This document shows positions 1-64,000 of a DNA stretch of 64,000 nucleotides, piece after piece. The number at the start of each line of letters is the position of its first letter. Within the stretch, counting starts at the first letter, position 1. This DNA is from Salinicoccus sp. Bachu38. GTDB taxonomy: Bacteria; Bacillota; Bacilli; Staphylococcales; Salinicoccaceae. The translations under genes and the position numbers were made by a program. A model generated the notes under the pieces. It saw nothing but the letters and a program-made list of their open reading frames with translations. It was not told where the DNA came from and made no database searches. The stretch lies in assembly GCF_038561955.2 (NCBI RefSeq), contig NZ_CP138333.2, positions 1,302,001-1,366,000 of the forward strand, given 5' to 3'.

Positions 1-394
1 CGACGGGGCCTCCCATGTCATCAACTATGACATCCCGAAGGACATCGAATTCTTCACACACCGCGTCGGACGTGTGGGCAGGGGCGCCTATACAGGCACA
101 GCAGTCACCCTCTATACGCCGGATGAGGAATACCTCGTCAATGCGCTGGAGGCCAAAGGCTATCAGTTCATCCATGAGGACATCAAAAAGGGCGAACTCG
201 TCGAAATAAAATCAAGAACCGAACGGGCAAAGCGGAAACGGAAGGATTCGCACCTCGAGAACCAACTCTCACACAGGGTGAAGAAACCGAAGAAAGTCAA
301 GCCGGGCTACAGGAAGAAAATGAAGCACGAACTCAACACCCTGAAGCAGCAGGAGCGGATGAAGCACTCGAAAAGCAGAAAGAAAAAAAGATAG
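1..394 (+). CDS. cshB: DEAD-box RNA helicase CshB, C-terminal part (5' truncated by window)
   Basis: The reading frame is open from base 2 and gives about 130 residues of the helicase C-terminal half. The motif VI region reads THRVGRVGRG, where DEAD-box helicases have an HRxGRxGR arginine-finger motif, and a lysine/arginine-rich tail of about 70 residues follows. Such basic tails bind RNA in cold-shock and ribosome-biogenesis helicases. The symbol cshB is chosen because this helicase directly precedes nfo in both Bacillus and Staphylococcus. The start lies upstream of the window. nfo follows after 21 bases, so the two are probably co-transcribed. Confidence 0.88.
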   Translation, partial: DGASHVINYDIPKDIEFFTHRVGRVGRGAYTGTAVTLYTPDEEYLVNALEAKGYQFIHEDIKKGELVEIKSRTERAKRKRKDSHLENQLSHRVKKPKKVKPGYRKKMKHELNTLKQQERMKHSKSRKKKR

Positions 395-415
395 GAAATC
401 AGAAAGGTGAATGAA

Positions 416-1324
416 ATGCTTATAGGATCACACGTTTCAATGAGCGGCAAGAAAATGCTGGAGGCGGCAAGCATCAGCGCCAAAAGCTATGGAGCAAACA
501 CATTCATGATCTATACAGGTGCACCGCAGAACACGAGAAGGAAGAAGATCGAAGATCTGAACATAGAGGCCGGCAAACGGCATATGGCGGATCATGGCAT
601 GTCCAATATTGTCGTCCATGCACCTTACATCATCAATATTGCCAATTCCGAACGTGAAGGTGTATTTGAACACGGTGTGGAATTCCTGCAGGAGGAGATT
701 GTTCGGACAGAGCACCTGGGCAGCAACCAGATCGTCCTCCACCCCGGAAGCCATGTTGGTACAGGTGCAGAACGTGGAATCAGGTCGATCATCGAGGGGC
801 TCAATGAAGTGCTGACGAATGACAATGATGTTCAGATCGCCCTCGAGACGATGGCGGGCAAAGGCTCTGAAGTCGGCCGCACATTCGAAGAGATTGCACA
901 GATCATCGATGGCGTGACGAACAATGAAAGGTTGAGTGTATGCTTCGATACATGCCACGTGCATGATGCAGGCTATGATATCGTCAATGATTTTGATGGT
1001 GTACTTGATGAGTTCGACCGCATCATCGGCAAGGACCGCATAAAAGTCCTTCATATCAACGACTCCAAAAATGAACGGGGCGCCCACAAGGACCGCCACG
1101 AGAATATCGGCTTCGGCCATATCGGTTTCGACGCCCTTTCATATGTCATCAATCATCCCGATTTCGAGGAAATACCAAAAATACTTGAGACACCATTTGT
1201 CGGACCGGATAAGAAGAACAGGGTTGCCCCTTATGCACATGAGATCGAAATGATCAGAAGCGGCAGCTTCAATCCTTCACTTAAAGAGGAAATCAATCCG
1301 ATGATGGCAGGAGTACAGGAGTAA
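416..1324 (+). CDS. nfo: Endonuclease IV (AP endonuclease)
   Basis: This 302-residue protein should cleave DNA 5' of abasic sites during base excision repair, using a trinuclear zinc centre. The family landmarks are clear: an N-terminal [10 protein letters not shown], the metal-site segments [17 protein letters not shown] and LETMAGKG, then [33 protein letters not shown] and a C-terminal ILETP. I choose the ATG at 416 over the in-frame GTG at 407 because the Shine-Dalgarno AAAGGTG (403-409) sits at the right distance and homologues begin MLLGSHVS. A terminator follows directly. Confidence 0.95.
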
Positions 1325-1331
1325 TATGGAC

Positions 1332-1366
1332 AAAAACAGGATGGCCACGGCCGTCCTGTTTTTATT
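1332..1366 (+). terminator. Rho-independent terminator after nfo
   Basis: A hairpin pairs AAAACAGGA with TCCTGTTTT around a GC-rich core and runs into a T tract. It closes the cshB-nfo unit before the zinc operon promoter. Confidence 0.85.
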
Positions 1367-1367
1367 T

Positions 1368-1410
1368 CGTAATCATTCCTATTTACAAATCGTAATCATT
1401 CCTTTATAAT
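1368..1410 (+). promoter_or_regulatory. Promoter with two Zur-like operator repeats for the zinc operon
   Basis: The 13-mer CGTAATCATTCCT occurs twice exactly, at 1368-1380 and 1391-1403. Its core TCGTAATCATT matches the left half of the Bacillus-type Zur box (consensus TCGTAATNATTACGA). A sigma-A promoter lies across the second copy: TTTACA at 1382-1387, a 17-bp spacer and TATAAT at 1405-1410. A third related sequence, TGTAATGATT, follows at 1413-1422. A repressor bound to copy 2 would cover the spacer. The Zur assignment is inferred from motif similarity and from the zur gene at the end of this operon. Confidence 0.72.
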
Positions 1411-1443
1411 ACTGTAATGATTAAAAATAAAGGAGTCATCGAG

Positions 1444-2226
1444 ATGGAGCATCCGATATTCGAACTGAACAACATCTCCTATATCTATAGGGACAAGATG
1501 GAAACGACACCGGCATTGAAAGATATCAACCTCAGTGTCCATAAGGGCGATTTTGTCGCACTTGTGGGGCCGAACGGCTCCGGCAAGACCACCCTGATCA
1601 AACTGATCCTCGGTGTCCTCAAACTGCAGAGCGGGGAAATATACATCAATGGCAACAGTCTGCGCAATTTCCATGCGTGGCAGGAAGTCGGCTATGTCTC
1701 CCAGAAATCCAACAGCTTCTCAAAAGGTTTTCCGGCAACGGTCAGCGAAGTTGTACTCAGCGGTTTGACGAAGGCGAAAGGCCTGTTCAGACGATTCGGC
1801 AGGGAAGACTACAGAAAGCTCGATGAAGTGCTGAGTCTGCTCAATATCAGCCATCTGAAGAATAAGAACATCTCCCTCCTGTCCGGCGGACAGACCCAGC
1901 GTGTCTTCATCGCGCGGGCACTGATCAACAATCCGAGCATCCTAGTTCTTGATGAACCGACTGTCGGTATCGATGCAAAGCATGTCAAGGAGTTCTATGA
2001 TGTACTGTTCAGGCTCAAGGAGCAGTCCGTGACCATCCTCCTTGTGACCCACGACATCGGCGTAGTCGTCGATCATGCAGATGAAGTTGCCTGTCTGAAT
2101 GAGCATCTGCATTTCCATGGCACCAACCATGAATTCAAGAATCTTGGCGAAGCGGAACTGTCCAAAATATATGGTTTCCCGCTGCAGCTCGTCTCCCACG
2201 ATCACGAAAGGGCGTGCTGTGAATGA
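1444..2226 (+). CDS. znuC: Zinc ABC transporter ATP-binding protein
   Basis: This 260-residue ATPase energises metal uptake through the permease encoded next. Walker A is GPNGSGKT (residues 42-49), the signature is LSGGQ (146-150), Walker B is VLDEP with D170/E171, and the switch histidine is H203 in VTHD. The C-terminal end is rich in His and Cys (SHDHERACC), in keeping with a metal transporter. The ATG at 1444 is preferred because AGGAG at 1431-1435 is 8 bases upstream; the ATG at 1417 lacks such a site. Zinc rather than manganese is inferred from the Zur-like operators and the adjoining zur. No substrate-binding lipoprotein gene lies in this operon. Confidence 0.88.
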   Translation: MEHPIFELNNISYIYRDKMETTPALKDINLSVHKGDFVALVGPNGSGKTTLIKLILGVLKLQSGEIYINGNSLRNFHAWQEVGYVSQKSNSFSKGFPATVSEVVLSGLTKAKGLFRRFGREDYRKLDEVLSLLNISHLKNKNISLLSGGQTQRVFIARALINNPSILVLDEPTVGIDAKHVKEFYDVLFRLKEQSVTILLVTHDIGVVVDHADEVACLNEHLHFHGTNHEFKNLGEAELSKIYGFPLQLVSHDHERACCE

Positions 2227-3074
2227 TTCAGGCACTGCTAGAATACGACTTCATCCGCTATTCATTCATCAGTGGTCTGGTCGCCGGCCTGATTGCCCCC
2301 CTGATCGGCACTTTCATCGTCATCAGAAGGCTGTCATTGATTGCGGATGCACTCAGCCACGTCACTCTGGGCGGCATTACATTTGGAGTCTATCTGTCAT
2401 CGCTGATCGGAATGACCATCAATCCACTTATTACAGGCATCATCTTCTCCATTCTCGGTGCTCTTGGCATCGAGCGTCTGCGCACGGTCTACAGACATTA
2501 TCAGGAACTTGCCATACCGATCATCATGAGCTTCGGGGTGGCTCTCAGTGTACTGTTCCTGTCGCTCGCTGACGGATTCAACCAGGACCTGTTCGGATAC
2601 CTCTTTGGAAGTATCAGCGCAGTAAGCAGTATCGACCTGATTCTGATCTCCGTCATCGGCATCATTGTCCTCATCTTCATCTATCTGCTGTACAAGGAGA
2701 TGTTCCTTGTCTCCTTCGATGAAGAGTATGCGAATGTCATGAACATCAACAAATGGATCCACTTCATGTTCATCATCGTCGTGGCTCTCGTCATCAGTGC
2801 TTCAATGCGGATCGTCGGCATACTGCTTGTCAGTGCCCTGATGACGTTGCCGGTGGCGTCAGCGATGCGCGTCACCTCGAGCTTCCGGCAGCTGATGATC
2901 ATGAGTGTCATATTCGGTGAATTCGCGGTCATCGCCGGACTGTTCATGAGTTTCCACCTCGACATATCCCCAGGGGGGACGATCGTACTCGTTTCGCTGG
3001 CCATTCTGGCGGCGACCATAATTCTCGACCGTATAGGAGTGAAAAGACGTGGAGAACCAATTGACTCAGTATAA
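2223..3074 (+). CDS. znuB: Zinc ABC transporter permease (ABC-3 family)
   Basis: This 283-residue membrane protein has about seven to eight hydrophobic segments and the ABC-3 family hallmarks: an N-terminal SGLVAGLIAPLIGTFIVIRRLSLIADALSHVTLGG-type region (read in shorter pieces), and a late segment RIVGILLVSALMTLPVASA. It should form the transmembrane pore for zinc paired with the ATPase before it. Its ATG overlaps the znuC stop codon (ATGA), which indicates translational coupling. Its 3' end overlaps zur by 26 bases. Confidence 0.9.
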   Translation: MIQALLEYDFIRYSFISGLVAGLIAPLIGTFIVIRRLSLIADALSHVTLGGITFGVYLSSLIGMTINPLITGIIFSILGALGIERLRTVYRHYQELAIPIIMSFGVALSVLFLSLADGFNQDLFGYLFGSISAVSSIDLILISVIGIIVLIFIYLLYKEMFLVSFDEEYANVMNINKWIHFMFIIVVALVISASMRIVGILLVSALMTLPVASAMRVTSSFRQLMIMSVIFGEFAVIAGLFMSFHLDISPGGTIVLVSLAILAATIILDRIGVKRRGEPIDSV

Positions 3075-3477
3075 AGAGAGACTCCAAGAAAACAAACTTA
3101 AGATTACACAGAAAAGAATGCGCATGATCGAGCTGTTTCTGGATGAAGACAGATATTTGAGCGCCAAGGATGTCCAGGAGCTGCTGAACGCAGACTATCC
3201 CGGCATCAGCTATGATACGATATACCGTAATCTGTATACACTGAAGGACATAGAAGTCCTTGAACAGACCACCCTGTCCGGTGAGATGCACTACAAGATT
3301 TCATGCACGACGCATCACCATCATCATTTCATATGTGATGAATGCGGCGACACGAAAGTCATCCACTACTGTCCGGTCGAAACATGGCAGGATGAACTGG
3401 ATGATGTTGAAATAAAGAACCATAAAGTAGAGCTCTACGGTCTGTGTGGAGCATGCAGGAGAGCCAGGATCTCATAG
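3049..3477 (+). CDS. zur: Fur-family zinc uptake regulator Zur
   Basis: This 142-residue Fur-family repressor has an N-terminal winged helix with YDTIYRNLYTLKDIEVL as the recognition region. A five-histidine run occupies residues 89-93. Two CxxC pairs, C96/C99 and C133/C136, would hold the structural zinc. Similarity to S. aureus Zur is strong through the stretch HHHHHFICDECGDTKVI. The GTG start at 3049 has AGGAG at 3035-3039, nine bases upstream. Being last in the zinc operon, it probably autoregulates through the upstream repeats. Its TAG stop lies in the loop of the operon terminator. Confidence 0.92.
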   Translation: MENQLTQYKERLQENKLKITQKRMRMIELFLDEDRYLSAKDVQELLNADYPGISYDTIYRNLYTLKDIEVLEQTTLSGEMHYKISCTTHHHHHFICDECGDTKVIHYCPVETWQDELDDVEIKNHKVELYGLCGACRRARIS

Positions 3478-3490
3478 ATCCTGGTTTTTT
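3464..3490 (+). terminator. Terminator overlapping the zur stop codon
   Basis: CCAGGATC (3464-3471) pairs perfectly with GATCCTGG (3477-3484), and six T residues follow. The zur TAG (3475-3477) falls at the loop/right-arm junction. Confidence 0.9.
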
Positions 3491-3493
3491 ATG

Positions 3494-3540
3494 TTGACTA
3501 TATTGTATATATCGTATATATTATATATACACAATATATA
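3494..3540 (+). promoter_or_regulatory. Promoter and AT-rich inverted-repeat operator of the GntR/ABC operon
   Basis: TTGACT at 3494-3499, a 17-bp spacer and TATATT at 3517-3522 form a good promoter. Over it lies an imperfect inverted repeat with outer arms TATTGTATATA (3501-3511) and TATATACACAATA (3525-3537). YtrA-type GntR repressors usually bind an operator at their own promoter, so autoregulation by the next gene is inferred. Confidence 0.6.
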
Positions 3541-3554
3541 CGGAGGTGAAGCGC

Positions 3555-3929
3555 TTGGACATAAAAATTTCAAATCAAAGTGAGGTCCCGATATATGAGC
3601 AGCTGAAGAATGAAATCATACACCTTATCATGACCGGGGCATTGAGGCCGGGAGATCCTTTATTGTCGATGCGCAGGCTGGCCAAGGAACTGAGCATCAG
3701 CATCATCACGACAAAAAGGGCATATCAGGACCTCGAAGCCGCTGGATATGTATATTCAGTTGTCGGGAAGGGCACATTCGTCAGTGAACAGAATAACGAA
3801 AACAGAAGGGAACAGATACTGGTCGAAATTGAAAAGAAATTGGAAGACCTGCTTTCTACAGCGAAAAAAATCGATCTGTCCACCAGGGAACTGGTGGAGA
3901 TGATGAAAGTGATGGAGGAGGATCAATGA
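3555..3929 (+). CDS. GntR-family regulator, YtrA subfamily
   Basis: This 124-residue protein has an N-terminal GntR winged helix (SEVPIYEQLKNEIIHLIMTG, then MRRLAKELSISIITTKRAYQDLEAAGYVYSV in shorter motifs) and only a short helical C-terminal tail. That architecture marks the YtrA subfamily, which regulates its own ABC transporter operon. The TTG at 3555 is preferred because GGAGGTG (3542-3548) is seven bases upstream; the in-frame GTG at 3546 overlaps that site. The stop codon overlaps the next gene. The inducer is unknown; some relatives respond to cell-wall antibiotics. Confidence 0.85.
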   Translation: MDIKISNQSEVPIYEQLKNEIIHLIMTGALRPGDPLLSMRRLAKELSISIITTKRAYQDLEAAGYVYSVVGKGTFVSEQNNENRREQILVEIEKKLEDLLSTAKKIDLSTRELVEMMKVMEEDQ

Positions 3930-4798
3930 TGAATGCTGTTACTGTCGCCGGATTGGAAAAGGATATGGGACGATTCAGATTGAAGGATATCAACCTCAAT
4001 ATCAGAAAAGGCTATATCACCGGTCTGATTGGTGAGAATGGGTCAGGGAAATCCACACTGATCCATCATATGCTGGTATTGAAGAAGCAGGACGGGGGAC
4101 GGATCAGCATATTGGATAAGGATCTTGAAAAGGAAAGGGAGGAGCTGCTGAACCGTATCGGGCTGGTATTTGCCGAAGACCGTTTTCCCCAGAACATCAA
4201 TCCAAAGAGACTCAATGGACTTTTGACTGTCTACTATGATCATTGGCATGCTGATACGTTCTTTGCATATCTGGAAAGGTTCAACGTGGACGCCACAAGC
4301 AAAATCAAATTCCTGTCCACAGGGGAAAAAGTGAAACTTTCCATTGCAATCGCCTTGAGCCACGATGCTGAGCTGCTGATTTTGGACGAACCGACTTCGA
4401 ACCTCGATCCGACCTTCAGGATGGAACTGCTGAATATCCTGCAGACACTCATGACGGACGAAGATGTCACGATACTCTTCAGCACGCATATCACTACAGA
4501 TCTTGAGAAGATCGCCGACTATATCGTAATGATCGATGATGGGGAAGTACTGTTCGACATGGAGAAGGATGTACTCTTCGAGTCCTACAGGAAAGTGAAG
4601 GGAGACCGTAAGATCATCGATGATGCAGGTGAACTGCTGATCGGCACAACCATAAACGCACTCGGATTTGAAGCGATGACAAGAGAGCCTCAGGCACTCG
4701 TGGAACTTTATGGAAGAAAGGTATTGATTGAAAATCTGACGCTGGACGAAATGATGTACTTCATAAAAAGGGAGAAGGGAGAGACGATCAATGGGTAA
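3926..4798 (+). CDS. ABC transporter ATP-binding protein (YtrB-like)
   Basis: This 290-residue ATPase has Walker A GENGSGKST, a variant signature LSTGEKVKL instead of LSGGQ, Walker B LLILDEPTSNLD and the switch STHITTD. About 80 residues follow the nucleotide-binding domain. The LSTG-type signature and the pairing with a YtrA-like regulator and a small permease match Bacillus ytr-type exporters or stress modules. It overlaps the regulator by four bases (ATGATGA, with a second ATG at 3929) and the permease by eight. Substrate is unknown. Confidence 0.8.
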   Translation: MMNAVTVAGLEKDMGRFRLKDINLNIRKGYITGLIGENGSGKSTLIHHMLVLKKQDGGRISILDKDLEKEREELLNRIGLVFAEDRFPQNINPKRLNGLLTVYYDHWHADTFFAYLERFNVDATSKIKFLSTGEKVKLSIAIALSHDAELLILDEPTSNLDPTFRMELLNILQTLMTDEDVTILFSTHITTDLEKIADYIVMIDDGEVLFDMEKDVLFESYRKVKGDRKIIDDAGELLIGTTINALGFEAMTREPQALVELYGRKVLIENLTLDEMMYFIKREKGETING

Positions 4799-5444
4799 AC
4801 AGCTCTACCTGAACCTGTTCCAGTCAAAATGGATATGGTATCTGGGTATTTTCACGATCCTCCTCAACCTGCTCATGGCACTGTCATTATCGGATTACAG
4901 GGGAAGCCTGATGCCATTCATCAATGTAATCAATGGCATTGCAGTGGTCTATACTACCTCCGCATACCTGAACATCCACTATATGCTGAAGTCGGATGAC
5001 AACCACTACTTCTATTTCACTCTCCCCAACACCAAAAGGAACATCATCAGGGGAGACTATATCTACTATATGGTTATGATGGCTCTGACTGCCGCCATAT
5101 TCGGCAGCTACATGATGATCATTCAGGAAACGTATTATCTATATGGCTTCATGATGCTGATGGGTGTGAGCCTGATAGTGATGAGCCTGTACTATTTTGG
5201 ATATGGGAAGTATTGGCTGCGGTATCTGTCCACCGGATATTTCATTTATGGTGTGCCCATGCTGATGACGTATCTGTTCCACTTCATGCCCCTGATCAAT
5301 GTCAACCAGCTCGAACGGGAACTGCCGGGAATGGATTTCTACCTTTATCATCTGCCGGCCTATATGCTTGCCGCAGGCATTGCACTGTTCTTCATCAGTT
5401 ATGCAATCAACCTGCGCAATATTACAAAACACGATATGGTGTAG
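4791..5444 (+). CDS. ABC-2 type permease subunit
   Basis: This 217-residue protein has about six hydrophobic segments and no catalytic motif. Segments near residues 15-30, 45-60, 85-110, 115-135, 145-165 and 190-208 look transmembrane. Its start lies inside the end of the ATPase gene, so it is translated with it and is probably its membrane partner. It resembles the ABC-2 membrane proteins paired with YtrB-like ATPases. Substrate is unknown. A hairpin terminator follows. Confidence 0.7.
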   Translation: MGKQLYLNLFQSKWIWYLGIFTILLNLLMALSLSDYRGSLMPFINVINGIAVVYTTSAYLNIHYMLKSDDNHYFYFTLPNTKRNIIRGDYIYYMVMMALTAAIFGSYMMIIQETYYLYGFMMLMGVSLIVMSLYYFGYGKYWLRYLSTGYFIYGVPMLMTYLFHFMPLINVNQLERELPGMDFYLYHLPAYMLAAGIALFFISYAINLRNITKHDMV

Positions 5445-5449
5445 AATGA

Positions 5450-5480
5450 CCCGAACTTCTCCGGAGGTTCGGGCATTTTT
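5450..5480 (+). terminator. Terminator after the ABC module
   Basis: CCCGAAC and GTTCGGG pair around a TTCTCCGGAG loop and are followed by CATTTTT. Confidence 0.75.
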
Positions 5481-5520
5481 GGCATCTTCATTGCTGATGG
5501 AACATATCTCAACCAGTTAT

Positions 5521-5549
5521 TTTACACTTCTTTGCTCCGGCAGTATGAT
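5521..5549 (+). promoter_or_regulatory. Sigma-A promoter of the sarcosine oxidase gene
   Basis: TTTACA (5521-5526) and TATGAT (5544-5549) are separated by exactly 17 bases. They lie 60 bases upstream of the soxA start. Confidence 0.65.
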
Positions 5550-5610
5550 GAATATAAATAGATGGAAGCATCCCGGGGATGGGCTGCCTTTCCTGAAGGG
5601 GAGAGATATT

Positions 5611-6774
5611 ATGGAGAAACATTATGATGTAATCATTGTCGGTGCAGGTTCGATGGGCATGGCTGCGGGGTACTACCTGTCCAAAAAGGGGATCCGGACA
5701 CTCATGATCGATGCTTTCGATCCACCGCATGCGAACGGTAGCCATAGCGGGGACACACGACTGATAAGGCATGCCTGCGGGGAGGGCTTCGATTATATTC
5801 CTCTTGCCATGCGCGCACAGGAGCTATGGGATGACCTCCAGAAGGAGACATCGGAAACGATATTCCGCAAAACGGGTGTTCTGACATATGGCCCTCCACA
5901 GTCAGAGTTTGTAGGCAGGGCCATTGAAGGGGGGCGGGCATATGACCTGAATATCGAAACCCTTTCCGCCGATGAGATCAATGAACGCTGGACCGGCATC
6001 TCTATCGATGATGACCATATCGGATGCTATGAACCGGATGCCGGAGTGCTGTTCAGCGAAAACTGCATCCGTACATTCCGCCGGCTGGCGCTCGAAAACG
6101 GTGCAGAACTCAAAGTGAATTCACCGGTGCAGGAAATAGAAGTGCATGAAAATTCCGCCAGAGTGTCTACTCGCGATGCATCATATACTTCAGACAAACT
6201 GATCATCAGCGGCGGTGCGTGGAACAAGAGAATACTGGATGATCTGGGATTGAATCTCAGACTCACACCGAGCCGTCGGGCGATCACCTGGTTCAACTCG
6301 GATGACGCCCTGTACAGATCGGACACCTTCCCCGGATTCTTTGCCGACCTGGCGGACAGTGTATACTATGGGTTCCCCTGCATCGATGGGGCCGGACTCA
6401 AAATCGGCCGTTATGACAATGGGGATGATATGGCTCCGGAATACATGAACAGGGAATTCGGCGCTTATGACAAGGATGAAGGCGATCTGAGACATTTCCT
6501 GGATGACCAGATGAAGGAAGCGAACGGCAAGCTGAATGTCGGAAAAGTATGCATATTTACGAATACGCCGGATGAACACTTCATCATCGACAAGCATCCG
6601 GAACATCCGCATGTTGCCATTGCCGCCGGTTTTTCCGGTCATGGCTACAAGTTCTCAAGTGCAGTCGGTGAGATTCTGGGCGACCTTGTCACTGAAGGCC
6701 GGTCACAACTCGATATATCATTATTTTCAGCAACGCGACCGTCACTCCAGCCACAGAGGACAGAGAAACTCTGA
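5611..6774 (+). CDS. soxA: Monomeric sarcosine oxidase (N-methyl amino acid oxidase family)
   Basis: This 387-residue flavoenzyme should oxidise sarcosine to glycine, formaldehyde and H2O2. The N-terminus has the FAD-binding GAGSMGMAAGYYLSKKG. The flavin-site stretch GSHSGDTRLIRHACGEG matches bacterial monomeric sarcosine oxidases. Near the C-terminus, VCIFTNTPDEHFIID carries C314, the position that covalently links FAD in the Bacillus enzyme, followed by AAGFSGHGYKFSS. The ATG at 5611 is chosen over a 104-residue longer frame because GGGGAGA lies just upstream and the GAGSMG motif falls near the N-terminus. N-methyltryptophan oxidase is the main alternative. The divergence from the Bacillus/Staphylococcus core order suggests an accessory gene. 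Confidence 0.85.
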   Translation: MEKHYDVIIVGAGSMGMAAGYYLSKKGIRTLMIDAFDPPHANGSHSGDTRLIRHACGEGFDYIPLAMRAQELWDDLQKETSETIFRKTGVLTYGPPQSEFVGRAIEGGRAYDLNIETLSADEINERWTGISIDDDHIGCYEPDAGVLFSENCIRTFRRLALENGAELKVNSPVQEIEVHENSARVSTRDASYTSDKLIISGGAWNKRILDDLGLNLRLTPSRRAITWFNSDDALYRSDTFPGFFADLADSVYYGFPCIDGAGLKIGRYDNGDDMAPEYMNREFGAYDKDEGDLRHFLDDQMKEANGKLNVGKVCIFTNTPDEHFIIDKHPEHPHVAIAAGFSGHGYKFSSAVGEILGDLVTEGRSQLDISLFSATRPSLQPQRTEKL

Positions 6775-6821
6775 AGGAGTCTATTAAAAGAACATTAATA
6801 TCTGAATATTTTAAATTCCAT

Positions 6822-6851
6822 TGCCCTCCATCTGAAATCGCATGTATAATG
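6822..6851 (+). promoter_or_regulatory. Promoter of the LysR regulator
   Basis: TTGCCC (6822-6827) and TATAAT (6846-6851) are 18 bases apart, 42 bases upstream of the start. Confidence 0.55.
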
Positions 6852-6892
6852 GTTTAAAAATCACCTGAAACAATCGTGGGAGGGGGAACAGG

Positions 6893-7768
6893 ATGGAACT
6901 CAAGGATCTGCGGATTTTCCAGAGCGTTGCCGGGGCTGGCAGTATCAGCAGGGGGGCAAAGGCATTGAACTTCGTCCAGTCCCATGTGACGGCACGGATC
7001 AAAGCAATGGAAATCGAACTGGATACTAAGCTGTTCCTCCGCCACAGCAGGGGGACGACCCTCACAGCTGAAGGCCGGAAGCTTGAAGTCTATGCCCGTC
7101 AAATCCTGAGTCTGATGGATGATATGGAAAAAGATTTCAGCGATAACGACAGTCCTTCCGGCAGCCTCAATATCGGAACGGTGGAAACAATCGTGAAGCT
7201 GCCGGATATCCTTTCCATGTTCCAGCGTCACTATGGCGGAGTCAGCCTGTCCCTTACTTCAGATGTCACGGCAAATATTACTGCCCAAATACTCGACAGG
7301 CAACTGGATGGTGCATTTGTCGCAGATTTCGAGCCGAATCCAAAAATCAGCAGAATAGAGATCTTCCGGGAGACGCTCACCCTTGTTTCAAGTGAGCCCG
7401 AAATCAGCTTGGATGATCTGAAAAGGAAACCGATGCTCGTCTTCAAGAAGGGATGCAGTTATCGTGAAAACTTGGAGAGATGGCTGATGGACGAAGGGGT
7501 GATGCACGCGAAAGTGATGGAATTTGGCACACTCGAGACGATCATCGGAAGTATCCGGTCCGGCCTCGGCATCAGTCTCGTTCCGAAATCCACCATCCAG
7601 CCACTCATCCAATCAGGAGAGGTCCATGTCCACGATATCCCAGAGGAATACAGCAATATCTCGACGGATTTCATCTGGAACAAGGAGGCCTACCTTACCC
7701 GCACAATGGACAAATTCATCCAGACCGTGCAGGCCTTCAAGGTGCAGGAGGAAAGAGGAAGGGTGTAA
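6893..7768 (+). CDS. LysR-family transcriptional regulator
   Basis: This 291-residue regulator has the LysR winged helix at residues 1-60 (DLRIFQSVAGAGSISRGAKALN, then SHVTARIKAMEIEL and LFLRHSRGTTLTAEG in pieces) and a substrate-binding-like effector domain from about residue 90. The closest family pattern I recognise is the CysL/YwfM-like group, but specificity cannot be told from sequence. It follows soxA in the same direction but has its own promoter, so control of soxA is possible but unproven. SD GGGAGGGGG lies before the ATG. Confidence 0.85.
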   Translation: MELKDLRIFQSVAGAGSISRGAKALNFVQSHVTARIKAMEIELDTKLFLRHSRGTTLTAEGRKLEVYARQILSLMDDMEKDFSDNDSPSGSLNIGTVETIVKLPDILSMFQRHYGGVSLSLTSDVTANITAQILDRQLDGAFVADFEPNPKISRIEIFRETLTLVSSEPEISLDDLKRKPMLVFKKGCSYRENLERWLMDEGVMHAKVMEFGTLETIIGSIRSGLGISLVPKSTIQPLIQSGEVHVHDIPEEYSNISTDFIWNKEAYLTRTMDKFIQTVQAFKVQEERGRV

Positions 7769-7773
7769 AACGT

Positions 7774-7812
7774 AGGAATCCCCCGCAGCCCATTGGACTG
7801 CGAGGGATTCCT
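7774..7812. terminator. Bidirectional terminator between lysR-type gene and ispG
   Basis: AGGAATCCC-CC-GCAG (7774-7788) pairs with CTGC-GA-GGGATTCCT (7798-7812). It lies between converging genes and can serve both strands. Confidence 0.8.
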
Positions 7813-7819
7813 TTCTGTA

Positions 7820-8935
7820 TTATCTGTTTGCTGTTTCCTCTTTTTCCTTGCGTTCCTTCTCGTAATGCTGTTCCGCAAGTATGTCGATTTCCTTCTTCAA
7901 TTCATCGACCATCGTCTCTTCCGGCACTTTCCTGACCGTCTTGCCGTGCATAAATAGAAGGCCTTCTCCACGGGCACCGGCAATCCCGATATCCGCTTCA
8001 CGTGCTTCGCCTGGTCCGTTTACTGCACAGCCAAGCACTGCAACTTTCAGCGGCGCCTTGATTGTGGAAATGTATTCCTCGACTTCGTTCGCTATCGCAA
8101 TCAGATCGATTTCAATACGTCCGCATGTCGGACAGGCGATGAGCGTGGCTGCATTGCTTGCCAGCCCGTAGCTTTTCAGCAGTTCCTTCGCAACTTTCAC
8201 TTCTTCGACCGGATCCGCAGAGAGCGAAATCCTCATCGTATTGCCGATGCCTTTTGAAATGATGGCTCCAAGTCCGGCAGCGCTTTTGACGGTACCGGCG
8301 AACAGGGTGCCACTTTCGGTGATGCCGAGGTGGAGCGGGTAGTCGAATGCTTTTGCAGCCTTTTCATAGGCTTCTATTGCAAGGTTCACATCAGATGCTT
8401 TCATCGATACGATGATATCGTGGAAATCAAGTTCTTCCAGAATCTTGATGTGGTGCAGGGCACTCTCCACCATGCCATCTGCAGTAGGGTAGCCGTATTT
8501 CTTGATGATGTGTCTTTCCAGGCTACCGGCATTGACGCCGATGCGGATCGGGATGCCTTTTGCCTTGCATGCTTCAACCACCGCTTCGACTTTCTCACGT
8601 TTACCAATGTTGCCCGGGTTGATACGGATCTTGTCAGCACCGCCTTCGACAGCGAGCAGGGCAAGTTTATAGTCAAAATGGATGTCCACGACGAGTGGAA
8701 TGTTGATCTGCTTCTTTATTTCTGGAATAGCCAGTGCATCTTCTTCTTTAGGACACGCGACACGTACAATCTGGCATCCTGCTTCTTCCAGACGATGAAT
8801 CTCTTTTACCGTCGCTTCGACATCATGAGTTTTCGTTGTCGTCATGCTCTGGATGATGATCTGGTCGGCGCCGCCGATGGTCACATCGCCGACCTTGACA
8901 GGTCTTGTATTGGTACGGTGTGTAATTTGAGACAT
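7820..8935 (-). CDS. ispG: 4-hydroxy-3-methylbut-2-enyl diphosphate synthase (MEP pathway)
   Basis: This 371-residue iron-sulfur enzyme converts MEcPP to HMBPP in the non-mevalonate isoprenoid pathway. The N-terminal TIM-barrel half holds [16 protein letters not shown] and [12 protein letters not shown]. The 4Fe-4S ligands C268, C271 (ACPTCGR) and C303 ([10 protein letters not shown]) and E310 are all present. I chose the ATG at 8935 because GAGGAG lies 8 bases upstream on the minus strand; the frame could extend five codons further. Presence of this gene, with dxs at 43970, means the MEP route operates here, unlike in S. aureus. Confidence 0.95.
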
Positions 8936-8977
8936 AACCAAGCTCCTCATATTATATGATTCTCTAAATCAACTGCT

Positions 8978-9007
8978 ATTATACTAGATATTTATTGAAA
9001 ATGTAAA
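8978..9007 (-). promoter_or_regulatory. Promoter of ispG (minus strand)
   Basis: Read on the minus strand, TTTACA (9007-9002) and TATAAT (8983-8978) are separated by 18 bases, about 43 bases upstream of the ispG start. Confidence 0.7.
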
Positions 9008-9022
9008 CATTGCGCCTTGTGA

Positions 9023-9757
9023 TCACGCTTTCACCACGGGAAGCTTTTTGAAGTAGTGATAATAGAACGGCAGGGTGAGCATATAGAGCCACCACAGCAG
9101 CGGTCCGGCAGCGAGCTGTATCGCAATCATCGGAATCAGGACGGCCACAGTGGCGAACATGGAGAATTTGAACCAGTTCATGAACCGTGACTTCTTTTTC
9201 AGGAGCTGTGATATCAGATGCAGGACGTAAACGCCCACAGAGAGGAATATGACCGCGAAGAACATGATGACTGCAATATAGAAGACGATGTAGACGATGA
9301 CATAGAAGTACAGGCTCGATGTCTGCTGTTCTATGAAAGTTTTCAGGTCTTCATCCGTTTCGACCTGGCTGATGTATGAATAGTCGAACCCCGAGTTCTG
9401 GACATCCCTGATGTAGATGCCGTCCTTCAGGAAACCAATGAGTATGCCGGAATCACGGTTCACCATATCCTCAGTCGTCATGTCGCCGCTGAAGAGGATA
9501 TCATCCCCCCGGATTGAGACCGTTTCCGTTTCCCCGACATATTCACCGTCCACTATACGGAAGTCGGGTATTTCCGATTCAAGATCGGCCAGGCCGGATG
9601 TCGCATTGACACTCTGGAACAGTGAAATGATATTCGGAAGGGCGATCAGTATGGAGATGAGCAGTATATTGATGAGCATGTGTTTGAAGTTGGCTGTTCT
9701 GAACAGGGGATACTTCTTGAAAGTCAGCAGCCTTTTGAAAAAAGTGAAATACTTCAT
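9023..9757 (-). CDS. DUF1189-family membrane protein
   Basis: This 244-residue protein has an N-terminal membrane segment near residues 27-48, a soluble extracytoplasmic stretch of about 100 residues (roughly 50-150), and three C-terminal hydrophobic segments from 150 to 235. This layout and the position next to sodA match the YqgB-like DUF1189 family of Bacillus. Function is unknown. It is followed by ispG on the same strand, but ispG has a strong promoter of its own. AAGGAAG lies before the ATG. Confidence 0.72.
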
Positions 9758-9805
9758 TAAGTAACGCTTCCTTTTTCATGAAATGCATATGTTTTGCCTT
9801 CAGAT

Positions 9806-9821
9806 TCAGACCAAGGTCTGA
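9806..9821. promoter_or_regulatory. 16-bp palindrome between the DUF1189 gene and sodA
   Basis: TCAGACC-AA-GGTCTGA is a perfect inverted repeat with 7-bp arms and a 2-bp centre, in the divergent intergenic region 9758-9915. A two-base loop is too tight for an RNA hairpin, so a protein-binding site is likelier. The cognate regulator is unknown. Confidence 0.4.
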
Positions 9822-9848
9822 AAAATCACACTTCGTCAGGCAATACAT

Positions 9849-9877
9849 TTGTTATTTTAACACCGAATTGATATATT
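9849..9877 (+). promoter_or_regulatory. Promoter of sodA
   Basis: TTGTTA (9849-9854) and TATATT (9872-9877) are separated by 17 bases. A strong SD, GGAGGGG, precedes the gene. Confidence 0.6.
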
Positions 9878-9915
9878 TGGTATGTAAACAATTTACTCAT
9901 GGAGGGGAATTAACT

Positions 9916-10518
9916 ATGGCTTTTGAACTACCAGAACTACCATATGCATATGATGCATTGGAACCACACATCGACAAAGAAACTATGGAAATTCACCACA
10001 CAAAGCATCATAACACTTATGTGACCAAACTCAATGATGCTGTCAAAGGAACGGACCTTGAGAACAAGTCCATCGAAGATGTCATCAAGAATCTCGACTC
10101 AGTTCCTGAAGACAAGAAGACAGCAGTGAGAAACAATGGCGGCGGTCATTTGAACCACTCACTATTCTGGGAACTTCTCTCTCCTGAATCCAAAGAGGTT
10201 TCTGGCGAAGTTAAAGATGCAATTGAATCCAAATTCGGATCTGTGGACAAATTCAAGGAAGAATTTGAAGCAGCAGGCGCAGGCCGATTCGGTTCAGGCT
10301 GGGCTTGGCTGGTTGTAAACAACGGAGAACTCGAAATCGTATCCACTCCAAACCAGGACAACCCTGTCACAGATGGCAAGACACCAATCCTTGGTGTGGA
10401 CGTATGGGAGCATGCGTACTATCTGAAGTATCAGAACAAACGTCCAGAATACCTGAAAGCATTTTGGAACGTAGTCAATTGGGATAAAGTGAACGAACTT
10501 TACAGCAATGCAAAATAG
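9916..10518 (+). CDS. sodA: Superoxide dismutase (Mn/Fe family)
   Basis: This 200-residue enzyme dismutates superoxide to O2 and H2O2 in the cytoplasm. Metal-ligand regions are all present: H27 in EIHHTKHH, the histidine in [11 protein letters not shown], and the aspartate and histidine in [17 protein letters not shown]. The segment FGSGWAWLV is also typical. Manganese use is likely for a Gram-positive coccus but cannot be settled from sequence. The ATG at 9916 follows GGAGGGG; the frame is open further upstream but that part is not coding. Codon use is more A/T-rich than neighbours, as is common in highly expressed genes. Confidence 0.96.
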
Positions 10519-10530
10519 GCTGTGATTCAG

Positions 10531-10556
10531 AGAGTGGGGAAACCCACTCTTTTTTG
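10531..10556 (+). terminator. Terminator of sodA
   Basis: AGAGTGGG and CCCACTCT pair around a GAAA tetraloop, followed by TTTTTTG. Confidence 0.92.
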
Positions 10557-10586
10557 TTTGATTTTTAAATGCAACCATCCATTATG

Positions 10587-10595
10587 TGGTAGAAT
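10587..10595 (+). promoter_or_regulatory. Extended -10 promoter of pbp3
   Basis: TGGTAGAAT carries a TGN extension before the -10 element TAGAAT (10590-10595). No good -35 element is visible. Confidence 0.4.
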
Positions 10596-10635
10596 GACAT
10601 TACATATTTTTAAGTGAAAAAAGGAATGAGTAGGA

Positions 10636-12825
10636 TTGAAACGAGCGAAAACAAAAAGCCTTGAAACGATAAACAGGCAAATAATGAAATCGAGGATCAA
10701 TATCATCATGCTGCTGGTATTTCTGCTTTGCCTGCTACTCGTATTCCGGTTGGGCTATCTTCAGATCGTCAAAGGTGATACATATCAGGAAGAAGTGGAG
10801 AACGCCCAGTTCGTCGAAATCAACCAGAGTGTGCCAAGAGGCGAAATATATGATAGAAACGGCAATCTGCTGGTGGGCAATGCTTCCAAGAAGGCGGTCT
10901 ATTTCACACGCCACAGGAACATGTCTTCCGGTGAAATCATGGATGTAGCGGTGGAACTGAGCGATTATATCGATATGGAGACGGAAAACCTGTCCCTCCG
11001 GGACAAGCAGGACTATCTCATCAGCCGCTATCCGGATGAAGTGGAGCGCCTGATGGCAGAGGAGCAGACCTTGCTTGAAAACGGCAACATCTCCCAGGAA
11101 CAGTTCAACCAGGAACTCTATCAGCGCATTGATGAAGAACGCATTTCCGATATATTGACCGAAGAGGATCTGAATACGATTGCAATATATGTGGAAATGA
11201 TCAATGCACGCGAGCTGAATCCGGTCGTCATCAAAAGCGAGGGTGTGACCGAAGAGGAATTTGCTGAAATCAATGAGTCTTTGGATACGCTCGAAGGCAT
11301 CACTACAGGAATGGATTGGGAGAGGGATTATCCGTATGGAGAAACCTTGAGGACCGTCCTCGGGGAAGTCTCCTCCTCTGAGGAAGGGCTTCCGAGGGAG
11401 CTTCTCGACCATTACATGGCACTTGGCTATTCCCGGAATGACAGGGTAGGGAAGACCTATCTGGAGTACCAGTATGAAAATGTGCTGCGCGGAGAAAAGG
11501 AGCAGGTCAAATACACCACCGACAAATCGGGTGAAATCATCAGTCAGGAAGTAGTCAAAGAAGGGGAGCCGGGTGACGACCTCTATTTGACAATCGATAT
11601 CAACCTGCAGCTTGAAATTGAAGAGCTGGCCGAGCATCATCTCACCTCTCTGAGGGAGATGGCTGAAGAGATCCAGCAGAGGAACAGCCGAAGTGGCGAA
11701 ATCGACTACACGATCATCCCGGAATACCTCAACACGGTTGTACTCGTCGTGCAGGATCCGAATAACGGGGATGTACTTGCGATGGTCGGCAAGCAGTTGG
11801 ATGACAATGGTGAGATCGTCGACTACCATTACGGTGCGCTGACTTCGACGTATGCAGTGGGATCCTCCGTGAAGGGTGCCACAGTGGCAACAGGCTACCA
11901 GAATGATGTCATCGAAGCGGGAGAGACGCTTGTCGACGAACCTTTGAACTTTTCAGGAAACGAACAAGCAATCAGTTCCTTCTTTAACAGGGATGGAAAA
12001 GTGGCATTGGATGACCAGGAGGCACTGATGGTCTCCTCCAACGTCTATATGATGAAAATCGCATTGGGGCTGGCCGGGCTCGAATATCATGAAGGCATGT
12101 CCCTGCCGACGGATATCCAGGATGCCGCCAATAAGCTGAGGAATGGCCTCAACCAGTTCGGGCTCGGTGTATCGACCGGCATCGACCTTCCAAATGAGGC
12201 CAGGGGCCTGAGCCCGGACTTGAGCAACGCGCCGGGCAGCTACCTCAATCTGTCCATCGGCCAGTATGATACGTATTCAGCACTCCAGCTGTCACAGTAT
12301 GTTTCGACGATCGCGAATGGAGGCAACAGGGTGGGGCTGCATATGGCCAAGGAAGTCCGGGAAGGGGATGCAAACGAGGAAGGGGCTGTTCTTCAGTCCT
12401 TCAATGGCAAAGTGCTCAACACAGTCGAATTTTCCCCTGCAGAATTGTCTCAGATCCAAAAAGGCTTCTTCGACGTATTCAACACCCATGATACGGCGAC
12501 CGACCGTTATGGTACGGGCTGGGATGCATACCATGAACTTGAACCGAAGGCGGCCGGAAAGACCGGTACGGCAGAAGCTCATTTCAATGGCGACAATGTC
12601 CTGAACCAGACATACACCGGGTATGCACCTTACGAAAATCCAGACATGGCATTTTCGATCATCTTCCCGAACATGCCGTACACAGTGCCATTCTTCCCTG
12701 CACAGTACCTGGGGCGGGATGTCATCAACAAGTATTACGAACTTTACCATGAACAGGAACCTGTTGCACCCTATGAGTATAATACGAACGAATTCTATTC
12801 AAGACTTGTATATGACAGTTATTAG
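10636..12825 (+). CDS. pbp3: Class B penicillin-binding protein (PBP3-like transpeptidase)
   Basis: This 729-residue protein cross-links peptidoglycan at the membrane surface. A single membrane anchor spans about residues 20-42 (MLLVFLLCLLLVF), followed by the dimerisation region with SVPRGEIYDRNG. The transpeptidase domain has all three active-site motifs: S410-x-x-K413 (SSVK), S467-S-N469 and K642-T-G-T645. Long matches to S. aureus PBP3 (for example YSRNDRVGKTYLEYQYE) support the name; the Bacillus counterpart at this locus is PbpA. The start is TTG at 10636 with AAGGA about ten bases upstream. It lies between sodA and pst as in Bacillus. Confidence 0.93.
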   Translation: MKRAKTKSLETINRQIMKSRINIIMLLVFLLCLLLVFRLGYLQIVKGDTYQEEVENAQFVEINQSVPRGEIYDRNGNLLVGNASKKAVYFTRHRNMSSGEIMDVAVELSDYIDMETENLSLRDKQDYLISRYPDEVERLMAEEQTLLENGNISQEQFNQELYQRIDEERISDILTEEDLNTIAIYVEMINARELNPVVIKSEGVTEEEFAEINESLDTLEGITTGMDWERDYPYGETLRTVLGEVSSSEEGLPRELLDHYMALGYSRNDRVGKTYLEYQYENVLRGEKEQVKYTTDKSGEIISQEVVKEGEPGDDLYLTIDINLQLEIEELAEHHLTSLREMAEEIQQRNSRSGEIDYTIIPEYLNTVVLVVQDPNNGDVLAMVGKQLDDNGEIVDYHYGALTSTYAVGSSVKGATVATGYQNDVIEAGETLVDEPLNFSGNEQAISSFFNRDGKVALDDQEALMVSSNVYMMKIALGLAGLEYHEGMSLPTDIQDAANKLRNGLNQFGLGVSTGIDLPNEARGLSPDLSNAPGSYLNLSIGQYDTYSALQLSQYVSTIANGGNRVGLHMAKEVREGDANEEGAVLQSFNGKVLNTVEFSPAELSQIQKGFFDVFNTHDTATDRYGTGWDAYHELEPKAAGKTGTAEAHFNGDNVLNQTYTGYAPYENPDMAFSIIFPNMPYTVPFFPAQYLGRDVINKYYELYHEQEPVAPYEYNTNEFYSRLVYDSY

Positions 12826-12829
12826 AATG

Positions 12830-12871
12830 ACACCACCGATGCTGGGATGCCAGCACCGGTGGTGTTTTTTT
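12830..12871 (+). terminator. Terminator of pbp3
   Basis: ACACCACCG-ATGCTGG pairs with CCAGCA-CCGGTGGTGT around GATG, followed by a T tract. Confidence 0.92.
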
Positions 12872-12874
12872 ATA

Positions 12875-12913
12875 TTTACATAATCTTTACAAACCATTCA
12901 TTTCAAATTTACA
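12875..12913 (+). promoter_or_regulatory. Pho box upstream of pstS
   Basis: Four hexamers lie at an exact 11-bp period: TTTACA at 12875, TTTACA at 12886, TTCATT at 12897 and TTTACA at 12908. Bacillus PhoP binds direct TT(A/C/T)ACA repeats spaced by about five bases, so this is an excellent PhoP site for phosphate-starvation induction. It begins just after the pbp3 terminator and ends 62 bases before pstS. The identity of the regulator is inferred. Confidence 0.78.
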
Positions 12914-12975
12914 TTCATTCGATAGAGTAAGGCTTGTAGGAAATACAACACTTATTTATTGGAGGAGTTCGGGTA

Positions 12976-13968
12976 ATGAAAAAGAGTATTTTTATGGCTG
13001 CATTGCTGATGGGTCTGATGTTCATCCTGGCAGCTTGCGGCAGTGGTTCTGCTGAGGATACAACAGAAGAGAGTACAGAAAATGGCAGCGGGGAAGCAAC
13101 AGAAGGTTCTGAAGCAAGTACAGACGGGGAAGGCACACTGTCCGGTACAGTCAATGGTGACGGATCATCCACAGTCGCTCCCATCCTCGAATTGATAAAT
13201 GAAGACTTCAATGCCGAATATCCGGAAGTACAGGTTTCCATCGGGGTCTCCGGCACAGGCGGCGGCTTCGAGAAATTTGTAGCCGGTGAGACGGACTTCC
13301 AGAACGCATCCCGTGAAATCAAGGAAGAGGAAGTTTCCGCACTGGAGGAAGCAGGCATCGACTACACAGAATTCAAGGTTGCGAACGACGGCCTGACTGT
13401 TGCAGTCAACACGGAAAATGATTTCGTGGATTATCTGACCTTCGAAGAGCTTCAGACAATCTACAGCGGCGAAGCTGAAACATGGAACGATGTCCGTGAT
13501 GAATTCCCAGAAGAGGAAATTACAGCATACGCGCCGGACCAGTCACATGGTACACATGACTTCTTCAAGGAAGCAGTCATGGAAGATGGTGACATCACAG
13601 CTGAATTGAACCAGGATACGAACGTTATATCCCAATCTGTCACCAGCGACGCCAACTCAATCGGATTCTTTGGCTACAACTTCTACATGGTGAACGAAGG
13701 CAACCTGAAAGGTGTTCCCATCCAAGGACCGGATAACGAAGAGCCGGTTGAAGTGACGGAAGAAACGGTCATGAGCTATGACTACCCATTGGCGCGTCCG
13801 CTGTTCGTATATGCCAAGAATGAATCCCTGGAAAACAATGAGTCATTCATGCAGTTCATGGAATTCACTCTGAACAATGCTTCATCTGCAGCTGAAGAGG
13901 CAGGCTATGTCGCTTTGACAGAAGAAGAAATGCAGGAGCAGAAGGATAAACTCGAAGATTTCAAGTAG
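12976..13968 (+). CDS. pstS: Phosphate-binding lipoprotein of the Pst transporter
   Basis: This 330-residue lipoprotein captures phosphate outside the membrane for PstCA. The signal peptide ends in the lipobox ILAAC, with C21 as the lipidated residue. A Ser/Thr/Glu/Gly-rich linker runs from about residue 25 to 55. The phosphate-binding loop GDGSSTVAPI follows, then GVSGTGGGFEKFVAGETDF and a DQSHGTHDFF segment. The acidic composition is consistent with life at raised salt. SD GGAGGAG lies before the ATG. It heads the pst operon and sits behind the Pho box. Confidence 0.96.
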   Translation: MKKSIFMAALLMGLMFILAACGSGSAEDTTEESTENGSGEATEGSEASTDGEGTLSGTVNGDGSSTVAPILELINEDFNAEYPEVQVSIGVSGTGGGFEKFVAGETDFQNASREIKEEEVSALEEAGIDYTEFKVANDGLTVAVNTENDFVDYLTFEELQTIYSGEAETWNDVRDEFPEEEITAYAPDQSHGTHDFFKEAVMEDGDITAELNQDTNVISQSVTSDANSIGFFGYNFYMVNEGNLKGVPIQGPDNEEPVEVTEETVMSYDYPLARPLFVYAKNESLENNESFMQFMEFTLNNASSAAEEAGYVALTEEEMQEQKDKLEDFK

Positions 13969-13992
13969 GCGCTTAAACCAATAGCAGGACAC

Positions 13993-14018
13993 TGGACGGG
14001 TGGAGGCCCGTCCATTTT
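13993..14018 (+). terminator. Hairpin between pstS and pstC (attenuator or processing site)
   Basis: TGGACGGG (13993-14000) pairs with CCCGTCCA (14007-14014), followed only by TTTTAA. The short T run suggests partial termination or 3'-end protection of the pstS message, which would keep the binding protein in excess over the membrane subunits. Confidence 0.6.
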
Positions 14019-14043
14019 AAAGTATTTTGAAACGAGGTTCATT

Positions 14044-14970
14044 ATGAGTGATTATAATATTCGTGAAATGATAGATAATAAAAAAGGCAGACGCAGTACA
14101 GTGTTCATCGAGAAGATGGTGCCCATCATCCTGCTCGTCATCACCTCCGTATCCGTGCTGACCACAATAGGCATTCTGGTCACCTTACTTTCAGAAACGG
14201 TCATGTTCTTCACCAGGGTTTCACCAATAGAGTTTCTCACTTCCACTGAGTGGTCAGCGTTCAGCTCTGATCCACAATGGGGAATTTTTGCCCTTATCAT
14301 GGGAACATTGAAAATCACCGTCATAGCAGTCGCTTTTGCAGTGCCGATCGGATTGGGGGCTGCAATCTACCTGAGTGAATATGCAAGCGATCGTGTGCGG
14401 CGCGTAATCAAGCCGATACTGGAGATTCTTGCAGGCATCCCGACAGTCGTCTACGGTTTCTTCGCATTGACATTCGTTACACCTTTAATAAGAAGCATCT
14501 GGCCCGAGGTCAATCTCTTCAACGCCATCAGTCCGGGTCTCGTCGTCGGAGTCATGATCATCCCAATGATCGCAAGCCTGAGTGAAGATGCAATGAGCTC
14601 CGTACCGAACTCAATGCGGGAAGGGGCGCTCGGTCTTGGATCCACAAGACTCGAAACAGTGTTCAAGGTGGTCCTGCCTGCTGCCGTCTCAGGCATCATG
14701 GCCTCGATCGTCCTTGCGGTATCCCGGGCCATCGGAGAGACGATGATTGTTTCGATTGCTGCGGGAAGCACTCCAAATGCAAGTCTCAATATCATGGAGT
14801 CCCTCCAGACGATGACCGGTTTCATCGTCCAGGTCGCATCGGGGGATGCGACATACGGAAGTGATGTGTACTTCAGCCTCTACGCTGTCGGCATGACACT
14901 GTTCGTTTTCACACTGCTGATGAACGTCATTGCACAATGGTTTTCACGGAAGTTCAGGGAGGAATATTAA
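14044..14970 (+). CDS. pstC: Phosphate ABC transporter permease PstC
   Basis: This 308-residue permease has six hydrophobic segments. The binding-protein-dependent transport motif lies in the region SMREGALGLGSTRLETVFKVVLPAA followed by SGIMASIVLAVSRAIGETMIV, which is the EAA loop that contacts the ATPase (quoted in pieces). It pairs with PstA to form the phosphate channel. pstA starts at the base after its stop codon, so the two are tightly coupled. Confidence 0.95.
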   Translation: MSDYNIREMIDNKKGRRSTVFIEKMVPIILLVITSVSVLTTIGILVTLLSETVMFFTRVSPIEFLTSTEWSAFSSDPQWGIFALIMGTLKITVIAVAFAVPIGLGAAIYLSEYASDRVRRVIKPILEILAGIPTVVYGFFALTFVTPLIRSIWPEVNLFNAISPGLVVGVMIIPMIASLSEDAMSSVPNSMREGALGLGSTRLETVFKVVLPAAVSGIMASIVLAVSRAIGETMIVSIAAGSTPNASLNIMESLQTMTGFIVQVASGDATYGSDVYFSLYAVGMTLFVFTLLMNVIAQWFSRKFREEY

Positions 14971-15849
14971 ATGGAACTGATCAACAAAAATGAAATTGGG
15001 AAAAAATTGAGTGGAAGACTGCTGTTGAACAAGACTATGAAATACATCTTCCTCCTGTGCACCCTGGTCGGACTGGTCGTCCTCGCCACTCTGCTGATCG
15101 ATACGATAATTGATGGCTGGAGCTATCTGTCAGCCGAATTCTTTACGAATTTCAGCTCGAGCCGTCCTGACAATGCAGGCATAAGAGGCGCCCTGATCGG
15201 TACATTATGGTTAATGGCAACAACAGCGCCGATTGCAATCATACTCTCCGTCGGCACAGCACTGTATCTGGAAGAATATGCACCCAAAAATAAGATTACC
15301 GACTTCATAAAGATAAATATCTCCAACCTGGCGGGTGTGCCTTCCGTAGTGTTCGGTCTGCTCGGCCTTACGCTGTTCGTCCGAATGGCAGGACTCGGAA
15401 ATTCCGTCCTTGCCGCAGCACTGACGATGTCGCTCATGATTCTTCCTGTAATCGTCGTCGCTTCCCAGGAAGCCATCCGTTCGGTGCCATCCTCCATCCG
15501 TGAGGCCTCCATCGGGATGGGTGCAACGAAATGGCAGACCATCACCCGTGTCATCCTGCCGGCCTCATTGCCGGGTATCATCACAGGGATCATATTGGCA
15601 CTTTCACGTGCAATCGGGGAAACGGCCCCCCTCGTCGTCATCGGCATTCCGACGATCCTGCTCTTTACACCAACAAGTGTGTTCGACACATTCTCAGCAC
15701 TGCCAATGCAGATCTTCTCATGGGTCAAAATGCCCAATCCGGAATTCCAGTCCATTACAGCGGCGGCCATACTCGTACTCCTGTTCATCCTGTTCCTGAT
15801 GAACTCTGTAGCGATATATATAAGGAATAAATACTCTAAGCGTTTTTAA
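14971..15849 (+). CDS. pstA: Phosphate ABC transporter permease PstA
   Basis: This 292-residue permease has six predicted membrane segments. The EAA loop region reads SIREASIGMGATKWQTITRVILP and is followed by ALSRAIGETAPLVVIG, both typical of PstA. The ATG directly abuts the pstC stop codon, with GGAGG inside the end of pstC as its ribosome site. It acts with PstC in the membrane. Confidence 0.95.
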   Translation: MELINKNEIGKKLSGRLLLNKTMKYIFLLCTLVGLVVLATLLIDTIIDGWSYLSAEFFTNFSSSRPDNAGIRGALIGTLWLMATTAPIAIILSVGTALYLEEYAPKNKITDFIKINISNLAGVPSVVFGLLGLTLFVRMAGLGNSVLAAALTMSLMILPVIVVASQEAIRSVPSSIREASIGMGATKWQTITRVILPASLPGIITGIILALSRAIGETAPLVVIGIPTILLFTPTSVFDTFSALPMQIFSWVKMPNPEFQSITAAAILVLLFILFLMNSVAIYIRNKYSKRF

Positions 15850-15864
15850 TATGGAGGCTTTAAT

Positions 15865-16716
15865 ATGACTTTGACAAAAGTAAAAGAGGAAAAAGATATG
15901 AAAACAATCCATGATGCGACGGTCCAGGACCGGAGCGTTGAGAACCAGGCAGCTGAACAGGCCCAGCCGGTCTTCCAATCCAAGAATTTCAACCTATGGT
16001 ATGGAGACAACCATGCCCTTCAGAACGTCGACCTTGATTTCAACAGGAATGAAATTTCCGCGATAATCGGCCCTTCGGGGTGTGGCAAATCCACCTTCAT
16101 AAAAGCGCTGAATCGGATGGTGGAGCTCGTACCAATCGTCCGTACGGAAGGGGATATCCTCTACAGGGACCAGAGCATCTTCGACAAGTCGCTGACTGTG
16201 GAGGAACTGCGTACAAAGGTCGGCATGGTCTTCCAGAAGCCGAACCCCTTCCCGAAATCCATCTATGATAATGTCGCCTATGGTGCACGCGTCCACGGCA
16301 TCCGTAACAAGAAGGTGCTGGACCAGGTGGTGGAGAAGAGCCTGAAGGGCGCTGCCATATGGGAGGAAGTAAAGGACAGGTTGAACGATAATGCCTACGG
16401 ACTTTCCGGTGGACAGCAGCAGAGAATCTGCATCGCCCGCGCACTGGCGATAGAGCCGGATGTCATTCTGATGGACGAGCCGACGAGTGCCCTCGACCCG
16501 ATTTCCACCACCAAGATTGAGGACCTGATGCAGGAGCTCAAGAAGGAATACAGCATCATCATCGTCACGCACAATATGCAGCAGGCGGCGAGAATCTCGG
16601 ACAGGACGGCCTTTTTCTATCAAGGTCATGTGATAGAATATGATCGGACGAACGTCATTTTCGAAAAACCGAAGGATCAGCGTACCGAAGACTACGTTTC
16701 AGGCAGGTTCGGGTAA
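15865..16716 (+). CDS. pstB: Phosphate ABC transporter ATP-binding protein PstB
   Basis: This 283-residue ATPase drives phosphate import. Walker A is GPSGCGKST (residues 69-77), the PstB-specific ALNRM follows it, the Q-loop region is [13 protein letters not shown], the signature is LSGGQQQR, and Walker B is [14 protein letters not shown]. The N-terminus has about 35 extra, poorly conserved residues before the core. The ATG at 15865 has GGAGG upstream; an internal ATG at 15898 is also possible. Unlike B. subtilis, only one pstB copy is present. phoU follows with a one-base overlap. Confidence 0.95.
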
Positions 16717-17372
16717 TGATGGCATATCGCGGAAAATTTTCCGATGAAATGCAGAGGCTGTATGACAATGTCAATTCACTCGGATATGAGTGCTATGACC
16801 GTCTGAGAGGGAGCACCGCCATCCTTTCGAGTATGGATACGGCAGATGCCAGGGAACTGGTGTCAGATGACCTCAGGATCAACAATCTGGAGGAGGAGAT
16901 CAATACCCAGGCCATCAATCTGATAACCACACAGCAGCCTGTAGCCACCGACCTCAGGCTCATCATCTCCAGCATCAAGGTGGCGGATGATCTCGAACGG
17001 ATCAGCGACAACATCAGCAATCTCGGAGAGGTAAGGAAGCGTGTGCGCATCACCAATGAAAAGCTGCTCCTGCGACTGTCCACGATGGAACATCTCGCAC
17101 TGTTGATGCTGGCAGATGTAAAGACCGCCTATGACACCCGTAATATCGACCTGTGTACAGAAATCATCACTCGGGATGAGGACATAGACGCGCTGTTCGT
17201 CCAGATCACCACATCGGACATCTTTGACGAGACGGATGCTTTCCTGACGGGGCAGAGCCAGCTGTGCGCAAAATACCTGGAGCGTATCGGGGACCATATA
17301 AAGAACATCGCAGAACATGTCTTCTATGTACTCACTGGGGACAAGCATGAAAGCAGAAAGCAGATGAACTAG
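16716..17372 (+). CDS. phoU: Phosphate signalling and transport regulator PhoU
   Basis: This 218-residue all-helical protein has two PhoU repeats, each with a metal-binding E/D-rich motif: ISSIKVADDLERISDNISNLGE in the first half and AKYLERIGDHIKNIAEHVFY in the second. PhoU links Pst transport activity to the phosphate sensor kinase and limits phosphate uptake. Two ATG codons at 16716 and 16719 are equally possible starts. It ends the operon, followed by a strong terminator. Confidence 0.94.
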   Translation: MMAYRGKFSDEMQRLYDNVNSLGYECYDRLRGSTAILSSMDTADARELVSDDLRINNLEEEINTQAINLITTQQPVATDLRLIISSIKVADDLERISDNISNLGEVRKRVRITNEKLLLRLSTMEHLALLMLADVKTAYDTRNIDLCTEIITRDEDIDALFVQITTSDIFDETDAFLTGQSQLCAKYLERIGDHIKNIAEHVFYVLTGDKHESRKQMN

Positions 17373-17400
17373 ACTCTGGGAAGTTTCCAGAGTCTTTTTT
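17371..17400 (+). terminator. Terminator of the pst operon
   Basis: AGACTCTGG pairs with CCAGAGTCT, followed by TTTTT. The left arm begins within the phoU stop codon. Confidence 0.92.
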
Positions 17401-17505
17401 CTACTTCATATTCCATAATTTCGAGCTATGCCTTTTTCTTTGTCCTGAGGAAGATTATAATGGATATGATATGTCAACTACTACATACGAAATGGGGCAT
17501 TGGAG

Positions 17506-18078
17506 ATGAACAAGAAGGCGCTGCGCAAGGAAATGATTTCCACGCTCTCCTCGATGGAGACGTCGTACAAAAAGAAAAATGAAGAAGTCCTCAAATCCAG
17601 ACTGCTCGATTATATTGAGGAGCATGATATCGAGTCGATAGGCATCGTTCTGGCCATGCCGCATGAGATGGATACGGATGACATCATCAGCCATCTCGTC
17701 CGTCAGGGCAAGCTGATCTATACGCCGGTATGCGACTACAGCAACAAACAGATGAATTTCTGCAGGTTCACCTCATTCGACAAAGTGACGAAAGATGAGA
17801 AGAATCTGCGTGTTCCTGAAGATACGGAGGACGTCAACAACAGGCCGGACCTCATCGTCGTTCCTGGATTGATCTACTCCGAGGAAGGCTACCGCATCGG
17901 ATACGGCGGCGGCTTCTATGACAGGTTCCTGAGCCACTATGACGGCCTGAAAGCGTCACTGCTGTTCGAGGAACAGATCGGCGAAGTCGTGGTGGAACAT
18001 CATGATATCCCCGTTGATGTCCTAATCACACCGGACCGGGTCATCGATGCAGAAGCAAAGAGGGAGAAAAATGTATAA
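17506..18078 (+). CDS. fthC: 5-formyltetrahydrofolate cyclo-ligase
   Basis: This 190-residue enzyme converts 5-formyl-THF to 5,10-methenyl-THF with ATP, returning stored folate to the one-carbon pool. The family signature GYRIGYGGGFYDRFLS is present, preceded by PDLIVVPGLIYSEEG. I prefer ATG 17506 (MNKKALRKEM) over an in-frame TTG at 17500; GGGG at 17494-17497 fits the ATG. A TATAAT at 17455-17460 may be its -10 element. It overlaps the rhomboid gene by eight bases and matches the yqgN position in Bacillus. Confidence 0.92.
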   Translation: MNKKALRKEMISTLSSMETSYKKKNEEVLKSRLLDYIEEHDIESIGIVLAMPHEMDTDDIISHLVRQGKLIYTPVCDYSNKQMNFCRFTSFDKVTKDEKNLRVPEDTEDVNNRPDLIVVPGLIYSEEGYRIGYGGGFYDRFLSHYDGLKASLLFEEQIGEVVVEHHDIPVDVLITPDRVIDAEAKREKNV

Positions 18079-19483
18079 TATATGGCATATTGCCTATGAA
18101 GTCTCCCGGTATACAAACTATTCATTCTTCAGATATGACAACGAAAGGCACACCATATGGCTGAAAGATGCGAAGAGGCAGGCATTGATGTGTCTGTCTG
18201 TGGACCACGTTCCGGAAAGGGAACTGGATGCCGAAATGTACTATCTGGAGAATATGAACCATATATTTTCACAGAATATGGATATTTCTCTGATTGAAAG
18301 CTTCCACATATCGGAACGGCCACATGTAAAAAAACATAGGGAGAACGGTACGAAAATTGTACAGAAGGGGATAGTGGATGCAAAATCCCTTGTGAACAAC
18401 CCCTTCTTCAAAATGGACCTTCAGTACAAGAAGCCCAAAGATACCGGCTACTATCAAAGGCGGCTGATGAGCCGTCATCCGTTCGAGAAGTTCATGATCA
18501 AATTTACACCGATGACCTATCTGCTCGTATGCATCAACCTGATCGTGTTCCTCTTCAACCTTGCAGCCATCCACCTATGGGACTCATACAACCTGACATA
18601 CATGCTGGCGCTAAGCCATTACAATGTGATTGCCGGGGACTTCTACCGTCTACTGAGCAGCAGCTTCCTGCACATCACGGTCGATCACTTCCTGTTCAAT
18701 ATATTCGCACTCTATATACTGGGCAAGTTTGTCGAAAGCATTTTCGGCAGCTGGCGGCTTCTGGTCGCATACATCATCACAGGCATCACTTCCAGCCTGT
18801 TTTCATTGATGTTCATAACAGAGGGCATCTCCCTGGGCGCAAGTGGGGCGGTCTATGGACTGCTTGCGGTCATGGTCGTCCACCTGCTCATAAACGGCCG
18901 CCTGGGTGCAAAGCTCCTGTTACAGATTGCAGCCGTCTTCATCGTGGTCTCCCTGTTTTCCCAGCTCATATCCAACGTGAACCACTATGCACACCTCGGC
19001 GGTCTGCTGTTCGGTGCAACGATTGGTGTGCTGTACCACCCGAAAAAATTCCGGGGCAAGTGGCATATCATTGCACTCGCACTTCTGGTCGGCCTGTCCA
19101 TACTTTCATTCGTGGTCATGCAGCAGAAGGAATCCGCCCATCCATTCAATGCCAGGGCGATGGAGCATATGGAATCCGGTGAATACGGCGTGGCACTCGA
19201 TATACTGAATGAATCCATACGGACGAACAATGATACAGCGGGTACGTATCATGCCCTCGGGCTGATCGCCGAATACCATGGCGATATGGAACAGGCCCGG
19301 CATTTCCATGAATTGAGTTGGGAAATGGACCCTGATGATGAGCAGGTGGCCAGGCACAGGCTGATGCAGCTGAGAAAAGAGAGGAATTATGAAGAAATGG
19401 GACGTATTCTGAGCAATCTCAACCCGGACAGCATCGAAGATCCGCAGTTGAAAAGCATCGCCGAGGAATTTGACAATGGGTAG
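18071..19483 (+). CDS. gluP: Rhomboid intramembrane serine protease with TPR tail
   Basis: This 470-residue protein resembles Bacillus YqgP/GluP. It has a soluble N-terminal domain of about 160 residues, a rhomboid core of about six to seven membrane segments, and a C-terminal tetratricopeptide-like region (about 360-470). The catalytic pair is visible: S258 in LGASGAVYG and H308 in HYAHLGGLLFG, with the helix-2 motif HITVDHFLFNIFALY. In Bacillus the enzyme takes part in membrane-protein quality control and magnesium-transporter turnover. The ATG at 18071 overlaps the fthC stop. Confidence 0.93.
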   Translation: MYNIWHIAYEVSRYTNYSFFRYDNERHTIWLKDAKRQALMCLSVDHVPERELDAEMYYLENMNHIFSQNMDISLIESFHISERPHVKKHRENGTKIVQKGIVDAKSLVNNPFFKMDLQYKKPKDTGYYQRRLMSRHPFEKFMIKFTPMTYLLVCINLIVFLFNLAAIHLWDSYNLTYMLALSHYNVIAGDFYRLLSSSFLHITVDHFLFNIFALYILGKFVESIFGSWRLLVAYIITGITSSLFSLMFITEGISLGASGAVYGLLAVMVVHLLINGRLGAKLLLQIAAVFIVVSLFSQLISNVNHYAHLGGLLFGATIGVLYHPKKFRGKWHIIALALLVGLSILSFVVMQQKESAHPFNARAMEHMESGEYGVALDILNESIRTNNDTAGTYHALGLIAEYHGDMEQARHFHELSWEMDPDDEQVARHRLMQLRKERNYEEMGRILSNLNPDSIEDPQLKSIAEEFDNG

Positions 19484-19664
19484 GGATCTGACATACATCA
19501 ACAGATTGCTGCTCCGCTACGGCATATATGTATATGACAAGGACATGGGGAACATGCTCAAGCTCATGGAGATGGAAATCAGGGAGCTGTATCAGTATGG
19601 GCTTATTTCCAAAGAGGAATATACAGAGGCGATTCTGATTTTGAGACAACGGAAAGAGGGATGA
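19476..19664 (+). CDS. yqgQ: YqgQ-family small protein (DUF910)
   Basis: This 62-residue protein is highly charged and helical (MGRDLTYINRLLLRYGIYVY at its start). It lies between the rhomboid protease and glucokinase, exactly where YqgQ sits in Bacillus and Staphylococcus. The ATG at 19476 has GAGGA at 19463-19467. It overlaps gluP by eight bases, and its stop overlaps an ATG at 19661. A nucleic-acid-binding role has been suggested for the family; nothing here proves it. Confidence 0.85.
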   Translation: MGRDLTYINRLLLRYGIYVYDKDMGNMLKLMEMEIRELYQYGLISKEEYTEAILILRQRKEG

Positions 19665-19666
19665 AC

Positions 19667-20626
19667 ATGGATAGGATATTAGCATCGGACATCGGAGGCA
19701 CGACGTGCAAAATGGGTGTCTTCACTCCGGAACTGGAACTGCTGCACAAGTGGGAAATTCCCACCGACACATCGGATGGAGGAAGCCGGATACTCGAAAA
19801 TATCCACCAGTCCTTCCAATCGGAAGGGGGAAAGTTCGGCTACAGCAGGGAGGATGTCATCGGGACGGGACTCGGTGTGCCCGGACCGGTGGACTTCAAT
19901 AATGGGATACTGAACGGCGCCATCAATCTCAACTGGACGCACAGGAAGCCGATTGCCGCTGAATTCGAAGCCTTGAGCGGCATAAGGGCCATCGTCGACA
20001 ATGATGCCAACGTGGCTGCGCTCGGCGAACAGTTCAAAGGAGCCGGGATGGGCCACAAGGACGTTGTCATGGTGACACTCGGTACAGGAGTGGGCGGAGG
20101 CGTCGTCTCGAACAGCCTGCTCATCCACGGACATGGGGGTGCTGCCGGTGAAATCGGCCATCTCCTTGTCGACTACGAACAGCGCTTCCAGTGCAACTGC
20201 GGGAAAAAAGGATGCCTTGAAACAGTCGCTTCGGCAACTGGAATGAAGAACCTTGCGCTGCACTATTATGGTGACGGCAAGGATACGCTTCTCTCCCAGG
20301 AAATCGAAAATGGTACTGTTTCGGCGAAGATGATTGTGGAGGCGGCACAGGATGGGGACGTTCTCGGCCTCCGCGTGGTCGACGAAGTCGCGCGCTATAT
20401 CGCAATTGCCCTCAGCCATATCTCTGCCGTGACGAACCCGAAATACTTCATCATCGGCGGGGGCGTCAGCCGTGCCGGTCGGATACTGACGGACCGGATA
20501 GAGCACCACTACAGGCCGATCACATTTCCGCCTGCATATGAAAACACCGAAATCGTCATGGCGGAGCTAGGGAACGATGCCGGCATATACGGTGCCGCGC
20601 GCCTCGTTCGACAGTATCTGGCATAG
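19667..20626 (+). CDS. glk: Glucokinase (ROK family)
   Basis: This 319-residue sugar kinase phosphorylates glucose with ATP. The ATP-binding motif ASDIGGTTCKMG lies at the N-terminus, the catalytic IVDNDANVAALGE in the middle, and the ROK zinc motif CNCGKKGCLETVAS follows. The ATG at 19667 is preferred over 19661 because AGAGGG at 19655-19660 then has proper spacing. It ends the fthC-gluP-yqgQ-glk unit. Its TAG stop is part of a 38-bp palindrome that also holds the stop of the convergent SDR gene. Confidence 0.93.
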   Translation: MDRILASDIGGTTCKMGVFTPELELLHKWEIPTDTSDGGSRILENIHQSFQSEGGKFGYSREDVIGTGLGVPGPVDFNNGILNGAINLNWTHRKPIAAEFEALSGIRAIVDNDANVAALGEQFKGAGMGHKDVVMVTLGTGVGGGVVSNSLLIHGHGGAAGEIGHLLVDYEQRFQCNCGKKGCLETVASATGMKNLALHYYGDGKDTLLSQEIENGTVSAKMIVEAAQDGDVLGLRVVDEVARYIAIALSHISAVTNPKYFIIGGGVSRAGRILTDRIEHHYRPITFPPAYENTEIVMAELGNDAGIYGAARLVRQYLA

Positions 20627-20660
20627 AAGAAGGGAGCACATATGTGCTCCCTTCTTCTAT
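20623..20660. terminator. 38-bp perfect palindrome, bidirectional terminator
   Basis: Bases 20623-20660 read identically on both strands, centred on CACA|TATG...GTG (ACAT/ATGT). The TAG stop of glk (20624-20626) and the TAG stop of the minus-strand SDR gene (20659-20657) are mirror positions of the same palindrome. A poly-T tract is weak (TTCTTCT), so efficiency as an intrinsic terminator is uncertain. Confidence 0.75.
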
Positions 20661-21385
20661 AGGAAATCGCTGATGCTGTAGCTTTCGGAAAAGCCGAAGT
20701 TGTCTGAGGTGATGATGCGCTGTGCAACATATGCCACCACTTTTGGTGGATAGAGACGGTTCGATTCCTTGTATTTCCTGAATTTTTCCAGATCGGGGAA
20801 GTCATCTGGATCGGCGGAACGGATTTCCCCCTGCATATCCGTATCTATGACACCTGGCCGGTAGGTTGCTGTGAAAATCGGGTAGTCCAGACGGTCCATC
20901 TCCTGCCGCAATACATCACTCACCATATTGACTGCAGCTTTTGAGCTGCAGTATGCAGACCATCCTTCCATCGGATTCAGTGCCGCTCCGCTGGAAACCG
21001 TAAGTATGCGCTTTGCTGCCTGCAGGTCACTGAATGCATTTACATACCCCTTCATGAGCAGGGCAGGGGCAAGGACATTTATCTTGTAATTGTCCAGATA
21101 GCCCTGAGCATCCATATTGGAAATCGACTTGACGGGGTTTACAGCACCTGCATTGTTGATCAGATAGATTTCATCCCCTTTTTCAGGGTGTATGGAATTG
21201 AAGATTTCAGGAATTTTTTCTTCCAATGCCTTCTCATCCAGGAAGTCCACATGGAATTCCCTATACAGTTCAATGTCCGTTTCGACTTTCGAACGGGAAA
21301 TGCTGATGATTCGGTCCTCACTAAATATATCGAGCAGTGCGTGCCCGAGTCCTCGGCTTGTGCCTGTGATGAATACATATCTCAT
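20657..21385 (-). CDS. Short-chain dehydrogenase/reductase
   Basis: This 242-residue protein has a Rossmann fold with the cofactor motif TGTSRGLG, the NNAGA motif, the catalytic serine in TVSSGAALNP and the YCSSK catalytic Tyr-Lys. The closest group I recognise is the YueD-type benzil reductase (benzoin-forming) of Bacillus, but the natural substrate is unknown. It is a single-gene minus-strand unit. AAGGAGAG lies before its ATG. Confidence 0.82.
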   Translation of the reverse strand: MRYVFITGTSRGLGHALLDIFSEDRIISISRSKVETDIELYREFHVDFLDEKALEEKIPEIFNSIHPEKGDEIYLINNAGAVNPVKSISNMDAQGYLDNYKINVLAPALLMKGYVNAFSDLQAAKRILTVSSGAALNPMEGWSAYCSSKAAVNMVSDVLRQEMDRLDYPIFTATYRPGVIDTDMQGEIRSADPDDFPDLEKFRKYKESNRLYPPKVVAYVAQRIITSDNFGFSESYSISDFL

Positions 21386-21413
21386 TGATCATCTCTCCTT
21401 CTGTACTAAAACA

Positions 21414-21442
21414 AGTATAAATAAAGGAAAAAACTTTGTAAA
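21414..21442 (-). promoter_or_regulatory. Promoter of the SDR gene (minus strand)
   Basis: Read on the minus strand, TTTACA (21442-21437) and TATACT (21419-21414) are separated by 17 bases. Confidence 0.62.
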
Positions 21443-21460
21443 ATATAAAACATGCATAAA

Positions 21461-21496
21461 AATGAATAAATATGCTTGATTTAGAATCTTTATAAT
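21461..21496 (+). promoter_or_regulatory. Candidate ARG box and -10 element of argGH
   Basis: AATGAATAAATATGCTTG (21461-21478) resembles the ArgR box, whose core is TGAATAWWWATTCA. TATAAT follows at 21491-21496. The box would overlap the -35 region, fitting repression. The right half is degenerate. Confidence 0.45.
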
Positions 21497-21551
21497 GCTA
21501 TCATTCTAATCATTACATTAATCAATATAAAATATTATAGAGGTGACCGAA

Positions 21552-22757
21552 ATGAAGGAAAAAGTGGTATTGGCCTATTCAGGCGGTTTGGATACAAGTG
21601 TAACAATACAATGGTTCATTGATAAAGGATACGATGTTGTGGCAGTCTGCCTGGATGTCGGGGAAGGGAAAGACCTTGATGTCGTCTATCAGAAGGCTTT
21701 GGATATGGGGGCGGTGGAATCCCACGTCATCGATACAACGAAGGAATTCGCTGATGAATTCGTAGCATATGCAATATATGGAAACTCAATGTATGAAGGG
21801 AAGTATCCACTGGTTTCTGCACTCAGCCGTCCGCTCATTTCGAAGAAGCTTGTCGAGATTGCACAGGAGTCGAATGCAGACTACGTTGCCCATGGATGTA
21901 CAGGCAAGGGGAACGACCAGGTGCGCTTCGAAGTGGCAATACAGGGACTGGATCCGACTCTCAAGGTGCTTGCACCGGTACGAGAGTGGACATGGAGCAG
22001 GGAAGAGGAGATTGATTATGCAAAAGAGAAGAATATTCCAATTCCAATCAATCTCGATTCTCCTTATTCCATTGACCAGAATCTCTGGGGCAGAAGCAAT
22101 GAGTGCGGCGTGCTGGAAGATCCTTGGAACAAGCCGCCAGAAGATGCTTATGACCTCACCAGCAACATCACTGATGCACCGGACGAAGCGGAAGAGCTTG
22201 TGCTTACTTTCAAAGAGGGGCTCCCAACTGCAATTAATGGTGCCTCATATGATCTGGATGACCTCATCATCAAGCTCAACGAAATTGCAGGCGCACACGG
22301 TGTCGGAAGGATCGACCATGTGGAAAACAGGCTCGTCGGCATCAAATCCCGTGAAGTCTATGAAACACCTGGGGCCAAAGTCATCCTTACGGCGAAACAT
22401 GACCTGGAGACGATTACGCTCACTAAGGATATCGCGCACTTCAAACCGGTCATCGAGCAGAAGTTCGCTGAACAGGTATACAATGGACTGTGGTTCTCCC
22501 CACTATCCGACTCATTGAGGAATATGCTCAAGGATATGCAACAGCCCGTCAATGGTGAAGTCCGCGTCGAGCTATATAAAGGCAACGTTACTGTTACCGG
22601 CAGACGTTCCGACAACAGCCTCTACAATGAAAAACTGGCGACCTACACGAATGAAGATGCCTTCAACCAGGATGCCTCCGTCGGATTCATAGAAATCTTC
22701 GGACTTCCTACGAAAGTGAAATCCATGCTTGAAAGCGGCGTGAAGCTTTATGACTAA
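21552..22757 (+). CDS. argG: Argininosuccinate synthase
   Basis: This 401-residue enzyme joins citrulline and aspartate with ATP. The ATP pyrophosphatase P-loop [10 protein letters not shown] is at the N-terminus, followed by [15 protein letters not shown] and the substrate-site region [16 protein letters not shown] chose ATG 21552 ([12 protein letters not shown]) over GTG 21543, since AGAGGTGA fits the ATG. It overlaps argH by eight bases. Arginine repression is likely through the upstream ARG-like box and the argR gene at 46714. Confidence 0.95.
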
Positions 22758-24129
22758 GAAAGCCTGGGGCGGCAGATTTCAAGGTGAGGCCCTGGAATGG
22801 GTGGATGCATTCAATGCATCCATCCATTTTGATAAGGTGCTGATTGAGAAGGATATCACCGGCAGCATAGCGCATGCGACGATGCTCGCAGCAAAGGATA
22901 TCATCACAGCGGAGGAAAGGGATCAGATCATAGAAGGCCTGAAATCGGTGCTGGATGATTATGATGCAGGACGCCTCGAACTTTCCGTCCAGCATGAAGA
23001 TATTCATATGAACGTCGAACATGCCTTGATCTCCAAAATTGGAGAAGTGGGCGGCAAACTGCATACTGCACGCAGCAGAAACGACCAGATTGCCACAGAC
23101 ATGCATCTGTATATCAAAGAGAAGGCATATGAGATCATAGAGAGCATTGAGACGCTCCAGTATACGATACTCAATCTTGCCAAGGAGAACATCCATGTTG
23201 TCATGCCGGGCTATACACATTTGCAGCGTGCGCAGCCTGTGCTTTTCTCCCATCACATCATGGCCTACTTCTGGATGCTCAAAAGAGATAAGGACCGTTT
23301 CAACGATTCACTGGCGCGCATCGATCTTTCACCGCTCGGCGCTGGTGCAATCAGCGGGACGACATTCGATATCGACCGCGAACATACACAGGAGCTTCTT
23401 GGATTTTCGGACCTCTATCAGAACAGCATGGACGCCGTAAGCGATCGCGACTATATCATCGAGACGCTTTCCAATATCAGTCTCGTCATGGTCCACCTTT
23501 CCAGATTGTCGGAAGAAATCATCTTCTGGATGAGTGAGGAAGCGAACTTTGTGCAGCTGTCCGACCAGTTTACGACCGGCAGCTCGATGATGCCGCAGAA
23601 GAAGAATCCCGATATGGCTGAACTGATCCGCGGCAAAAGTGCGCGTACGACGGGGGCGCTGACAAGCATGCTGATGCTCGTCAAAGGACTGCCGCTCACT
23701 TACAACAAGGACCTCCAGGAAGACAAGGAGGGGGTTTTTGACGCAGTGACGACGGTCACCGGGTCACTCCGCATCATGACAGGAATGCTCGAGACCATGA
23801 CAATAAACGAAGATGTGCTCGATCAGACCGTCGAAAAAGATTTCTCCAATGCAACGGAACTGGCCGACTATCTGGTGCAGAAGGGTGTGCCGTTCAGAAA
23901 AGCGCATGAAGTGGTCGGTGAACTGGTACTGAAGTGCATCAATGACAGCAAATACTTGAAGGATCTTTCCCTCAAGGAATTCCAGGGCCATCATCCTTCC
24001 ATCGAAGAGGACATCTATACAGTGCTGTCACCAAAAGTGGTCGTAGACAGAAGGAAGAGCCTCGGTGGCACAGGCACCGAAGCGGTCGAAAAGCAGCTTT
24101 CGGCAGCTGAATCGACATTGACCATATAA
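22750..24129 (+). CDS. argH: Argininosuccinate lyase
   Basis: This 459-residue fumarase-superfamily enzyme splits argininosuccinate into arginine and fumarate. The family signature [13 protein letters not shown] is intact, as are [13 protein letters not shown] and [13 protein letters not shown]. The ATG lies inside the argG stop region (ATGACTAA), so translation is coupled. The pair makes the last two steps of arginine synthesis from citrulline. Confidence 0.96.
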
Positions 24130-24162
24130 AAAAAGGCAAACCCCGAAGGGTTTGCCTTTTTT
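24129..24162. terminator. Bidirectional terminator after argH
   Basis: AAAAGGCAAACCC pairs with GGGTTTGCCTTTT around CGAA, flanked by A and T tracts. It can serve argH and the minus-strand gene that follows. Confidence 0.92.
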
Positions 24163-24179
24163 AGTACATGCGGCGGGAT

Positions 24180-24419
24180 CTAGTGGCTCAGATCCGGATA
24201 ACCGTATGTAAAGATAGTTGCAATTGCAAAGAATCCAAATGTAGCTACTGTTGCAAAACTGAAAAGAACTGCCAACAGGTTCCTGTTCTTGATTGCAGCC
24301 ACAAGCCCCCATACGCCGACGATGGCAATCATCAGCATAAGAATCGAAAAGGCATTGATTCCGATATGGATGGTAATACCGCCAATTTCAAATAGTTCAC
24401 CAGTATCGATGAATGGCAT
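24180..24419 (-). CDS. Small membrane protein, YqgW-like (DUF2759)
   Basis: This 79-residue protein has two hydrophobic segments (about residues 20-42 and 48-70). Its place just before the YqgX-type hydrolase matches Bacillus YqgW. I choose the ATG at 24419 because GGAGG is nine bases upstream; a TTG at 24428 is only one base from that site. Function is unknown. Confidence 0.68.
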   Translation of the reverse strand: MPFIDTGELFEIGGITIHIGINAFSILMLMIAIVGVWGLVAAIKNRNLLAVLFSFATVATFGFFAIATIFTYGYPDLSH

Positions 24420-24509
24420 TCTGCTCAACCTCCAATGTTCTCTTTATTCTCATATATATTGTATAATTAAAACGTAGCTTTGTCGAGTGGATTTTAAGGA
24501 GGGAACATC

Positions 24510-25133
24510 ATGAAGATAAAAGTATTACCATTGGGACCATTGGAAACGAACTGCTACATTCTTGAAAATGATGATGAGGCGCTGATCATCGACCCTTCGG
24601 GAGACGCAGAGACGATCATCGGCGCAATAGAAGAGGATAGGACGGTGAAGGGCATACTGCTGACGCATGCACATTTCGATCATATCGGTGCACTTGATGC
24701 AGTCGCGTCCCATTTCGGAGCAGAGACATGGATCGGCGGGGAAGAGCGTGACTGGCTCGCCGACGCTTCAAAAAACGGTTCAGGCAAGTACAGGGACATG
24801 GGGCTTGAGGTCATCGAGTCTTCCATAGTGCCAAAAACCATGGAGGAAGGGGAACGCCAGATTGGCGGATTCAGCTTCCATGTACTCCATACCCCGGGCC
24901 ATTCGCCGGGCAGCATGAGCTACCTTTTTGAAGATTTCATCGTCTCGGGAGATGTCCTCTTCAATGGAGGCATAGGCCGGACGGACCTTTACCAGGCAGA
25001 TCATCTGACACTCCTGAGCAGCATAAGGGAGAAGCTCTACACACTTGATGAGGACCTGACTGTGTATCCCGGTCATGGACCGGAAACGACGATAGGTGAC
25101 GAGAAGATGGGAAACCCTTTCGTCAGGACATGA
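24510..25133 (+). CDS. yqgX: Metallo-beta-lactamase fold hydrolase, YqgX-like
   Basis: This 207-residue protein has the zinc-binding motif THAHFDH (HxHxDH), the second ligand HTPGHSPGS, the aspartate in VSGDVLF and the late histidine in VYPGHGPET. It belongs to the glyoxalase II-like group; Bacillus YqgX is the positional match and has been called a probable hydroxyacylglutathione-type hydrolase. Organisms of this group usually use bacillithiol, so the natural thioester may differ. AAGGAGGG lies before the ATG. Confidence 0.86.
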   Translation: MKIKVLPLGPLETNCYILENDDEALIIDPSGDAETIIGAIEEDRTVKGILLTHAHFDHIGALDAVASHFGAETWIGGEERDWLADASKNGSGKYRDMGLEVIESSIVPKTMEEGERQIGGFSFHVLHTPGHSPGSMSYLFEDFIVSGDVLFNGGIGRTDLYQADHLTLLSSIREKLYTLDEDLTVYPGHGPETTIGDEKMGNPFVRT

Positions 25134-25152
25134 AGAAAGGCAAGGTTAAAAT

Positions 25153-25188
25153 AAATAACCAGGCAGATTAATATCTGCCTGGTTATTT
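25153..25188. terminator. Bidirectional terminator between yqgX and yqgY
   Basis: AAATAACCAGGCAGAT pairs perfectly with ATCTGCCTGGTTATTT around TAAT. The minus-strand yqgY stop codon begins at its right end. Confidence 0.92.
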
Positions 25189-25436
25189 TAGTGCTGGTTA
25201 CCGAAACTCGGCTCGAGCAGGAATGTTGTAAAGTATGTAAATCCTACAAAGAAAAAGACCAGGTATGCAGCAAATACATACATATACATTCTTTCAGTGA
25301 GCTTCATATAGCCGAGTAAAATGAAGAATCCGGTCTGGGCGATGAAGAACAGCGTCATCATCATCATATCACCGACATAGAACAGGATTGCAAACATTGC
25401 AGTCCAGAATCCCAGTGTCTTGAATAACTTATCCAT
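25188..25436 (-). CDS. yqgY: Small membrane protein, YqgY-like (DUF2626)
   Basis: This 82-residue protein has three hydrophobic segments starting at MDKLFKTLGFWTAMFAILFY. Sequence style and position next to yqgX and upstream of comG match the DUF2626 family. The ATG at 25436 is chosen because AAAGGA lies eight bases upstream; a 21-residue longer frame lacks a ribosome site. Function is unknown. Confidence 0.78.
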   Translation of the reverse strand: MDKLFKTLGFWTAMFAILFYVGDMMMMTLFFIAQTGFFILLGYMKLTERMYMYVFAAYLVFFFVGFTYFTTFLLEPSFGNQH

Positions 25437-25510
25437 AGGAACAGTCCTTTCATCGTTACTTAACATATCATAGTCAATTATAAATAAATTACATATCAAA
25501 GTAAATACTT

Positions 25511-25552
25511 ATTGGGATAAATGTAATGTAATCCATTTCCATTAATCCCTAT
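25511..25552. promoter_or_regulatory. Imperfect inverted repeat upstream of comGA
   Basis: ATTGGGATAAATGT (25511-25524) mirrors CCATTAATCCCTAT (25539-25552) with three mismatches. It lies in the 212-base gap between yqgY and comGA, otherwise without a gene. It could be an operator for comG or yqgY. No convincing ComK box was found in this gap. Confidence 0.35.
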
Positions 25553-25651
25553 TATACAGCAAAATAAACGCCATAATGCAAAAATCCTTCATTTATTTCA
25601 GAAAAAATCAAATCGGTCCTTTTACTCCATATATAGGGTAGGAGGTGAATG

Positions 25652-26644
25652 ATGAAACAGCTGATAGAAGAAATCATGAAAGATGCAATGCATCAGAACG
25701 CAACGGACATCCATCTGACACTCGAAAGCTCGAAGGGGCTTGTAAGGCTCAGGAAAGCGGGGGAGATGCATCCTCTCAGAGAGGTCACGATCGAGGTATA
25801 CAGGAAGTTCGTAAACTATCTGAAGTTCATAGCCGAGCTTGACATCAACGAGCACAAGGTGCCGCAGAGCGGCAGAACCGCGGTCATGATTGAAGATGAA
25901 TTGCTGAACGTCAGGGTCAGTACATTGCCGATCTCCCTGATGAATGAAGTCGTCGTCATCCGTGTGCTCAACGCCATGGAAGACCGTCCTTCGTCCACAC
26001 TTTTCAACACGGGCGGGGACTACGAATTTTTCCTGCCCTACATGGCCCGTCAACAAGGGCTGATACTTTTCACCGGCCCCACGGGCTCAGGAAAATCCAC
26101 GCTCATGTACCGTCTGATCCAGGAGGTGGTTTCACACGGCAGGCAACAGGTCATCAGCATCGAGGATCCGATTGAATATCAATTGGACGGGCTGGTACAG
26201 GTCGAGATCAATGAAAAGGCGAACATCGATTATGCGCCTCTGCTGAAAGGGGTGCTCAGGTGCGATCCGGACATCATCATGTTCGGGGAGATCAGGGATG
26301 CCAACATCGCCTCCCAGCTCCTGAAAGCCAGTCTGTCGGGACACCTGGTGCTGAGCACGTTCCACAGCAAATCGGCAGCCAGTACACTGAGTCGCCTGAA
26401 AGACTATGGACTCTACGATGAAGAGATCCTCCAGAGCATCTCCCTGATTGTAAACCAGCGCATCATCTACACCCGGGAGGGGAGCTTCATTATCTACGAG
26501 TCGCTCGACAACAGTCAGATTGAAACTTTGCTGAAGGGCGGTACAACCGAGTATCGGACTCTTGTGGACAAGATGCGTGACCTTTACCAGACAGGGAGGC
26601 TCAATGAGGATGAATATCTTTCATACATGGAAAAATTCAAATAG
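25652..26644 (+). CDS. comGA: Competence pseudopilus assembly ATPase ComGA
   Basis: This 330-residue secretion ATPase drives assembly of the DNA-uptake pseudopilus. Walker A is GPTGSGKST, the Asp box lies in SIEDPIEYQLDGLVQVEIN, Walker B in DPDIIMFGEIRD, and the His box in SGHLVLSTFHSKSA. The second ATG (25652) is preferred because GGAGGTG at 25641-25647 is too close to the first. It overlaps comGB by 41 bases. The operon is probably silent except under competence conditions. Confidence 0.93.
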   Translation: MKQLIEEIMKDAMHQNATDIHLTLESSKGLVRLRKAGEMHPLREVTIEVYRKFVNYLKFIAELDINEHKVPQSGRTAVMIEDELLNVRVSTLPISLMNEVVVIRVLNAMEDRPSSTLFNTGGDYEFFLPYMARQQGLILFTGPTGSGKSTLMYRLIQEVVSHGRQQVISIEDPIEYQLDGLVQVEINEKANIDYAPLLKGVLRCDPDIIMFGEIRDANIASQLLKASLSGHLVLSTFHSKSAASTLSRLKDYGLYDEEILQSISLIVNQRIIYTREGSFIIYESLDNSQIETLLKGGTTEYRTLVDKMRDLYQTGRLNEDEYLSYMEKFK

Positions 26645-27662
26645 GCTGGGCAAATATGATGCCCATTTTCTGATGAAGGTGGCAGATCTGCTCGAAGTCG
26701 GTTTCACCCTTCAGCAGGCACTTGTCTTCCTGCTGGAGCAATATGACGTACTGAAGGAGCAGGACCGGCAGCAGTATCTGGCAATGGCCAGGGACGGCAG
26801 CAGCCTGAGCAGCATATTGAAGGCGATGGGATATAGGAGTTCCATAGTCATACAGGTCTCATTCGCAGAAATCCATGGGGAAGTGCTGGCGAACCTCAGG
26901 GATTCTGCAGCCTATCTGACCAATGTAAGGCAGACTTCTGCAAAACTGGTCAAATCCCTGCAGTATCCGCTGCTGCTCGTCGCCATTTTCATCACTATAC
27001 TCATCACGCTGAATTTCACTGTGATACCACAGTTCAAAAGCCTCTACTCCGCCATGGGCACAAGTTCCGAAGGTATTGTAAAAATACTGATCATGGCTCT
27101 GGAGACCCTTCCCCTTGCGATCTTCGCCTTCCTGATGATTGGTATGCTTGCCGCAGGCATCATACTGTATCTGTTGAATATGAAGAATATCGACCTGAAA
27201 TCCATGATGCTGTCCCGAATCCCTTTCATCGGATTCTTCTTCACCGGCTACCAGACATACCGGTTTTCACGTGAATTCGGCTATTTTCTCAACAATGGCC
27301 TGGAAGTGAAGGAAATTCTGGATCTCTTCATACACCAGGAAATAAATCCCTATCTGCGCCACATCTCCAAAAGCATCGAAATGAAACTGATGACGGGTGA
27401 TTCACTGTCCCAGGCACTGGCTCACATCGGCCTGTTGGAGGCCAAACTTTCCGTGTTCGTCAATCATGGGGAACAGAACAGCAGCGTCGGCAACGAGCTC
27501 ATCATGTTCAGCGAGTACACCCTGGAACGCCTGATCATGCGAATCGAGAACATAACAAGAAAGGTTCAGCCTGTCATCTTCCTCATTTTGGGCATCCTGA
27601 TCATCTGCCTGTATCTGATCATCGTACTTCCGATTTTCCAAATGATGTCATCCATAAACTAG
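26604..27662 (+). CDS. comGB: Competence pseudopilus membrane platform protein ComGB
   Basis: This 352-residue GspF/PilC-family protein anchors the assembly ATPase in the membrane. Two GspF domains are seen, with hydrophobic segments near residues 125-150, 175-200 and 325-348, and the typical FLLEQYDVLKEQD-type N-terminal region. I choose ATG 26604 with GGGAGG upstream over the start of the longer frame at 26562. It starts inside the comGA 3' end, which implies translational coupling. Confidence 0.9.
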   Translation: MRMNIFHTWKNSNRLGKYDAHFLMKVADLLEVGFTLQQALVFLLEQYDVLKEQDRQQYLAMARDGSSLSSILKAMGYRSSIVIQVSFAEIHGEVLANLRDSAAYLTNVRQTSAKLVKSLQYPLLLVAIFITILITLNFTVIPQFKSLYSAMGTSSEGIVKILIMALETLPLAIFAFLMIGMLAAGIILYLLNMKNIDLKSMMLSRIPFIGFFFTGYQTYRFSREFGYFLNNGLEVKEILDLFIHQEINPYLRHISKSIEMKLMTGDSLSQALAHIGLLEAKLSVFVNHGEQNSSVGNELIMFSEYTLERLIMRIENITRKVQPVIFLILGILIICLYLIIVLPIFQMMSSIN

Positions 27663-27672
27663 GAGGAAACAA

Positions 27673-28002
27673 ATGAGAAATCTAATTGCAAAAAAGTTTC
27701 AGAAGAACAATGACGCTGGCTTTACACTGATAGAAATGCTGCTTGTCCTGCTCGTCATATCGGTGCTGATCATCCTGATCATACCGAACATAGCGGCGCA
27801 GAGCGCCAATGTACAGGACACCGGCTGCGAGGCACAGGTGCGCATGGTGCAGAGCCAGGTTGAAGCGTATACGCTGAATGAGGGAGGACCTCCGGCAGCC
27901 ATAGACAGCCTTGTTCCCGAATATTTGACGTCGGAACAGATCACATGTGCAAATGGGGATGCGATCGTCTTGACCAATGGGCAGGCGATACGCACTGAAT
28001 GA
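27673..28002 (+). CDS. comGC: Major competence pseudopilin ComGC
   Basis: This 109-residue prepilin has the leader peptide and cleavage motif DAG/FTLIEMLLVLLVISVLIIL, with Glu at +5 of the mature protein. Two cysteines (TGCEAQ and ITCAN) could form a disulfide as in ComGC. It is the main subunit of the transformation pseudopilus. AGGAGG precedes the ATG. It overlaps comGD by 26 bases. Confidence 0.93.
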   Translation: MRNLIAKKFQKNNDAGFTLIEMLLVLLVISVLIILIIPNIAAQSANVQDTGCEAQVRMVQSQVEAYTLNEGGPPAAIDSLVPEYLTSEQITCANGDAIVLTNGQAIRTE

Positions 28003-28411
28003 TGGCTTCACCATGCTGGAAATGATGCTCACGCTCTGCATCATCAGCGTCCTGCTGCTGCTCAGCGTGGCCAGTATGCCATCGGATGAGAAGAAAGGCA
28101 TCGATCAGGAGATTGAAACCATCGGCTACTTTTTTCAGAGTGCCCAGACGAGTGCCATGAGCACCGCATCCCAGCACATCGTCGAAATGGACCGTCCAAA
28201 TCAGCGCCTTCTGCTCCGTAACAGAAATGGAGAAATCATCAGAACCTATCCCCTCAACGTCTGCATACTGAAGCCAGGAGGGCTGGAAAGAATCATTTTC
28301 AAGTTGAATGGGGATACGGACAAGTTCGGCACCGTCTCATTCGATTGCCTTGGACAGTCCGCAAGCTTTATTTTCCAAATACAGAGGGGGAGGTTCAGAA
28401 TTGAAAGATAA
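27977..28411 (+). CDS. comGD: Minor pseudopilin ComGD
   Basis: This 144-residue protein has a type IV prepilin N-terminus, NDG/FTMLEMMLTLCIISVLLLL, with Glu at +5. Its position after comGC identifies it as ComGD. The ATG at 27977 lies within comGC. It overlaps comGE by 11 bases. It would be processed by the prepilin peptidase ComC, which is not in this window. Confidence 0.86.
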   Translation: MGRRYALNDGFTMLEMMLTLCIISVLLLLSVASMPSDEKKGIDQEIETIGYFFQSAQTSAMSTASQHIVEMDRPNQRLLLRNRNGEIIRTYPLNVCILKPGGLERIIFKLNGDTDKFGTVSFDCLGQSASFIFQIQRGRFRIER

Positions 28412-28670
28412 AGGCTTCATGCTGGTCGACAGTGTACTGACGATGCTGGTCTTCAGCATCATCATAAGCATACTGCTGCCGGCGGTAACGATGCTCGAAC
28501 AGACGATGGCCGAGTCCGAAAGTACACTTGAATTCAACCGGCGGCTGTACCTTGAAATGCTTGCGTATGAAGATTTTGAATCATTCAGGAGAAACACCTC
28601 CGCCTATATCGTCCATGGCAGCCGGATATGTGATGGGAAAGAGGAAGAGCGGTGTGCATATTTTGAGTGA
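28401..28670 (+). CDS. comGE: Minor pseudopilin ComGE
   Basis: This 89-residue protein starts with TTG at 28401, seven bases after a strong GGGGGAGG (28386-28393). The prepilin-like N-terminus reads KDKG/FMLVDSVLTMLVFSIIIS, with Asp rather than Glu at +5, a conservative but unusual change. One hydrophobic helix follows. Position between comGD and comGF supports the name. Confidence 0.75.
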   Translation: MKDKGFMLVDSVLTMLVFSIIISILLPAVTMLEQTMAESESTLEFNRRLYLEMLAYEDFESFRRNTSAYIVHGSRICDGKEEERCAYFE

Positions 28671-29073
28671 GACGACGGGATTCACTTATATCGAAGCACT
28701 GATCAGCCTGTCCATCGCCGCTTTTGTAATGTCGCTCATGCCGTCGATCCTGATGCAGTTTGATATGACGCAGTCGCCGAAAATCGATTTTGAAATGGAT
28801 TTCTTCATTTTTGAAATTACCGAGGTTCACGAAAAAAGTAGCAGCGTCCATGTTGACCGGACGAATGGAGTCATCAGCTTCAAAACCGAGAAAGGAGAGA
28901 TCAGCTATCGTAAATACGGCAGCCGTATAGTGAAAAGCGTCGAACAGAGCGGCTTTGTAACCGTCATGTTCGAAGTGGAACAGTTCAGTCTGCAGGAGAC
29001 CACCTCCCATATACAGCTGTCGGTGACTACAGGGGAGGGGGAGGGTGTTGAAAAACTTTATTTCCCGAAATGA
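28654..29073 (+). CDS. comGF: Minor pseudopilin ComGF
   Basis: This 139-residue protein has the prepilin-like start TTG/FTYIEALISLSIAAFVM with Glu at +5, then a soluble beta-rich domain. I propose the GTG at 28654, with GAGGA eight bases upstream. An in-frame ATG at 28633 lacks a ribosome site, and a TTG at 28663 is another option. It overlaps comGE by 17 bases. Confidence 0.75.
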   Translation: MHILSETTGFTYIEALISLSIAAFVMSLMPSILMQFDMTQSPKIDFEMDFFIFEITEVHEKSSSVHVDRTNGVISFKTEKGEISYRKYGSRIVKSVEQSGFVTVMFEVEQFSLQETTSHIQLSVTTGEGEGVEKLYFPK

Positions 29074-29221
29074 TGCTTTCTTCAGCTTTTCCGTATACTT
29101 CATATTGCTATATCTGGTGGCCTTATATTACCATTATCATAATAAGATGTTCATGATACTGGAAATACAGTCGAACTTCATTGAAATATATCAGATGCGT
29201 ATCCAGGGTCTGATGGATTAG
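29045..29221 (+). CDS. comGG: ComGG-like small protein at the end of the comG operon
   Basis: This 58-residue frame runs from GTG 29045 (or TTG 29048) to TAG 29219-29221. It begins KNFISRNDAFFSFS, has one hydrophobic helix (VYFILLYLVALYYHY) and a soluble tail EIQSNFIEIYQMRIQGLMD. A GGGGAGG ribosome site precedes it, and it overlaps comGF by 29 bases like the other genes of this operon. Position and shape suggest ComGG, the divergent last minor pseudopilin. It is short for ComGG, so the assignment is tentative. Confidence 0.6.
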   Translation: MLKNFISRNDAFFSFSVYFILLYLVALYYHYHNKMFMILEIQSNFIEIYQMRIQGLMD

Positions 29222-29231
29222 GAGAGATGAA

Positions 29232-29717
29232 ATGATACTCATAGGCTTCATGGGAAGCGGAAAAACAACAATCGCAAGCGGTCTGGGCGAAAGGATGAAC
29301 ATGCAAGCCATCGACCTGGATGAGGAAGTGGTGAAGCTTGCCGGCAAAGAGATTCCCCGGATCTTTGAAGAAGAGGGGGAGGCGGGATTCAGACAGAAGG
29401 AGTTTGAGGCATTGGCACGCACCAGCTCAATCAAGGGCATCGTCGCGACAGGCGGTGGTGTCGTTACATATGACCGTTCATACGATTTCCTGAAAATTAC
29501 CGAGCAGCCGGTGATCTATCTGCATGCAGATTTCGAGACGCTCTACAACAGGATCGAAGGAGATGAAAACAGGCCCCTCGTAAAAAGGAAGGATCAGGTC
29601 AGGGCACTTTATGACAGACGTCTTGTCCTATATCGACAGGTGGCAGACCATGAAATCGACGCCTCGCTCCCGGTCGAAGAAGTGATTTCCGGAATTCTTA
29701 AAATAAAGTGGTGTTAG
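29232..29717 (+). CDS. aroK: Shikimate kinase
   Basis: This 161-residue kinase phosphorylates shikimate in aromatic amino acid synthesis. The P-loop GFMGSGKTT is at the N-terminus, the DxD-type site lies in IDLDEEV, the shikimate-binding arginine in GFRQKE, ATGGGVV in the centre and the lid RPLV near residue 115. GGAGAG lies before the ATG. It starts 10 bases after the last comG gene, as in staphylococci, so read-through from comG is possible. Confidence 0.92.
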   Translation: MILIGFMGSGKTTIASGLGERMNMQAIDLDEEVVKLAGKEIPRIFEEEGEAGFRQKEFEALARTSSIKGIVATGGGVVTYDRSYDFLKITEQPVIYLHADFETLYNRIEGDENRPLVKRKDQVRALYDRRLVLYRQVADHEIDASLPVEEVISGILKIKWC

Positions 29718-29743
29718 GGCTTACGTTTTGTTTCTAAAACCGC

Positions 29744-29773
29744 TTGCTATTTTTTCAATGTAGAGGTTATAAT
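29744..29773 (+). promoter_or_regulatory. Promoter of the gcv operon
   Basis: TTGCTA (29744-29749) and TATAAT (29768-29773) are separated by 18 bases, placing the start of transcription just before the glycine aptamer. Confidence 0.65.
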
Positions 29774-29809
29774 GAATTCGGATTAATAATTGAAAATTTT
29801 GCGAATGAA

Positions 29810-29888
29810 CAATGCTCGAGAGAACGAGTAATCGTCGCCGAAGGAGCAAGCCTAGCAGGCGAATCTCTCAGGCAAAAGAACAGCATTG
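29810..29888 (+). ncRNA. Glycine riboswitch aptamer
   Basis: Stem P1 pairs CAATGCT (29810-29816) with AGCATTG (29882-29888). Inside are the conserved glycine-aptamer segments GAGAG, CGCCGAAGGAGCAAG and AATCTCTCAGGCAAAA. Only one complete aptamer is visible; about 23 bases separate it from the terminator and may form the 'ghost' partner seen in singlet glycine riboswitches. It precedes the glycine cleavage genes, so glycine should relieve termination and switch them on. Confidence 0.93.
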
Positions 29889-29910
29889 GGACGCATTCCT
29901 GAAGGAAATC

Positions 29911-29945
29911 AACAGGGCAGCTGGTTCAGCTGCCCTGTTTTTTAT
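29911..29945 (+). terminator. Riboswitch-controlled terminator before gcvT
   Basis: AACAGGGCAGCTG pairs with CAGCTGCCCTGTT around GTT and runs into TTTTATT. It lies between the aptamer and the gcvT ribosome site, where an expression platform is expected. Confidence 0.9.
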
Positions 29946-29960
29946 TAAAGGAGGAAAATC

Positions 29961-31043
29961 ATGTCTGAACTTAAGAAAACACCATTGTATGATTATTACC
30001 AGGAATCAGGAGTGAAAGTCATCGATTTCTCAGGCTGGGCACTGCCAGTACAATTCAGCAGTATCAAAGAAGAGCATACTGCTGTACGGGAAACGATGGG
30101 CATGTTTGAAGTCAGCCATATGGGTGAAATACTCGTCGAAGGCAGCGAAGCGGAAGCATTTGTGAACTATGCGCTGACCAACAATGTAACGAAACTCACC
30201 GATACGAAAGCACAGTACACGATGCTGTGCAACGAGCAGGGCGGCGTCATCGACGACCTTGTCATCTACAGACTCGAAGAGAACAAATATCTCCTCGTGG
30301 TGAATGCCGGCAATACGGACAAGGATTTCGAATGGCTCAAGTCCATCTCGGGATATGATGCAACTGTTACCAATGTTTCCAAGGAATATGGCCAGATTGC
30401 GATCCAGGGTCCAAAGGCAAGGGAAGCTGTCCAGAAGCACGTGGATGAAGACATCAGCGAAATGAAGATGTTCCGTTTCAAAAAAGATGTCGAAATTGAT
30501 GGATGCACCGTCATCCTCTCCCAGAGCGGATATACCGGTGAAGATGGATTTGAAATCTACTGCGCCGCCGAGGATACCGAAAAACTGTGGAAGCTGTTCA
30601 TCGATGAAGGTGCTGCACCATGCGGCCTCGGTTCCCGTGATACATTGAGACTCGAGGCCGGACTGCCGCTCCACGGCCAGGACCTGACCGAGGAGATTAC
30701 ACCAGTCGAAGCGAATATGGGCTTCGCTGTCAAAACGGACAAGGACGACTTCGTCGGCAAAGAAGTCCTAAAGGAACAGAAAGAGAATGGCGCACCGAGA
30801 AAGCTTGCAGGCTTTGAACTGCTGGAAAGAGGAATCGCAAGAACGGACTACGAAGTGACGGACAGTGAAGGCCACAAGGTCGGCTACGTAACCAGCGGTA
30901 CGCAGTCTCCGCTAACAAAGCGCTCGATCGGCCTTGCTCTCGTAGACCGCGACTTCCATGAAATGGACAAGACATTCAATGTCAAAGTCAGAAACAAGGA
31001 TGTAGAAGCCAAGTTTGTCAAAACACCATTCCATAAAAATTAA
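29961..31043 (+). CDS. gcvT: Glycine cleavage system T protein (aminomethyltransferase)
   Basis: This 360-residue enzyme moves the aminomethyl group from lipoylated H protein to tetrahydrofolate, releasing ammonia. Landmarks are [12 protein letters not shown]-like N-terminus, [11 protein letters not shown], the folate-site region [11 protein letters not shown] and [14 protein letters not shown], and the C-terminal [18 protein letters not shown] precedes the ATG. It heads the gcvT-gcvPA-gcvPB unit; the H protein gene is elsewhere. Confidence 0.95.
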
Positions 31044-31064
31044 GAGTATAAGGGAGTGTATGAA

Positions 31065-32408
31065 TTGAGTCATCGTTATTTACCACTAACTGAAAAAGAT
31101 AAGAAGGAGATGCTCGATACGATTGGTATCGAAAGCATTTCTGAACTGTTCGAGGATATCCCTGAGAGTGTAAGGTTCAAAGGGGAGCTCAACCTTAAAG
31201 AAAGAAAGAGTGAAACATCGCTGCTGCGTGAGCTTGCGAATATCTCCAACAAGAACATCACATCGGAAACGCACGTCTCCTTCCTGGGTGCAGGAGTGTA
31301 TGACCATTACATCCCTACGGTAGTGGACCATGTCATCTCCCGTTCCGAATTCTATACAGCTTATACACCGTACCAGCCGGAAATCTCCCAAGGGGAGCTG
31401 CAGGCAATCTTTGAATTCCAGACGCTGATTTCAGAACTTACTGCCATGGATGTTGCAAACTCCTCCATGTATGATGGGCCGACTGCCTTCGCGGAAGCGG
31501 CGACAATGGCATCTGGCCAGACACGCAAGAAGAAGGTCGTCGTTTCAAAAGGCGTCCATTATCAGGCGATTGAAGTACTCAAATCCTATTGCAAGGCCCA
31601 GAACATTGAAGTGGTGGAAGTTGAACTCGATGGCACCTATACGGACCTTGAAAAACTGGATGCGGCTTCCGATGAAGACACAGCAGCAGTCATGGTTCAA
31701 TATCCCAACTTCTTCGGATCCATCGAAGATCTTGAGGAGATGGAGAAGATTGCCCATAAGCACAAAGGCCTTTTCGTCGTAAACAGCAACCCGCTCGCAC
31801 TGAGCCTGCTGACACCTCCGGGTGAATTCGGGGCGGATATCGTTACCGGAGATACACAGGTGTTCGGTATTCCGACACAGTTCGGCGGCCCGCACTGTGG
31901 ATATTTTGCGGCAACCAAGAAACTCATGAGAAAAATGCCGGGCAGACTGATCGGCCAGACACAGGACGATGAAGGAAACCGCGGTTTCGTGCTTACGCTC
32001 CAGGCCCGTGAGCAGCATATCAGAAGGGACAAGGCGACAAGCAACATCTGTTCCAACCAGGCGCTCAATGCCCTCGGATCTTCAGTTGCGATGAGTGCCC
32101 TCGGCAAGAATGGTGCAGTGGAGATGGCCGAGCAGAACATCCAGAAGACATACTACATGAAGAATCAGCTGCAGTCTGCAGGGTTCACCGTACTGGAAGG
32201 CCAGTCCTTCAACGAGTTTGCAGTCAAACTGTCCAAGGATATCGACGAAATCAATGACGAATTGCTCGAGCACGGCTATATCGGCGGATACAACCTTGGC
32301 AAAGTGGATTCCGGGCTTGCCAACCACATGCTCATTGCAGTGACAGAATTGCGTACCAAAGAAGAAATAGATGGATTTGTCGAAAGGTTGGGTGAATACA
32401 ATGCTTAA
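31065..32408 (+). CDS. gcvPA: Glycine dehydrogenase (decarboxylating) subunit 1
   Basis: This 447-residue protein is the N-terminal half of the split P protein, which decarboxylates glycine with PLP. Homologous stretches include [38 protein letters not shown] and [21 protein letters not shown] choose TTG 31065 (first residues [12 protein letters not shown]), matching S. aureus, over GTG 31056. AAGGGAG at 31047-31053 is somewhat far from the TTG. It overlaps gcvPB by eight bases and works only with it. Confidence 0.94.
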
Positions 32409-33882
32409 AGGATCCAGTCCTTTGATTTTTGAAAGAAGCACAGAAGACCGTTTTGCCTATTCTCTTCCTGACCTGGAAGTGGAGAGGCAGGACATCAGCG
32501 AAATCATAGACAGTAAGTTTATCCGCAAGACGAAAGCGGAACTGCCGGAAATCAGTGAGCTTGATCTGATGCGCCACTATACTGAACTGTCCAACAAGAA
32601 CCACGGGGTGGACTCCGGATTCTACCCGCTCGGTTCATGTACGATGAAGTACAATCCGAAGATCAATGAAAAAGTGGCGAGAATGCCAGGATTCGCGCTC
32701 AGCCATCCATTGCAGAGCGACAAGACGATCCAGGGGTCCCTTGAAATCACCTACGATATGCAGGAGCATCTCAAGGAGATCACCGGCATGGACGAAATCA
32801 CTTTACAGCCTGCAGCAGGTGCACAGGGTGAGTGGACTGCTCTGATGATGATCAAGGCGTTCCACGAAGACAATGGGGATTTCAAACGTACGAAAGTCAT
32901 CGTTCCGGATTCAGCACATGGTACGAACCCCGCAAGTGCAGTCGTCGCAGGATTTGAAGCTGTGACTGTGAAGTCCAATGACAAAGGCCTTGTGGACATC
33001 GATCACCTTAAAAGTCTTGTAGGAGATGACACAGCGGCAATCATGCTGACCAACCCGAACACGCTCGGACTTTTCGAGGAGGACATCCTTGAAATCCGTG
33101 ACATCGTCCATGAAGCAGGCGGAAAGCTCTACTATGATGGGGCCAACCTGAATGCGATCATGGCAAAAGTAAGACCGGGGGACATGGGCTTTGATGCCGT
33201 ACACCTCAACCTCCACAAGACATTCACCGGCCCTCATGGTGGTGGCGGCCCCGGCTCCGGACCGATCGGAGTCAAGTCGGAGCTTGCGAAATATCTGCCG
33301 AAACCGATCATCGTCAAAAATGATGATGGTTCCTTCAAAGTAGAACATGATGTACCGAAGAGCATCGGACGTGTGAAACCGTTCTTCGGGAACTTCGGAA
33401 TCTATCTGCGTGCCTATACGTACATCCGTACGATGGGACCGGACGGCCTCAAGGAAGTTTCGGAGATTGCCGTACTCAATGCCAACTACATGATGAGAAG
33501 GCTCGAAGGTACGTTCGAACTGCCTTATAAACAGCATTGCAAACATGAATTCGTCATCAGCGGTTCCAGGCAGAAGAAGATGGGTGTGCGTACGCTTGAT
33601 ATGGCGAAACGCCTGCTCGACTTCGGATACCATCCACCAACGATCTACTTCCCGCTCAATGTTGAAGAGTGCATGATGATTGAACCGACAGAAACTGAAT
33701 CCAAAGAAACACTGGACGGCTTCGTCGATACACTGCTCGGCATCTCGAAAGAGGCGGAAGAAAACCCGGATATCGTCCTGGAAGCCCCTCACACGACTGT
33801 CATCGGTCGCCTGGACGAAACACAGGCAGCAAGAAAGCCTGTTTTGAGATTCCAGCGTGAAGACATCGTAGAAGAGAAGTAA
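32401..33882 (+). CDS. gcvPB: Glycine dehydrogenase (decarboxylating) subunit 2
   Basis: This 493-residue protein carries the PLP site of the split P protein. K273 in [16 protein letters not shown] binds the cofactor. Other family stretches are [33 protein letters not shown] and [12 protein letters not shown]. The ATG at 32401 overlaps the gcvPA stop (ATGCTTAA). It ends the operon at a strong terminator. Confidence 0.95.
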
Positions 33883-33886
33883 AACG

Positions 33887-33922
33887 AAAGGCATCGCGCT
33901 CCTACGAGCGCGATGCCTTTTT
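33887..33922. terminator. Bidirectional terminator after gcvPB
   Basis: AAAGGCATCGCGCTC pairs with GAGCGCGATGCCTTT around CTAC, followed by T residues. It also serves the convergent rhodanese gene. Confidence 0.93.
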
Positions 33923-33931
33923 TATAATGAA

Positions 33932-34318
33932 CTATCTGTTTTTCGATTTGATTTTTCCAGTCCATTTGCTGATGCCGTTCTTCAGCATGTAGACTTCCGT
34001 ATAACCCGCTTTTTTCAGCATTCTGCCGGCTCTTATGGATAGACGGCCATTCTGGTCATAAAGGTAGATCGGCTTGTCTTTCCGAAGCGAATTCATCTTC
34101 ATTGAGAAATTCATCATCGGTATGTTCCTGGCACCCATGATATGGCCGTATTCGTATTTTTCTTTCTCTCTCAGGTCTATCAGCTGGACGCGTCTCAAGT
34201 CCTTCTTGAATTCCTCTTCCGGCAGTGCCTTGACACTCTTCATGTTCCTGTAGCCATTCAGCACCAGAATCAGTATGACGACGACCGCAACCAACAGGAT
34301 GATCAACCAAGTATCCAA
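33932..34318 (-). CDS. Membrane-anchored rhodanese-like protein lacking the catalytic cysteine
   Basis: This 128-residue protein has one N-terminal membrane helix (residues 2-21) and a rhodanese fold with LIDLREKEKYEYGHIMGARNIP. The active-site loop normally reads CxxGxRS, but here it is YLYDQNGRLS, with D88 where the cysteine should be. Sulfurtransferase activity is therefore unlikely; a binding or structural role is possible. TTG 34318 is chosen because AAGGAGAG is correctly spaced. The position between gcvPB and lipM matches YqhL and its staphylococcal counterpart. Confidence 0.82.
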   Translation of the reverse strand: MDTWLIILLVAVVVILILVLNGYRNMKSVKALPEEEFKKDLRRVQLIDLREKEKYEYGHIMGARNIPMMNFSMKMNSLRKDKPIYLYDQNGRLSIRAGRMLKKAGYTEVYMLKNGISKWTGKIKSKNR

Positions 34319-34366
34319 TTTACATCTCTCCTTAAAAATTTCACATAAGTTTATTATAGAGATGTT

Positions 34367-34375
34367 TGATATAAT
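34367..34375 (+). promoter_or_regulatory. Extended -10 promoter of lipM
   Basis: TGATATAAT combines a TGN extension with a perfect TATAAT (34370-34375), 30 bases before the lipM start. The -35 region is poor. Confidence 0.5.
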
Positions 34376-34405
34376 TTGAAAGAGAAAAAGATGGGAGAGA
34401 TCTAT

Positions 34406-35239
34406 ATGACAAGCAACATTTGGTACTATATCGCAAGTGGAAAAAATGATGCCGTCCATAACATGGCCCTGGATGAGCTGCTCATGGAAAAGGTCCGTGC
34501 AAAAGAACTTCCGGCCGCCATCCGTCTATATGAATGGGAGACCCCGACCTTGTCCATCGGCTACTTTCAGAAGATGAGGAAGGAAATCGATGTGGCACGT
34601 GTAAAGGAATACGGCTATGAACTCGTGCGCCGAGCCACAGGAGGGCGGGGGGTACTCCATGACAAGGAGTTGACATACAGTGTCGTACTTCCCGAAGATT
34701 ACCCGGACATGCCCGAATCTGTTACTGAAAGCTATCGCATACTATCCCATGGCCTGCTCGAGGGGTTCAGAAATCTGGGATTGGATGCCTACTTCAGCAT
34801 TCCGCGTACGAAGGAGGAAAAGAAGGAGCTGACGAATATCCGGAGTAGTGTGTGCTTCGATACGCCAAGCTGGTATGAACTCGTCGTCGAAGGACGCAAA
34901 ATTGCCGGCAGTGCCCAGACAAGACAGAACGGTATCATCATGCAGCACGGTTCGATACTGCTGGATGTCGACATCGACCATCTCTTTGACATGTTTACAT
35001 ATACGAATGAGAGATTCAAAAACAAGATGAAGGAGGCATTCAGGGAGAAGGCAGTCGCAATCAATGAAATCAGCAGCAGGCACTTCACAGTACACGACCT
35101 CTATCCCGCATTCAAAGAAGGATTTGAAAAAGGGCTTGGCATCACTACCGAACCATATGAACTTACATCAGACGATGAAGCACGGCTAGAAGAGATCAAG
35201 AAGAAGTATGCTTCGGACGAATGGAACTATAGAAGATAA
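34406..35239 (+). CDS. lipM: Octanoyltransferase LipM
   Basis: This 277-residue enzyme transfers octanoyl groups from acyl carrier protein to the H protein in lipoate synthesis. The lipoate-ligase-like fold shows RRATGGRGVLHDKELTYSV. The nucleophile C150 is in SSVCFDTPSWYELVVEGRK, the same position as in Bacillus LipM, and K165 and GSAQTRQNGIIMQHGSI follow. The ATG at 34406 has GGGAGAG upstream. Lipoate is needed by both neighbouring systems, the glycine cleavage complex and the bkd complex. Confidence 0.92.
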   Translation: MTSNIWYYIASGKNDAVHNMALDELLMEKVRAKELPAAIRLYEWETPTLSIGYFQKMRKEIDVARVKEYGYELVRRATGGRGVLHDKELTYSVVLPEDYPDMPESVTESYRILSHGLLEGFRNLGLDAYFSIPRTKEEKKELTNIRSSVCFDTPSWYELVVEGRKIAGSAQTRQNGIIMQHGSILLDVDIDHLFDMFTYTNERFKNKMKEAFREKAVAINEISSRHFTVHDLYPAFKEGFEKGLGITTEPYELTSDDEARLEEIKKKYASDEWNYRR

Positions 35240-35268
35240 AAAAACCGCTCACTGAGCGGTTTTTTTTT
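35237..35268. terminator. Bidirectional terminator after lipM
   Basis: ACCGCTC and GAGCGGT pair around ACT, flanked by seven A and eight T residues. Confidence 0.92.
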
Positions 35269-35491
35269 ATCGGTTCGTCTTTCTGTATTTCCTTTTGGAC
35301 TTCCTCAACGCCTTCTTATATTTTCTCTGGCTCGGCGTGAGTATGAAGAAATAGTAGATGCCATACATGATCAGACCAAGTACCAGCAGGAATATGAGGG
35401 AGTTGACGATCATGCCCATGAAGTATTCGAGGTTTGTTACCAGACCCAGTGCCGCAATGGCGAGCACCAGGTACAGCAGGAACTTTTTCAT
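35267..35491 (-). CDS. Small basic membrane protein (SA1362-like)
   Basis: This 74-residue protein has two membrane helices (about residues 3-22 and 27-50) and a strongly basic tail, SQRKYKKALRKSKRKYRKTNR. Its place between lipM and the DUF1385 gene corresponds to SA1362 of S. aureus, inferred from gene order. I prefer the ATG at 35491 because AAGGAG is nine bases upstream; ATG 35497 overlaps the DUF1385 stop. Function is unknown. Confidence 0.65.
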   Translation of the reverse strand: MKKFLLYLVLAIAALGLVTNLEYFMGMIVNSLIFLLVLGLIMYGIYYFFILTPSQRKYKKALRKSKRKYRKTNR

Positions 35492-35493
35492 TA

Positions 35494-36396
35494 TCATACG
35501 CTCCTTAATAATTTGTTGAAAGATTTGATTGCAACTTCGACCTGATGGTCATCGGGCTGCTTGGTTGTCAGAAGCTGAAGCAGCAGCCCCGGTATTCCCA
35601 GCCACTTAAGGACAGGGATGTTCCTGACACGGTTCGTGAACTGGAGAAATTCAAATGACAGACCGATCACAACCGGGATGAGTGCAATCCGGTTGAGGAC
35701 CCTGACATATAGTGGATCGACGGGCACGAACATGTACACTACAAAACCGACGAGCACCGTGAAGAGTATGAAGGAGCTTCCGCATCGGTAATGCAGGCGC
35801 GAGTGTGCCTGTACGTTGCCGACATTCAAATCCCTGTCGCTTTCAAAAGTGTTGATCACCTTATGCTCTGCGCCATGGTACTGGAACAGCCTCCTGATCA
35901 TCGGTGTCATCGAAATCGCGTAGATGTAGACAAGCAGCAGGACCAGTTTGAAGAAGGATTCCAAAAATACCTGACCGACATGCGAAGTGACGATTCCAGA
36001 AAATACTTCAGCGATGAAGACAGGAATCAGTGTAAAGAGGAATTTTCCAACAAGAAATGACAGTATCCCCACAATGACTGTGGAAAGGACAATCTTTGTA
36101 GTATTGGCCTCCTGTTTCTCCTGTTCTATCTTCCCATCATCTTCCGGATCCCTTTCATAACGGTCTGTCGCAAACTCCATGTGCTTCATTCCATAGATGC
36201 TCGACTCGACGATTGCCACATTGCCTCTCAATACCGGTATCTTCTTGAGTTTCTTCACCCATTCCTTCTCAGGGCGTTCCATTTCAAAGTACTCTATATC
36301 ATCATTGCTCCGGCGGATTGCAGTCACCATTTTGTTCTGTGACTGGAACATGACGCCTTCGACCACTGCCTGGCCACCGAATTTCGGTTTATCCAT
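35494..36396 (-). CDS. DUF1385-family membrane protein (YqhQ-like)
   Basis: This 300-residue protein starts MDKPKFGGQAVVEGVMF, the hallmark of the DUF1385 family. It also carries QYHGAEHKVINTFE and the motif AHSRLHYRCGSSF, which in this family hold conserved His and Cys residues, and about four hydrophobic segments. A TTG at 36420 that overlaps the preceding stop codon is an alternative start. It lies in a three-gene minus-strand unit between a lipoprotein and a small membrane protein. Molecular function is not established. Confidence 0.83.
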   Translation of the reverse strand: MDKPKFGGQAVVEGVMFQSQNKMVTAIRRSNDDIEYFEMERPEKEWVKKLKKIPVLRGNVAIVESSIYGMKHMEFATDRYERDPEDDGKIEQEKQEANTTKIVLSTVIVGILSFLVGKFLFTLIPVFIAEVFSGIVTSHVGQVFLESFFKLVLLLVYIYAISMTPMIRRLFQYHGAEHKVINTFESDRDLNVGNVQAHSRLHYRCGSSFILFTVLVGFVVYMFVPVDPLYVRVLNRIALIPVVIGLSFEFLQFTNRVRNIPVLKWLGIPGLLLQLLTTKQPDDHQVEVAIKSFNKLLRSV

Positions 36397-36416
36397 TTTT
36401 TCGACGCTTCTTTCTA

Positions 36417-36983
36417 TCAATAGTATTCGTGTGTACTGCGCAATTGCTCTAGTCCCTGTTCATACAGAGCGGGATTGGATGCTTTGATGCCATTTCCGAG
36501 CGTATCGAGCGCTGCTCTTATCTCCCCATTGGCGAGCTGGATGGCACTATGCTGCCGCTCGAGGTACTCGTCAAGCTCTATACCGGAGGCACTGTCGTCG
36601 TATGCCTCCATGGCTTCAATCATGTCTGATGAAATTTTTTCAAAATCAGATTCCATGTCTGCCAGGTCTTCACTGTCGCCGTTCCCGGCCATCAGCTTGT
36701 CCATTTCAGAGAGGCCGCTTTCCATCTCCTCTGCATACTCCGTGACGATGTCGACATAGCTGTTGATGTCCGGATTGCCGATTACGGACTTCATTTTGGA
36801 AATGTCCTCCTTCAGGGCTTCAAGACGCTGGGTGTTCTTCTGAAGGTTGACTTCCTCGGTCTGCAGAATGCCCTTCAGCTCCTCATTGCGTTCGTTGGCC
36901 TGCTCGAGCTCCTGTTCAATTGAGGGATCCCCGCATGCACTCAGAACGAGTGCAATCAGAGGTATATATATCATACGTTTCAT
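36417..36983 (-). CDS. Coiled-coil lipoprotein of unknown function
   Basis: This 188-residue protein has a signal peptide with lipobox ALVLSAC (C17) and a Glu/Lys/Leu-rich helical body with heptad-like spacing (QELEQANERNEELKGIL). The pattern recalls YkyA-like cell-wall-binding lipoproteins, but I cannot assign a family firmly. It is first in the minus-strand unit with DUF1385 and the SA1362-like gene, with its stop codon overlapping a possible downstream start. It probably sits on the outer face of the membrane. Confidence 0.72.
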   Translation of the reverse strand: MKRMIYIPLIALVLSACGDPSIEQELEQANERNEELKGILQTEEVNLQKNTQRLEALKEDISKMKSVIGNPDINSYVDIVTEYAEEMESGLSEMDKLMAGNGDSEDLADMESDFEKISSDMIEAMEAYDDSASGIELDEYLERQHSAIQLANGEIRAALDTLGNGIKASNPALYEQGLEQLRSTHEYY

Positions 36984-37043
36984 AGTCTCATTCTCCTGTA
37001 TCTCATTGTATTATATTATCATGTTATTATGAAAGATGATATT

Positions 37044-37055
37044 CATTTGCAAATG
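37044..37055. promoter_or_regulatory. 12-bp palindrome in the divergent lipoprotein/peptidase gap
   Basis: CATTTGCAAATG is a perfect palindrome in the 176-base region 36984-37159, which otherwise holds only AT-rich promoter-like sequence. A role as an operator is a guess. Confidence 0.25.
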
Positions 37056-37159
37056 GCCTGTTCCACTTGATGAATATTTGCATATATTTATATTGGAAGC
37101 AACGCTTTACTGAAATCATCATGAATTTAATGTAAAATATATTTTGAAAGGTGGAGTAG

Positions 37160-38221
37160 ATGCAAATGATTAAATTTGATAAGGTCGAAGCTTTGATTGA
37201 AAAGAACAATCTGGACGCCATGCTCGTCATGAGTGATTACAACCGGCGCTACCTGACGGGATTCACCGGTTCCAGCGGAGCTGTAATCATTACAAGGGAG
37301 CACAGGTTCCTCCTGTCGGATTTCAGATACAAGGCACAGGCGGCAAGGCAGGCCGAACATTTCGAATTCGTCCTGCAGGATAAGGGCCTGCTTGATTTCA
37401 TCATTGAATTCCTCGATGACAAGGGGCTTAAAACAATCGGTTTCGAAGGCCAGCACGTAAATTATAATACTTATGCACAGCTGGATGCGAGATTCGATCT
37501 CGTGCCCCTGAGCAGTGAAATCGAAAAGATCCGGATGTATAAGACCTCAGATGAAGTTTCGTTGATAAAAAGGGCATGTGAAATCGCTGATGAAACATAC
37601 GACCACATTCTGAAATTCATCAAACCCGGACAGACTGAACTTGAGGTCAGGAACGAACTCGAGCATCATATGCGCAAGCTAGGTGCAGAAGGTTCAAGCT
37701 TCGATATCATAGTGGCCAGTGGAGAGCGGGGTGCCTTGCCCCATGGTGTCGCTTCCGGCAAAAAGATCGAGTCCGGGGAAATGGTGACGCTCGACTTCGG
37801 TGCGTACTATGAAGGCTATGCTTCCGACATCACAAGGTCGTTCGGTGTCGGATCTGTGACAGAAGAAATGGAAAAGGTGCATGATATTGTGTTAACATCA
37901 CAATTGGCCGCATTGGAAAAAATCAGGAACGGCATGACAGGCAGGGAGGCCGACGCCATTGCCCGTGACATCATAACGGAGCAGGGCTACGGTGAAAACT
38001 TCGGCCATTCACTTGGCCATGGCCTTGGTCTCGAGGTCCATGAGATGCCGGGACTGGCCAAGTCCAGTGACATGGTTCTTGAAAAGGATATGTGCGTGAC
38101 GGTCGAGCCGGGCATCTATATCGATGATGTTGGCGGCGTCCGCATTGAAGATGACTGCATCATTACTGACGATGGTCTCGAAAAGCTTTCCCATAGCAGT
38201 AAAGAGCTTTTCATCATATAA
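37160..38221 (+). CDS. M24 metallopeptidase, Xaa-Pro aminopeptidase/dipeptidase type
   Basis: This 353-residue cytoplasmic enzyme should cut before proline in peptides. An N-terminal creatinase-like domain (1-130) precedes the pita-bread catalytic domain. The five metal ligands are visible: the two Asp in [16 protein letters not shown], the His in HGLGLEVHE, and the Glu residues in [10 protein letters not shown] and VRIEDD. It corresponds to Bacillus YqhT and S. aureus SA1360, always just upstream of efp. AAAGGTG precedes the ATG. Confidence 0.9.
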
Positions 38222-38250
38222 CTTTAAAGTGGAAATTTAGGAGGAATAGC

Positions 38251-38808
38251 ATGATTTCAGTCAACGATTTTAAAACAGGTCTTACAGTGGAAGTGGATGG
38301 CGGCATTTGGAGAGTCGTCGAATTCCAGCATGTCAAACCGGGCAAAGGGGCTGCATTCGTAAGAAGCAAGCTCAGAAACCTCAGGACCGGCGCCATCCAG
38401 GAGAAGACATTCCGGGCAGGAGAAAAGGTGGGCAGAGCGCAGATCGACAACAGGAAGATGCAGTACCTTTATGCCGATGGCGACAGCCATGTATTCATGG
38501 ACAACAACACATACGACCAGGTCGAACTCCAGGCTTCAGCCATCCAGGAGGAGTTGAAATATCTCAAGGAGAACATGAATGTTTCCCTGATCATGTACGA
38601 AGGCGAGACGCTCGGTGTGGAACTTCCGAAATCGGTGGAACTGCAGGTCTCTGAAACAGAGCCGGGCATCAAGGGCGACACGGCAAGCGGTGCCACGAAA
38701 TCCGCAACGCTCGAGACGGGCCTTGTACTCCAGGTGCCACTGTTCGTCAACGAAGGGGATACGCTGGTCATAAGTACGGATACCGGCAATTATGTCTCCC
38801 GTGCATAA
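38251..38808 (+). CDS. efp: Translation elongation factor P
   Basis: This 185-residue factor rescues ribosomes stalled at polyproline. The three-domain tRNA-like fold starts [18 protein letters not shown]. The tip residue is K32 in [15 protein letters not shown], a lysine that in Bacillus carries a 5-aminopentanol modification. The C-terminal signature region [16 protein letters not shown] is present. It follows the peptidase gene by 29 bases. Confidence 0.96.
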
Positions 38809-38843
38809 AAATAAAAGCAGATTACAATCTGCTTTTATTTTTC
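38806..38843 (+). terminator. Terminator of efp
   Basis: AAATAAAAGCAGAT pairs with ATCTGCTTTTATTT around TACA, followed by TT. It begins in the efp stop codon. Confidence 0.88.
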
Positions 38844-38845
38844 CC

Positions 38846-38874
38846 TTGAATTGGTATGACCACTTGCGTAAAAT
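38846..38874 (+). promoter_or_regulatory. Promoter of the acc/nus/xse operon
   Basis: TTGAAT (38846-38851) and TAAAAT (38869-38874) have a 17-base spacer and lie 38 bases before accB. Confidence 0.65.
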
Positions 38875-38911
38875 ATAAGACAGAAATTTTGAATGTTAAG
38901 GAGCAGTAGAC

Positions 38912-39346
38912 ATGAAACTGGAATATATTGATGAACTGATTAGCAAAATGGAAAAGGCATCCCTGACGGAGCTCTCCTATAAGGATGGCGAAGTGGATAT
39001 CAAGTTGAAACGTGACAGCATGAATGAACAGCGGAATACTGGTGCACCTGTCTCCGCCGCGCCGCAACAACCGCAGCCGGCACAGAGCACGGAACCCGCT
39101 CCACAGGAAGAGGGCAAGGTCATCAAAGCCCCTATGGTCGGTACATTCTACAAAGCTTCCTCTCCGGAAGCCGAAGCCTACGTAAAGGTCGGCGACAAAG
39201 TGGATAATTCTACTGTCGTATGTATTCTGGAAGCAATGAAACTGTTCAATGAAATCCAGGCGGAAATTTCCGGTGAAATCGTCGAAATCCTCGTCGAAGA
39301 CGGAGAAATGGTTGAATACGACCAGCCATTGTTCAGAGTACGATGA
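38912..39346 (+). CDS. accB: Biotin carboxyl carrier protein of acetyl-CoA carboxylase
   Basis: This 144-residue carrier shuttles carboxybiotin between AccC and the carboxyltransferase in malonyl-CoA synthesis. A Pro/Ala/Gln-rich linker (about 44-68) precedes the biotinyl domain (69-144). Biotin attaches to K110 in ILEAMKLFN. The stop overlaps the accC start (ATGA). Note that the Bacillus spoIIIA genes that usually sit between efp and accB are absent. Confidence 0.95.
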
Positions 39347-40692
39347 TCAAGAAGATACTAGTAGCCAACCGCGGGGAGATTGCCGTCCGCATCATCAGAG
39401 CCTGTACGGAACTGGGCATCGACTCGGTCAGTATATATTCTGAAGCAGACAAGGACAGCCTTCACCGGAAAATCGCCACTGAATCCTACTGCATCGGACC
39501 CAAGCTCTCCAAGGACAGCTACCTCGACATGATCAGCATCATCACCATCGCCAAAAAGACCGGATGCGATGCCATCCACCCAGGATACGGTTTCCTTGCA
39601 GAAAACAGCGACTTCGCTGAAATGTGTGAAGCCTCGAACATCATATTCATCGGACCGATGCATGAAACCATCGCGCTCATGGGGGTCAAGGATGTCGCCA
39701 AGGATACGATGAAAAAGGCGGGCGTCCCGACCGTTCCAGGGAGCGAAGGTGTAGTCGGTTCTGTTGAAGATGCAAAGCAGATCGCCGAGGAGATCGGATA
39801 CCCCGTCATCATCAAGGCAAGCTACGGCGGGGGAGGCAAAGGCATCCGTGTTGCACGCGACGAAGCTTCGCTCATCCAGAACTACAAGATGACCGAGCAG
39901 GAGGCGGAGAGTGCCTTCGGCAACAAGAGCCTCTATATCGAAAAGTATATAGAGAACTTCCGCCACATCGAAATCCAGGTGCTCGGCGACTATCATGGAA
40001 ATGTCGTCCATCTGGGCGAGCGTGACTGTACAATCCAGCGCCGCATGCAGAAGCTTGTGGAAGAGGCGCCGAGTCCGATCCTCTCAGAACAGAAAAGGAT
40101 GGAAATGGGTGATACCGCAGTGACTGCCGCAAAAAGCATCGACTATATCGGTGCCGGCACGATCGAGTTCATCTATGACCTGAATGAAGACCGATTCTAC
40201 TTCATGGAGATGAACACACGCATCCAGGTCGAACACCCAGTCACAGAAATGATTACGGGCATAGACCTCGTCAAGATGCAGATAAAGATTGCCAGAAGGG
40301 AACCAATTCCATTCAAACAGGACGAAATCGAATTCAGGGGCCATGCCATTGAACTCCGCATCAATGCCGAAAATCCATACAAGAACTTCATGCCGTCGGC
40401 AGGGAAGATCCGCGAATTCATCACACCCGGCGGATTCGGCGTCAGGCTCGATTCAGCCTGCTACTCGGGATACGTCATCCCGCCGTACTATGATTCGATG
40501 ATCGCCAAACTCATCACACATGCCGATTCAAGGGAAGAAGCCATTCAGACGGCCCTCCGGGCGCTTGGTGAATTCAAGATCGGCGGGGTGGATACGACCA
40601 TCCCATTCCATACGAATCTGCTGCTCCACCAATCATTCAGGTCGAATGAATATAATACTGATTTCCTGTCAAATCATGATATAATGAATTGA
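39343..40692 (+). CDS. accC: Biotin carboxylase of acetyl-CoA carboxylase
   Basis: This 449-residue ATP-grasp enzyme carboxylates biotin on AccB. It begins [20 protein letters not shown]. The glycine-rich ATP loop is [13 protein letters not shown], and the active-site stretch [14 protein letters not shown] is intact. It is coupled to accB by a four-base overlap and followed by the Asp23-family gene. Confidence 0.96.
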
Positions 40693-40705
40693 CGAGGTGG
40701 TTAAC

Positions 40706-41053
40706 ATGAGAATTCAAGAAGACAAGACAAATCTTGGAAAAATAGAAATATCACCAGAGGTACTCGAGGTAATTGCCAGTATTGCAGTGACTGAGACTGA
40801 CGGTGTGCATGCGTTGCAGAACAACTTTGCCAGTGGAAACTTCGAAAAGATCGGCAAGAAGTACAGGGGCCGCGGCGTAAAGGTGGAAACCAAGGACAAT
40901 GAAGTCAGAATCTCCATCTATGTTTCTCTTTCCACACATCGTAACGTCCATGAGACCGCCGAACACATTCAGAAGAATGTCAGCCAGACGATACGGAACA
41001 TGACGGATCATGATGTCAAAGAAGTCAATGTACACATCGTAAATATTAAATAA
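40706..41053 (+). CDS. Asp23/Gls24-family protein (YqhY-like)
   Basis: This 115-residue protein has the Asp23/Gls24 fold with LGKIEISPEVLEVIASIAVTETDGVHAL and a C-terminal VNVHIVNIK. In Bacillus the gene at this position (yqhY) lies between accC and nusB, and its loss disturbs acetyl-CoA carboxylase control, so a regulatory link to AccBC is likely. I chose ATG 40706 with GAGGTGG upstream over GTG 40697. Confidence 0.88.
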   Translation: MRIQEDKTNLGKIEISPEVLEVIASIAVTETDGVHALQNNFASGNFEKIGKKYRGRGVKVETKDNEVRISIYVSLSTHRNVHETAEHIQKNVSQTIRNMTDHDVKEVNVHIVNIK

Positions 41054-41077
41054 AAGAACATTAGATAGGTGTTAATA

Positions 41078-41479
41078 ATGAACAGACACGAGCAACGTAA
41101 AAAAATCTTCCAGACCATCTTCCAGGTCGATCACGGCCTGGTCACACTGGAGGAGACTGCATTCCATCATCTCTACCGGGAATACGGCTACATCAATACG
41201 ATTGTGGACTATTACCTCGAGAACAGCGAAACGGTGGATGCCGGCATAAGGGACCATCTGACCAACTATACGCTCGAGAGGATTCCGAAGGTCGAACGCA
41301 ATATTCTGAGAACAGCGATCTCGGAGCTGCTTCATGGGGATTCCCCGCATCGGGTCGTCATCAATGAAGCGATACTTCTTACCAAACTGTACGGGGAGAA
41401 GGATGGTTACCGTTTCGTAAACGGCGTTTTGAAAAACTTCATCACGGAAACGGATGAGCAATCCAATGGAGAATACTAA
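41078..41479 (+). CDS. nusB: Transcription antitermination factor NusB
   Basis: This 133-residue helical protein joins NusE (S10) in antitermination of rRNA operons. The family pattern RIPKVERNILRTAISELL and VVINEAILLTKLYGEKDGYRFVNGVL is clear. The ATG at 41078 has AGGTG upstream. It overlaps xseA by 26 bases. folD, found between nusB and xseA in Bacillus, is absent. Confidence 0.94.
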   Translation: MNRHEQRKKIFQTIFQVDHGLVTLEETAFHHLYREYGYINTIVDYYLENSETVDAGIRDHLTNYTLERIPKVERNILRTAISELLHGDSPHRVVINEAILLTKLYGEKDGYRFVNGVLKNFITETDEQSNGEY

Positions 41480-42818
41480 GTATCTTACTGTCGGTGCACT
41501 GACCAAATATCTCAAATATAAATTCGACCAGGACCCGTATCTGACACGGGTCTTTCTAAAAGGTGAGCTCTCAAACGTGAAGCACCATACGAGCGGTCAT
41601 ATATTCTTTGCGCTCAAGGATGGAAACTCCGTCATCCGTGCCATCATGTTCTCCCGGTATGCGAACGGGATGAGATTCAAGCCGGAGGAGGGCCAGAGTG
41701 TCCTCATCGAAGGCAGGGTCAGCATATTCGAATCCAGTGGCCAGTACCAGGTCTATGTCGAAAAAATGGAGATGGACGGTATTGGCATTTTGTTTGAACA
41801 GCTGGAGAAGGACAAGAAGCAGCTTGCCGAAGAGGGCTATTTTTCCCAGGAGCACAAAAAGCCCCTGCCCAGGTACCCGAGAACCATCACCATAGTCAGT
41901 TCGGAAACCGGGGCTGCCATAAGGGATATGATCACAACACTCTCAAGACGATATCCTCTTGTGGAAGTCACTGTCATCAACACACTGATGCAGGGGACCA
42001 GGAGCAGGCAGGCAGTGATCGACAATCTGGAGCATGCCGATTCACTGGGCAATGACATCGTCATCCTGGCGCGTGGCGGTGGATCGATAGAGGACCTCTG
42101 GACTTTCAACGAGAAAGAAGTGGCGTTGAAGGTCTTCGGCATGACGACTCCCGTCATAACCGGCATTGGACACGAAACGGATACGACACTGGTGGACTAC
42201 ATTTCGGATATGAGGGCGCCGACGCCTACAGCAGCGGCTGAAATGGCGGTGCCTGACCAGAGGGACATCATGGAACGGCTGGTCCAGGCCCGCAATTTCA
42301 TATCAGACCGTCTTGCCCGGAAGCTGGACATGGGCAGAAGCCGTCTCGATGCACTCAGCAACTATTATAAGCTTAAGAACCCGGATCTGCTCTACGATCA
42401 GCAGGCTGAGAAGCTCCTCACCCTGAAAGATGGACTCGACGACAAGATGCAGCAGTCCATAAGGGAAAAGAACTACCGCCTCTCAGCTCTGAAGGAGGGC
42501 GTGAAGTACAATACGCCCGGGCCCGCGATCAGAAGGAACCTTGAAATACTGGAAGACCGGGAGGCCCGTCTCAACCGTTCCATAAAAATAAGGACGAACG
42601 ATTCGAAGCACAGCCTCACCCGCATGGTCGAAAGCCTGAACTCACTGAGTCCCACCAATGTACTTCTGCGGGGATATTCATTCACCACAGGTAAAGATGG
42701 CATCGTCAAAGATGCAGGCGATCTCAAAGCCGGGGACGAAGTGCAGACGACTTTTGCGCGTGGAAGCATTGTATCGAAAGTGACAGAGGTGAACGAAGAT
42801 GACAGAAACCAAAAGTGA
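41454..42818 (+). CDS. xseA: Exodeoxyribonuclease VII large subunit
   Basis: This 454-residue nuclease subunit degrades single-stranded DNA with XseB. An N-terminal OB fold (VFLKGELSNVKHHTSGHIFF) is followed by the catalytic domain with SSETGAAIRDM, RGGGSIEDLW and GHETDTTL, then a coiled-coil C-terminal part and LSPTNVLLRGYS. ATG codons at 41454 and 41466 are both possible; neither has a strong ribosome site, so coupling to nusB is likely. Confidence 0.94.
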   Translation: MSNPMENTKYLTVGALTKYLKYKFDQDPYLTRVFLKGELSNVKHHTSGHIFFALKDGNSVIRAIMFSRYANGMRFKPEEGQSVLIEGRVSIFESSGQYQVYVEKMEMDGIGILFEQLEKDKKQLAEEGYFSQEHKKPLPRYPRTITIVSSETGAAIRDMITTLSRRYPLVEVTVINTLMQGTRSRQAVIDNLEHADSLGNDIVILARGGGSIEDLWTFNEKEVALKVFGMTTPVITGIGHETDTTLVDYISDMRAPTPTAAAEMAVPDQRDIMERLVQARNFISDRLARKLDMGRSRLDALSNYYKLKNPDLLYDQQAEKLLTLKDGLDDKMQQSIREKNYRLSALKEGVKYNTPGPAIRRNLEILEDREARLNRSIKIRTNDSKHSLTRMVESLNSLSPTNVLLRGYSFTTGKDGIVKDAGDLKAGDEVQTTFARGSIVSKVTEVNEDDRNQK

Positions 42819-43008
42819 GACATTCGAAGATAAGATGAAGCACCTGGAGAACATCGTGAAGCAGCTCGATGAAGATGAGGTTTCCCTCGAAGAATCACTC
42901 AAGCTCTATCAGAAGGGTGTAGAATTGACTGCAGAGTGCGAAAAGATATTGAAAGATGCCGAACTGAAAGTTGAAACCTTGAACCGTAAGGGAGCAGAGG
43001 ATGAATAG
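42799..43008 (+). CDS. xseB: Exodeoxyribonuclease VII small subunit
   Basis: This 69-residue helical protein has the XseB pattern FEDKMKHLENIVKQLDEDEVSLEESLKLYQKG (given as family landmarks) and binds XseA. AGAGGTGA precedes the ATG. It overlaps xseA by 20 bases and ispA by eight. Confidence 0.93.
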   Translation: MTETKSETFEDKMKHLENIVKQLDEDEVSLEESLKLYQKGVELTAECEKILKDAELKVETLNRKGAEDE

Positions 43009-43879
43009 GGACATGCAGGGATATCTTGAGGAAACCGAAGCCCGTATCCTTTCGCACCTCGAAAGCAACCATGTATCAGACACCATCCGAGTTTCCAGCA
43101 GCTACTCTGTAAAGGCGGGCGGGAAGAGGTTCCGCCCCTACCTTCTCTTTGCCACACTGGAAGCGCTTGGGAAGGATCCCATGAAGGGCGTCCATACGGC
43201 AGCAGCCATCGAGATGATCCACACCTATTCGCTCATCCATGATGATCTGCCTGCCATGGATGACGATGACTACAGGCGGGGCAAGCCCACCAACCATAAG
43301 GTATTCGGCGAGGCGGCAGCCATTCTGGCGGGGGACACCCTCCTCACTGAGAGCTTCAGCATCATGGCATCGGACGAGGCACTTTCTGCAGAGAAGCGTC
43401 TCGCCATCATCAGCCGGACCGCATCGAAAGCCGGTTTCAATGGTATGATCGGCGGACAGATGCTGGATATGGAAGCCGAAGGGGAAGAAATCGGTTTCCG
43501 CCAGCTTGAACACATCCACCAGTACAAGACCGGCCAGCTGATCGTCCTGCCCGTAGAATGTGCATGCATCATTGCAGATGCGCCCCGGGAAATCAGGAAT
43601 CGGCTGCTGGAGTTTTCTGAAAAGCTGGGCATCCTCTTCCAGATCAGGGATGACATACTGGATGTGGAAGGTGATATGGCTGTTACAGGCAAGCAGGTGG
43701 GCAGTGATGAACGCAAGAACAAGATGACATACGTCAGCACCTATGGGCTGGAAGGTGCCCACGAGGAGCTTGTAAACCTTACTGATAGTGCCGGTGAAAT
43801 ACTCGATGGCCTGTCCGGAAAGGTCGATACACAGGAACTTCATAATGTACTGCAGATGTTTGCAGTCAGAGACCAATGA
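43001..43879 (+). CDS. ispA: Geranylgeranyl/farnesyl diphosphate synthase
   Basis: This 292-residue trans-prenyltransferase condenses IPP with DMAPP or GPP. The first aspartate-rich motif is HDDLPAMDDDDYRRG and the second is FQIRDDILD. GGKRFRP at residue 40 is the IPP-binding region. The product is likely farnesyl diphosphate. It lies after xseB and before dxs, as in many Bacillales. Its TGA stop lies in the left arm of a hairpin. Confidence 0.94.
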   Translation: MNRDMQGYLEETEARILSHLESNHVSDTIRVSSSYSVKAGGKRFRPYLLFATLEALGKDPMKGVHTAAAIEMIHTYSLIHDDLPAMDDDDYRRGKPTNHKVFGEAAAILAGDTLLTESFSIMASDEALSAEKRLAIISRTASKAGFNGMIGGQMLDMEAEGEEIGFRQLEHIHQYKTGQLIVLPVECACIIADAPREIRNRLLEFSEKLGILFQIRDDILDVEGDMAVTGKQVGSDERKNKMTYVSTYGLEGAHEELVNLTDSAGEILDGLSGKVDTQELHNVLQMFAVRDQ

Positions 43880-43915
43880 TAATTCATACCCATGAATTAT
43901 CATTTTTATTTTTTC
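43875..43915 (+). terminator. AT-rich hairpin terminator after ispA
   Basis: AATGATAATTCAT (43875-43887) pairs with ATGAATTATCATT (43892-43904), followed by a T-rich tract. The ispA stop codon is part of the left arm. Confidence 0.78.
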
Positions 43916-43929
43916 CCTGTTGATAAAAG

Positions 43930-43938
43930 TGGTATAAT
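43930..43938 (+). promoter_or_regulatory. Extended -10 promoter of dxs
   Basis: TGGTATAAT carries a TGN extension before TATAAT (43933-43938), 32 bases before dxs. No good -35 element is seen. Confidence 0.5.
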
Positions 43939-43969
43939 TGGCATTAGCAAATTTAAAGGTGGTTGCTAT

Positions 43970-45862
43970 ATGAATCTATATAGTATAAAAGACCCATCAT
44001 TTTTGAAACAGAAGAATGATGAGGAACTAAAAATACTGGCACAGGATGTAAGGGAATTTCTGATCCAGTCATGTTCGAGGACAGGCGGCCACATCGGAGC
44101 CAACCTTGGCGTAGTGGAACTGACGATTGCCCTGCATAAGCATTTCGATTCGCCGGATGACCGGCTGATTTTCGATGTGGGTCATCAGGCATATATTCAT
44201 AAGATTCTGACCGGCCGCATCAGTGAATTTGAAACGCTCAGACAATATAAAGGATTGTGCGGATTTCCAAAGATGCGCGAATCCGATCATGATGTCTGGG
44301 AGGCGGGTCATTCATCCACCAGTCTATCAGCAGCCATGGGCATCGCAAAAGCACGCGATATAAAAGGGGAGGGACACCATGTTGTTCCCGTCATCGGTGA
44401 CGGGGCATTGACAGGCGGCATGGCCCTTGAGGCACTCAACCATATCGGCTCTGACAGAACAGACATGACCATCATTCTGAACGATAATGAAATGAGCATC
44501 GCACCGAACGTAGGAGCGATGCATAACATGCTCGGCAGAATGCGTACGAACACGCAGTACAACAGGGTCAAACATGATATAGAAGACTTTCTGAACCGCC
44601 TGCCGCAGGTGGGCGCGAGACTCAGGGACATGGCCGACAGAATAAAGGACAGTATGAAATACCTCGTCGTCGATGGTGTGTTTTTCGAGGAACTCGGCAT
44701 CAAGTATATCGGGCCGGTGGACGGCCATGATTTTGAGGAGCTGTCCAACGCCATAAACATCTCGAAGGACTACAAGGGCCCGGTAGTCGTCCATGTCATC
44801 ACCAAGAAGGGCAAGGGCTACCATCCGGCTGAAGACGACAAACTTGGCAAATGGCATGGCCTTGGCCCATACAAGATAGATACGGGCGAGGTGCTGGGCA
44901 GCAAATCCACACCGTCCTGGAGTGAATTCATGTCCAACACGGTGCTGGAACGCGCCAAAAAGGACGAGCGGATCGTTGCACTGACACCTGCCATGCCCGT
45001 CGGCAGCAAGTTGACGAAATTCCAGAATGAACTGCCCGGACGTTTCTTTGATGTCGGCATCGCCGAACAGCATGCAGTCACCATGTCGGGCGGTCTGGCA
45101 GCAAGCGGCATGCGTCCGTACCTTGCAATCTATTCCACTTTCCTGCAACGGGGATATGACCAGCTGCTGCATGATGTGGACCGTCAGAATCTGAACGTCT
45201 TCCTGGGCATCGACCGGAGCGGGCTGGTCGGCGCTGATGGAGAAACCCACCAGGGGGTCTTCGACATCAGTTTCATTTCTCCATTGCCGAACATGACCTT
45301 GATGATGCCGAAGGATGAAGTGGAAGCGGAACAGATGATCGACTTCGCCTTTGAACATGAGGGGCCAGTCGCCCTCAGGTACCCGCGCGGCAATATCAAA
45401 GGCATCGAAGCACCTGCTCCGCGTGAACCTCTGGAGTACGGCAGCTGGGAAACGGTAGTGGAGGGTGACGACCTTTCCATCATCTCCTTCGGTCCCACTC
45501 TGGATCTCGCGATAGACGCAGCAGTGGCCCTCAAGGAAACGGGTATCAACGCCGAAGTCATCAATGCCCGGTTCATCAAGCCGATGGATGAAGAGATGCT
45601 CCAGTCAATCGGATACGCGGGCAGGCCCGTACTCACAGTCGAGGAAACCATGCTCAATGGTGGACTTGGAAGCATGATTGCTGCCTTCATGGCCGATCAT
45701 GGTTTCAAGAACGGCATCAGAAGGATTGGCATCGACAACGAATATGTAGAGCACGGAGATGTCAATAAACTGCTTGAAGATATCGGCATCACTACAGATA
45801 ATATCATCCTGCAGTCCAAGACCCTTATGGAGTGGGAAAATGAAAAAGAAATCAAGAATTGA
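43970..45862 (+). CDS. dxs: 1-deoxy-D-xylulose-5-phosphate synthase
   Basis: This 630-residue thiamine-diphosphate enzyme condenses pyruvate and glyceraldehyde 3-phosphate, the first step of the MEP pathway. Landmarks are [15 protein letters not shown], the ThDP motif [17 protein letters not shown] to ILNDNEMSI, and the transketolase pyrimidine site [17 protein letters not shown] and RYPRGN. ATG 43970 is chosen with AAAGGTGG upstream; the frame extends 26 codons further without a ribosome site. It overlaps tlyA by 23 bases. Confidence 0.95.
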
Positions 45863-46631
45863 TGACTATCTTCATCAGAACTTCAATCTGGGTACACTGG
45901 AGGAAGTCAGGCGGATTGTCATGGCCGGAAAGGTGCTCAACAACAACCAACCGGTCTACAAGCCTTCCGAAATCATTGATATCACGAAAGCCGATGTACG
46001 GTTCAAAAATATAAAACCCTATGTTTCAAGAGGCGGCATCAAGCTGGATCACGCTGTGAAATCTTTTGGGATGGAACTTTCGGGCAAAGTCGTGACCGAC
46101 ATCGGCAGCTCCACCGGCGGGTTTACAGATTGTGCCCTGCAGAAGGGGGCCATACATGTTTATGCAGTCGATGTCGGTACGAACCAGCTGGATTACAGGC
46201 TGCGTACCGATGACCGTGTAACCGTCATGGAGCAGACGAATTTCAAGGATACCGAATCATACGATTTCACCAGATTGCCCGACATATTCACGATAGATGT
46301 CTCATTCACCTCCATCGTTCCGATACTGCGTCATATCATCCAGCTGTTCGACCATGAATATGAAATTGTCGCCCTGATCAAACCCCAGTTCGAATCCTAC
46401 CTTGAGGAAAGGGAGGAGAGCGGAATCATCACATCCCGGGAAACGCATGAAAATGTAATCCAGCGCGTACTCGCCGAGTGTGAGGCCCTCGGGCTATCAG
46501 CGGCCGGTCTCGACCGGTCTCCCATTACGGGGACCAAAGGGAACACCGAGTACCTGCTTTACCTGAAATATGCCAAAGGAACCGAAACGTCCATAGAAGA
46601 AAAGGATATTCAGCATAGTGTTTATGGCTGA
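45840..46631 (+). CDS. tlyA: TlyA-family rRNA 2'-O-methyltransferase
   Basis: This 263-residue protein has an N-terminal S4 RNA-binding domain ([10 protein letters not shown] to [16 protein letters not shown]) and an FtsJ-like methyltransferase domain with [10 protein letters not shown] and the SAM motif [17 protein letters not shown]. It corresponds to Bacillus YqxC. In other bacteria TlyA methylates 16S and 23S rRNA; the target here is inferred. Start 45840 has GGAG upstream. Confidence 0.9.
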
Positions 46632-46643
46632 TGTCCTTTTTTT
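46599..46643 (+). terminator. Terminator overlapping the tlyA 3' end
   Basis: AAAAGGATATTCAGC-ATA pairs imperfectly with TATGGCTGATGTCCTTTT, and T residues follow. The stop codon TGA (46629-46631) lies in the right arm. Confidence 0.7.
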
Positions 46644-46674
46644 ATGTTATACACATTCATTTTGTGATATTATA

Positions 46675-46688
46675 TGTATAAATATACA
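46675..46688. promoter_or_regulatory. ArgR-like palindrome upstream of argR
   Basis: TGTATA-AA-TATACA has perfect 6-bp arms and differs from the ARG-box core TGAATAAATATTCA at two symmetric bases. It lies 25 bases before argR, near the promoter, and may allow autoregulation. This is inferred. Confidence 0.45.
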
Positions 46689-46713
46689 AAAGGGGTACGC
46701 GAGGAGGACAACC

Positions 46714-47166
46714 ATGTCTAATAAATCAATTCGACAGATAAAGATCAGGGAAATCATTACCAACAGTAAGGTCGAGACACAGGAGGACCTGGTGGAACGG
46801 CTGAACGAATATAACTTCAATGTCACGCAGGCGACGGTATCCCGGGATATCAAGGAACTCCAGCTCATCAAAGTACCGACGCCGAGCGGCTCCTACGTCT
46901 ACAGCATGCCGAAGGACCGGAAGTTCCACCCCTTGGAAAAACTGGGCAGATATCTCATGGATAGCTTCGTAAAGCTGGATTATGCCGATAATCTACTGGT
47001 GTTAAAGACCTTGCCCGGAAATGCCCAGTCGATCGGTGCCATCATCGACCAGCTTGAATGGGAGGAAGTCGTCGGCACCATCTGCGGTGATGATACATGC
47101 CTGATGATATGCAGAAACGAAGAAGCACAGAAGGAAATCAGGGATCGGATATTCAATTTGATCTAA
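46714..47166 (+). CDS. argR: Arginine repressor ArgR/AhrC
   Basis: This 150-residue regulator represses arginine synthesis and activates catabolism when arginine is plentiful. The winged-helix domain has [19 protein letters not shown]. The C-terminal domain has the arginine-binding stretch [14 protein letters not shown] and [20 protein letters not shown] precedes the ATG at 46714. Likely targets in this window are argGH. It precedes recN, as in Bacillus. Confidence 0.94.
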
Positions 47167-47181
47167 ATTGGAGTGTTTAAT

Positions 47182-48855
47182 TTGCTCATACGTCTAAACA
47201 TTAAAAACCTGGCAGTCCTCAAGGATATAGAACTGGATTTCGACAGCGGACTCACTGTCATATCCGGTGAGTCCGGTGCCGGGAAATCGATGATCATCGA
47301 AGCAATCAGATACCTTTACGGAAAACGCGCGTCCGTCGAGGACATCCGTCATGAAACGGCGGGCGCCGTCATTGAAGGCGTCTTTGATTTCCCGGAATCG
47401 GAAAAGATGCAGGATCTGCTCGGGAAGAATGATATAGAGGAGGACGAACTCTACATCGTCAGAAGGGAAGTCATGCAGAATCGCAAGAGCATCATCAAGA
47501 TAAATTCCCATATGATCACACTTGGAGCCCTCAAGGAAATCATGAATGAAGTCGTCAGCATCCATTCCCAGTCCTCCCAGTCCGAAGCGCTCGAGCACAG
47601 CATGCATATACGGTATCTCGACCGCTATATCGATGTGAAGGATAGGGAGGCTTTCGGGAAATACCAGGAGAGCTTCGAGCGTTTCAAAGCGCTTGAAGCA
47701 AGAATCAGGGAACTTGAATACAAGGACAAAAACAGGGTCCAGCAGTTGCAGATGTACCAGCACCAGTACGAGGAACTTACAGCCATGGAACTGGTGGAGG
47801 GGGAGGAGGAGAAGCTCGAAGAGGAAATAAGCTACCTCGACAACTTTGAAAAGATCAACAATACGCTTTCCCTGATCCACGCGCAGCTCAGTTCCGAATA
47901 TGCACCGCAGACACTGCTCTATGACATCCATGGCCATATCGAAACACTGTCCAGCTACGACGAAAGCTATAGGGAGTTCGGCGACACGGTGCTTGAGGCT
48001 TACCATCTGCTGAATGAGCTGGACAGCAGGGTGGGGAGCGACCTGTCCACCCTCGACTACGATGAAGAAAGCCTCAACATGAAGCAGGCCCGCCTCTCGA
48101 GCCTCAACTCGTTGAAGCGCAAGTACAACAAGACATTGGATGAACTGATTGAATACCGTAGTATGCTGGCAGATGACATCGAACAGCTCGAGAACATCGC
48201 GCAGTCATTCGATGCTCTTGAAAAGGAAAAGGCGAAAATGCTGAAGCAGATGGAGCAGCATGCCAAGGACCTGCATGACTACAGGATTGAACAGAAGCAT
48301 TTCCTTGAAAACAGAATAAAGAAGGAGCTCCAGGATCTGGATATGCCTGAAGCGGACTTTGAAGTCAGCGTCAAGGAGACGACATTCGATTCACGGGGGT
48401 ATTCCGGTGTCGAATTCCTCATCTCCACCAATGCAGGAGAACCGCTCAAAGCCATGAACCGCATTGCTTCAGGCGGTGAAATCGCCCGGGTGATGCTCGC
48501 GCTGAGAACAATCTTTACGGAGTTCGATGCACAGAGCATGCTGATTCTGGATGAGATTGATACGGGCGTAAGCGGCTTCGTGGCGACACGGATGGCCGAG
48601 AAGATGCAGCTTTTGTCCAAGACACGGCAGGTCATTTCAATCTCCCATCTGCCCCAGGCAGCAGCGCTCGCGGATCATCACCTGTATGTATCCAAGGAGA
48701 CGGCCGACCAGCGGACAGCATCAAGCGCCACCTATCTCGACGCTGATGATCATGTCTATGAGATTGCCAGGATGCTCAGCGGGTCCGATATTACAGATGC
48801 AGCACTGGAAAACGCGAAGACATTGATAGCAGCAAAGAATAAAGAGACGAATTGA
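47182..48855 (+). CDS. recN: DNA repair protein RecN
   Basis: This 557-residue SMC-like ATPase acts early in double-strand break repair. Walker A is SGESGAGKSMIIEA near the N-terminus, two coiled-coil arms follow (about 150-210 and 280-360), and the C-terminal part has the signature ASGGEIARVMLALR, Walker B SMLILDEIDTGVSG and SISHLPQAAALADHH. I choose TTG 47182 because GGAG at 47170-47173 is eight bases away; GTG 47173 overlaps that site. No sporulation genes follow, unlike Bacillus. Confidence 0.95.
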   Translation: MLIRLNIKNLAVLKDIELDFDSGLTVISGESGAGKSMIIEAIRYLYGKRASVEDIRHETAGAVIEGVFDFPESEKMQDLLGKNDIEEDELYIVRREVMQNRKSIIKINSHMITLGALKEIMNEVVSIHSQSSQSEALEHSMHIRYLDRYIDVKDREAFGKYQESFERFKALEARIRELEYKDKNRVQQLQMYQHQYEELTAMELVEGEEEKLEEEISYLDNFEKINNTLSLIHAQLSSEYAPQTLLYDIHGHIETLSSYDESYREFGDTVLEAYHLLNELDSRVGSDLSTLDYDEESLNMKQARLSSLNSLKRKYNKTLDELIEYRSMLADDIEQLENIAQSFDALEKEKAKMLKQMEQHAKDLHDYRIEQKHFLENRIKKELQDLDMPEADFEVSVKETTFDSRGYSGVEFLISTNAGEPLKAMNRIASGGEIARVMLALRTIFTEFDAQSMLILDEIDTGVSGFVATRMAEKMQLLSKTRQVISISHLPQAAALADHHLYVSKETADQRTASSATYLDADDHVYEIARMLSGSDITDAALENAKTLIAAKNKETN

Positions 48856-48876
48856 TCACAATTCGTCTCTTTATTC
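48837..48876. terminator. Bidirectional terminator between recN and the DUF2627 gene
   Basis: GAATAAAGAGACGAATTG (48837-48854) pairs perfectly over 18 bases with 48859-48876 around ATCA. It contains the recN TGA stop and the minus-strand TAA stop. Confidence 0.9.
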
Positions 48877-49137
48877 TTTATCCTCGTCTTTCAATTGTCT
48901 GGACTTTTCCAGGAATCGTTCCTGGACCCTTTTCTGACGCTGTTCCCGATGCAGTATATATCCACCGATGAACCAGACGCCAAGCACCGTCAGAACCAGT
49001 CCGATGACGAACTGTACCACTGTAAGAGTGAACGGATCGTTGACAATGCCGAAAATACTGTCCCTCATATATTTGATGCCCAGTCCTGCCAGAAATACCG
49101 GTATGACCAGTATGACGAGCGCAATCACCTTCTGCAT
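48871..49137 (-). CDS. Small membrane protein, DUF2627 (YqzF-like)
   Basis: This 88-residue protein begins MQKVIALVILVIPVFLAGLG, has two membrane helices and a charged tail (HREQRQKRVQERFLEKSRQ). Bacillus YqzF, of the DUF2627 family, is the positional match beside the bkd operon. ATG 49137 follows AGGGTGA on the minus strand; the longer frame lacks a ribosome site. Function is unknown. Confidence 0.75.
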   Translation of the reverse strand: MQKVIALVILVIPVFLAGLGIKYMRDSIFGIVNDPFTLTVVQFVIGLVLTVLGVWFIGGYILHREQRQKRVQERFLEKSRQLKDEDKE

Positions 49138-49213
49138 GAAAATCACCCTGAATATTTGTATATCCCCATTATAACCCATGTAGAATGAGTAATAAAACAA
49201 ATGATTTTTTGAC

Positions 49214-49228
49214 AACCTTCTGAATATT
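49214..49228. promoter_or_regulatory. Candidate CodY box upstream of the bkd operon
   Basis: AACCTTCTGAATATT matches the CodY consensus AATTTTCWGAAAATT at 12 of 15 positions, counted by eye. It lies 72 bases before ptb. CodY represses branched-chain amino acid genes in Gram-positive bacteria, so the link is plausible. A TATAAT at 49270-49275 may be the operon -10 element. Confidence 0.5.
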
Positions 49229-49299
49229 CCATGTTTGGTTAAAATCCTGCAAATTGGTATGTGAATATGTATAATAAAAACTGTAGGGGAGGTAGAATC

Positions 49300-50199
49300 A
49301 TGAAGTTTGATGAAATTTTCATAGGGGATAAAAATAAAATGACAGCGCTTTCAGTATGCCGGGCGGCCGACCGTGAAGTGCTAAAACCCCTTATCCGCAT
49401 AATTGAAGAAAAAGGGATAGTATGTCATCTTGTAGATGACCGGGAGAAATTGAAATCCATGCTGCATTCGTTCGAAGCCGACCATATGATCGATCAGGAA
49501 ATCAAGATCCATCATGCCGCGGATGACAATGAGGCAGCCGCCGTCTCACTTGGGCTCATCACTTCGGGAGAAGCGAATGTCCTGATGAAGGGGCTGATTC
49601 CAACTTCCATTCTATTGAAGGAAGTGCTGAAGAAGGATTATGGACTGATACATAACCGCCTGCTCAGCCATCTGGCATTGTTCGATATGCCAAATTATCA
49701 CAAAGCTGTCTTTCTGAGTGATGCGGGCATGAATATTGCACCGTCTCTCGAACAGAAGAGGCAGATCGTCGACAATGCACTGGCTTGTGCGCATGGACTT
49801 GGGGTCAGGCGTCCGAAAGTGGCGCTTCTGTCTGCAGTGGACAAAGTCACCGATAAGATGCCTTCGACCATTGAAGCAGACATGCTTGCACATTCAGATG
49901 CCAAAAACTATGAATTTGATAGTACAATAGAGGGACCACTGCAATTCGATGTGGCAATATCAGAAGACGCGGCCCGGCATAAAGGCATTTCGTCCGAGGT
50001 CGCTGGGGATGTGGACATACTGATTGCACCGAATATCGAAGCGGGGAACATCCTCTACAAATCACTGGTCTACTCTGCAGGAGCGAGTGTCGCTTCCGTC
50101 ATTACCGGGGCCAAGGTGCCCATCGTACTGACATCAAGGGCAGACAGTGCCGAAGACAGATATAATTCCATAAACCTGGCAATGATGATTTCCAAATAA
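49300..50199 (+). CDS. ptb: Phosphate butyryltransferase
   Basis: This 299-residue acyltransferase swaps CoA for phosphate on branched acyl-CoA. It has the phosphotransacetylase-family fold with GEANVLMKGLIPTSILLKEVL, FLSDAGMNIAPSLEQK, VEGPLQFDVAIS-like (here STIEGPLQFDVAIS) and a late ASVASVITGAKVPIVLTSRADS. The ATG at 49300 follows GGGGAGG. It is first in the bkd operon. Acting with buk it can recycle acyl-CoA to acid plus ATP. Confidence 0.92.
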   Translation: MKFDEIFIGDKNKMTALSVCRAADREVLKPLIRIIEEKGIVCHLVDDREKLKSMLHSFEADHMIDQEIKIHHAADDNEAAAVSLGLITSGEANVLMKGLIPTSILLKEVLKKDYGLIHNRLLSHLALFDMPNYHKAVFLSDAGMNIAPSLEQKRQIVDNALACAHGLGVRRPKVALLSAVDKVTDKMPSTIEADMLAHSDAKNYEFDSTIEGPLQFDVAISEDAARHKGISSEVAGDVDILIAPNIEAGNILYKSLVYSAGASVASVITGAKVPIVLTSRADSAEDRYNSINLAMMISK

Positions 50200-50218
50200 A
50201 TTATTGGAGTGATAATGA

Positions 50219-51313
50219 ATGATATTTGAAAAGATGGAGCAATACGACTACGAGCAGCTGATTTTCTGCCACGATGAAACAAGCGGACTGAAAGCAATCA
50301 TCTGTATCCATGACACTACGCTTGGACCCGCACTGGGCGGCTGCAGAATGTGGAAATATGACACTGAAGAAGAAGCTATAGAAGACGTATTGCGCCTGGC
50401 CAAAGGCATGACCTACAAGAATGCTGCTGCAGGGCTCAACCTCGGGGGTGGAAAGACAGTCGTCATCGGGGACGCTGAGAAAGACAAATCCGAAGCCTTC
50501 TTCAGGGCGTTGGGCAGATATGTCAACAGCCTGGGGGGCAGGTACATCACAGCTGAGGACGTAGGCACTACAGTCAATGATATGGACCTCATCTACCAGG
50601 AGACGCCATATGTATGCGGCATCAGCGAGTCATACGGTTCCGGGGGCAACCCGAGTCCGATGACGGCCTACGGTGTATACATGGCGATGAAGCGCACGGC
50701 GAAAGAAGCTTTTGATGATGATTCACTCGAAGGCAGAACAATCGCCGTCCAGGGGGTCGGAAACGTTTCATACAGCCTCTGCAAGCATCTGCATGAAGAA
50801 GGGGCCAAACTGATCGTCACGGACATCAATAGTGATTCCATCGAACGGGCCGTGAATGACTTCGGAGCCGAAGCGGTGGGCATAGAGGATATCTATTCAG
50901 TCGATGCGGACATTTTTGCACCATGTGCCCTCGGGGGCATCCTGAATGACGATACCATCCCCGAACTCAAGGTGAAGGCCGTGTGCGGCAGCGCCAACAA
51001 CCAGCTGCTGGACAGCGACAAGCACGGGAGCCTCCTCGAGGAGCGCGGTATCGTCTATGCACCGGACTATGTAGTGAACTGCGGAGGTGTCATCAATGTG
51101 GCGGACGAGCTCCAGGGATATAATGCAGAGCGTGCGAAAAGCAAAGTGAAGGAAATATACAACCAGATGGATAAGATCTTCTCAATTGCGAAACGCGATG
51201 GCGTTACCCCGACTGTCGCAGCAGACCGCCTCGCCGAAGAACGCATCGACAGCATGATGCGCGTCAGAAGCACTTTCTCACTAAATGAAGTGACAACACT
51301 CGGCAGGAGGTAG
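50219..51313 (+). CDS. bcd: Leucine dehydrogenase
   Basis: This 364-residue NAD-dependent enzyme deaminates leucine, valine and isoleucine to keto acids. The substrate-binding site is [11 protein letters not shown], the catalytic lysine lies in [10 protein letters not shown], and the Rossmann motif is [19 protein letters not shown] lies before the ATG. It supplies substrate for the bkd complex encoded downstream. Confidence 0.94.
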
Positions 51314-51322
51314 GTGCCACCC

Positions 51323-52387
51323 ATGCGATACACCATCCTTGTAGTCAACCTCGGAGGGACATCCACCAAAGTTGCATTATATGAGAACACTGAAAGCTTT
51401 GTACATGAAACAATGAGACATCCGACTGATGAAATCGTCAGACCTCTGGATGAGCAGATAGACTTCAGGCTTGAAGCAATCAGGGGTTTTCTCACAAGAA
51501 ACGGCATCGACCCCGGGTCCATCGATATGGTCAGCGCCCGTGGAGGACTCCTGAAGCCGATAAAGGGCGGGACATATGATATAAATGACAAGATGGTCGA
51601 GGACCTGGAGACGAACAGATATGGCAAGCATGCTTCCAATCTGAGCGGCGTCATTGCAGACAGATTCCGCGAAAAATATGGGTGCAGAGCGGTCATCACT
51701 GATCCGGTGGTCGTGGACGAACTGGTTGAGGAAGTGCGCCTTACCGGGCTCAGGGACATCGAAAGGAAGTCTGTCTTCCATGCACTCAACCAGAAGGCTA
51801 TCGCACGCAAATATGCTGCGTCCATCGGAAAAAGCTACTCTGATGTCAATGTCATCGTCTCTCATATGGGGGGCGGCATTACCATCGGGGCGCACAAAAA
51901 AGGCAGGGTCGTCGATGTGAATGACGGCCTCTCCGGCGAAGGGCCGATGAGTCCAACCCGTACAGGTTCCCTGCCCAACGGCGGTCTCGCGAGATTCATC
52001 ATCGAGAACAACCTGGATTATGACAGCATCTACGAAATATTGACTAAAGAGGGCGGGTTCATTTCACTTGCAGGCACCCAGGACGCCCTTGAACTTGAAA
52101 AGCGCGCAGCCTCTGGAGACGAAGCGACCCAGAAAATCTTCAGAGCGCTTGCCGCCCAGATTGCGAAGGAGATCGGCTCCCGTTCTGCCATGCTGGAAGG
52201 GCAGGTGGATCAGATCATATTTACCGGGGGGCTGGCCCACAGCAAGTATCTCATCGACCTCGTCAGACCCTATATTTCATTCATTGCGCCCGTCTCGGTC
52301 TTCCCTGGGGAAGAAGAGATGCAGGCGCTGGCAGAAGGGGCGTACCGTGTTCTGACAGGCAGGGAAGAAATGAAAACCTATATGTAG
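51323..52387 (+). CDS. buk: Butyrate kinase
   Basis: This 354-residue ASKHA-fold kinase makes ATP from butyryl or branched acyl phosphates. Landmarks are NLGGTSTKVALYE, VSARGGLLKPIKGG, HMGGGITIGAHKKGRVVDVNDGL and IIFTGGLAHS. ATG 51323 is preferred over GTG 51314, since TAGGTG at 51311-51316 spaces correctly. It sits between bcd and lpdV, as in Bacillus. Confidence 0.94.
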   Translation: MRYTILVVNLGGTSTKVALYENTESFVHETMRHPTDEIVRPLDEQIDFRLEAIRGFLTRNGIDPGSIDMVSARGGLLKPIKGGTYDINDKMVEDLETNRYGKHASNLSGVIADRFREKYGCRAVITDPVVVDELVEEVRLTGLRDIERKSVFHALNQKAIARKYAASIGKSYSDVNVIVSHMGGGITIGAHKKGRVVDVNDGLSGEGPMSPTRTGSLPNGGLARFIIENNLDYDSIYEILTKEGGFISLAGTQDALELEKRAASGDEATQKIFRALAAQIAKEIGSRSAMLEGQVDQIIFTGGLAHSKYLIDLVRPYISFIAPVSVFPGEEEMQALAEGAYRVLTGREEMKTYM

Positions 52388-52398
52388 GAGTGGATATA

Positions 52399-53817
52399 AT
52401 GGCATACGAATACGACCTGGTCATACTGGGTGGCGGAACTGCCGGCTATGTTGCAGCCATCAAGGCGGGACAGGCCGGCCTGAGGACGGCAATCGTCGAA
52501 AAGGAGAAGCTTGGAGGGACATGTCTCCATAAAGGGTGCATACCGACAAAGAGCATGCTCAAATCCGCAGAGGTGGCCAATACCATGAAACATGCCGACA
52601 TTTTCGGAATTGGAGCGGTGGAACCCGAAATTGACATGACGAAGATACAGGAGCGAAAGCGGGATGTGGTGGACCAGATGTACAATGGGGTCAAACATCT
52701 CATGAAAAAGCACAAGGTCGATGTCTTCAACGGACATGGCCGCATACTCGGCCCCTCCATATTTTCACCGATGGCAGGCACGGTCGCGGTCGAACATCCG
52801 GAGGATGAAGAAGCGGAAAGTGAAATCCTCATCAACCAGCATGTAATGATTGCCACAGGATCCCATCCGCGTCCCTTGCCCTTCCTCCCGTTCGACGGCA
52901 ATCTCGTACTTTCAAGCGATGACATGATGACGCTCGATCACGTCCCTTCCAGGATGGCAATCATCGGGGGTGGAGTGATCGGTCTTGAATTTGCGAGCAT
53001 ACTGACGGATCTCGGTGCGCATGTCACCGTGGTCGAAGCAGGCAGCCAGATCATCCCCCACGAGGACAAGGATGTTGCAGGGGCACTGAAAAAAGCGCTC
53101 GAAGCCCAAGGCGTCGTCTTCAAGATCGGCATTGCCCTGGACGAAGAGCGTATCAAAAAGGATGAAAGTACCATCACACTTCAGTTCGATGAAGGAGAGG
53201 AGACTTTTGACAAGGCTCTGATTGCCATCGGCCGGGCCCCGAATACTGAAGATCTCGGACTTGGCAATACGAAGATACAGCTTGATGGCGGATATATCTC
53301 CACCAACGCGTACTACCAGACAAAAGACGCAAACATCTATGCTGTAGGTGACGTCATCGGCAACATGCAGCTGGCCCATGTGGCTACGAAAGAGGCGGTC
53401 ACTGCAGTCGAACATATGGCGGAGCATCGACCATACACCCTCGACTACAATGCTGTACCAAGATGCATCTATACCCATCCTGAAGTGGCTTCGATCGGCA
53501 TGACCGAACAGATATTGAAAGAGAAAGGTATGGAATATTCCATACATAAAGTGCCATTTGCAGCGGTCGGAAAAGCGGTAATTTCCCATGGGGACAAAGG
53601 ATTTGGTAAAATACTTGTAGAACCGGAAACAAAGGATATACTCGGCCTCTCCCTCGTAGGCCCCGGAGCCACCGAATTGATCAACGAAGCGGCTCTGGCC
53701 AAATTTCTCGATGCATCAGCACTTGAAATCGGCAGCGCCATCCATGCCCATCCCTCCATAGGGGAAGTATTGATGGAGCTCGGCCTTGATGCAGAAGGAA
53801 TCGGTATCCATGTATAA
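52399..53817 (+). CDS. lpdV: Dihydrolipoyl dehydrogenase (E3) of the branched-chain complex
   Basis: This 472-residue flavoprotein reoxidises the lipoyl arm of E2. The FAD motif is LGGGTAGYVAA, the redox disulfide is in GGTCLHKGCIPTKS, the NAD motif is IIGGGVIGLEFAS, and the C-terminal active-site pair is in IHAHPSIGEV. ATG 52399 has AGGAG eight bases upstream. Position in the bkd operon makes it the dedicated E3. Confidence 0.95.
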   Translation: MAYEYDLVILGGGTAGYVAAIKAGQAGLRTAIVEKEKLGGTCLHKGCIPTKSMLKSAEVANTMKHADIFGIGAVEPEIDMTKIQERKRDVVDQMYNGVKHLMKKHKVDVFNGHGRILGPSIFSPMAGTVAVEHPEDEEAESEILINQHVMIATGSHPRPLPFLPFDGNLVLSSDDMMTLDHVPSRMAIIGGGVIGLEFASILTDLGAHVTVVEAGSQIIPHEDKDVAGALKKALEAQGVVFKIGIALDEERIKKDESTITLQFDEGEETFDKALIAIGRAPNTEDLGLGNTKIQLDGGYISTNAYYQTKDANIYAVGDVIGNMQLAHVATKEAVTAVEHMAEHRPYTLDYNAVPRCIYTHPEVASIGMTEQILKEKGMEYSIHKVPFAAVGKAVISHGDKGFGKILVEPETKDILGLSLVGPGATELINEAALAKFLDASALEIGSAIHAHPSIGEVLMELGLDAEGIGIHV

Positions 53818-53830
53818 GGAGGACACTACA

Positions 53831-54826
53831 TTGTTGGATTATAAAGAAGAAGGCCTCGAACCCGAGGACCTGAAGGAAATGTATCGTACGATGCATCTTG
53901 CAAGAAAACTTGATGAACGGATGTGGCTGCTCAACCGTGCCGGAAAACTGCCGTTCGTCATTTCCTGCCAGGGGCAGGAGGCGACACAGGTCGGCGCTGG
54001 ATATGCGCTTGACCGCGACGTGGACATCATCAGCCCATACTATAGGGACCTTGCGCTCGTTACGCATTTTGGCATGACAGCAGAGGAGACGATGCTGTCC
54101 GCTTTTGCCAAGAAGGGTGATGTTTCAAGCGGCGGAAAGCAGATGCCCTCGCACTTCAGTAAAAAATCCTGCAACATCATGACACAGGGCTCCAGTGTAA
54201 CAACACAGCTCCTGCATGCAGTCGGTGCAAGCTTCAAGTTCAAGATGGACGATGAGAAGCGGGTGGCTCTGACAACGCTCGGGGAAGGCTCTTCGAACCA
54301 GGGGGACTTCCACGAAGGTCTGAATTTTGTCGGTGTGCATGACCTGCCCTTCATATGCATCATCGAAAACAATGATTACGCAATCAGCGTACCCCGCGAG
54401 CTCCAGTATGGTGCGGAAAAGCTATCAGACCGGGCGCTCGGATACGGCATGCATGGCGAGCATATAGATGGAAATGACCCGATAGCAGTATACAAGGCTG
54501 TCAAGGAAGCAAGGCAACGCGCAGTCAATGGAGAAGGCGGCACGCTCATCGAAGCGATGTCCACACGACTGACCGCCCATTCTTCCGACGATGATGACAG
54601 CTACCGGGAGAAGGAAGAACGTGAAACCATGAAGGAATCGGATTGTCTGATCAAATTCAGATCCTATATTCTGGAGCACGGTGTTGCAGACGAGGCATGG
54701 TTCGAAGCACTGGAAAAAGAAGCCAAAGCAGTCATCACCGATGCGACAAAGGCAGCTGAAAAAGCGCCTTATCCGGATCCCGAGGAAGCCCTGACGCATG
54801 TGTATGAGGAGGTTCAGCATGGCTAA
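53831..54826 (+). CDS. bkdAA: Branched-chain 2-oxoacid dehydrogenase E1 alpha
   Basis: This 331-residue subunit decarboxylates branched keto acids with ThDP. Landmarks are SCQGQEATQVGAGYAL, PYYRDLALV, the phosphorylation-loop-like region SGGKQMPSHF and the ThDP motif LGEGSSNQGDFHEGLNF to IENNDYAIS. TTG 53831 is chosen because AAGGAGG lies eight bases upstream; an ATG at 53810 is within that ribosome site and less likely. It overlaps bkdAB by eight bases. Confidence 0.93.
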   Translation: MLDYKEEGLEPEDLKEMYRTMHLARKLDERMWLLNRAGKLPFVISCQGQEATQVGAGYALDRDVDIISPYYRDLALVTHFGMTAEETMLSAFAKKGDVSSGGKQMPSHFSKKSCNIMTQGSSVTTQLLHAVGASFKFKMDDEKRVALTTLGEGSSNQGDFHEGLNFVGVHDLPFICIIENNDYAISVPRELQYGAEKLSDRALGYGMHGEHIDGNDPIAVYKAVKEARQRAVNGEGGTLIEAMSTRLTAHSSDDDDSYREKEERETMKESDCLIKFRSYILEHGVADEAWFEALEKEAKAVITDATKAAEKAPYPDPEEALTHVYEEVQHG

Positions 54827-55802
54827 AATATCATATTTGCAAGCGATCCACCAGGCACTCGATTATGAAATGGGCCAGGATGAGAGTGTATTCGTCCTCG
54901 GTGAGGATGTGGGCAAGAAAGGCGGCGTCTTCAAGGTGACTGCCGGTCTCCAGGAAAAATACGGCGCACTGCGCTGCCTTGATACACCATTGGCAGAATC
55001 CAACATCGTCGGCACCAGCATCGGTGCTGCCATGATGGGAAAAAGACCTGTGGCGGAAATCCAGTTTGCAGACTATATCCTGCCCGCAACCAACCAGATA
55101 CTGAGTGAAGCGGCGAAAATCAGGTACCGTTCCAATAACGACTGGAACTGTCCGATTGTCATCCGTGCGCCGTTCGGCGGCGGCATTCACGGGGCACTCT
55201 ACCATTCCCAGTCGGTTGAGACCATCTTCGCTTCGACCCCCGGACTGAAAGTCGTTGTGCCATCCACACCAGCCGATGCCAAAGGACTTCTGATTTCTGC
55301 AATCCGGGACAACGATCCCGTATTGTTCTTTGAGCACAAGAAGGCCTACCGTCTTCTCAAGGAAGAAGTACCTGAAGGCGACCATACCGTACCAATCGGC
55401 AAGGCGGACATCAAGCGCGAAGGGGACGACATTACGGTCATTACATATGGCCTCTGTGTCAACTATGCCCTCCAGGCAGCCGAGCGGCTGTCGAAGGATG
55501 GATATGAAGCGGAGATACTCGATCTCAGGACCATCTATCCACTGGATAAGGAAAGCATCATCAAGGCAGCTTCCAAAACAGGGAAGGTACTGCTTGTTAC
55601 CGAGGATAATCTTGAGGGCAGTATCATCAGTGAAGTAGCAGCAATCATAGCAGAGAACTGCCTGTACGATCTGGATGCGCCCATCATGAGACTGGCAGGG
55701 CCGGACGTCCCGTCCATGCCATATGCGCCACCGATGGAAGATTTCTTCATGATCAATCCCGACAAGATAGAAGCCAAAATGAAAGAGCTCGCGGAGCATT
55801 AA
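54819..55802 (+). CDS. bkdAB: Branched-chain 2-oxoacid dehydrogenase E1 beta
   Basis: This 327-residue subunit completes the E1 heterotetramer. Landmarks are LGEDVGKKGGVFKVTAGLQ, DTPLAESNIVGTSIGAA, QFADYILPATNQI and RAPFGGGIHGALYHSQS. The ATG at 54819 follows GAGGAGG and overlaps the end of bkdAA. Confidence 0.95.
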   Translation: MAKISYLQAIHQALDYEMGQDESVFVLGEDVGKKGGVFKVTAGLQEKYGALRCLDTPLAESNIVGTSIGAAMMGKRPVAEIQFADYILPATNQILSEAAKIRYRSNNDWNCPIVIRAPFGGGIHGALYHSQSVETIFASTPGLKVVVPSTPADAKGLLISAIRDNDPVLFFEHKKAYRLLKEEVPEGDHTVPIGKADIKREGDDITVITYGLCVNYALQAAERLSKDGYEAEILDLRTIYPLDKESIIKAASKTGKVLLVTEDNLEGSIISEVAAIIAENCLYDLDAPIMRLAGPDVPSMPYAPPMEDFFMINPDKIEAKMKELAEH

Positions 55803-55816
55803 GGAGGACAATACCT

Positions 55817-57094
55817 ATGGAAGAAGTGCTGATGCCGAAGCTCGGCGAAAGTGTTACAGAAGGAACCATTGAAAATTGGCTGGTTCAGCCGGGGGATACG
55901 GTGGGGGAATACGATCCTTTGTGTGAAGTCATCACCGACAAGGTGACGGCCGAAGTGCCTTCCGTATTCGATGGAACGATCAAGGAACTCCTCGTCGATG
56001 AGGGGGATACAGTGGAAGTCGGCACACCGATATGTCTCATGGAAACAGAAGGTGCTGCAGAAGCCGGGAAGGAAGATGAAAGTGGCGCGGAACCGTCACA
56101 GGAGGCACCCCCAGCTTCAGAACAGGTGGAGGAGACGCCGTCTTCCGGGCATACAGGCACCCGAGACGTACCGAAGAATGGCAAATCACGGATTTCACCT
56201 GTCGTGATGCGTCTGGCCGATGAGAATGATATCGACCTCAACACGATTGAAGGTACAGGATTTGAAGGTCGTATTACGAAGAAGGATGTTCTGAAAACGA
56301 TCGAAGCCGGTCCTCAGGCAGCCGAAACACAGCCGAAGGCAGCAGCGTCTCCAGAGCAGGAGGCAACGCCTGCCCCGGCCGGTCAGAATATCGTGGCGGG
56401 GGATGAGATACCGGTGACCGGTGTCAGGAAGGCAGTCGCCAGCAAGATGGTGCAGTCCAGCCAGGAAATCCCCCATGCATGGCTGATGATGGAAGTGGAC
56501 GCCACCAACCTGGTGAATGTCCGCAACAGGCACAAATCTTCATTTAAGGAGCGGGAAGGGTTCAATCTCACCTTCTTCAGTTTCTTTGTCAAGGCGGTCG
56601 CCGAGACATTGAAGGAGTACCCGATGCTGAACAGTTCATGGCAGGGGGACAGAATCGTCATCAACAGGGACATCAACATCTCCATTGCTGTGGCCGGGGA
56701 TGACAAGCTCTATGTTCCGGTCATACGGAATGCAGACGATCTTTCCATCAAAGGCATTGCCAAGCAGGTGGGTGAACTTGCCGCGCTCGGCCGCAACCAC
56801 AAGCTCACCCAGGACCACATGGCAGGGGGCACGTTTACCGTAAACAACACGGGGGCATTCGGTTCCGTCCAGTCAATGGGCATCATCAACCACCCCCAGG
56901 CTGCCATCCTGCAAGTAGAATCCATTGTCAAAAAGCCTGTAATCATTGATGATATGATCGCCGTCAGACATATGGTCAACCTCTGCCTCTCCATCGACCA
57001 CCGTATTCTGGATGGTCTGGTGGCAGGACAGTTCCTGAAAGCCGTCAAAGAAAGAATTGAAGCATATTCTGTTGAAACCACTTCGGTCTACTAA
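55817..57094 (+). CDS. bkdB: Branched-chain 2-oxoacid dehydrogenase E2 (dihydrolipoyl acyltransferase)
   Basis: This 425-residue core subunit transfers acyl groups to CoA. The lipoyl domain (1-77) carries K42 in EVITDKVTAEVPS. A Glu/Pro/Ala-rich linker is followed by a peripheral-subunit-binding domain (about 120-160, RISPVVMRLADENDIDLN) and the catalytic domain with the active-site HRILDG near the end. Products are isobutyryl-, isovaleryl- and 2-methylbutyryl-CoA, primers for branched fatty acids. Lipoylation depends on lipM (34406). Confidence 0.95.
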   Translation: MEEVLMPKLGESVTEGTIENWLVQPGDTVGEYDPLCEVITDKVTAEVPSVFDGTIKELLVDEGDTVEVGTPICLMETEGAAEAGKEDESGAEPSQEAPPASEQVEETPSSGHTGTRDVPKNGKSRISPVVMRLADENDIDLNTIEGTGFEGRITKKDVLKTIEAGPQAAETQPKAAASPEQEATPAPAGQNIVAGDEIPVTGVRKAVASKMVQSSQEIPHAWLMMEVDATNLVNVRNRHKSSFKEREGFNLTFFSFFVKAVAETLKEYPMLNSSWQGDRIVINRDINISIAVAGDDKLYVPVIRNADDLSIKGIAKQVGELAALGRNHKLTQDHMAGGTFTVNNTGAFGSVQSMGIINHPQAAILQVESIVKKPVIIDDMIAVRHMVNLCLSIDHRILDGLVAGQFLKAVKERIEAYSVETTSVY

Positions 57095-57096
57095 GC

Positions 57097-57125
57097 TTTA
57101 CAAAACCCTTCATCCGCTATAGAAT
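57097..57125 (+). promoter_or_regulatory. Promoter of brxB
   Basis: TTTACA (57097-57102) and TAGAAT (57120-57125) are separated by 17 bases. They begin right after bkdB, which suggests brxB is its own unit. Confidence 0.6.
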
Positions 57126-57186
57126 TATATAAAAGGAACTGAAATCACATCCTCTCCATGGGGCTGTTTCAAAAGGAGTTTTTATA

Positions 57187-57624
57187 ATGAATATGGATTT
57201 CAATATGTATATGAACGATGTCGTCAGTCAGGCAAGAAGCGAAATGAGGGATTCCGGCTATACGGAATTGACCACGCCGGAAGAAGTCGACCAGCATCTT
57301 TCAAAAGAAGGAACCGCACTTGTAATGGTCAACTCGGTATGTGGCTGTGCCGGCGGCATTGCACGTCCGGCTGCCAAACACGCCCTCAATTATGACAAAC
57401 TGCCGGACCAGCTGCTCACTGTATTTGCCGGACAGGACAAGGAAGCGACTGAACATGTCAGGGAAAAGGCGCCTGAATACCTCCCATCCTCCCCGTCATT
57501 TGCCCTCTTCAAGAATGGCCAGGTCGTGGATATGATCGAGAGGCATGAAATTGAAGGTCATGAAACAATGAGTGTCATCACCAACCTGCAGGCATGGTTC
57601 GAAGAACACGGCAAAGAAATCTGA
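57187..57624 (+). CDS. brxB: Bacilliredoxin BrxB
   Basis: This 145-residue thioredoxin-fold protein removes bacillithiol from oxidised protein thiols. The CGC active site is C52-G-C54 in [15 protein letters not shown], typical of BrxA/BrxB (YphP/YqiW). Position directly after bkdB matches YqiW. Presence implies bacillithiol as the main low-molecular-weight thiol. AAGGAG precedes the ATG. Confidence 0.93.
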
Positions 57625-57634
57625 TGAACGAAAA

Positions 57635-57662
57635 AAAGAGGTCCCGAGGGACCTCTTTAATT
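57635..57662. terminator. Terminator between brxB and the Prli42-like gene
   Basis: AAAGAGGTCCC pairs with GGGACCTCTTT around GA, flanked by A and T tracts; usable on both strands. Confidence 0.82.
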
Positions 57663-57665
57663 TGG

Positions 57666-57767
57666 TTACACTGTTGTCAGCATGCTGACTCCGAAAAGCA
57701 GGCCCGAGATGACAATGAGAATTATCATAAACCAGATCACTGCTTTCTGAACTTTTTTGTTGTTCAT
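57666..57767 (-). CDS. Prli42-like miniature membrane protein
   Basis: This 33-residue frame reads MNNKKVQKAVIWFMIILIVI and continues with one membrane helix ending SMLTTV. AAGGAT lies four bases before the ATG on the minus strand, and it lies in a gap that otherwise holds no gene. Length, the NKKVQK start and the single helix match Prli42, the membrane anchor of the Listeria stressosome conserved in Firmicutes. The partner stressosome genes are not in this window. Confidence 0.72.
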   Translation of the reverse strand: MNNKKVQKAVIWFMIILIVISGLLFGVSMLTTV

Positions 57768-57849
57768 AAAACCATCCTTAAGAATTTGTTCTTTTAATTA
57801 TAATACACGTCTACTGTACAATCAACTCAACTATTGGAGGAAGCTATTT

Positions 57850-58971
57850 ATGAACAAGGACAGACTCGTCGATCAATTTATGGAAATGGTCCAGATCGAT
57901 TCCGAAACCGGTCATGAAAGGGAAATGGCCGACTATCTGATCAGGACATTCAAAGACATGGGTATCGAAGCCCATGAAGATGATACACAGGAGATAACCG
58001 GCTACGGGGCGGGCAACATACTCGTCAAGCTCAAAGGAGACAACTCCAAGGCCGAACCGGTCTATTTCACAGTGCATATGGATACCGTCGCACCCGGTGT
58101 GGGTGTAAAACCGTCCATCGATGGGGACTATATCGTCAGCGATGGTTCAACGGTCCTCGGGTCGGATGACAAGGCGGGGATTGCGGCACTCATCGAAGCT
58201 ATTCATTCCATTAGGGAATCCGGCATGTGCCACGGTGACATCGAAATCATCATCACCGTCGGGGAAGAGTCCGGGCTCGTGGGGGCGAAGGCATTTGATG
58301 CTTCCCAACTGAAAAGCAGGTTCGGCTATGCGATCGACTCCACGGGCAAAGTAGGTACTGTGGTTACCTCCGCACCGACCCAAAGCAAGATTGAAGCGCA
58401 TATACATGGCAAAAAGGCACATGCAGGCGTCGCTCCGGAAACAGGCGTCAGTGCGATCAACATCGCGGCCCGCGCGATCAGCCAGATGAAACTCGGTCGT
58501 ATCGATGAAGAGACGACGGCGAACATCGGCCGTTTTGAAGGCGGCAGCGCGACGAATGTCGTCACAGACTATGTTTATCTGCTGGGTGAGGCGAGAAGCT
58601 TGGATGATGCCAAGATGGAAGCTCAGACAAAGCATATGAAGGAGACCTTCGAACGCATCGCCGAAGATATGGGCGGCCGTGCAGAAGTGGATACAAAAGT
58701 GATGTATGCCGCACTGAATGCATCCAAAGACTCGAATGTCGTCAGGACGGCAGTACAGGCGATAGAAAATATCGGCCGCAGACCCGACCTGATCAGCCTC
58801 GGCGGCGGGAGTGACGGCAATATATTCGCCGGAGCAGGACTGGATACGGCGATACTCGGACTTGGATACGAAAACATCCATACGACGGAAGAAAAAATGC
58901 CGATAGAGGAACTGCATAAAATTACTGAACTGGTCATTGAAATCATCAAAGTCCAGAATGATAAGGAGTAG
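57850..58971 (+). CDS. M20-family peptidase, PepT/YqjE-like
   Basis: This 373-residue metallopeptidase has the M20 zinc motifs: HMDTVAPG, the LGSDDKAGIA aspartate, the catalytic pair in TVGEESGLVGAK and a dimerisation domain (about 185-290) with HGKKAHAGVAPE. It resembles tripeptidase T and corresponds to Bacillus YqjE, which lies upstream of gndA. The substrate is probably a small peptide. ATG 57850 follows TTGGAGGAAG; the frame extends upstream without support. Confidence 0.88.
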   Translation: MNKDRLVDQFMEMVQIDSETGHEREMADYLIRTFKDMGIEAHEDDTQEITGYGAGNILVKLKGDNSKAEPVYFTVHMDTVAPGVGVKPSIDGDYIVSDGSTVLGSDDKAGIAALIEAIHSIRESGMCHGDIEIIITVGEESGLVGAKAFDASQLKSRFGYAIDSTGKVGTVVTSAPTQSKIEAHIHGKKAHAGVAPETGVSAINIAARAISQMKLGRIDEETTANIGRFEGGSATNVVTDYVYLLGEARSLDDAKMEAQTKHMKETFERIAEDMGGRAEVDTKVMYAALNASKDSNVVRTAVQAIENIGRRPDLISLGGGSDGNIFAGAGLDTAILGLGYENIHTTEEKMPIEELHKITELVIEIIKVQNDKE

Positions 58972-58976
58972 AGCGC

Positions 58977-60380
58977 ATGATCTATGATATTGGAGTAGTC
59001 GGTCTTGGTGTTATGGGGACGAACATCGCAAAAAATATGTCAAGAAACGGCTTCAAGGTGGTCACTTTCGACTTCTTTGAAGACGTCAGGGAAAACCGCA
59101 TGACTGAACTTAAAGAAGAGAATGTGGATATCGCATCGTCATTGGAAAATTTTATTGAAAGTCTGAAAAAGCCGAGAAACATCCTCCTTCTCGTGAAGGC
59201 GGGGGAAGTGACGGATAAGACCATCGAACAGATTGCACCTTACCTTGGTGAAGGCGATACACTGATCGATGGCGGGAATGAGCAGTATGAAAATACACGT
59301 CGTCGCAATATGCAGCTGACTGAAAAGGGTATCAATTTCATCGGCATGGGCGTAAGCGGAGGCGAAGAGGGCGCTTTGAACGGTCCATCACTGATGCCTG
59401 GCGGCCAGCGGAAAGCCTATGACAATGTCAGCGGCATACTTGAGAAGATCGCTGCCAAAGCGGATGACGGGAAGCCCTGCGTCACCTATATCGGTGAGGA
59501 TGGAAGCGGCCATTACGTAAAAATGATCCACAACGGTATTGAGTATGCCGATATGGAACTGATTGCAGAGAGCTATTATTTCATGAAGCATGGCCTCAAC
59601 ATGTCGAATGATGAAATGAGTGCCGTCTTCGACGAATGGAACCAGGGCGACCTCAACAGCTATCTGATTGAAATTACTGCACGCATACTGGAGTTCAAGG
59701 ATGACGCCGGCAATTACATCATCGATCTGATTCTGGACAAGGCGGGTCAGAAGGGGACAGGCAAGTGGACGGGCATCGAAGGTCTCAAGCTTGGCATCCC
59801 ACTGTCCCTGATTACAGACAGCGTATTCGTGAGGTGCCTTTCCAGTCTGGTAGAGGAACGGGCACTTATAAGCGAAGCATATCAGAGTGAAATGAATAGC
59901 CTGTCTCCCGAGCAGAAGGATTCCGTGCTTGAGGACCTGAAGAATGCTTTGTATATCAGCAAACTGATGAGCTATTCCCAAGGGTTCAGACTGCTCCGTG
60001 AAGCAAGTGAAATCTACAATTGGAATCTGCAGCTCGGTGAAATTTCCATGATCTGGAGAAAAGGATGCATCATAAGAGCCCAGTTCCTGGAAGAGATCAA
60101 CAGGGCATACGAAAATGATCCTGCACTCACCAATCTGCTGCTGGACGACTATTTCAGAAATGTAGTCAAATCCAGCCATCCGAGCCTGCGGCGCATCGGG
60201 GTGCTTGCGATAGAAAATGAAATACCGATGCCTGCCTTCCTGAGCGCACTGTCCTATTTCGACAGCATGAAGCAAGAGAGGGTTTCAAGCAACATGATCC
60301 AGGCCCAACGCGACTATTTCGGGGCGCATACCTATGAACGGCTGGATAAGCCGGGTGTATTCCATACCGAGTGGCAGTAA
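58977..60380 (+). CDS. gnd: 6-phosphogluconate dehydrogenase (decarboxylating)
   Basis: This 467-residue enzyme oxidises 6-phosphogluconate to ribulose 5-phosphate with production of NADPH. The Rossmann motif GLGVMGTNIAKN opens the protein. MGVSGGEEGALNGPSLMPGG and the catalytic lysine and histidine region GHYVKMIHNGIEY are intact. AAGGAG lies before the ATG, five bases after the peptidase stop. With zwf it forms the oxidative pentose phosphate branch. Confidence 0.95.
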   Translation: MIYDIGVVGLGVMGTNIAKNMSRNGFKVVTFDFFEDVRENRMTELKEENVDIASSLENFIESLKKPRNILLLVKAGEVTDKTIEQIAPYLGEGDTLIDGGNEQYENTRRRNMQLTEKGINFIGMGVSGGEEGALNGPSLMPGGQRKAYDNVSGILEKIAAKADDGKPCVTYIGEDGSGHYVKMIHNGIEYADMELIAESYYFMKHGLNMSNDEMSAVFDEWNQGDLNSYLIEITARILEFKDDAGNYIIDLILDKAGQKGTGKWTGIEGLKLGIPLSLITDSVFVRCLSSLVEERALISEAYQSEMNSLSPEQKDSVLEDLKNALYISKLMSYSQGFRLLREASEIYNWNLQLGEISMIWRKGCIIRAQFLEEINRAYENDPALTNLLLDDYFRNVVKSSHPSLRRIGVLAIENEIPMPAFLSALSYFDSMKQERVSSNMIQAQRDYFGAHTYERLDKPGVFHTEWQ

Positions 60381-60383
60381 CAC

Positions 60384-60428
60384 AAAAAAATTCGTCCATC
60401 CCAATGAAGGGGATGGACGAATTTTTTA
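60384..60428. terminator. Bidirectional terminator after gnd
   Basis: AAAAAAATTCGTCCATCC pairs with GGATGGACGAATTTTTT around CAATGAAG, with A and T tracts on both sides. Confidence 0.92.
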
Positions 60429-61277
60429 TAGATCCTGATACAGCGCCTGCCACACCTGGACTTTGGAATCTCCGGAAACAAAGTCGTTCCGGCTTTTCAG
60501 GACCTCCATGGAGAAATTACAGTTGAGATCCTTCTCTTCCTTGAAACGCCATCTACGGAAGATATATCTGTATATATCCCCGGCCGCTTCTGCCGGAGCA
60601 CCGACGGATTCAAAGATGACAAATTCACTGCTCTCCGTATATGTCTCTTCGAAAGGGCTGGCGAGTGTCGAGGAGACCCCGACGGTCAGTTCCATTCCGC
60701 CATCGACATAGCGTTCATGCAGTATGATGCCTTTTATGCCGCCGTCATTATATCTCAGCAGTTCATTCAATACATCATTTTCCTCAAGATACGCAAGAAA
60801 GTCATATTTCATCCCACTCCTGTAGTTCTCGAGGGGGAAATTCCGGACGAATCCTGTAATCCGGAAGCTTTCCATATAGGCGTTTCTTGATGGGTACTTC
60901 GGACGGTCCACAGGTACCACTTCAAAAGATATGCGCTCCTGTAGATCCAGGGCATCGAAATGCTTTTCGGTTTCATAGGGGGAAATCCCGAAAGCTTCAA
61001 GATACGCAATTTTGAAAGAGTCGATATCCCGATAGCCGTAGAACTTTGCGATATCCACCAGTCTGAGGTGGCCCGCCTGCAGCTCATGGGCGATTTCCGT
61101 CATCTTCCGTCTAGTCTGATACTCGTAGGGCGTCATGCCGGCAAGTGAAGTGAATATGGTGATGAACGATTTGGGCTCCACCCCCATGTTATCAAGCACA
61201 CTGTCGTAGTCTATACGTTCACGCAGATGATCCTCTATATAGATGATGAACTTTTCGACAAAATTTACTGTTTCCAT
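60426..61277 (-). CDS. AraC-family regulator with GyrI-like effector domain
   Basis: This 283-residue protein has an AraC-type HTH at the N-terminus (residues about 10-110, with SLAGMTPYEYQTRRK and FGISPYETEKH) and a C-terminal domain of the GyrI/effector-binding type (about 125-283). It follows zwf with a 19-base gap on the minus strand, so the two probably form one unit. Ligand is unknown. ATG 61277 follows GAGGATA; a 54-residue longer frame has no support and runs into the zwf tail. Confidence 0.82.
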   Translation of the reverse strand: METVNFVEKFIIYIEDHLRERIDYDSVLDNMGVEPKSFITIFTSLAGMTPYEYQTRRKMTEIAHELQAGHLRLVDIAKFYGYRDIDSFKIAYLEAFGISPYETEKHFDALDLQERISFEVVPVDRPKYPSRNAYMESFRITGFVRNFPLENYRSGMKYDFLAYLEENDVLNELLRYNDGGIKGIILHERYVDGGMELTVGVSSTLASPFEETYTESSEFVIFESVGAPAEAAGDIYRYIFRRWRFKEEKDLNCNFSMEVLKSRNDFVSGDSKVQVWQALYQDL

Positions 61278-61296
61278 TATATCCTCACTTCTCCAG

Positions 61297-62781
61297 TTAT
61301 ACGTTCCACCATTTGAATCCATCCTTGGACAGAAGGAGGCTGCTTTTGACCGGACCGTCAGAGCCTGAACGATAGTTCGGGAAAGGTGCAATCTCCTTCT
61401 CCCATGCTCTGTTGACGGGGTCGACGAATGACCAGGCATTCATCAGTTCTTCATAATGGGTGAAATTGGTCGCGTCCCCGTTCAGGCAGTCATAGACCAG
61501 ATTTTCATAGGCATCCACTGTACGTGCCAGATCCTGATTGTCGACCGAGTACGAAAGCTTGATCTCTTTGGTGTCCTGCTCCCCCGCATAATCCTTGACG
61601 TTCAGGTGCAGCGTAATGCTTTCATTCGGCTGGATGCGGATGACGAGAAGGTTCTTGGCGAGGACATCATCCTCTTCCTTCTGATAATAGAGGTTCTTGG
61701 GAACTTCCTTGAACTCCACAACGATTTTTGTTTCCTTGTCCTTCATCCTCTTTCCTGTACGGACATAGAATGGCACGCCGGCCCATCTGAAATTATCAAT
61801 GAACAGCCTGGCTGCTATGAAGGTGGGGGTATTGGAATCCTCGCTGACATCCGCTTCCTCCCTGTAGCTTTGTACATGTTCGCCCTCTGCGAGACCTTCA
61901 TCATACTGGCCCCGGACAAAATATTTATTGACATCCTTCTCTTCGACTTTGCGAAGGCTTTTCAGCACCTTGATCTTCTCTTCCCGTATATCATCACTGT
62001 TCAGGCTGATCGGCGGCTCCATGCCCAGAAGGGAGACGATCTGGAGCATATGGTTCTGGAACATATCGCGTACAGCACCACTCCGCTCATAATACTCCCC
62101 CCGGTCCAGCACGCCGAGCGATTCGGAAGAGGTGATCTGGACATTCGATACATAATGGTTGTTCCATAAAGGCTCGAACAGGCTGTTGCTGAAACGGATG
62201 ACCTCTATATTCTGTACCATCTCCTTGCCGAGATAGTGGTCGATACGGTAGATTTCATGTTCCCTGAACGACTTTGAGATGTCTTCGTTCAGTTTGTGTG
62301 CACTTTCGTAATCCTTGCCGAAAGGCTTTTCTATAATCAGCTTCTTATAGCCGTCCGTTTCTGTCACACCGGAAATCCTCAGGTTGTCTGTAATATCCGT
62401 GAAGAACTGGGGCGGCATCGCCAGATAGAAAAGCCTGTTTCCTGCTGTATCATACTTTTCTTCAACTGATTCGAATTTTTCCTTCAATGCAGCATAGCTG
62501 GCACTGTCCGTGACGGAGACCTTCACATAATGGATATGCTTCAGAAATGCCTCGAGCCCCTCCAATGTTTCAAGCTTGCCATTGCTGCTTATGGAGGTTC
62601 TGGCAATATCCCTGAATTCCGCGTCCGTCAGATCCCGTCTGCCGACAGCAATCAATGCAAAGTCCTTCTTCAAAGCCCCTTCCTGGAAGAGGTGAAAAAT
62701 GGAAGGCAGGAGCTTCCTCCTTGAAAGATCGCCTGTTGCTCCGAACAATGCGATTGCTACTTTAAATGGTTGAGTCGTCAT
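61297..62781 (-). CDS. zwf: Glucose-6-phosphate dehydrogenase
   Basis: This 494-residue enzyme makes 6-phosphoglucono-lactone and NADPH. The cofactor motif is FGATGDLSRRKLLPS, and the active-site signature EIYRIDHYLGKEMVQN is present with the substrate lysine. RWAGVPFYVRTGKRM is typical of the C-terminal half. ATG 62781 is preferred over TTG 62790 because AAAGGAC then spaces at ten bases. It lies on the opposite strand to gnd, with the AraC gene after it. Confidence 0.95.
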   Translation of the reverse strand: MTTQPFKVAIALFGATGDLSRRKLLPSIFHLFQEGALKKDFALIAVGRRDLTDAEFRDIARTSISSNGKLETLEGLEAFLKHIHYVKVSVTDSASYAALKEKFESVEEKYDTAGNRLFYLAMPPQFFTDITDNLRISGVTETDGYKKLIIEKPFGKDYESAHKLNEDISKSFREHEIYRIDHYLGKEMVQNIEVIRFSNSLFEPLWNNHYVSNVQITSSESLGVLDRGEYYERSGAVRDMFQNHMLQIVSLLGMEPPISLNSDDIREEKIKVLKSLRKVEEKDVNKYFVRGQYDEGLAEGEHVQSYREEADVSEDSNTPTFIAARLFIDNFRWAGVPFYVRTGKRMKDKETKIVVEFKEVPKNLYYQKEEDDVLAKNLLVIRIQPNESITLHLNVKDYAGEQDTKEIKLSYSVDNQDLARTVDAYENLVYDCLNGDATNFTHYEELMNAWSFVDPVNRAWEKEIAPFPNYRSGSDGPVKSSLLLSKDGFKWWNV

Positions 62782-62818
62782 ATCCAACAAGTCCTTTAGT
62801 CAAAATTTTTCTTTTATC

Positions 62819-62866
62819 ATTATTCCACTGTATTCTTAAAAACACAACTCTTTAATATGATATAAT
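62819..62866. promoter_or_regulatory. Divergent promoter region of zwf and rnz
   Basis: Toward rnz, an extended -10 TGATATAAT (TATAAT 62861-62866) is clear. Toward zwf, TTGTGT (62847-62842) and AATAAT (62824-62819) on the minus strand have a 17-base spacer but weak matches. The 114-base gap has no other feature. Confidence 0.45.
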
Positions 62867-62895
62867 GGACCAACATTTCAAAAACAGGTGATAGA

Positions 62896-63822
62896 ATGAA
62901 ATTCAAAGTACTAGGTTCTGGCGCAGGCATTCCATCCAGAACGAGAAACACCCAAAGTTTCGTACTGGATGTCGTCGAGGAGATCAACCAGTACTTCCTC
63001 ATCGACGCCTCGGAAGCCCTGCAGCACAGAATACTAAATACGACGATCAGGCCATCAAAAATAAAACACGTGTTCATTACACACCTTCATGGTGACCATA
63101 TATTCGGCCTGCCCGGATTCCTCTCCTCCCGCGCCCATCAGGGCGGGGAAGGGGTACCGCTTGTGGTCTACGGACCGCCCGGTCTGAAGGAATGGGTCGA
63201 GATGACTTTCAAGGTCAGCGGGTCCCACCTCAACTATCCCATCCGCTTTGTGGAAGTCTTCCACAATGGGGAATATGATGTCGAAGGCTTCACGGTGAAG
63301 AGCTATCTTCTGGATCACGCAGTCGACAGCTTCATGTATGTCTTCATCGAACCGGACAAATTGGGTGCATTGGACAGTGGAAAGCTCAAGGACATCGGCA
63401 TTATGCCCGGACCGGTCTATAGGGAAATCAAGAATTCACACACCTTCCGTCACGGGGAGGAAACATATGATACGGCAGATTTCCTGAGTCCGCCGGTAAA
63501 GGGGAGGAAGGTCGCCGTCCATGGGGATACGAGGATAATCGACAGGGCAGATTACCTGGAACTTCTCGATGGTTCCGATCTCATCGTCCACGAAGCGACC
63601 TATCTTGAAGGAGAACAGGAAAAAGCACACCAGTATTTCCATTCGGAAATTAATGGTGTGCTCAGGAACCTGTCCCCTATTTCATATGGCCAGCTGCTGT
63701 TCGGTCACATCAGCAACCGCTATGACGCTGAAATGATACAGGGCGTCGAAGAGCGGCTCGGAGACCGTGCAGTACTTGCATATGACTACCTCGAAATCAC
63801 CATCCCACGTGATTCGCGATGA
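62896..63822 (+). CDS. rnz: Ribonuclease Z
   Basis: This 308-residue metallo-beta-lactamase enzyme trims the 3' end of tRNA precursors. The zinc motif is THLHGDHIFGLPGFL (HxHxDH), the start region GSGAGIPSRTRNTQS is typical, and the later ligands are in HGDTR, HEATY and GHISNRY. ACAGGTGAT precedes the ATG. Its last 26 bases overlap the convergent hydrolase gene. Confidence 0.94.
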   Translation: MKFKVLGSGAGIPSRTRNTQSFVLDVVEEINQYFLIDASEALQHRILNTTIRPSKIKHVFITHLHGDHIFGLPGFLSSRAHQGGEGVPLVVYGPPGLKEWVEMTFKVSGSHLNYPIRFVEVFHNGEYDVEGFTVKSYLLDHAVDSFMYVFIEPDKLGALDSGKLKDIGIMPGPVYREIKNSHTFRHGEETYDTADFLSPPVKGRKVAVHGDTRIIDRADYLELLDGSDLIVHEATYLEGEQEKAHQYFHSEINGVLRNLSPISYGQLLFGHISNRYDAEMIQGVEERLGDRAVLAYDYLEITIPRDSR

Positions 63823-64000
63823 AGCTTGCAACGACTTTGCGGTACTTTTCGGGGTTTTTGTTATAACTTTCGACATGCCCGCCACGTTCCGGGTACCATG
63901 CCGCCTTTGGCGGCTTTTTCTTTTTATACAGCTCTTCTGTATGGCTGTGGGGAATGAATTTGTCAGGCTTCGAGTGGACGAAGAGAACCGGTTGTTCTAT
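63797..64000 (-). CDS. Alpha/beta hydrolase, C-terminal part (5' truncated by window)
   Basis: The minus-strand frame gives 67 C-terminal residues and stops at 63799-63797. It holds the last two triad positions of the fold: the acid in VLFVHSKPDKFIPH and the histidine in ERGGHVESYN. In S. aureus and Bacillus an alpha/beta hydrolase follows rnz, consistent with this call. The nucleophile region lies beyond the window, so substrate cannot be guessed. The 3' ends of this gene and rnz overlap by 26 bases. Confidence 0.72.
   Translation of the reverse strand: MEQPVLFVHSKPDKFIPHSHTEELYKKKKPPKAAWYPERGGHVESYNKNPEKYRKVVASFIANHVGW

Follow-up and report, generated by a model that had tools for sequence, protein, structure and literature searches.

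Does a 33-codon open reading frame (ORF) of Salinicoccus sp. Bachu38 encode the small membrane protein Prli42, and does its presence imply a stressosome, as the first-pass annotation of this locus had proposed? The window that we analysed, a stretch of 64,000 nucleotides, belongs to a genome assembled as one contig of 2,617,944 bases (99.98% complete).

The prli42 gene and its neighbours

The ORF runs from 57767 to 57669 on the minus strand and ends with a TAA stop codon at 57668-57666; its 33-aa product is MNNKKVQKAVIWFMIILIVISGLLFGVSMLTTV. Coordinates, strand, length and the preceding ribosome site were exactly as first annotated, as was the position in the gap between brxB and an M20 peptidase gene. 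The features of the locus are:

57187..57624, plus strand: brxB, BrxA/BrxB family bacilliredoxin, convergent neighbour (TIGR04191, 190.8 bits)
57635..57658, no strand assigned: two-way terminator-like stem of 10 pairs, T-rich at its tail on either strand; brxB and prli42 converge on it
57666..57767, minus strand: prli42-family gene (33 codons and a TAA stop); product with a basic N-terminal tail (K4, K5, K8), then one predicted membrane helix
57772..57779, minus strand: ribosome-binding site of prli42, AAGGATGG, 4 bases 5' of the ATG
57797..57825, minus strand: sigma-70-type promoter-like site of prli42, TTGATT-17 nt-TATAAT, 10/12 consensus matches
57850..58971, plus strand: PepT-like M20 peptidase gene, divergent neighbour (TIGR01883, 444.3 bits)

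By itself the promoter-like site is weak proof, because the region held two such sites compared with a mean of 1.0 in shuffled sequences. Eleven of 12 congeneric loci, our own included, share both hexamers (the twelfth, L018, has TTGAAT), and a similar terminator-like stem lies 3' of the prli42 stop codon in the 12 loci. Judged from these signals, prli42 is probably transcribed from a housekeeping promoter. A search of the 64-kb window for one simple form of a SigB-type consensus, GTTT-N14-18-GGGTA, was uninformative (0 matches, 0.99 expected by chance).

The reading frame is kept in relatives, a check that the first-pass annotation had itself suggested. In the 30 loci fetched first from the same family (f1), the product is always 33 aa long and preceded by a ribosome-binding site when the start codon closest to the match is used; two further members of the family have 32 aa. 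The pN/pS ratio of prli42 was 0.156 for the congeneric set (12 loci) and 0.253 for the family set (30 loci), values that are indices and not tests because locus pairs share history and pS in the family set (0.76) is near saturation. The shifted sense frames gave 1.12 and 1.92 in the congeneric and 0.99 and 1.90 in the family set. One antisense frame was also low (0.29 and 0.43, respectively), which we read as the shadow of the constrained sense frame. Some close relatives also keep open an overlapping plus-strand ORF (57594-57797, 67 aa); as a gene of its own it was rejected, as it is likely best read as another shadow of the minus-strand prli42.

The product scored 35.6 bits with the NCBIfam model for Prli42, NF033880 (cut-off 27.5; positions 1-30 of 31), with E=5.8×10−9 in the NCBIfam scan and E=1.4×10−7 in the whole genome, and no other NCBIfam model exceeded its cut-off for this product. 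The profile thus supports the earlier designation as Prli42-like. The accompanying label 'DUF4044-like' found no such backing: a Pfam scan of the product returned only DUF1980, below its cut-off (E=0.026). The ORF had also been called overlooked. It is a genuine gene, but 'overlooked' is doubtful since NF033880 is already in the NCBI annotation library and catches prli42. The basic start and single membrane helix that had been described agree with the tail residues K4, K5 and K8, with a mean Kyte-Doolittle hydropathy of 2.81 for residues 9-27 and with an AlphaFold2 model that has a single helix from residue 4 to 32 (mean pLDDT 90.8, pTM 0.48). By the positive-inside rule, the N-terminal tail is presumably cytosolic.

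When the Salinicoccus peptide was used as query against 60 genomes including its own, 34 matched, namely its own, 32 others of f1 and one of family f2; at that sensitivity there was no match in families f3 and f4. Prli42 was found in all 33 genomes of f1. The NF033880 profile matched 32 of 35 sampled genomes of f3, which we infer to be the Staphylococcus side. The Bacillus subtilis control genome matched it too.

The chromosomal position of prli42 was compared in 120 loci, comprising every locus from the first returns and about one further locus for each genus, picked by hand; they include the 30 first f1 loci and the f1 loci L094 and L095, and 60 had flanks of 1.5 kb and 60 of about 3 kb. Within the two nearest genes 5' of prli42, 117 of the 120 loci have a PepT-like peptidase, a carboxyltransferase or a methylmalonyl-CoA epimerase/mutase-type gene (cluster c3 merges epimerase and mutase genes). 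Within the two nearest genes 3', 114 have brxB, bkdB, an aromatic acid exporter, an L,D-transpeptidase or a lipoyl transferase. Both sets are present on the strand opposite prli42 in 111 loci, our own among them, by a criterion derived here, not a published one, whose neighbour sets were picked after inspection of the data. The peptidase, brxB, glyoxalase-type epimerase, carboxyltransferase, exporter, L,D-transpeptidase and lipoyl transferase were named by profile; bkdB and the mutase are what we take the remaining neighbours to be. This conserved position supports orthology of Prli42.

Starting from the peptidase instead, prli42 was found within the flanks (≤2 kb) at 15 of 80 named peptidase loci, including those of Salinicoccus, Jeotgalicoccus, Mammaliicoccus fleurettii and Macrococcus hajekii. 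In the staphylococcal relatives of f3 (M. fleurettii, M. hajekii), prli42 is likewise upstream of a PepT-like peptidase gene. These relatives differ from Salinicoccus in that an aromatic acid exporter gene usually separates prli42 from brxB, and in a helix core resembling SLILTG or ALLLTS where Salinicoccus has SGLLFG. One peptidase locus, L158, comes from a record titled Arthrobacter beigongshangensis; its peptidase is 57% identical to that of the window and ranked amid Bacillales loci, and the assembly is perhaps mislabelled or contaminated.

Hydrophobic stretches of 30 residues are easily mimicked, and a chance ORF merely resembling Prli42 might be suspected from the short length and from the failure of phmmer to reach f3 with the Salinicoccus peptide. 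The low pN/pS of 0.156 together with a fixed length, the conserved promoter, ribosome site and terminator, and the neighbour genes kept at 111 of 120 loci make this possibility negligible; pN/pS and locus position rule it out. Its sequence and genomic context identify the ORF as a genuine Prli42 orthologue, a miniprotein that has a basic N-terminal tail and is predicted to cross the membrane once.

Stressosome genes in Salinicoccus and other Bacilli

What is reported of Prli42 in Listeria comes from papers of which parts were available. RsbR binding there involves K4, K5 and R8 of Prli42 and three glutamates of the RsbR N-domain, and the interaction was called essential for stress survival (PMC6614362). 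Prli42 is also reported to place RsbR1 at the membrane, and its loss gave no stress phenotype (PMC9840623), while another study, as quoted in PMC12153296, found it unnecessary for membrane association of RsbR1. The discovery paper, as quoted in a review (PMC8508746), described lower macrophage survival of a prli42 mutant. In the available portion of an article on small proteins of Staphylococcus aureus (PMC8195425), Prli42 appears in the reference list only. Taken from these excerpts, the literature on Prli42 function is in disagreement.

We searched the Salinicoccus genome (G000) for the genes that a stressosome would need. There was no match for the RsbR N-domain (Rsbr_N, PF08678) and none for RsbT at E≤1×10−6, and neither was found in three other f1 genomes of the class sample. 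RsbR and RsbS proteins carry STAS domains; the genome has only two of these (E≤0.001), belonging to RsbV and to a 484-aa frame. In the 32 other f1 genomes the STAS search likewise found a single small STAS protein per genome, every further match lying in a frame of at least 480 aa. The small STAS protein of Salinicoccus (C1:2084740-2085039) is RsbV and lies inside a staphylococcal-type rsbU-rsbV-rsbW-sigB locus, in which RsbW matches TIGR01924 and SigB TIGR02941. This locus (L073, C1 about 2083240-2086539) contains, in order, a cut gene that is presumably mazF, then rsbU, rsbV, rsbW and sigB. RsbU has a SpoIIE domain and retains its N-terminal domain, RsbU_N (PF08673, 59.5 bits), in a genome that gave no RsbT match. 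S. aureus is not known to have rsbRST.

These results contradict the proposal that Prli42 implies a stressosome. Prli42 could act as stressosome anchor here too, tethering RsbR to the membrane and sensing stress; it belongs to the right family, has K4 and K5 and is basic at residue 8, the positions reported for RsbR binding in Listeria in the available part of PMC6614362. The lack of Rsbr_N and RsbT matches in this genome and the three relatives, and the STAS inventory of all 33 family genomes, make this scarcely credible, and for this assembly it is refuted, barring a missing replicon that carries the genes. As the genome yielded no RsbR, RsbS or RsbT, we conclude that Prli42 is not a stressosome anchor in this Salinicoccus and very probably has another job.

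How often Prli42 occurs apart from a stressosome was assessed in 398 Bacilli genomes. It was found in 194 (161 above the curated cut-off, 33 below); because the protein is very short, absence from a genome can be a miss, and negatives for Prli42, Rsbr_N and RsbT are the sample minus the listed positives. Rsbr_N occurred in 60 genomes, all of which also have Prli42, which favours a true link between RsbR and Prli42 in those lineages. Among the 194 Prli42 genomes, 134 are without Rsbr_N and 124 without both Rsbr_N and strong RsbT, defined as E<1×10−35 by a threshold set after inspection of the data. Strong RsbT without Rsbr_N was present in 52 genomes, 10 with Prli42 and 42 without. SigB did not reach its curated cut-off in 56 of the 194 Prli42 genomes (36 in family f7, 6 in f39); these were picked from best E-values, the strongest being 7×10−63 at a cut-off of ~1×10−94.

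At the level of families, all 15 with Rsbr_N fall among the 37 of 57 that have Prli42 (p=4×10−4), a value that ignores phylogeny and a comparison in which two of the 37, f10 and f36, rest on one weak match each; genomes inside a family are not independent. Neither Rsbr_N nor strong RsbT was found in the 32 Prli42-positive genomes of f3. Within the 398-genome sample, globin-type RsbR implies Prli42, and Prli42 implies neither RsbR nor SigB. The occurrence of Prli42 without RsbR and without SigB indicates that it has a further function. We do not claim the stressosome-less distribution as unpublished, our literature search having covered open-licence papers. As a separate observation, genomes of family f18 (e.g. 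G073, G093, G109) have SigB well above cut-off and are absent from the lists of RsbT-like and Prli42 matches.

Candidate functions of Prli42

We consider it likely that the Salinicoccus protein is a Prli42 orthologue without a stressosome role, that its membrane role is older and that RsbR tethering was added in some lineages. Prli42 would then be an older Bacilli membrane miniprotein with a putative partner, and its link to RsbR a later addition: in lineages with RsbR of the non-haem-globin type, the Prli42 tail would tether RsbR, and Salinicoccus, Jeotgalicoccus and their staphylococcal relatives would have retained only the older role. Purifying selection, the family match, the conserved locus, the lack of Rsbr_N, RsbT and further small STAS proteins in this genome, the carriers without Rsbr_N or SigB, the pattern of conservation in tail and helix and the conserved promoter support this explanation. 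Against it, the presence of Prli42 in every Rsbr_N genome and its absence from 42 of the 52 genomes with strong RsbT only fit a real dependence of RsbR on Prli42. The commoner basic residues at positions 2 and 7 in Rsbr_N genomes, a helix periodicity that varies with the stretch analysed and the 33 Prli42 matches below cut-off also count against it.

One may go further, with somewhat more doubt than confidence, and regard Prli42 as misnamed: an ancient Bacilli membrane protein whose main job, done via one helix face, would need neither stressosome nor SigB, and on which RsbR-type stressosomes came to depend later. Such a later dependence would account for the pattern seen in this sample, where Prli42 accompanies every RsbR N-domain and often occurs without RsbR.

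Two other functions may be considered. In Staphylococcales it might feed the SigB pathway directly via RsbU, whose N-domain is kept in Salinicoccus (59.5 bits with PF08673) in a genome without detected RsbT, and Prli42 is present in 33 of 33 genomes of the family. The 56 Prli42 genomes without SigB above cut-off mean that this putative route could only be a local use; we regard it as unlikely. By analogy with the one-helix subunits known from oxidases, Prli42 might also serve a respiratory complex, for instance cytochrome bd, as a small accessory component. The available part of PMC12153296 mentions 'Cytochrome D' as copurified with Prli42, and Salinicoccus has cydA. The gene is present, however, in 44 of 48 Prli42-positive and in 25 of 32 Prli42-negative genomes (of the latter, G035 is negative only by the weaker peptide search), and four genomes with Prli42 (G045, G064, G086 and G183) have no cydA match, which rules out an obligate bd subunit; a sequence search of solved structures with Prli42 gave no convincing match to any chain (best E 2.8). 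A subunit role of this kind is very improbable.

CydX, KdpF and AcrZ are small one-helix partners of membrane complexes. Prli42 could resemble them in manner of working, as a one-helix protein acting on a larger complex; the likeness is one of mode of action only, and Prli42 differs from them in having no convincing sequence match to a solved chain.

Returning to the older membrane role that we favour, the Salinicoccus gene is a new example of a known family, and its interest lies mainly in the carriage of Prli42 without a stressosome. In the papers available in part, Prli42 is described as a stressosome membrane anchor, and carriers without stressosome or SigB suggest another conserved job; such carriers are clean systems in which to find its true role. 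For annotation, the presence of prli42 is not evidence of a stressosome.

Conservation in the tail and along the helix

According to the accessible parts of the Listeria literature, Prli42 of L. monocytogenes is of similar length (31 aa, PMC8508746; 33 in Salinicoccus) and shares a basic N-terminal tail (K4, K5 and R or K at position 8) ahead of a single membrane helix. It differs at position 8, which is R in Listeria (PMC6614362) and K in Salinicoccus, and the Salinicoccus genome has no detected RsbR, RsbS or RsbT to anchor.

Column conservation was computed from 107 distinct peptides of the 120 loci (effective number about 49). Weighted entropy was low at G26 (0.66), M14 (0.84), K8 (0.90) and W/Y12 (1.00) and higher in the tail at K4 (2.28) and K5 (1.84); after the start, the least variable columns are G26, M14, K8, W/Y12, V/I11 and S/T21. 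The strongest constraint thus falls on position 8 and the helix, with K4 and K5 freer to vary.

In loci from genomes with Rsbr_N, the fractions with a basic residue at positions 4, 5 and 8 were 0.60, 0.66 and 0.91, compared with 0.73, 0.83 and 0.97 in those without. Basic residues were commoner with Rsbr_N at position 2 (0.52 vs 0.11) and position 7 (0.36 vs 0.11), so that shaping of the tail by RsbR may have occurred; the net charge of the tail did not differ (+3.3 against +3.0, p=0.27). Four loci from RsbR-bearing genomes (L096, L098, L099 and L103) have tails without K4 and K5 and with R at positions 2 and 7 (e.g. MRNETFRK, MRNNFFRK). Some lineages may have remodelled the tail together with RsbR; alternatively, the genomes may simply be related.

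Conservation along the helix was periodic, with a p value that depends on the residue stretch chosen (0.009 for residues 9-28, 0.019 for 10-27 and 0.057 for 9-31), and the conserved face lies near residues 11, 15, 18, 22 and 26. From the sequences, we read it as a packing face, accompanied by a basic residue that would set the topology. In the proposed mechanism this face (about 11/12, 14/15, 18, 21/22 and 26) would pack on another helix, belonging either to a second copy of Prli42 or to a putative membrane protein common to the families that carry Prli42. K8 and nearby basic residues would set the topology or offer a cytosolic docking point.

Two loci encode longer relatives of Prli42, L126 (47 aa) and L125 (37 aa), which have longer basic tails before a similar helix, with starts chosen by script.
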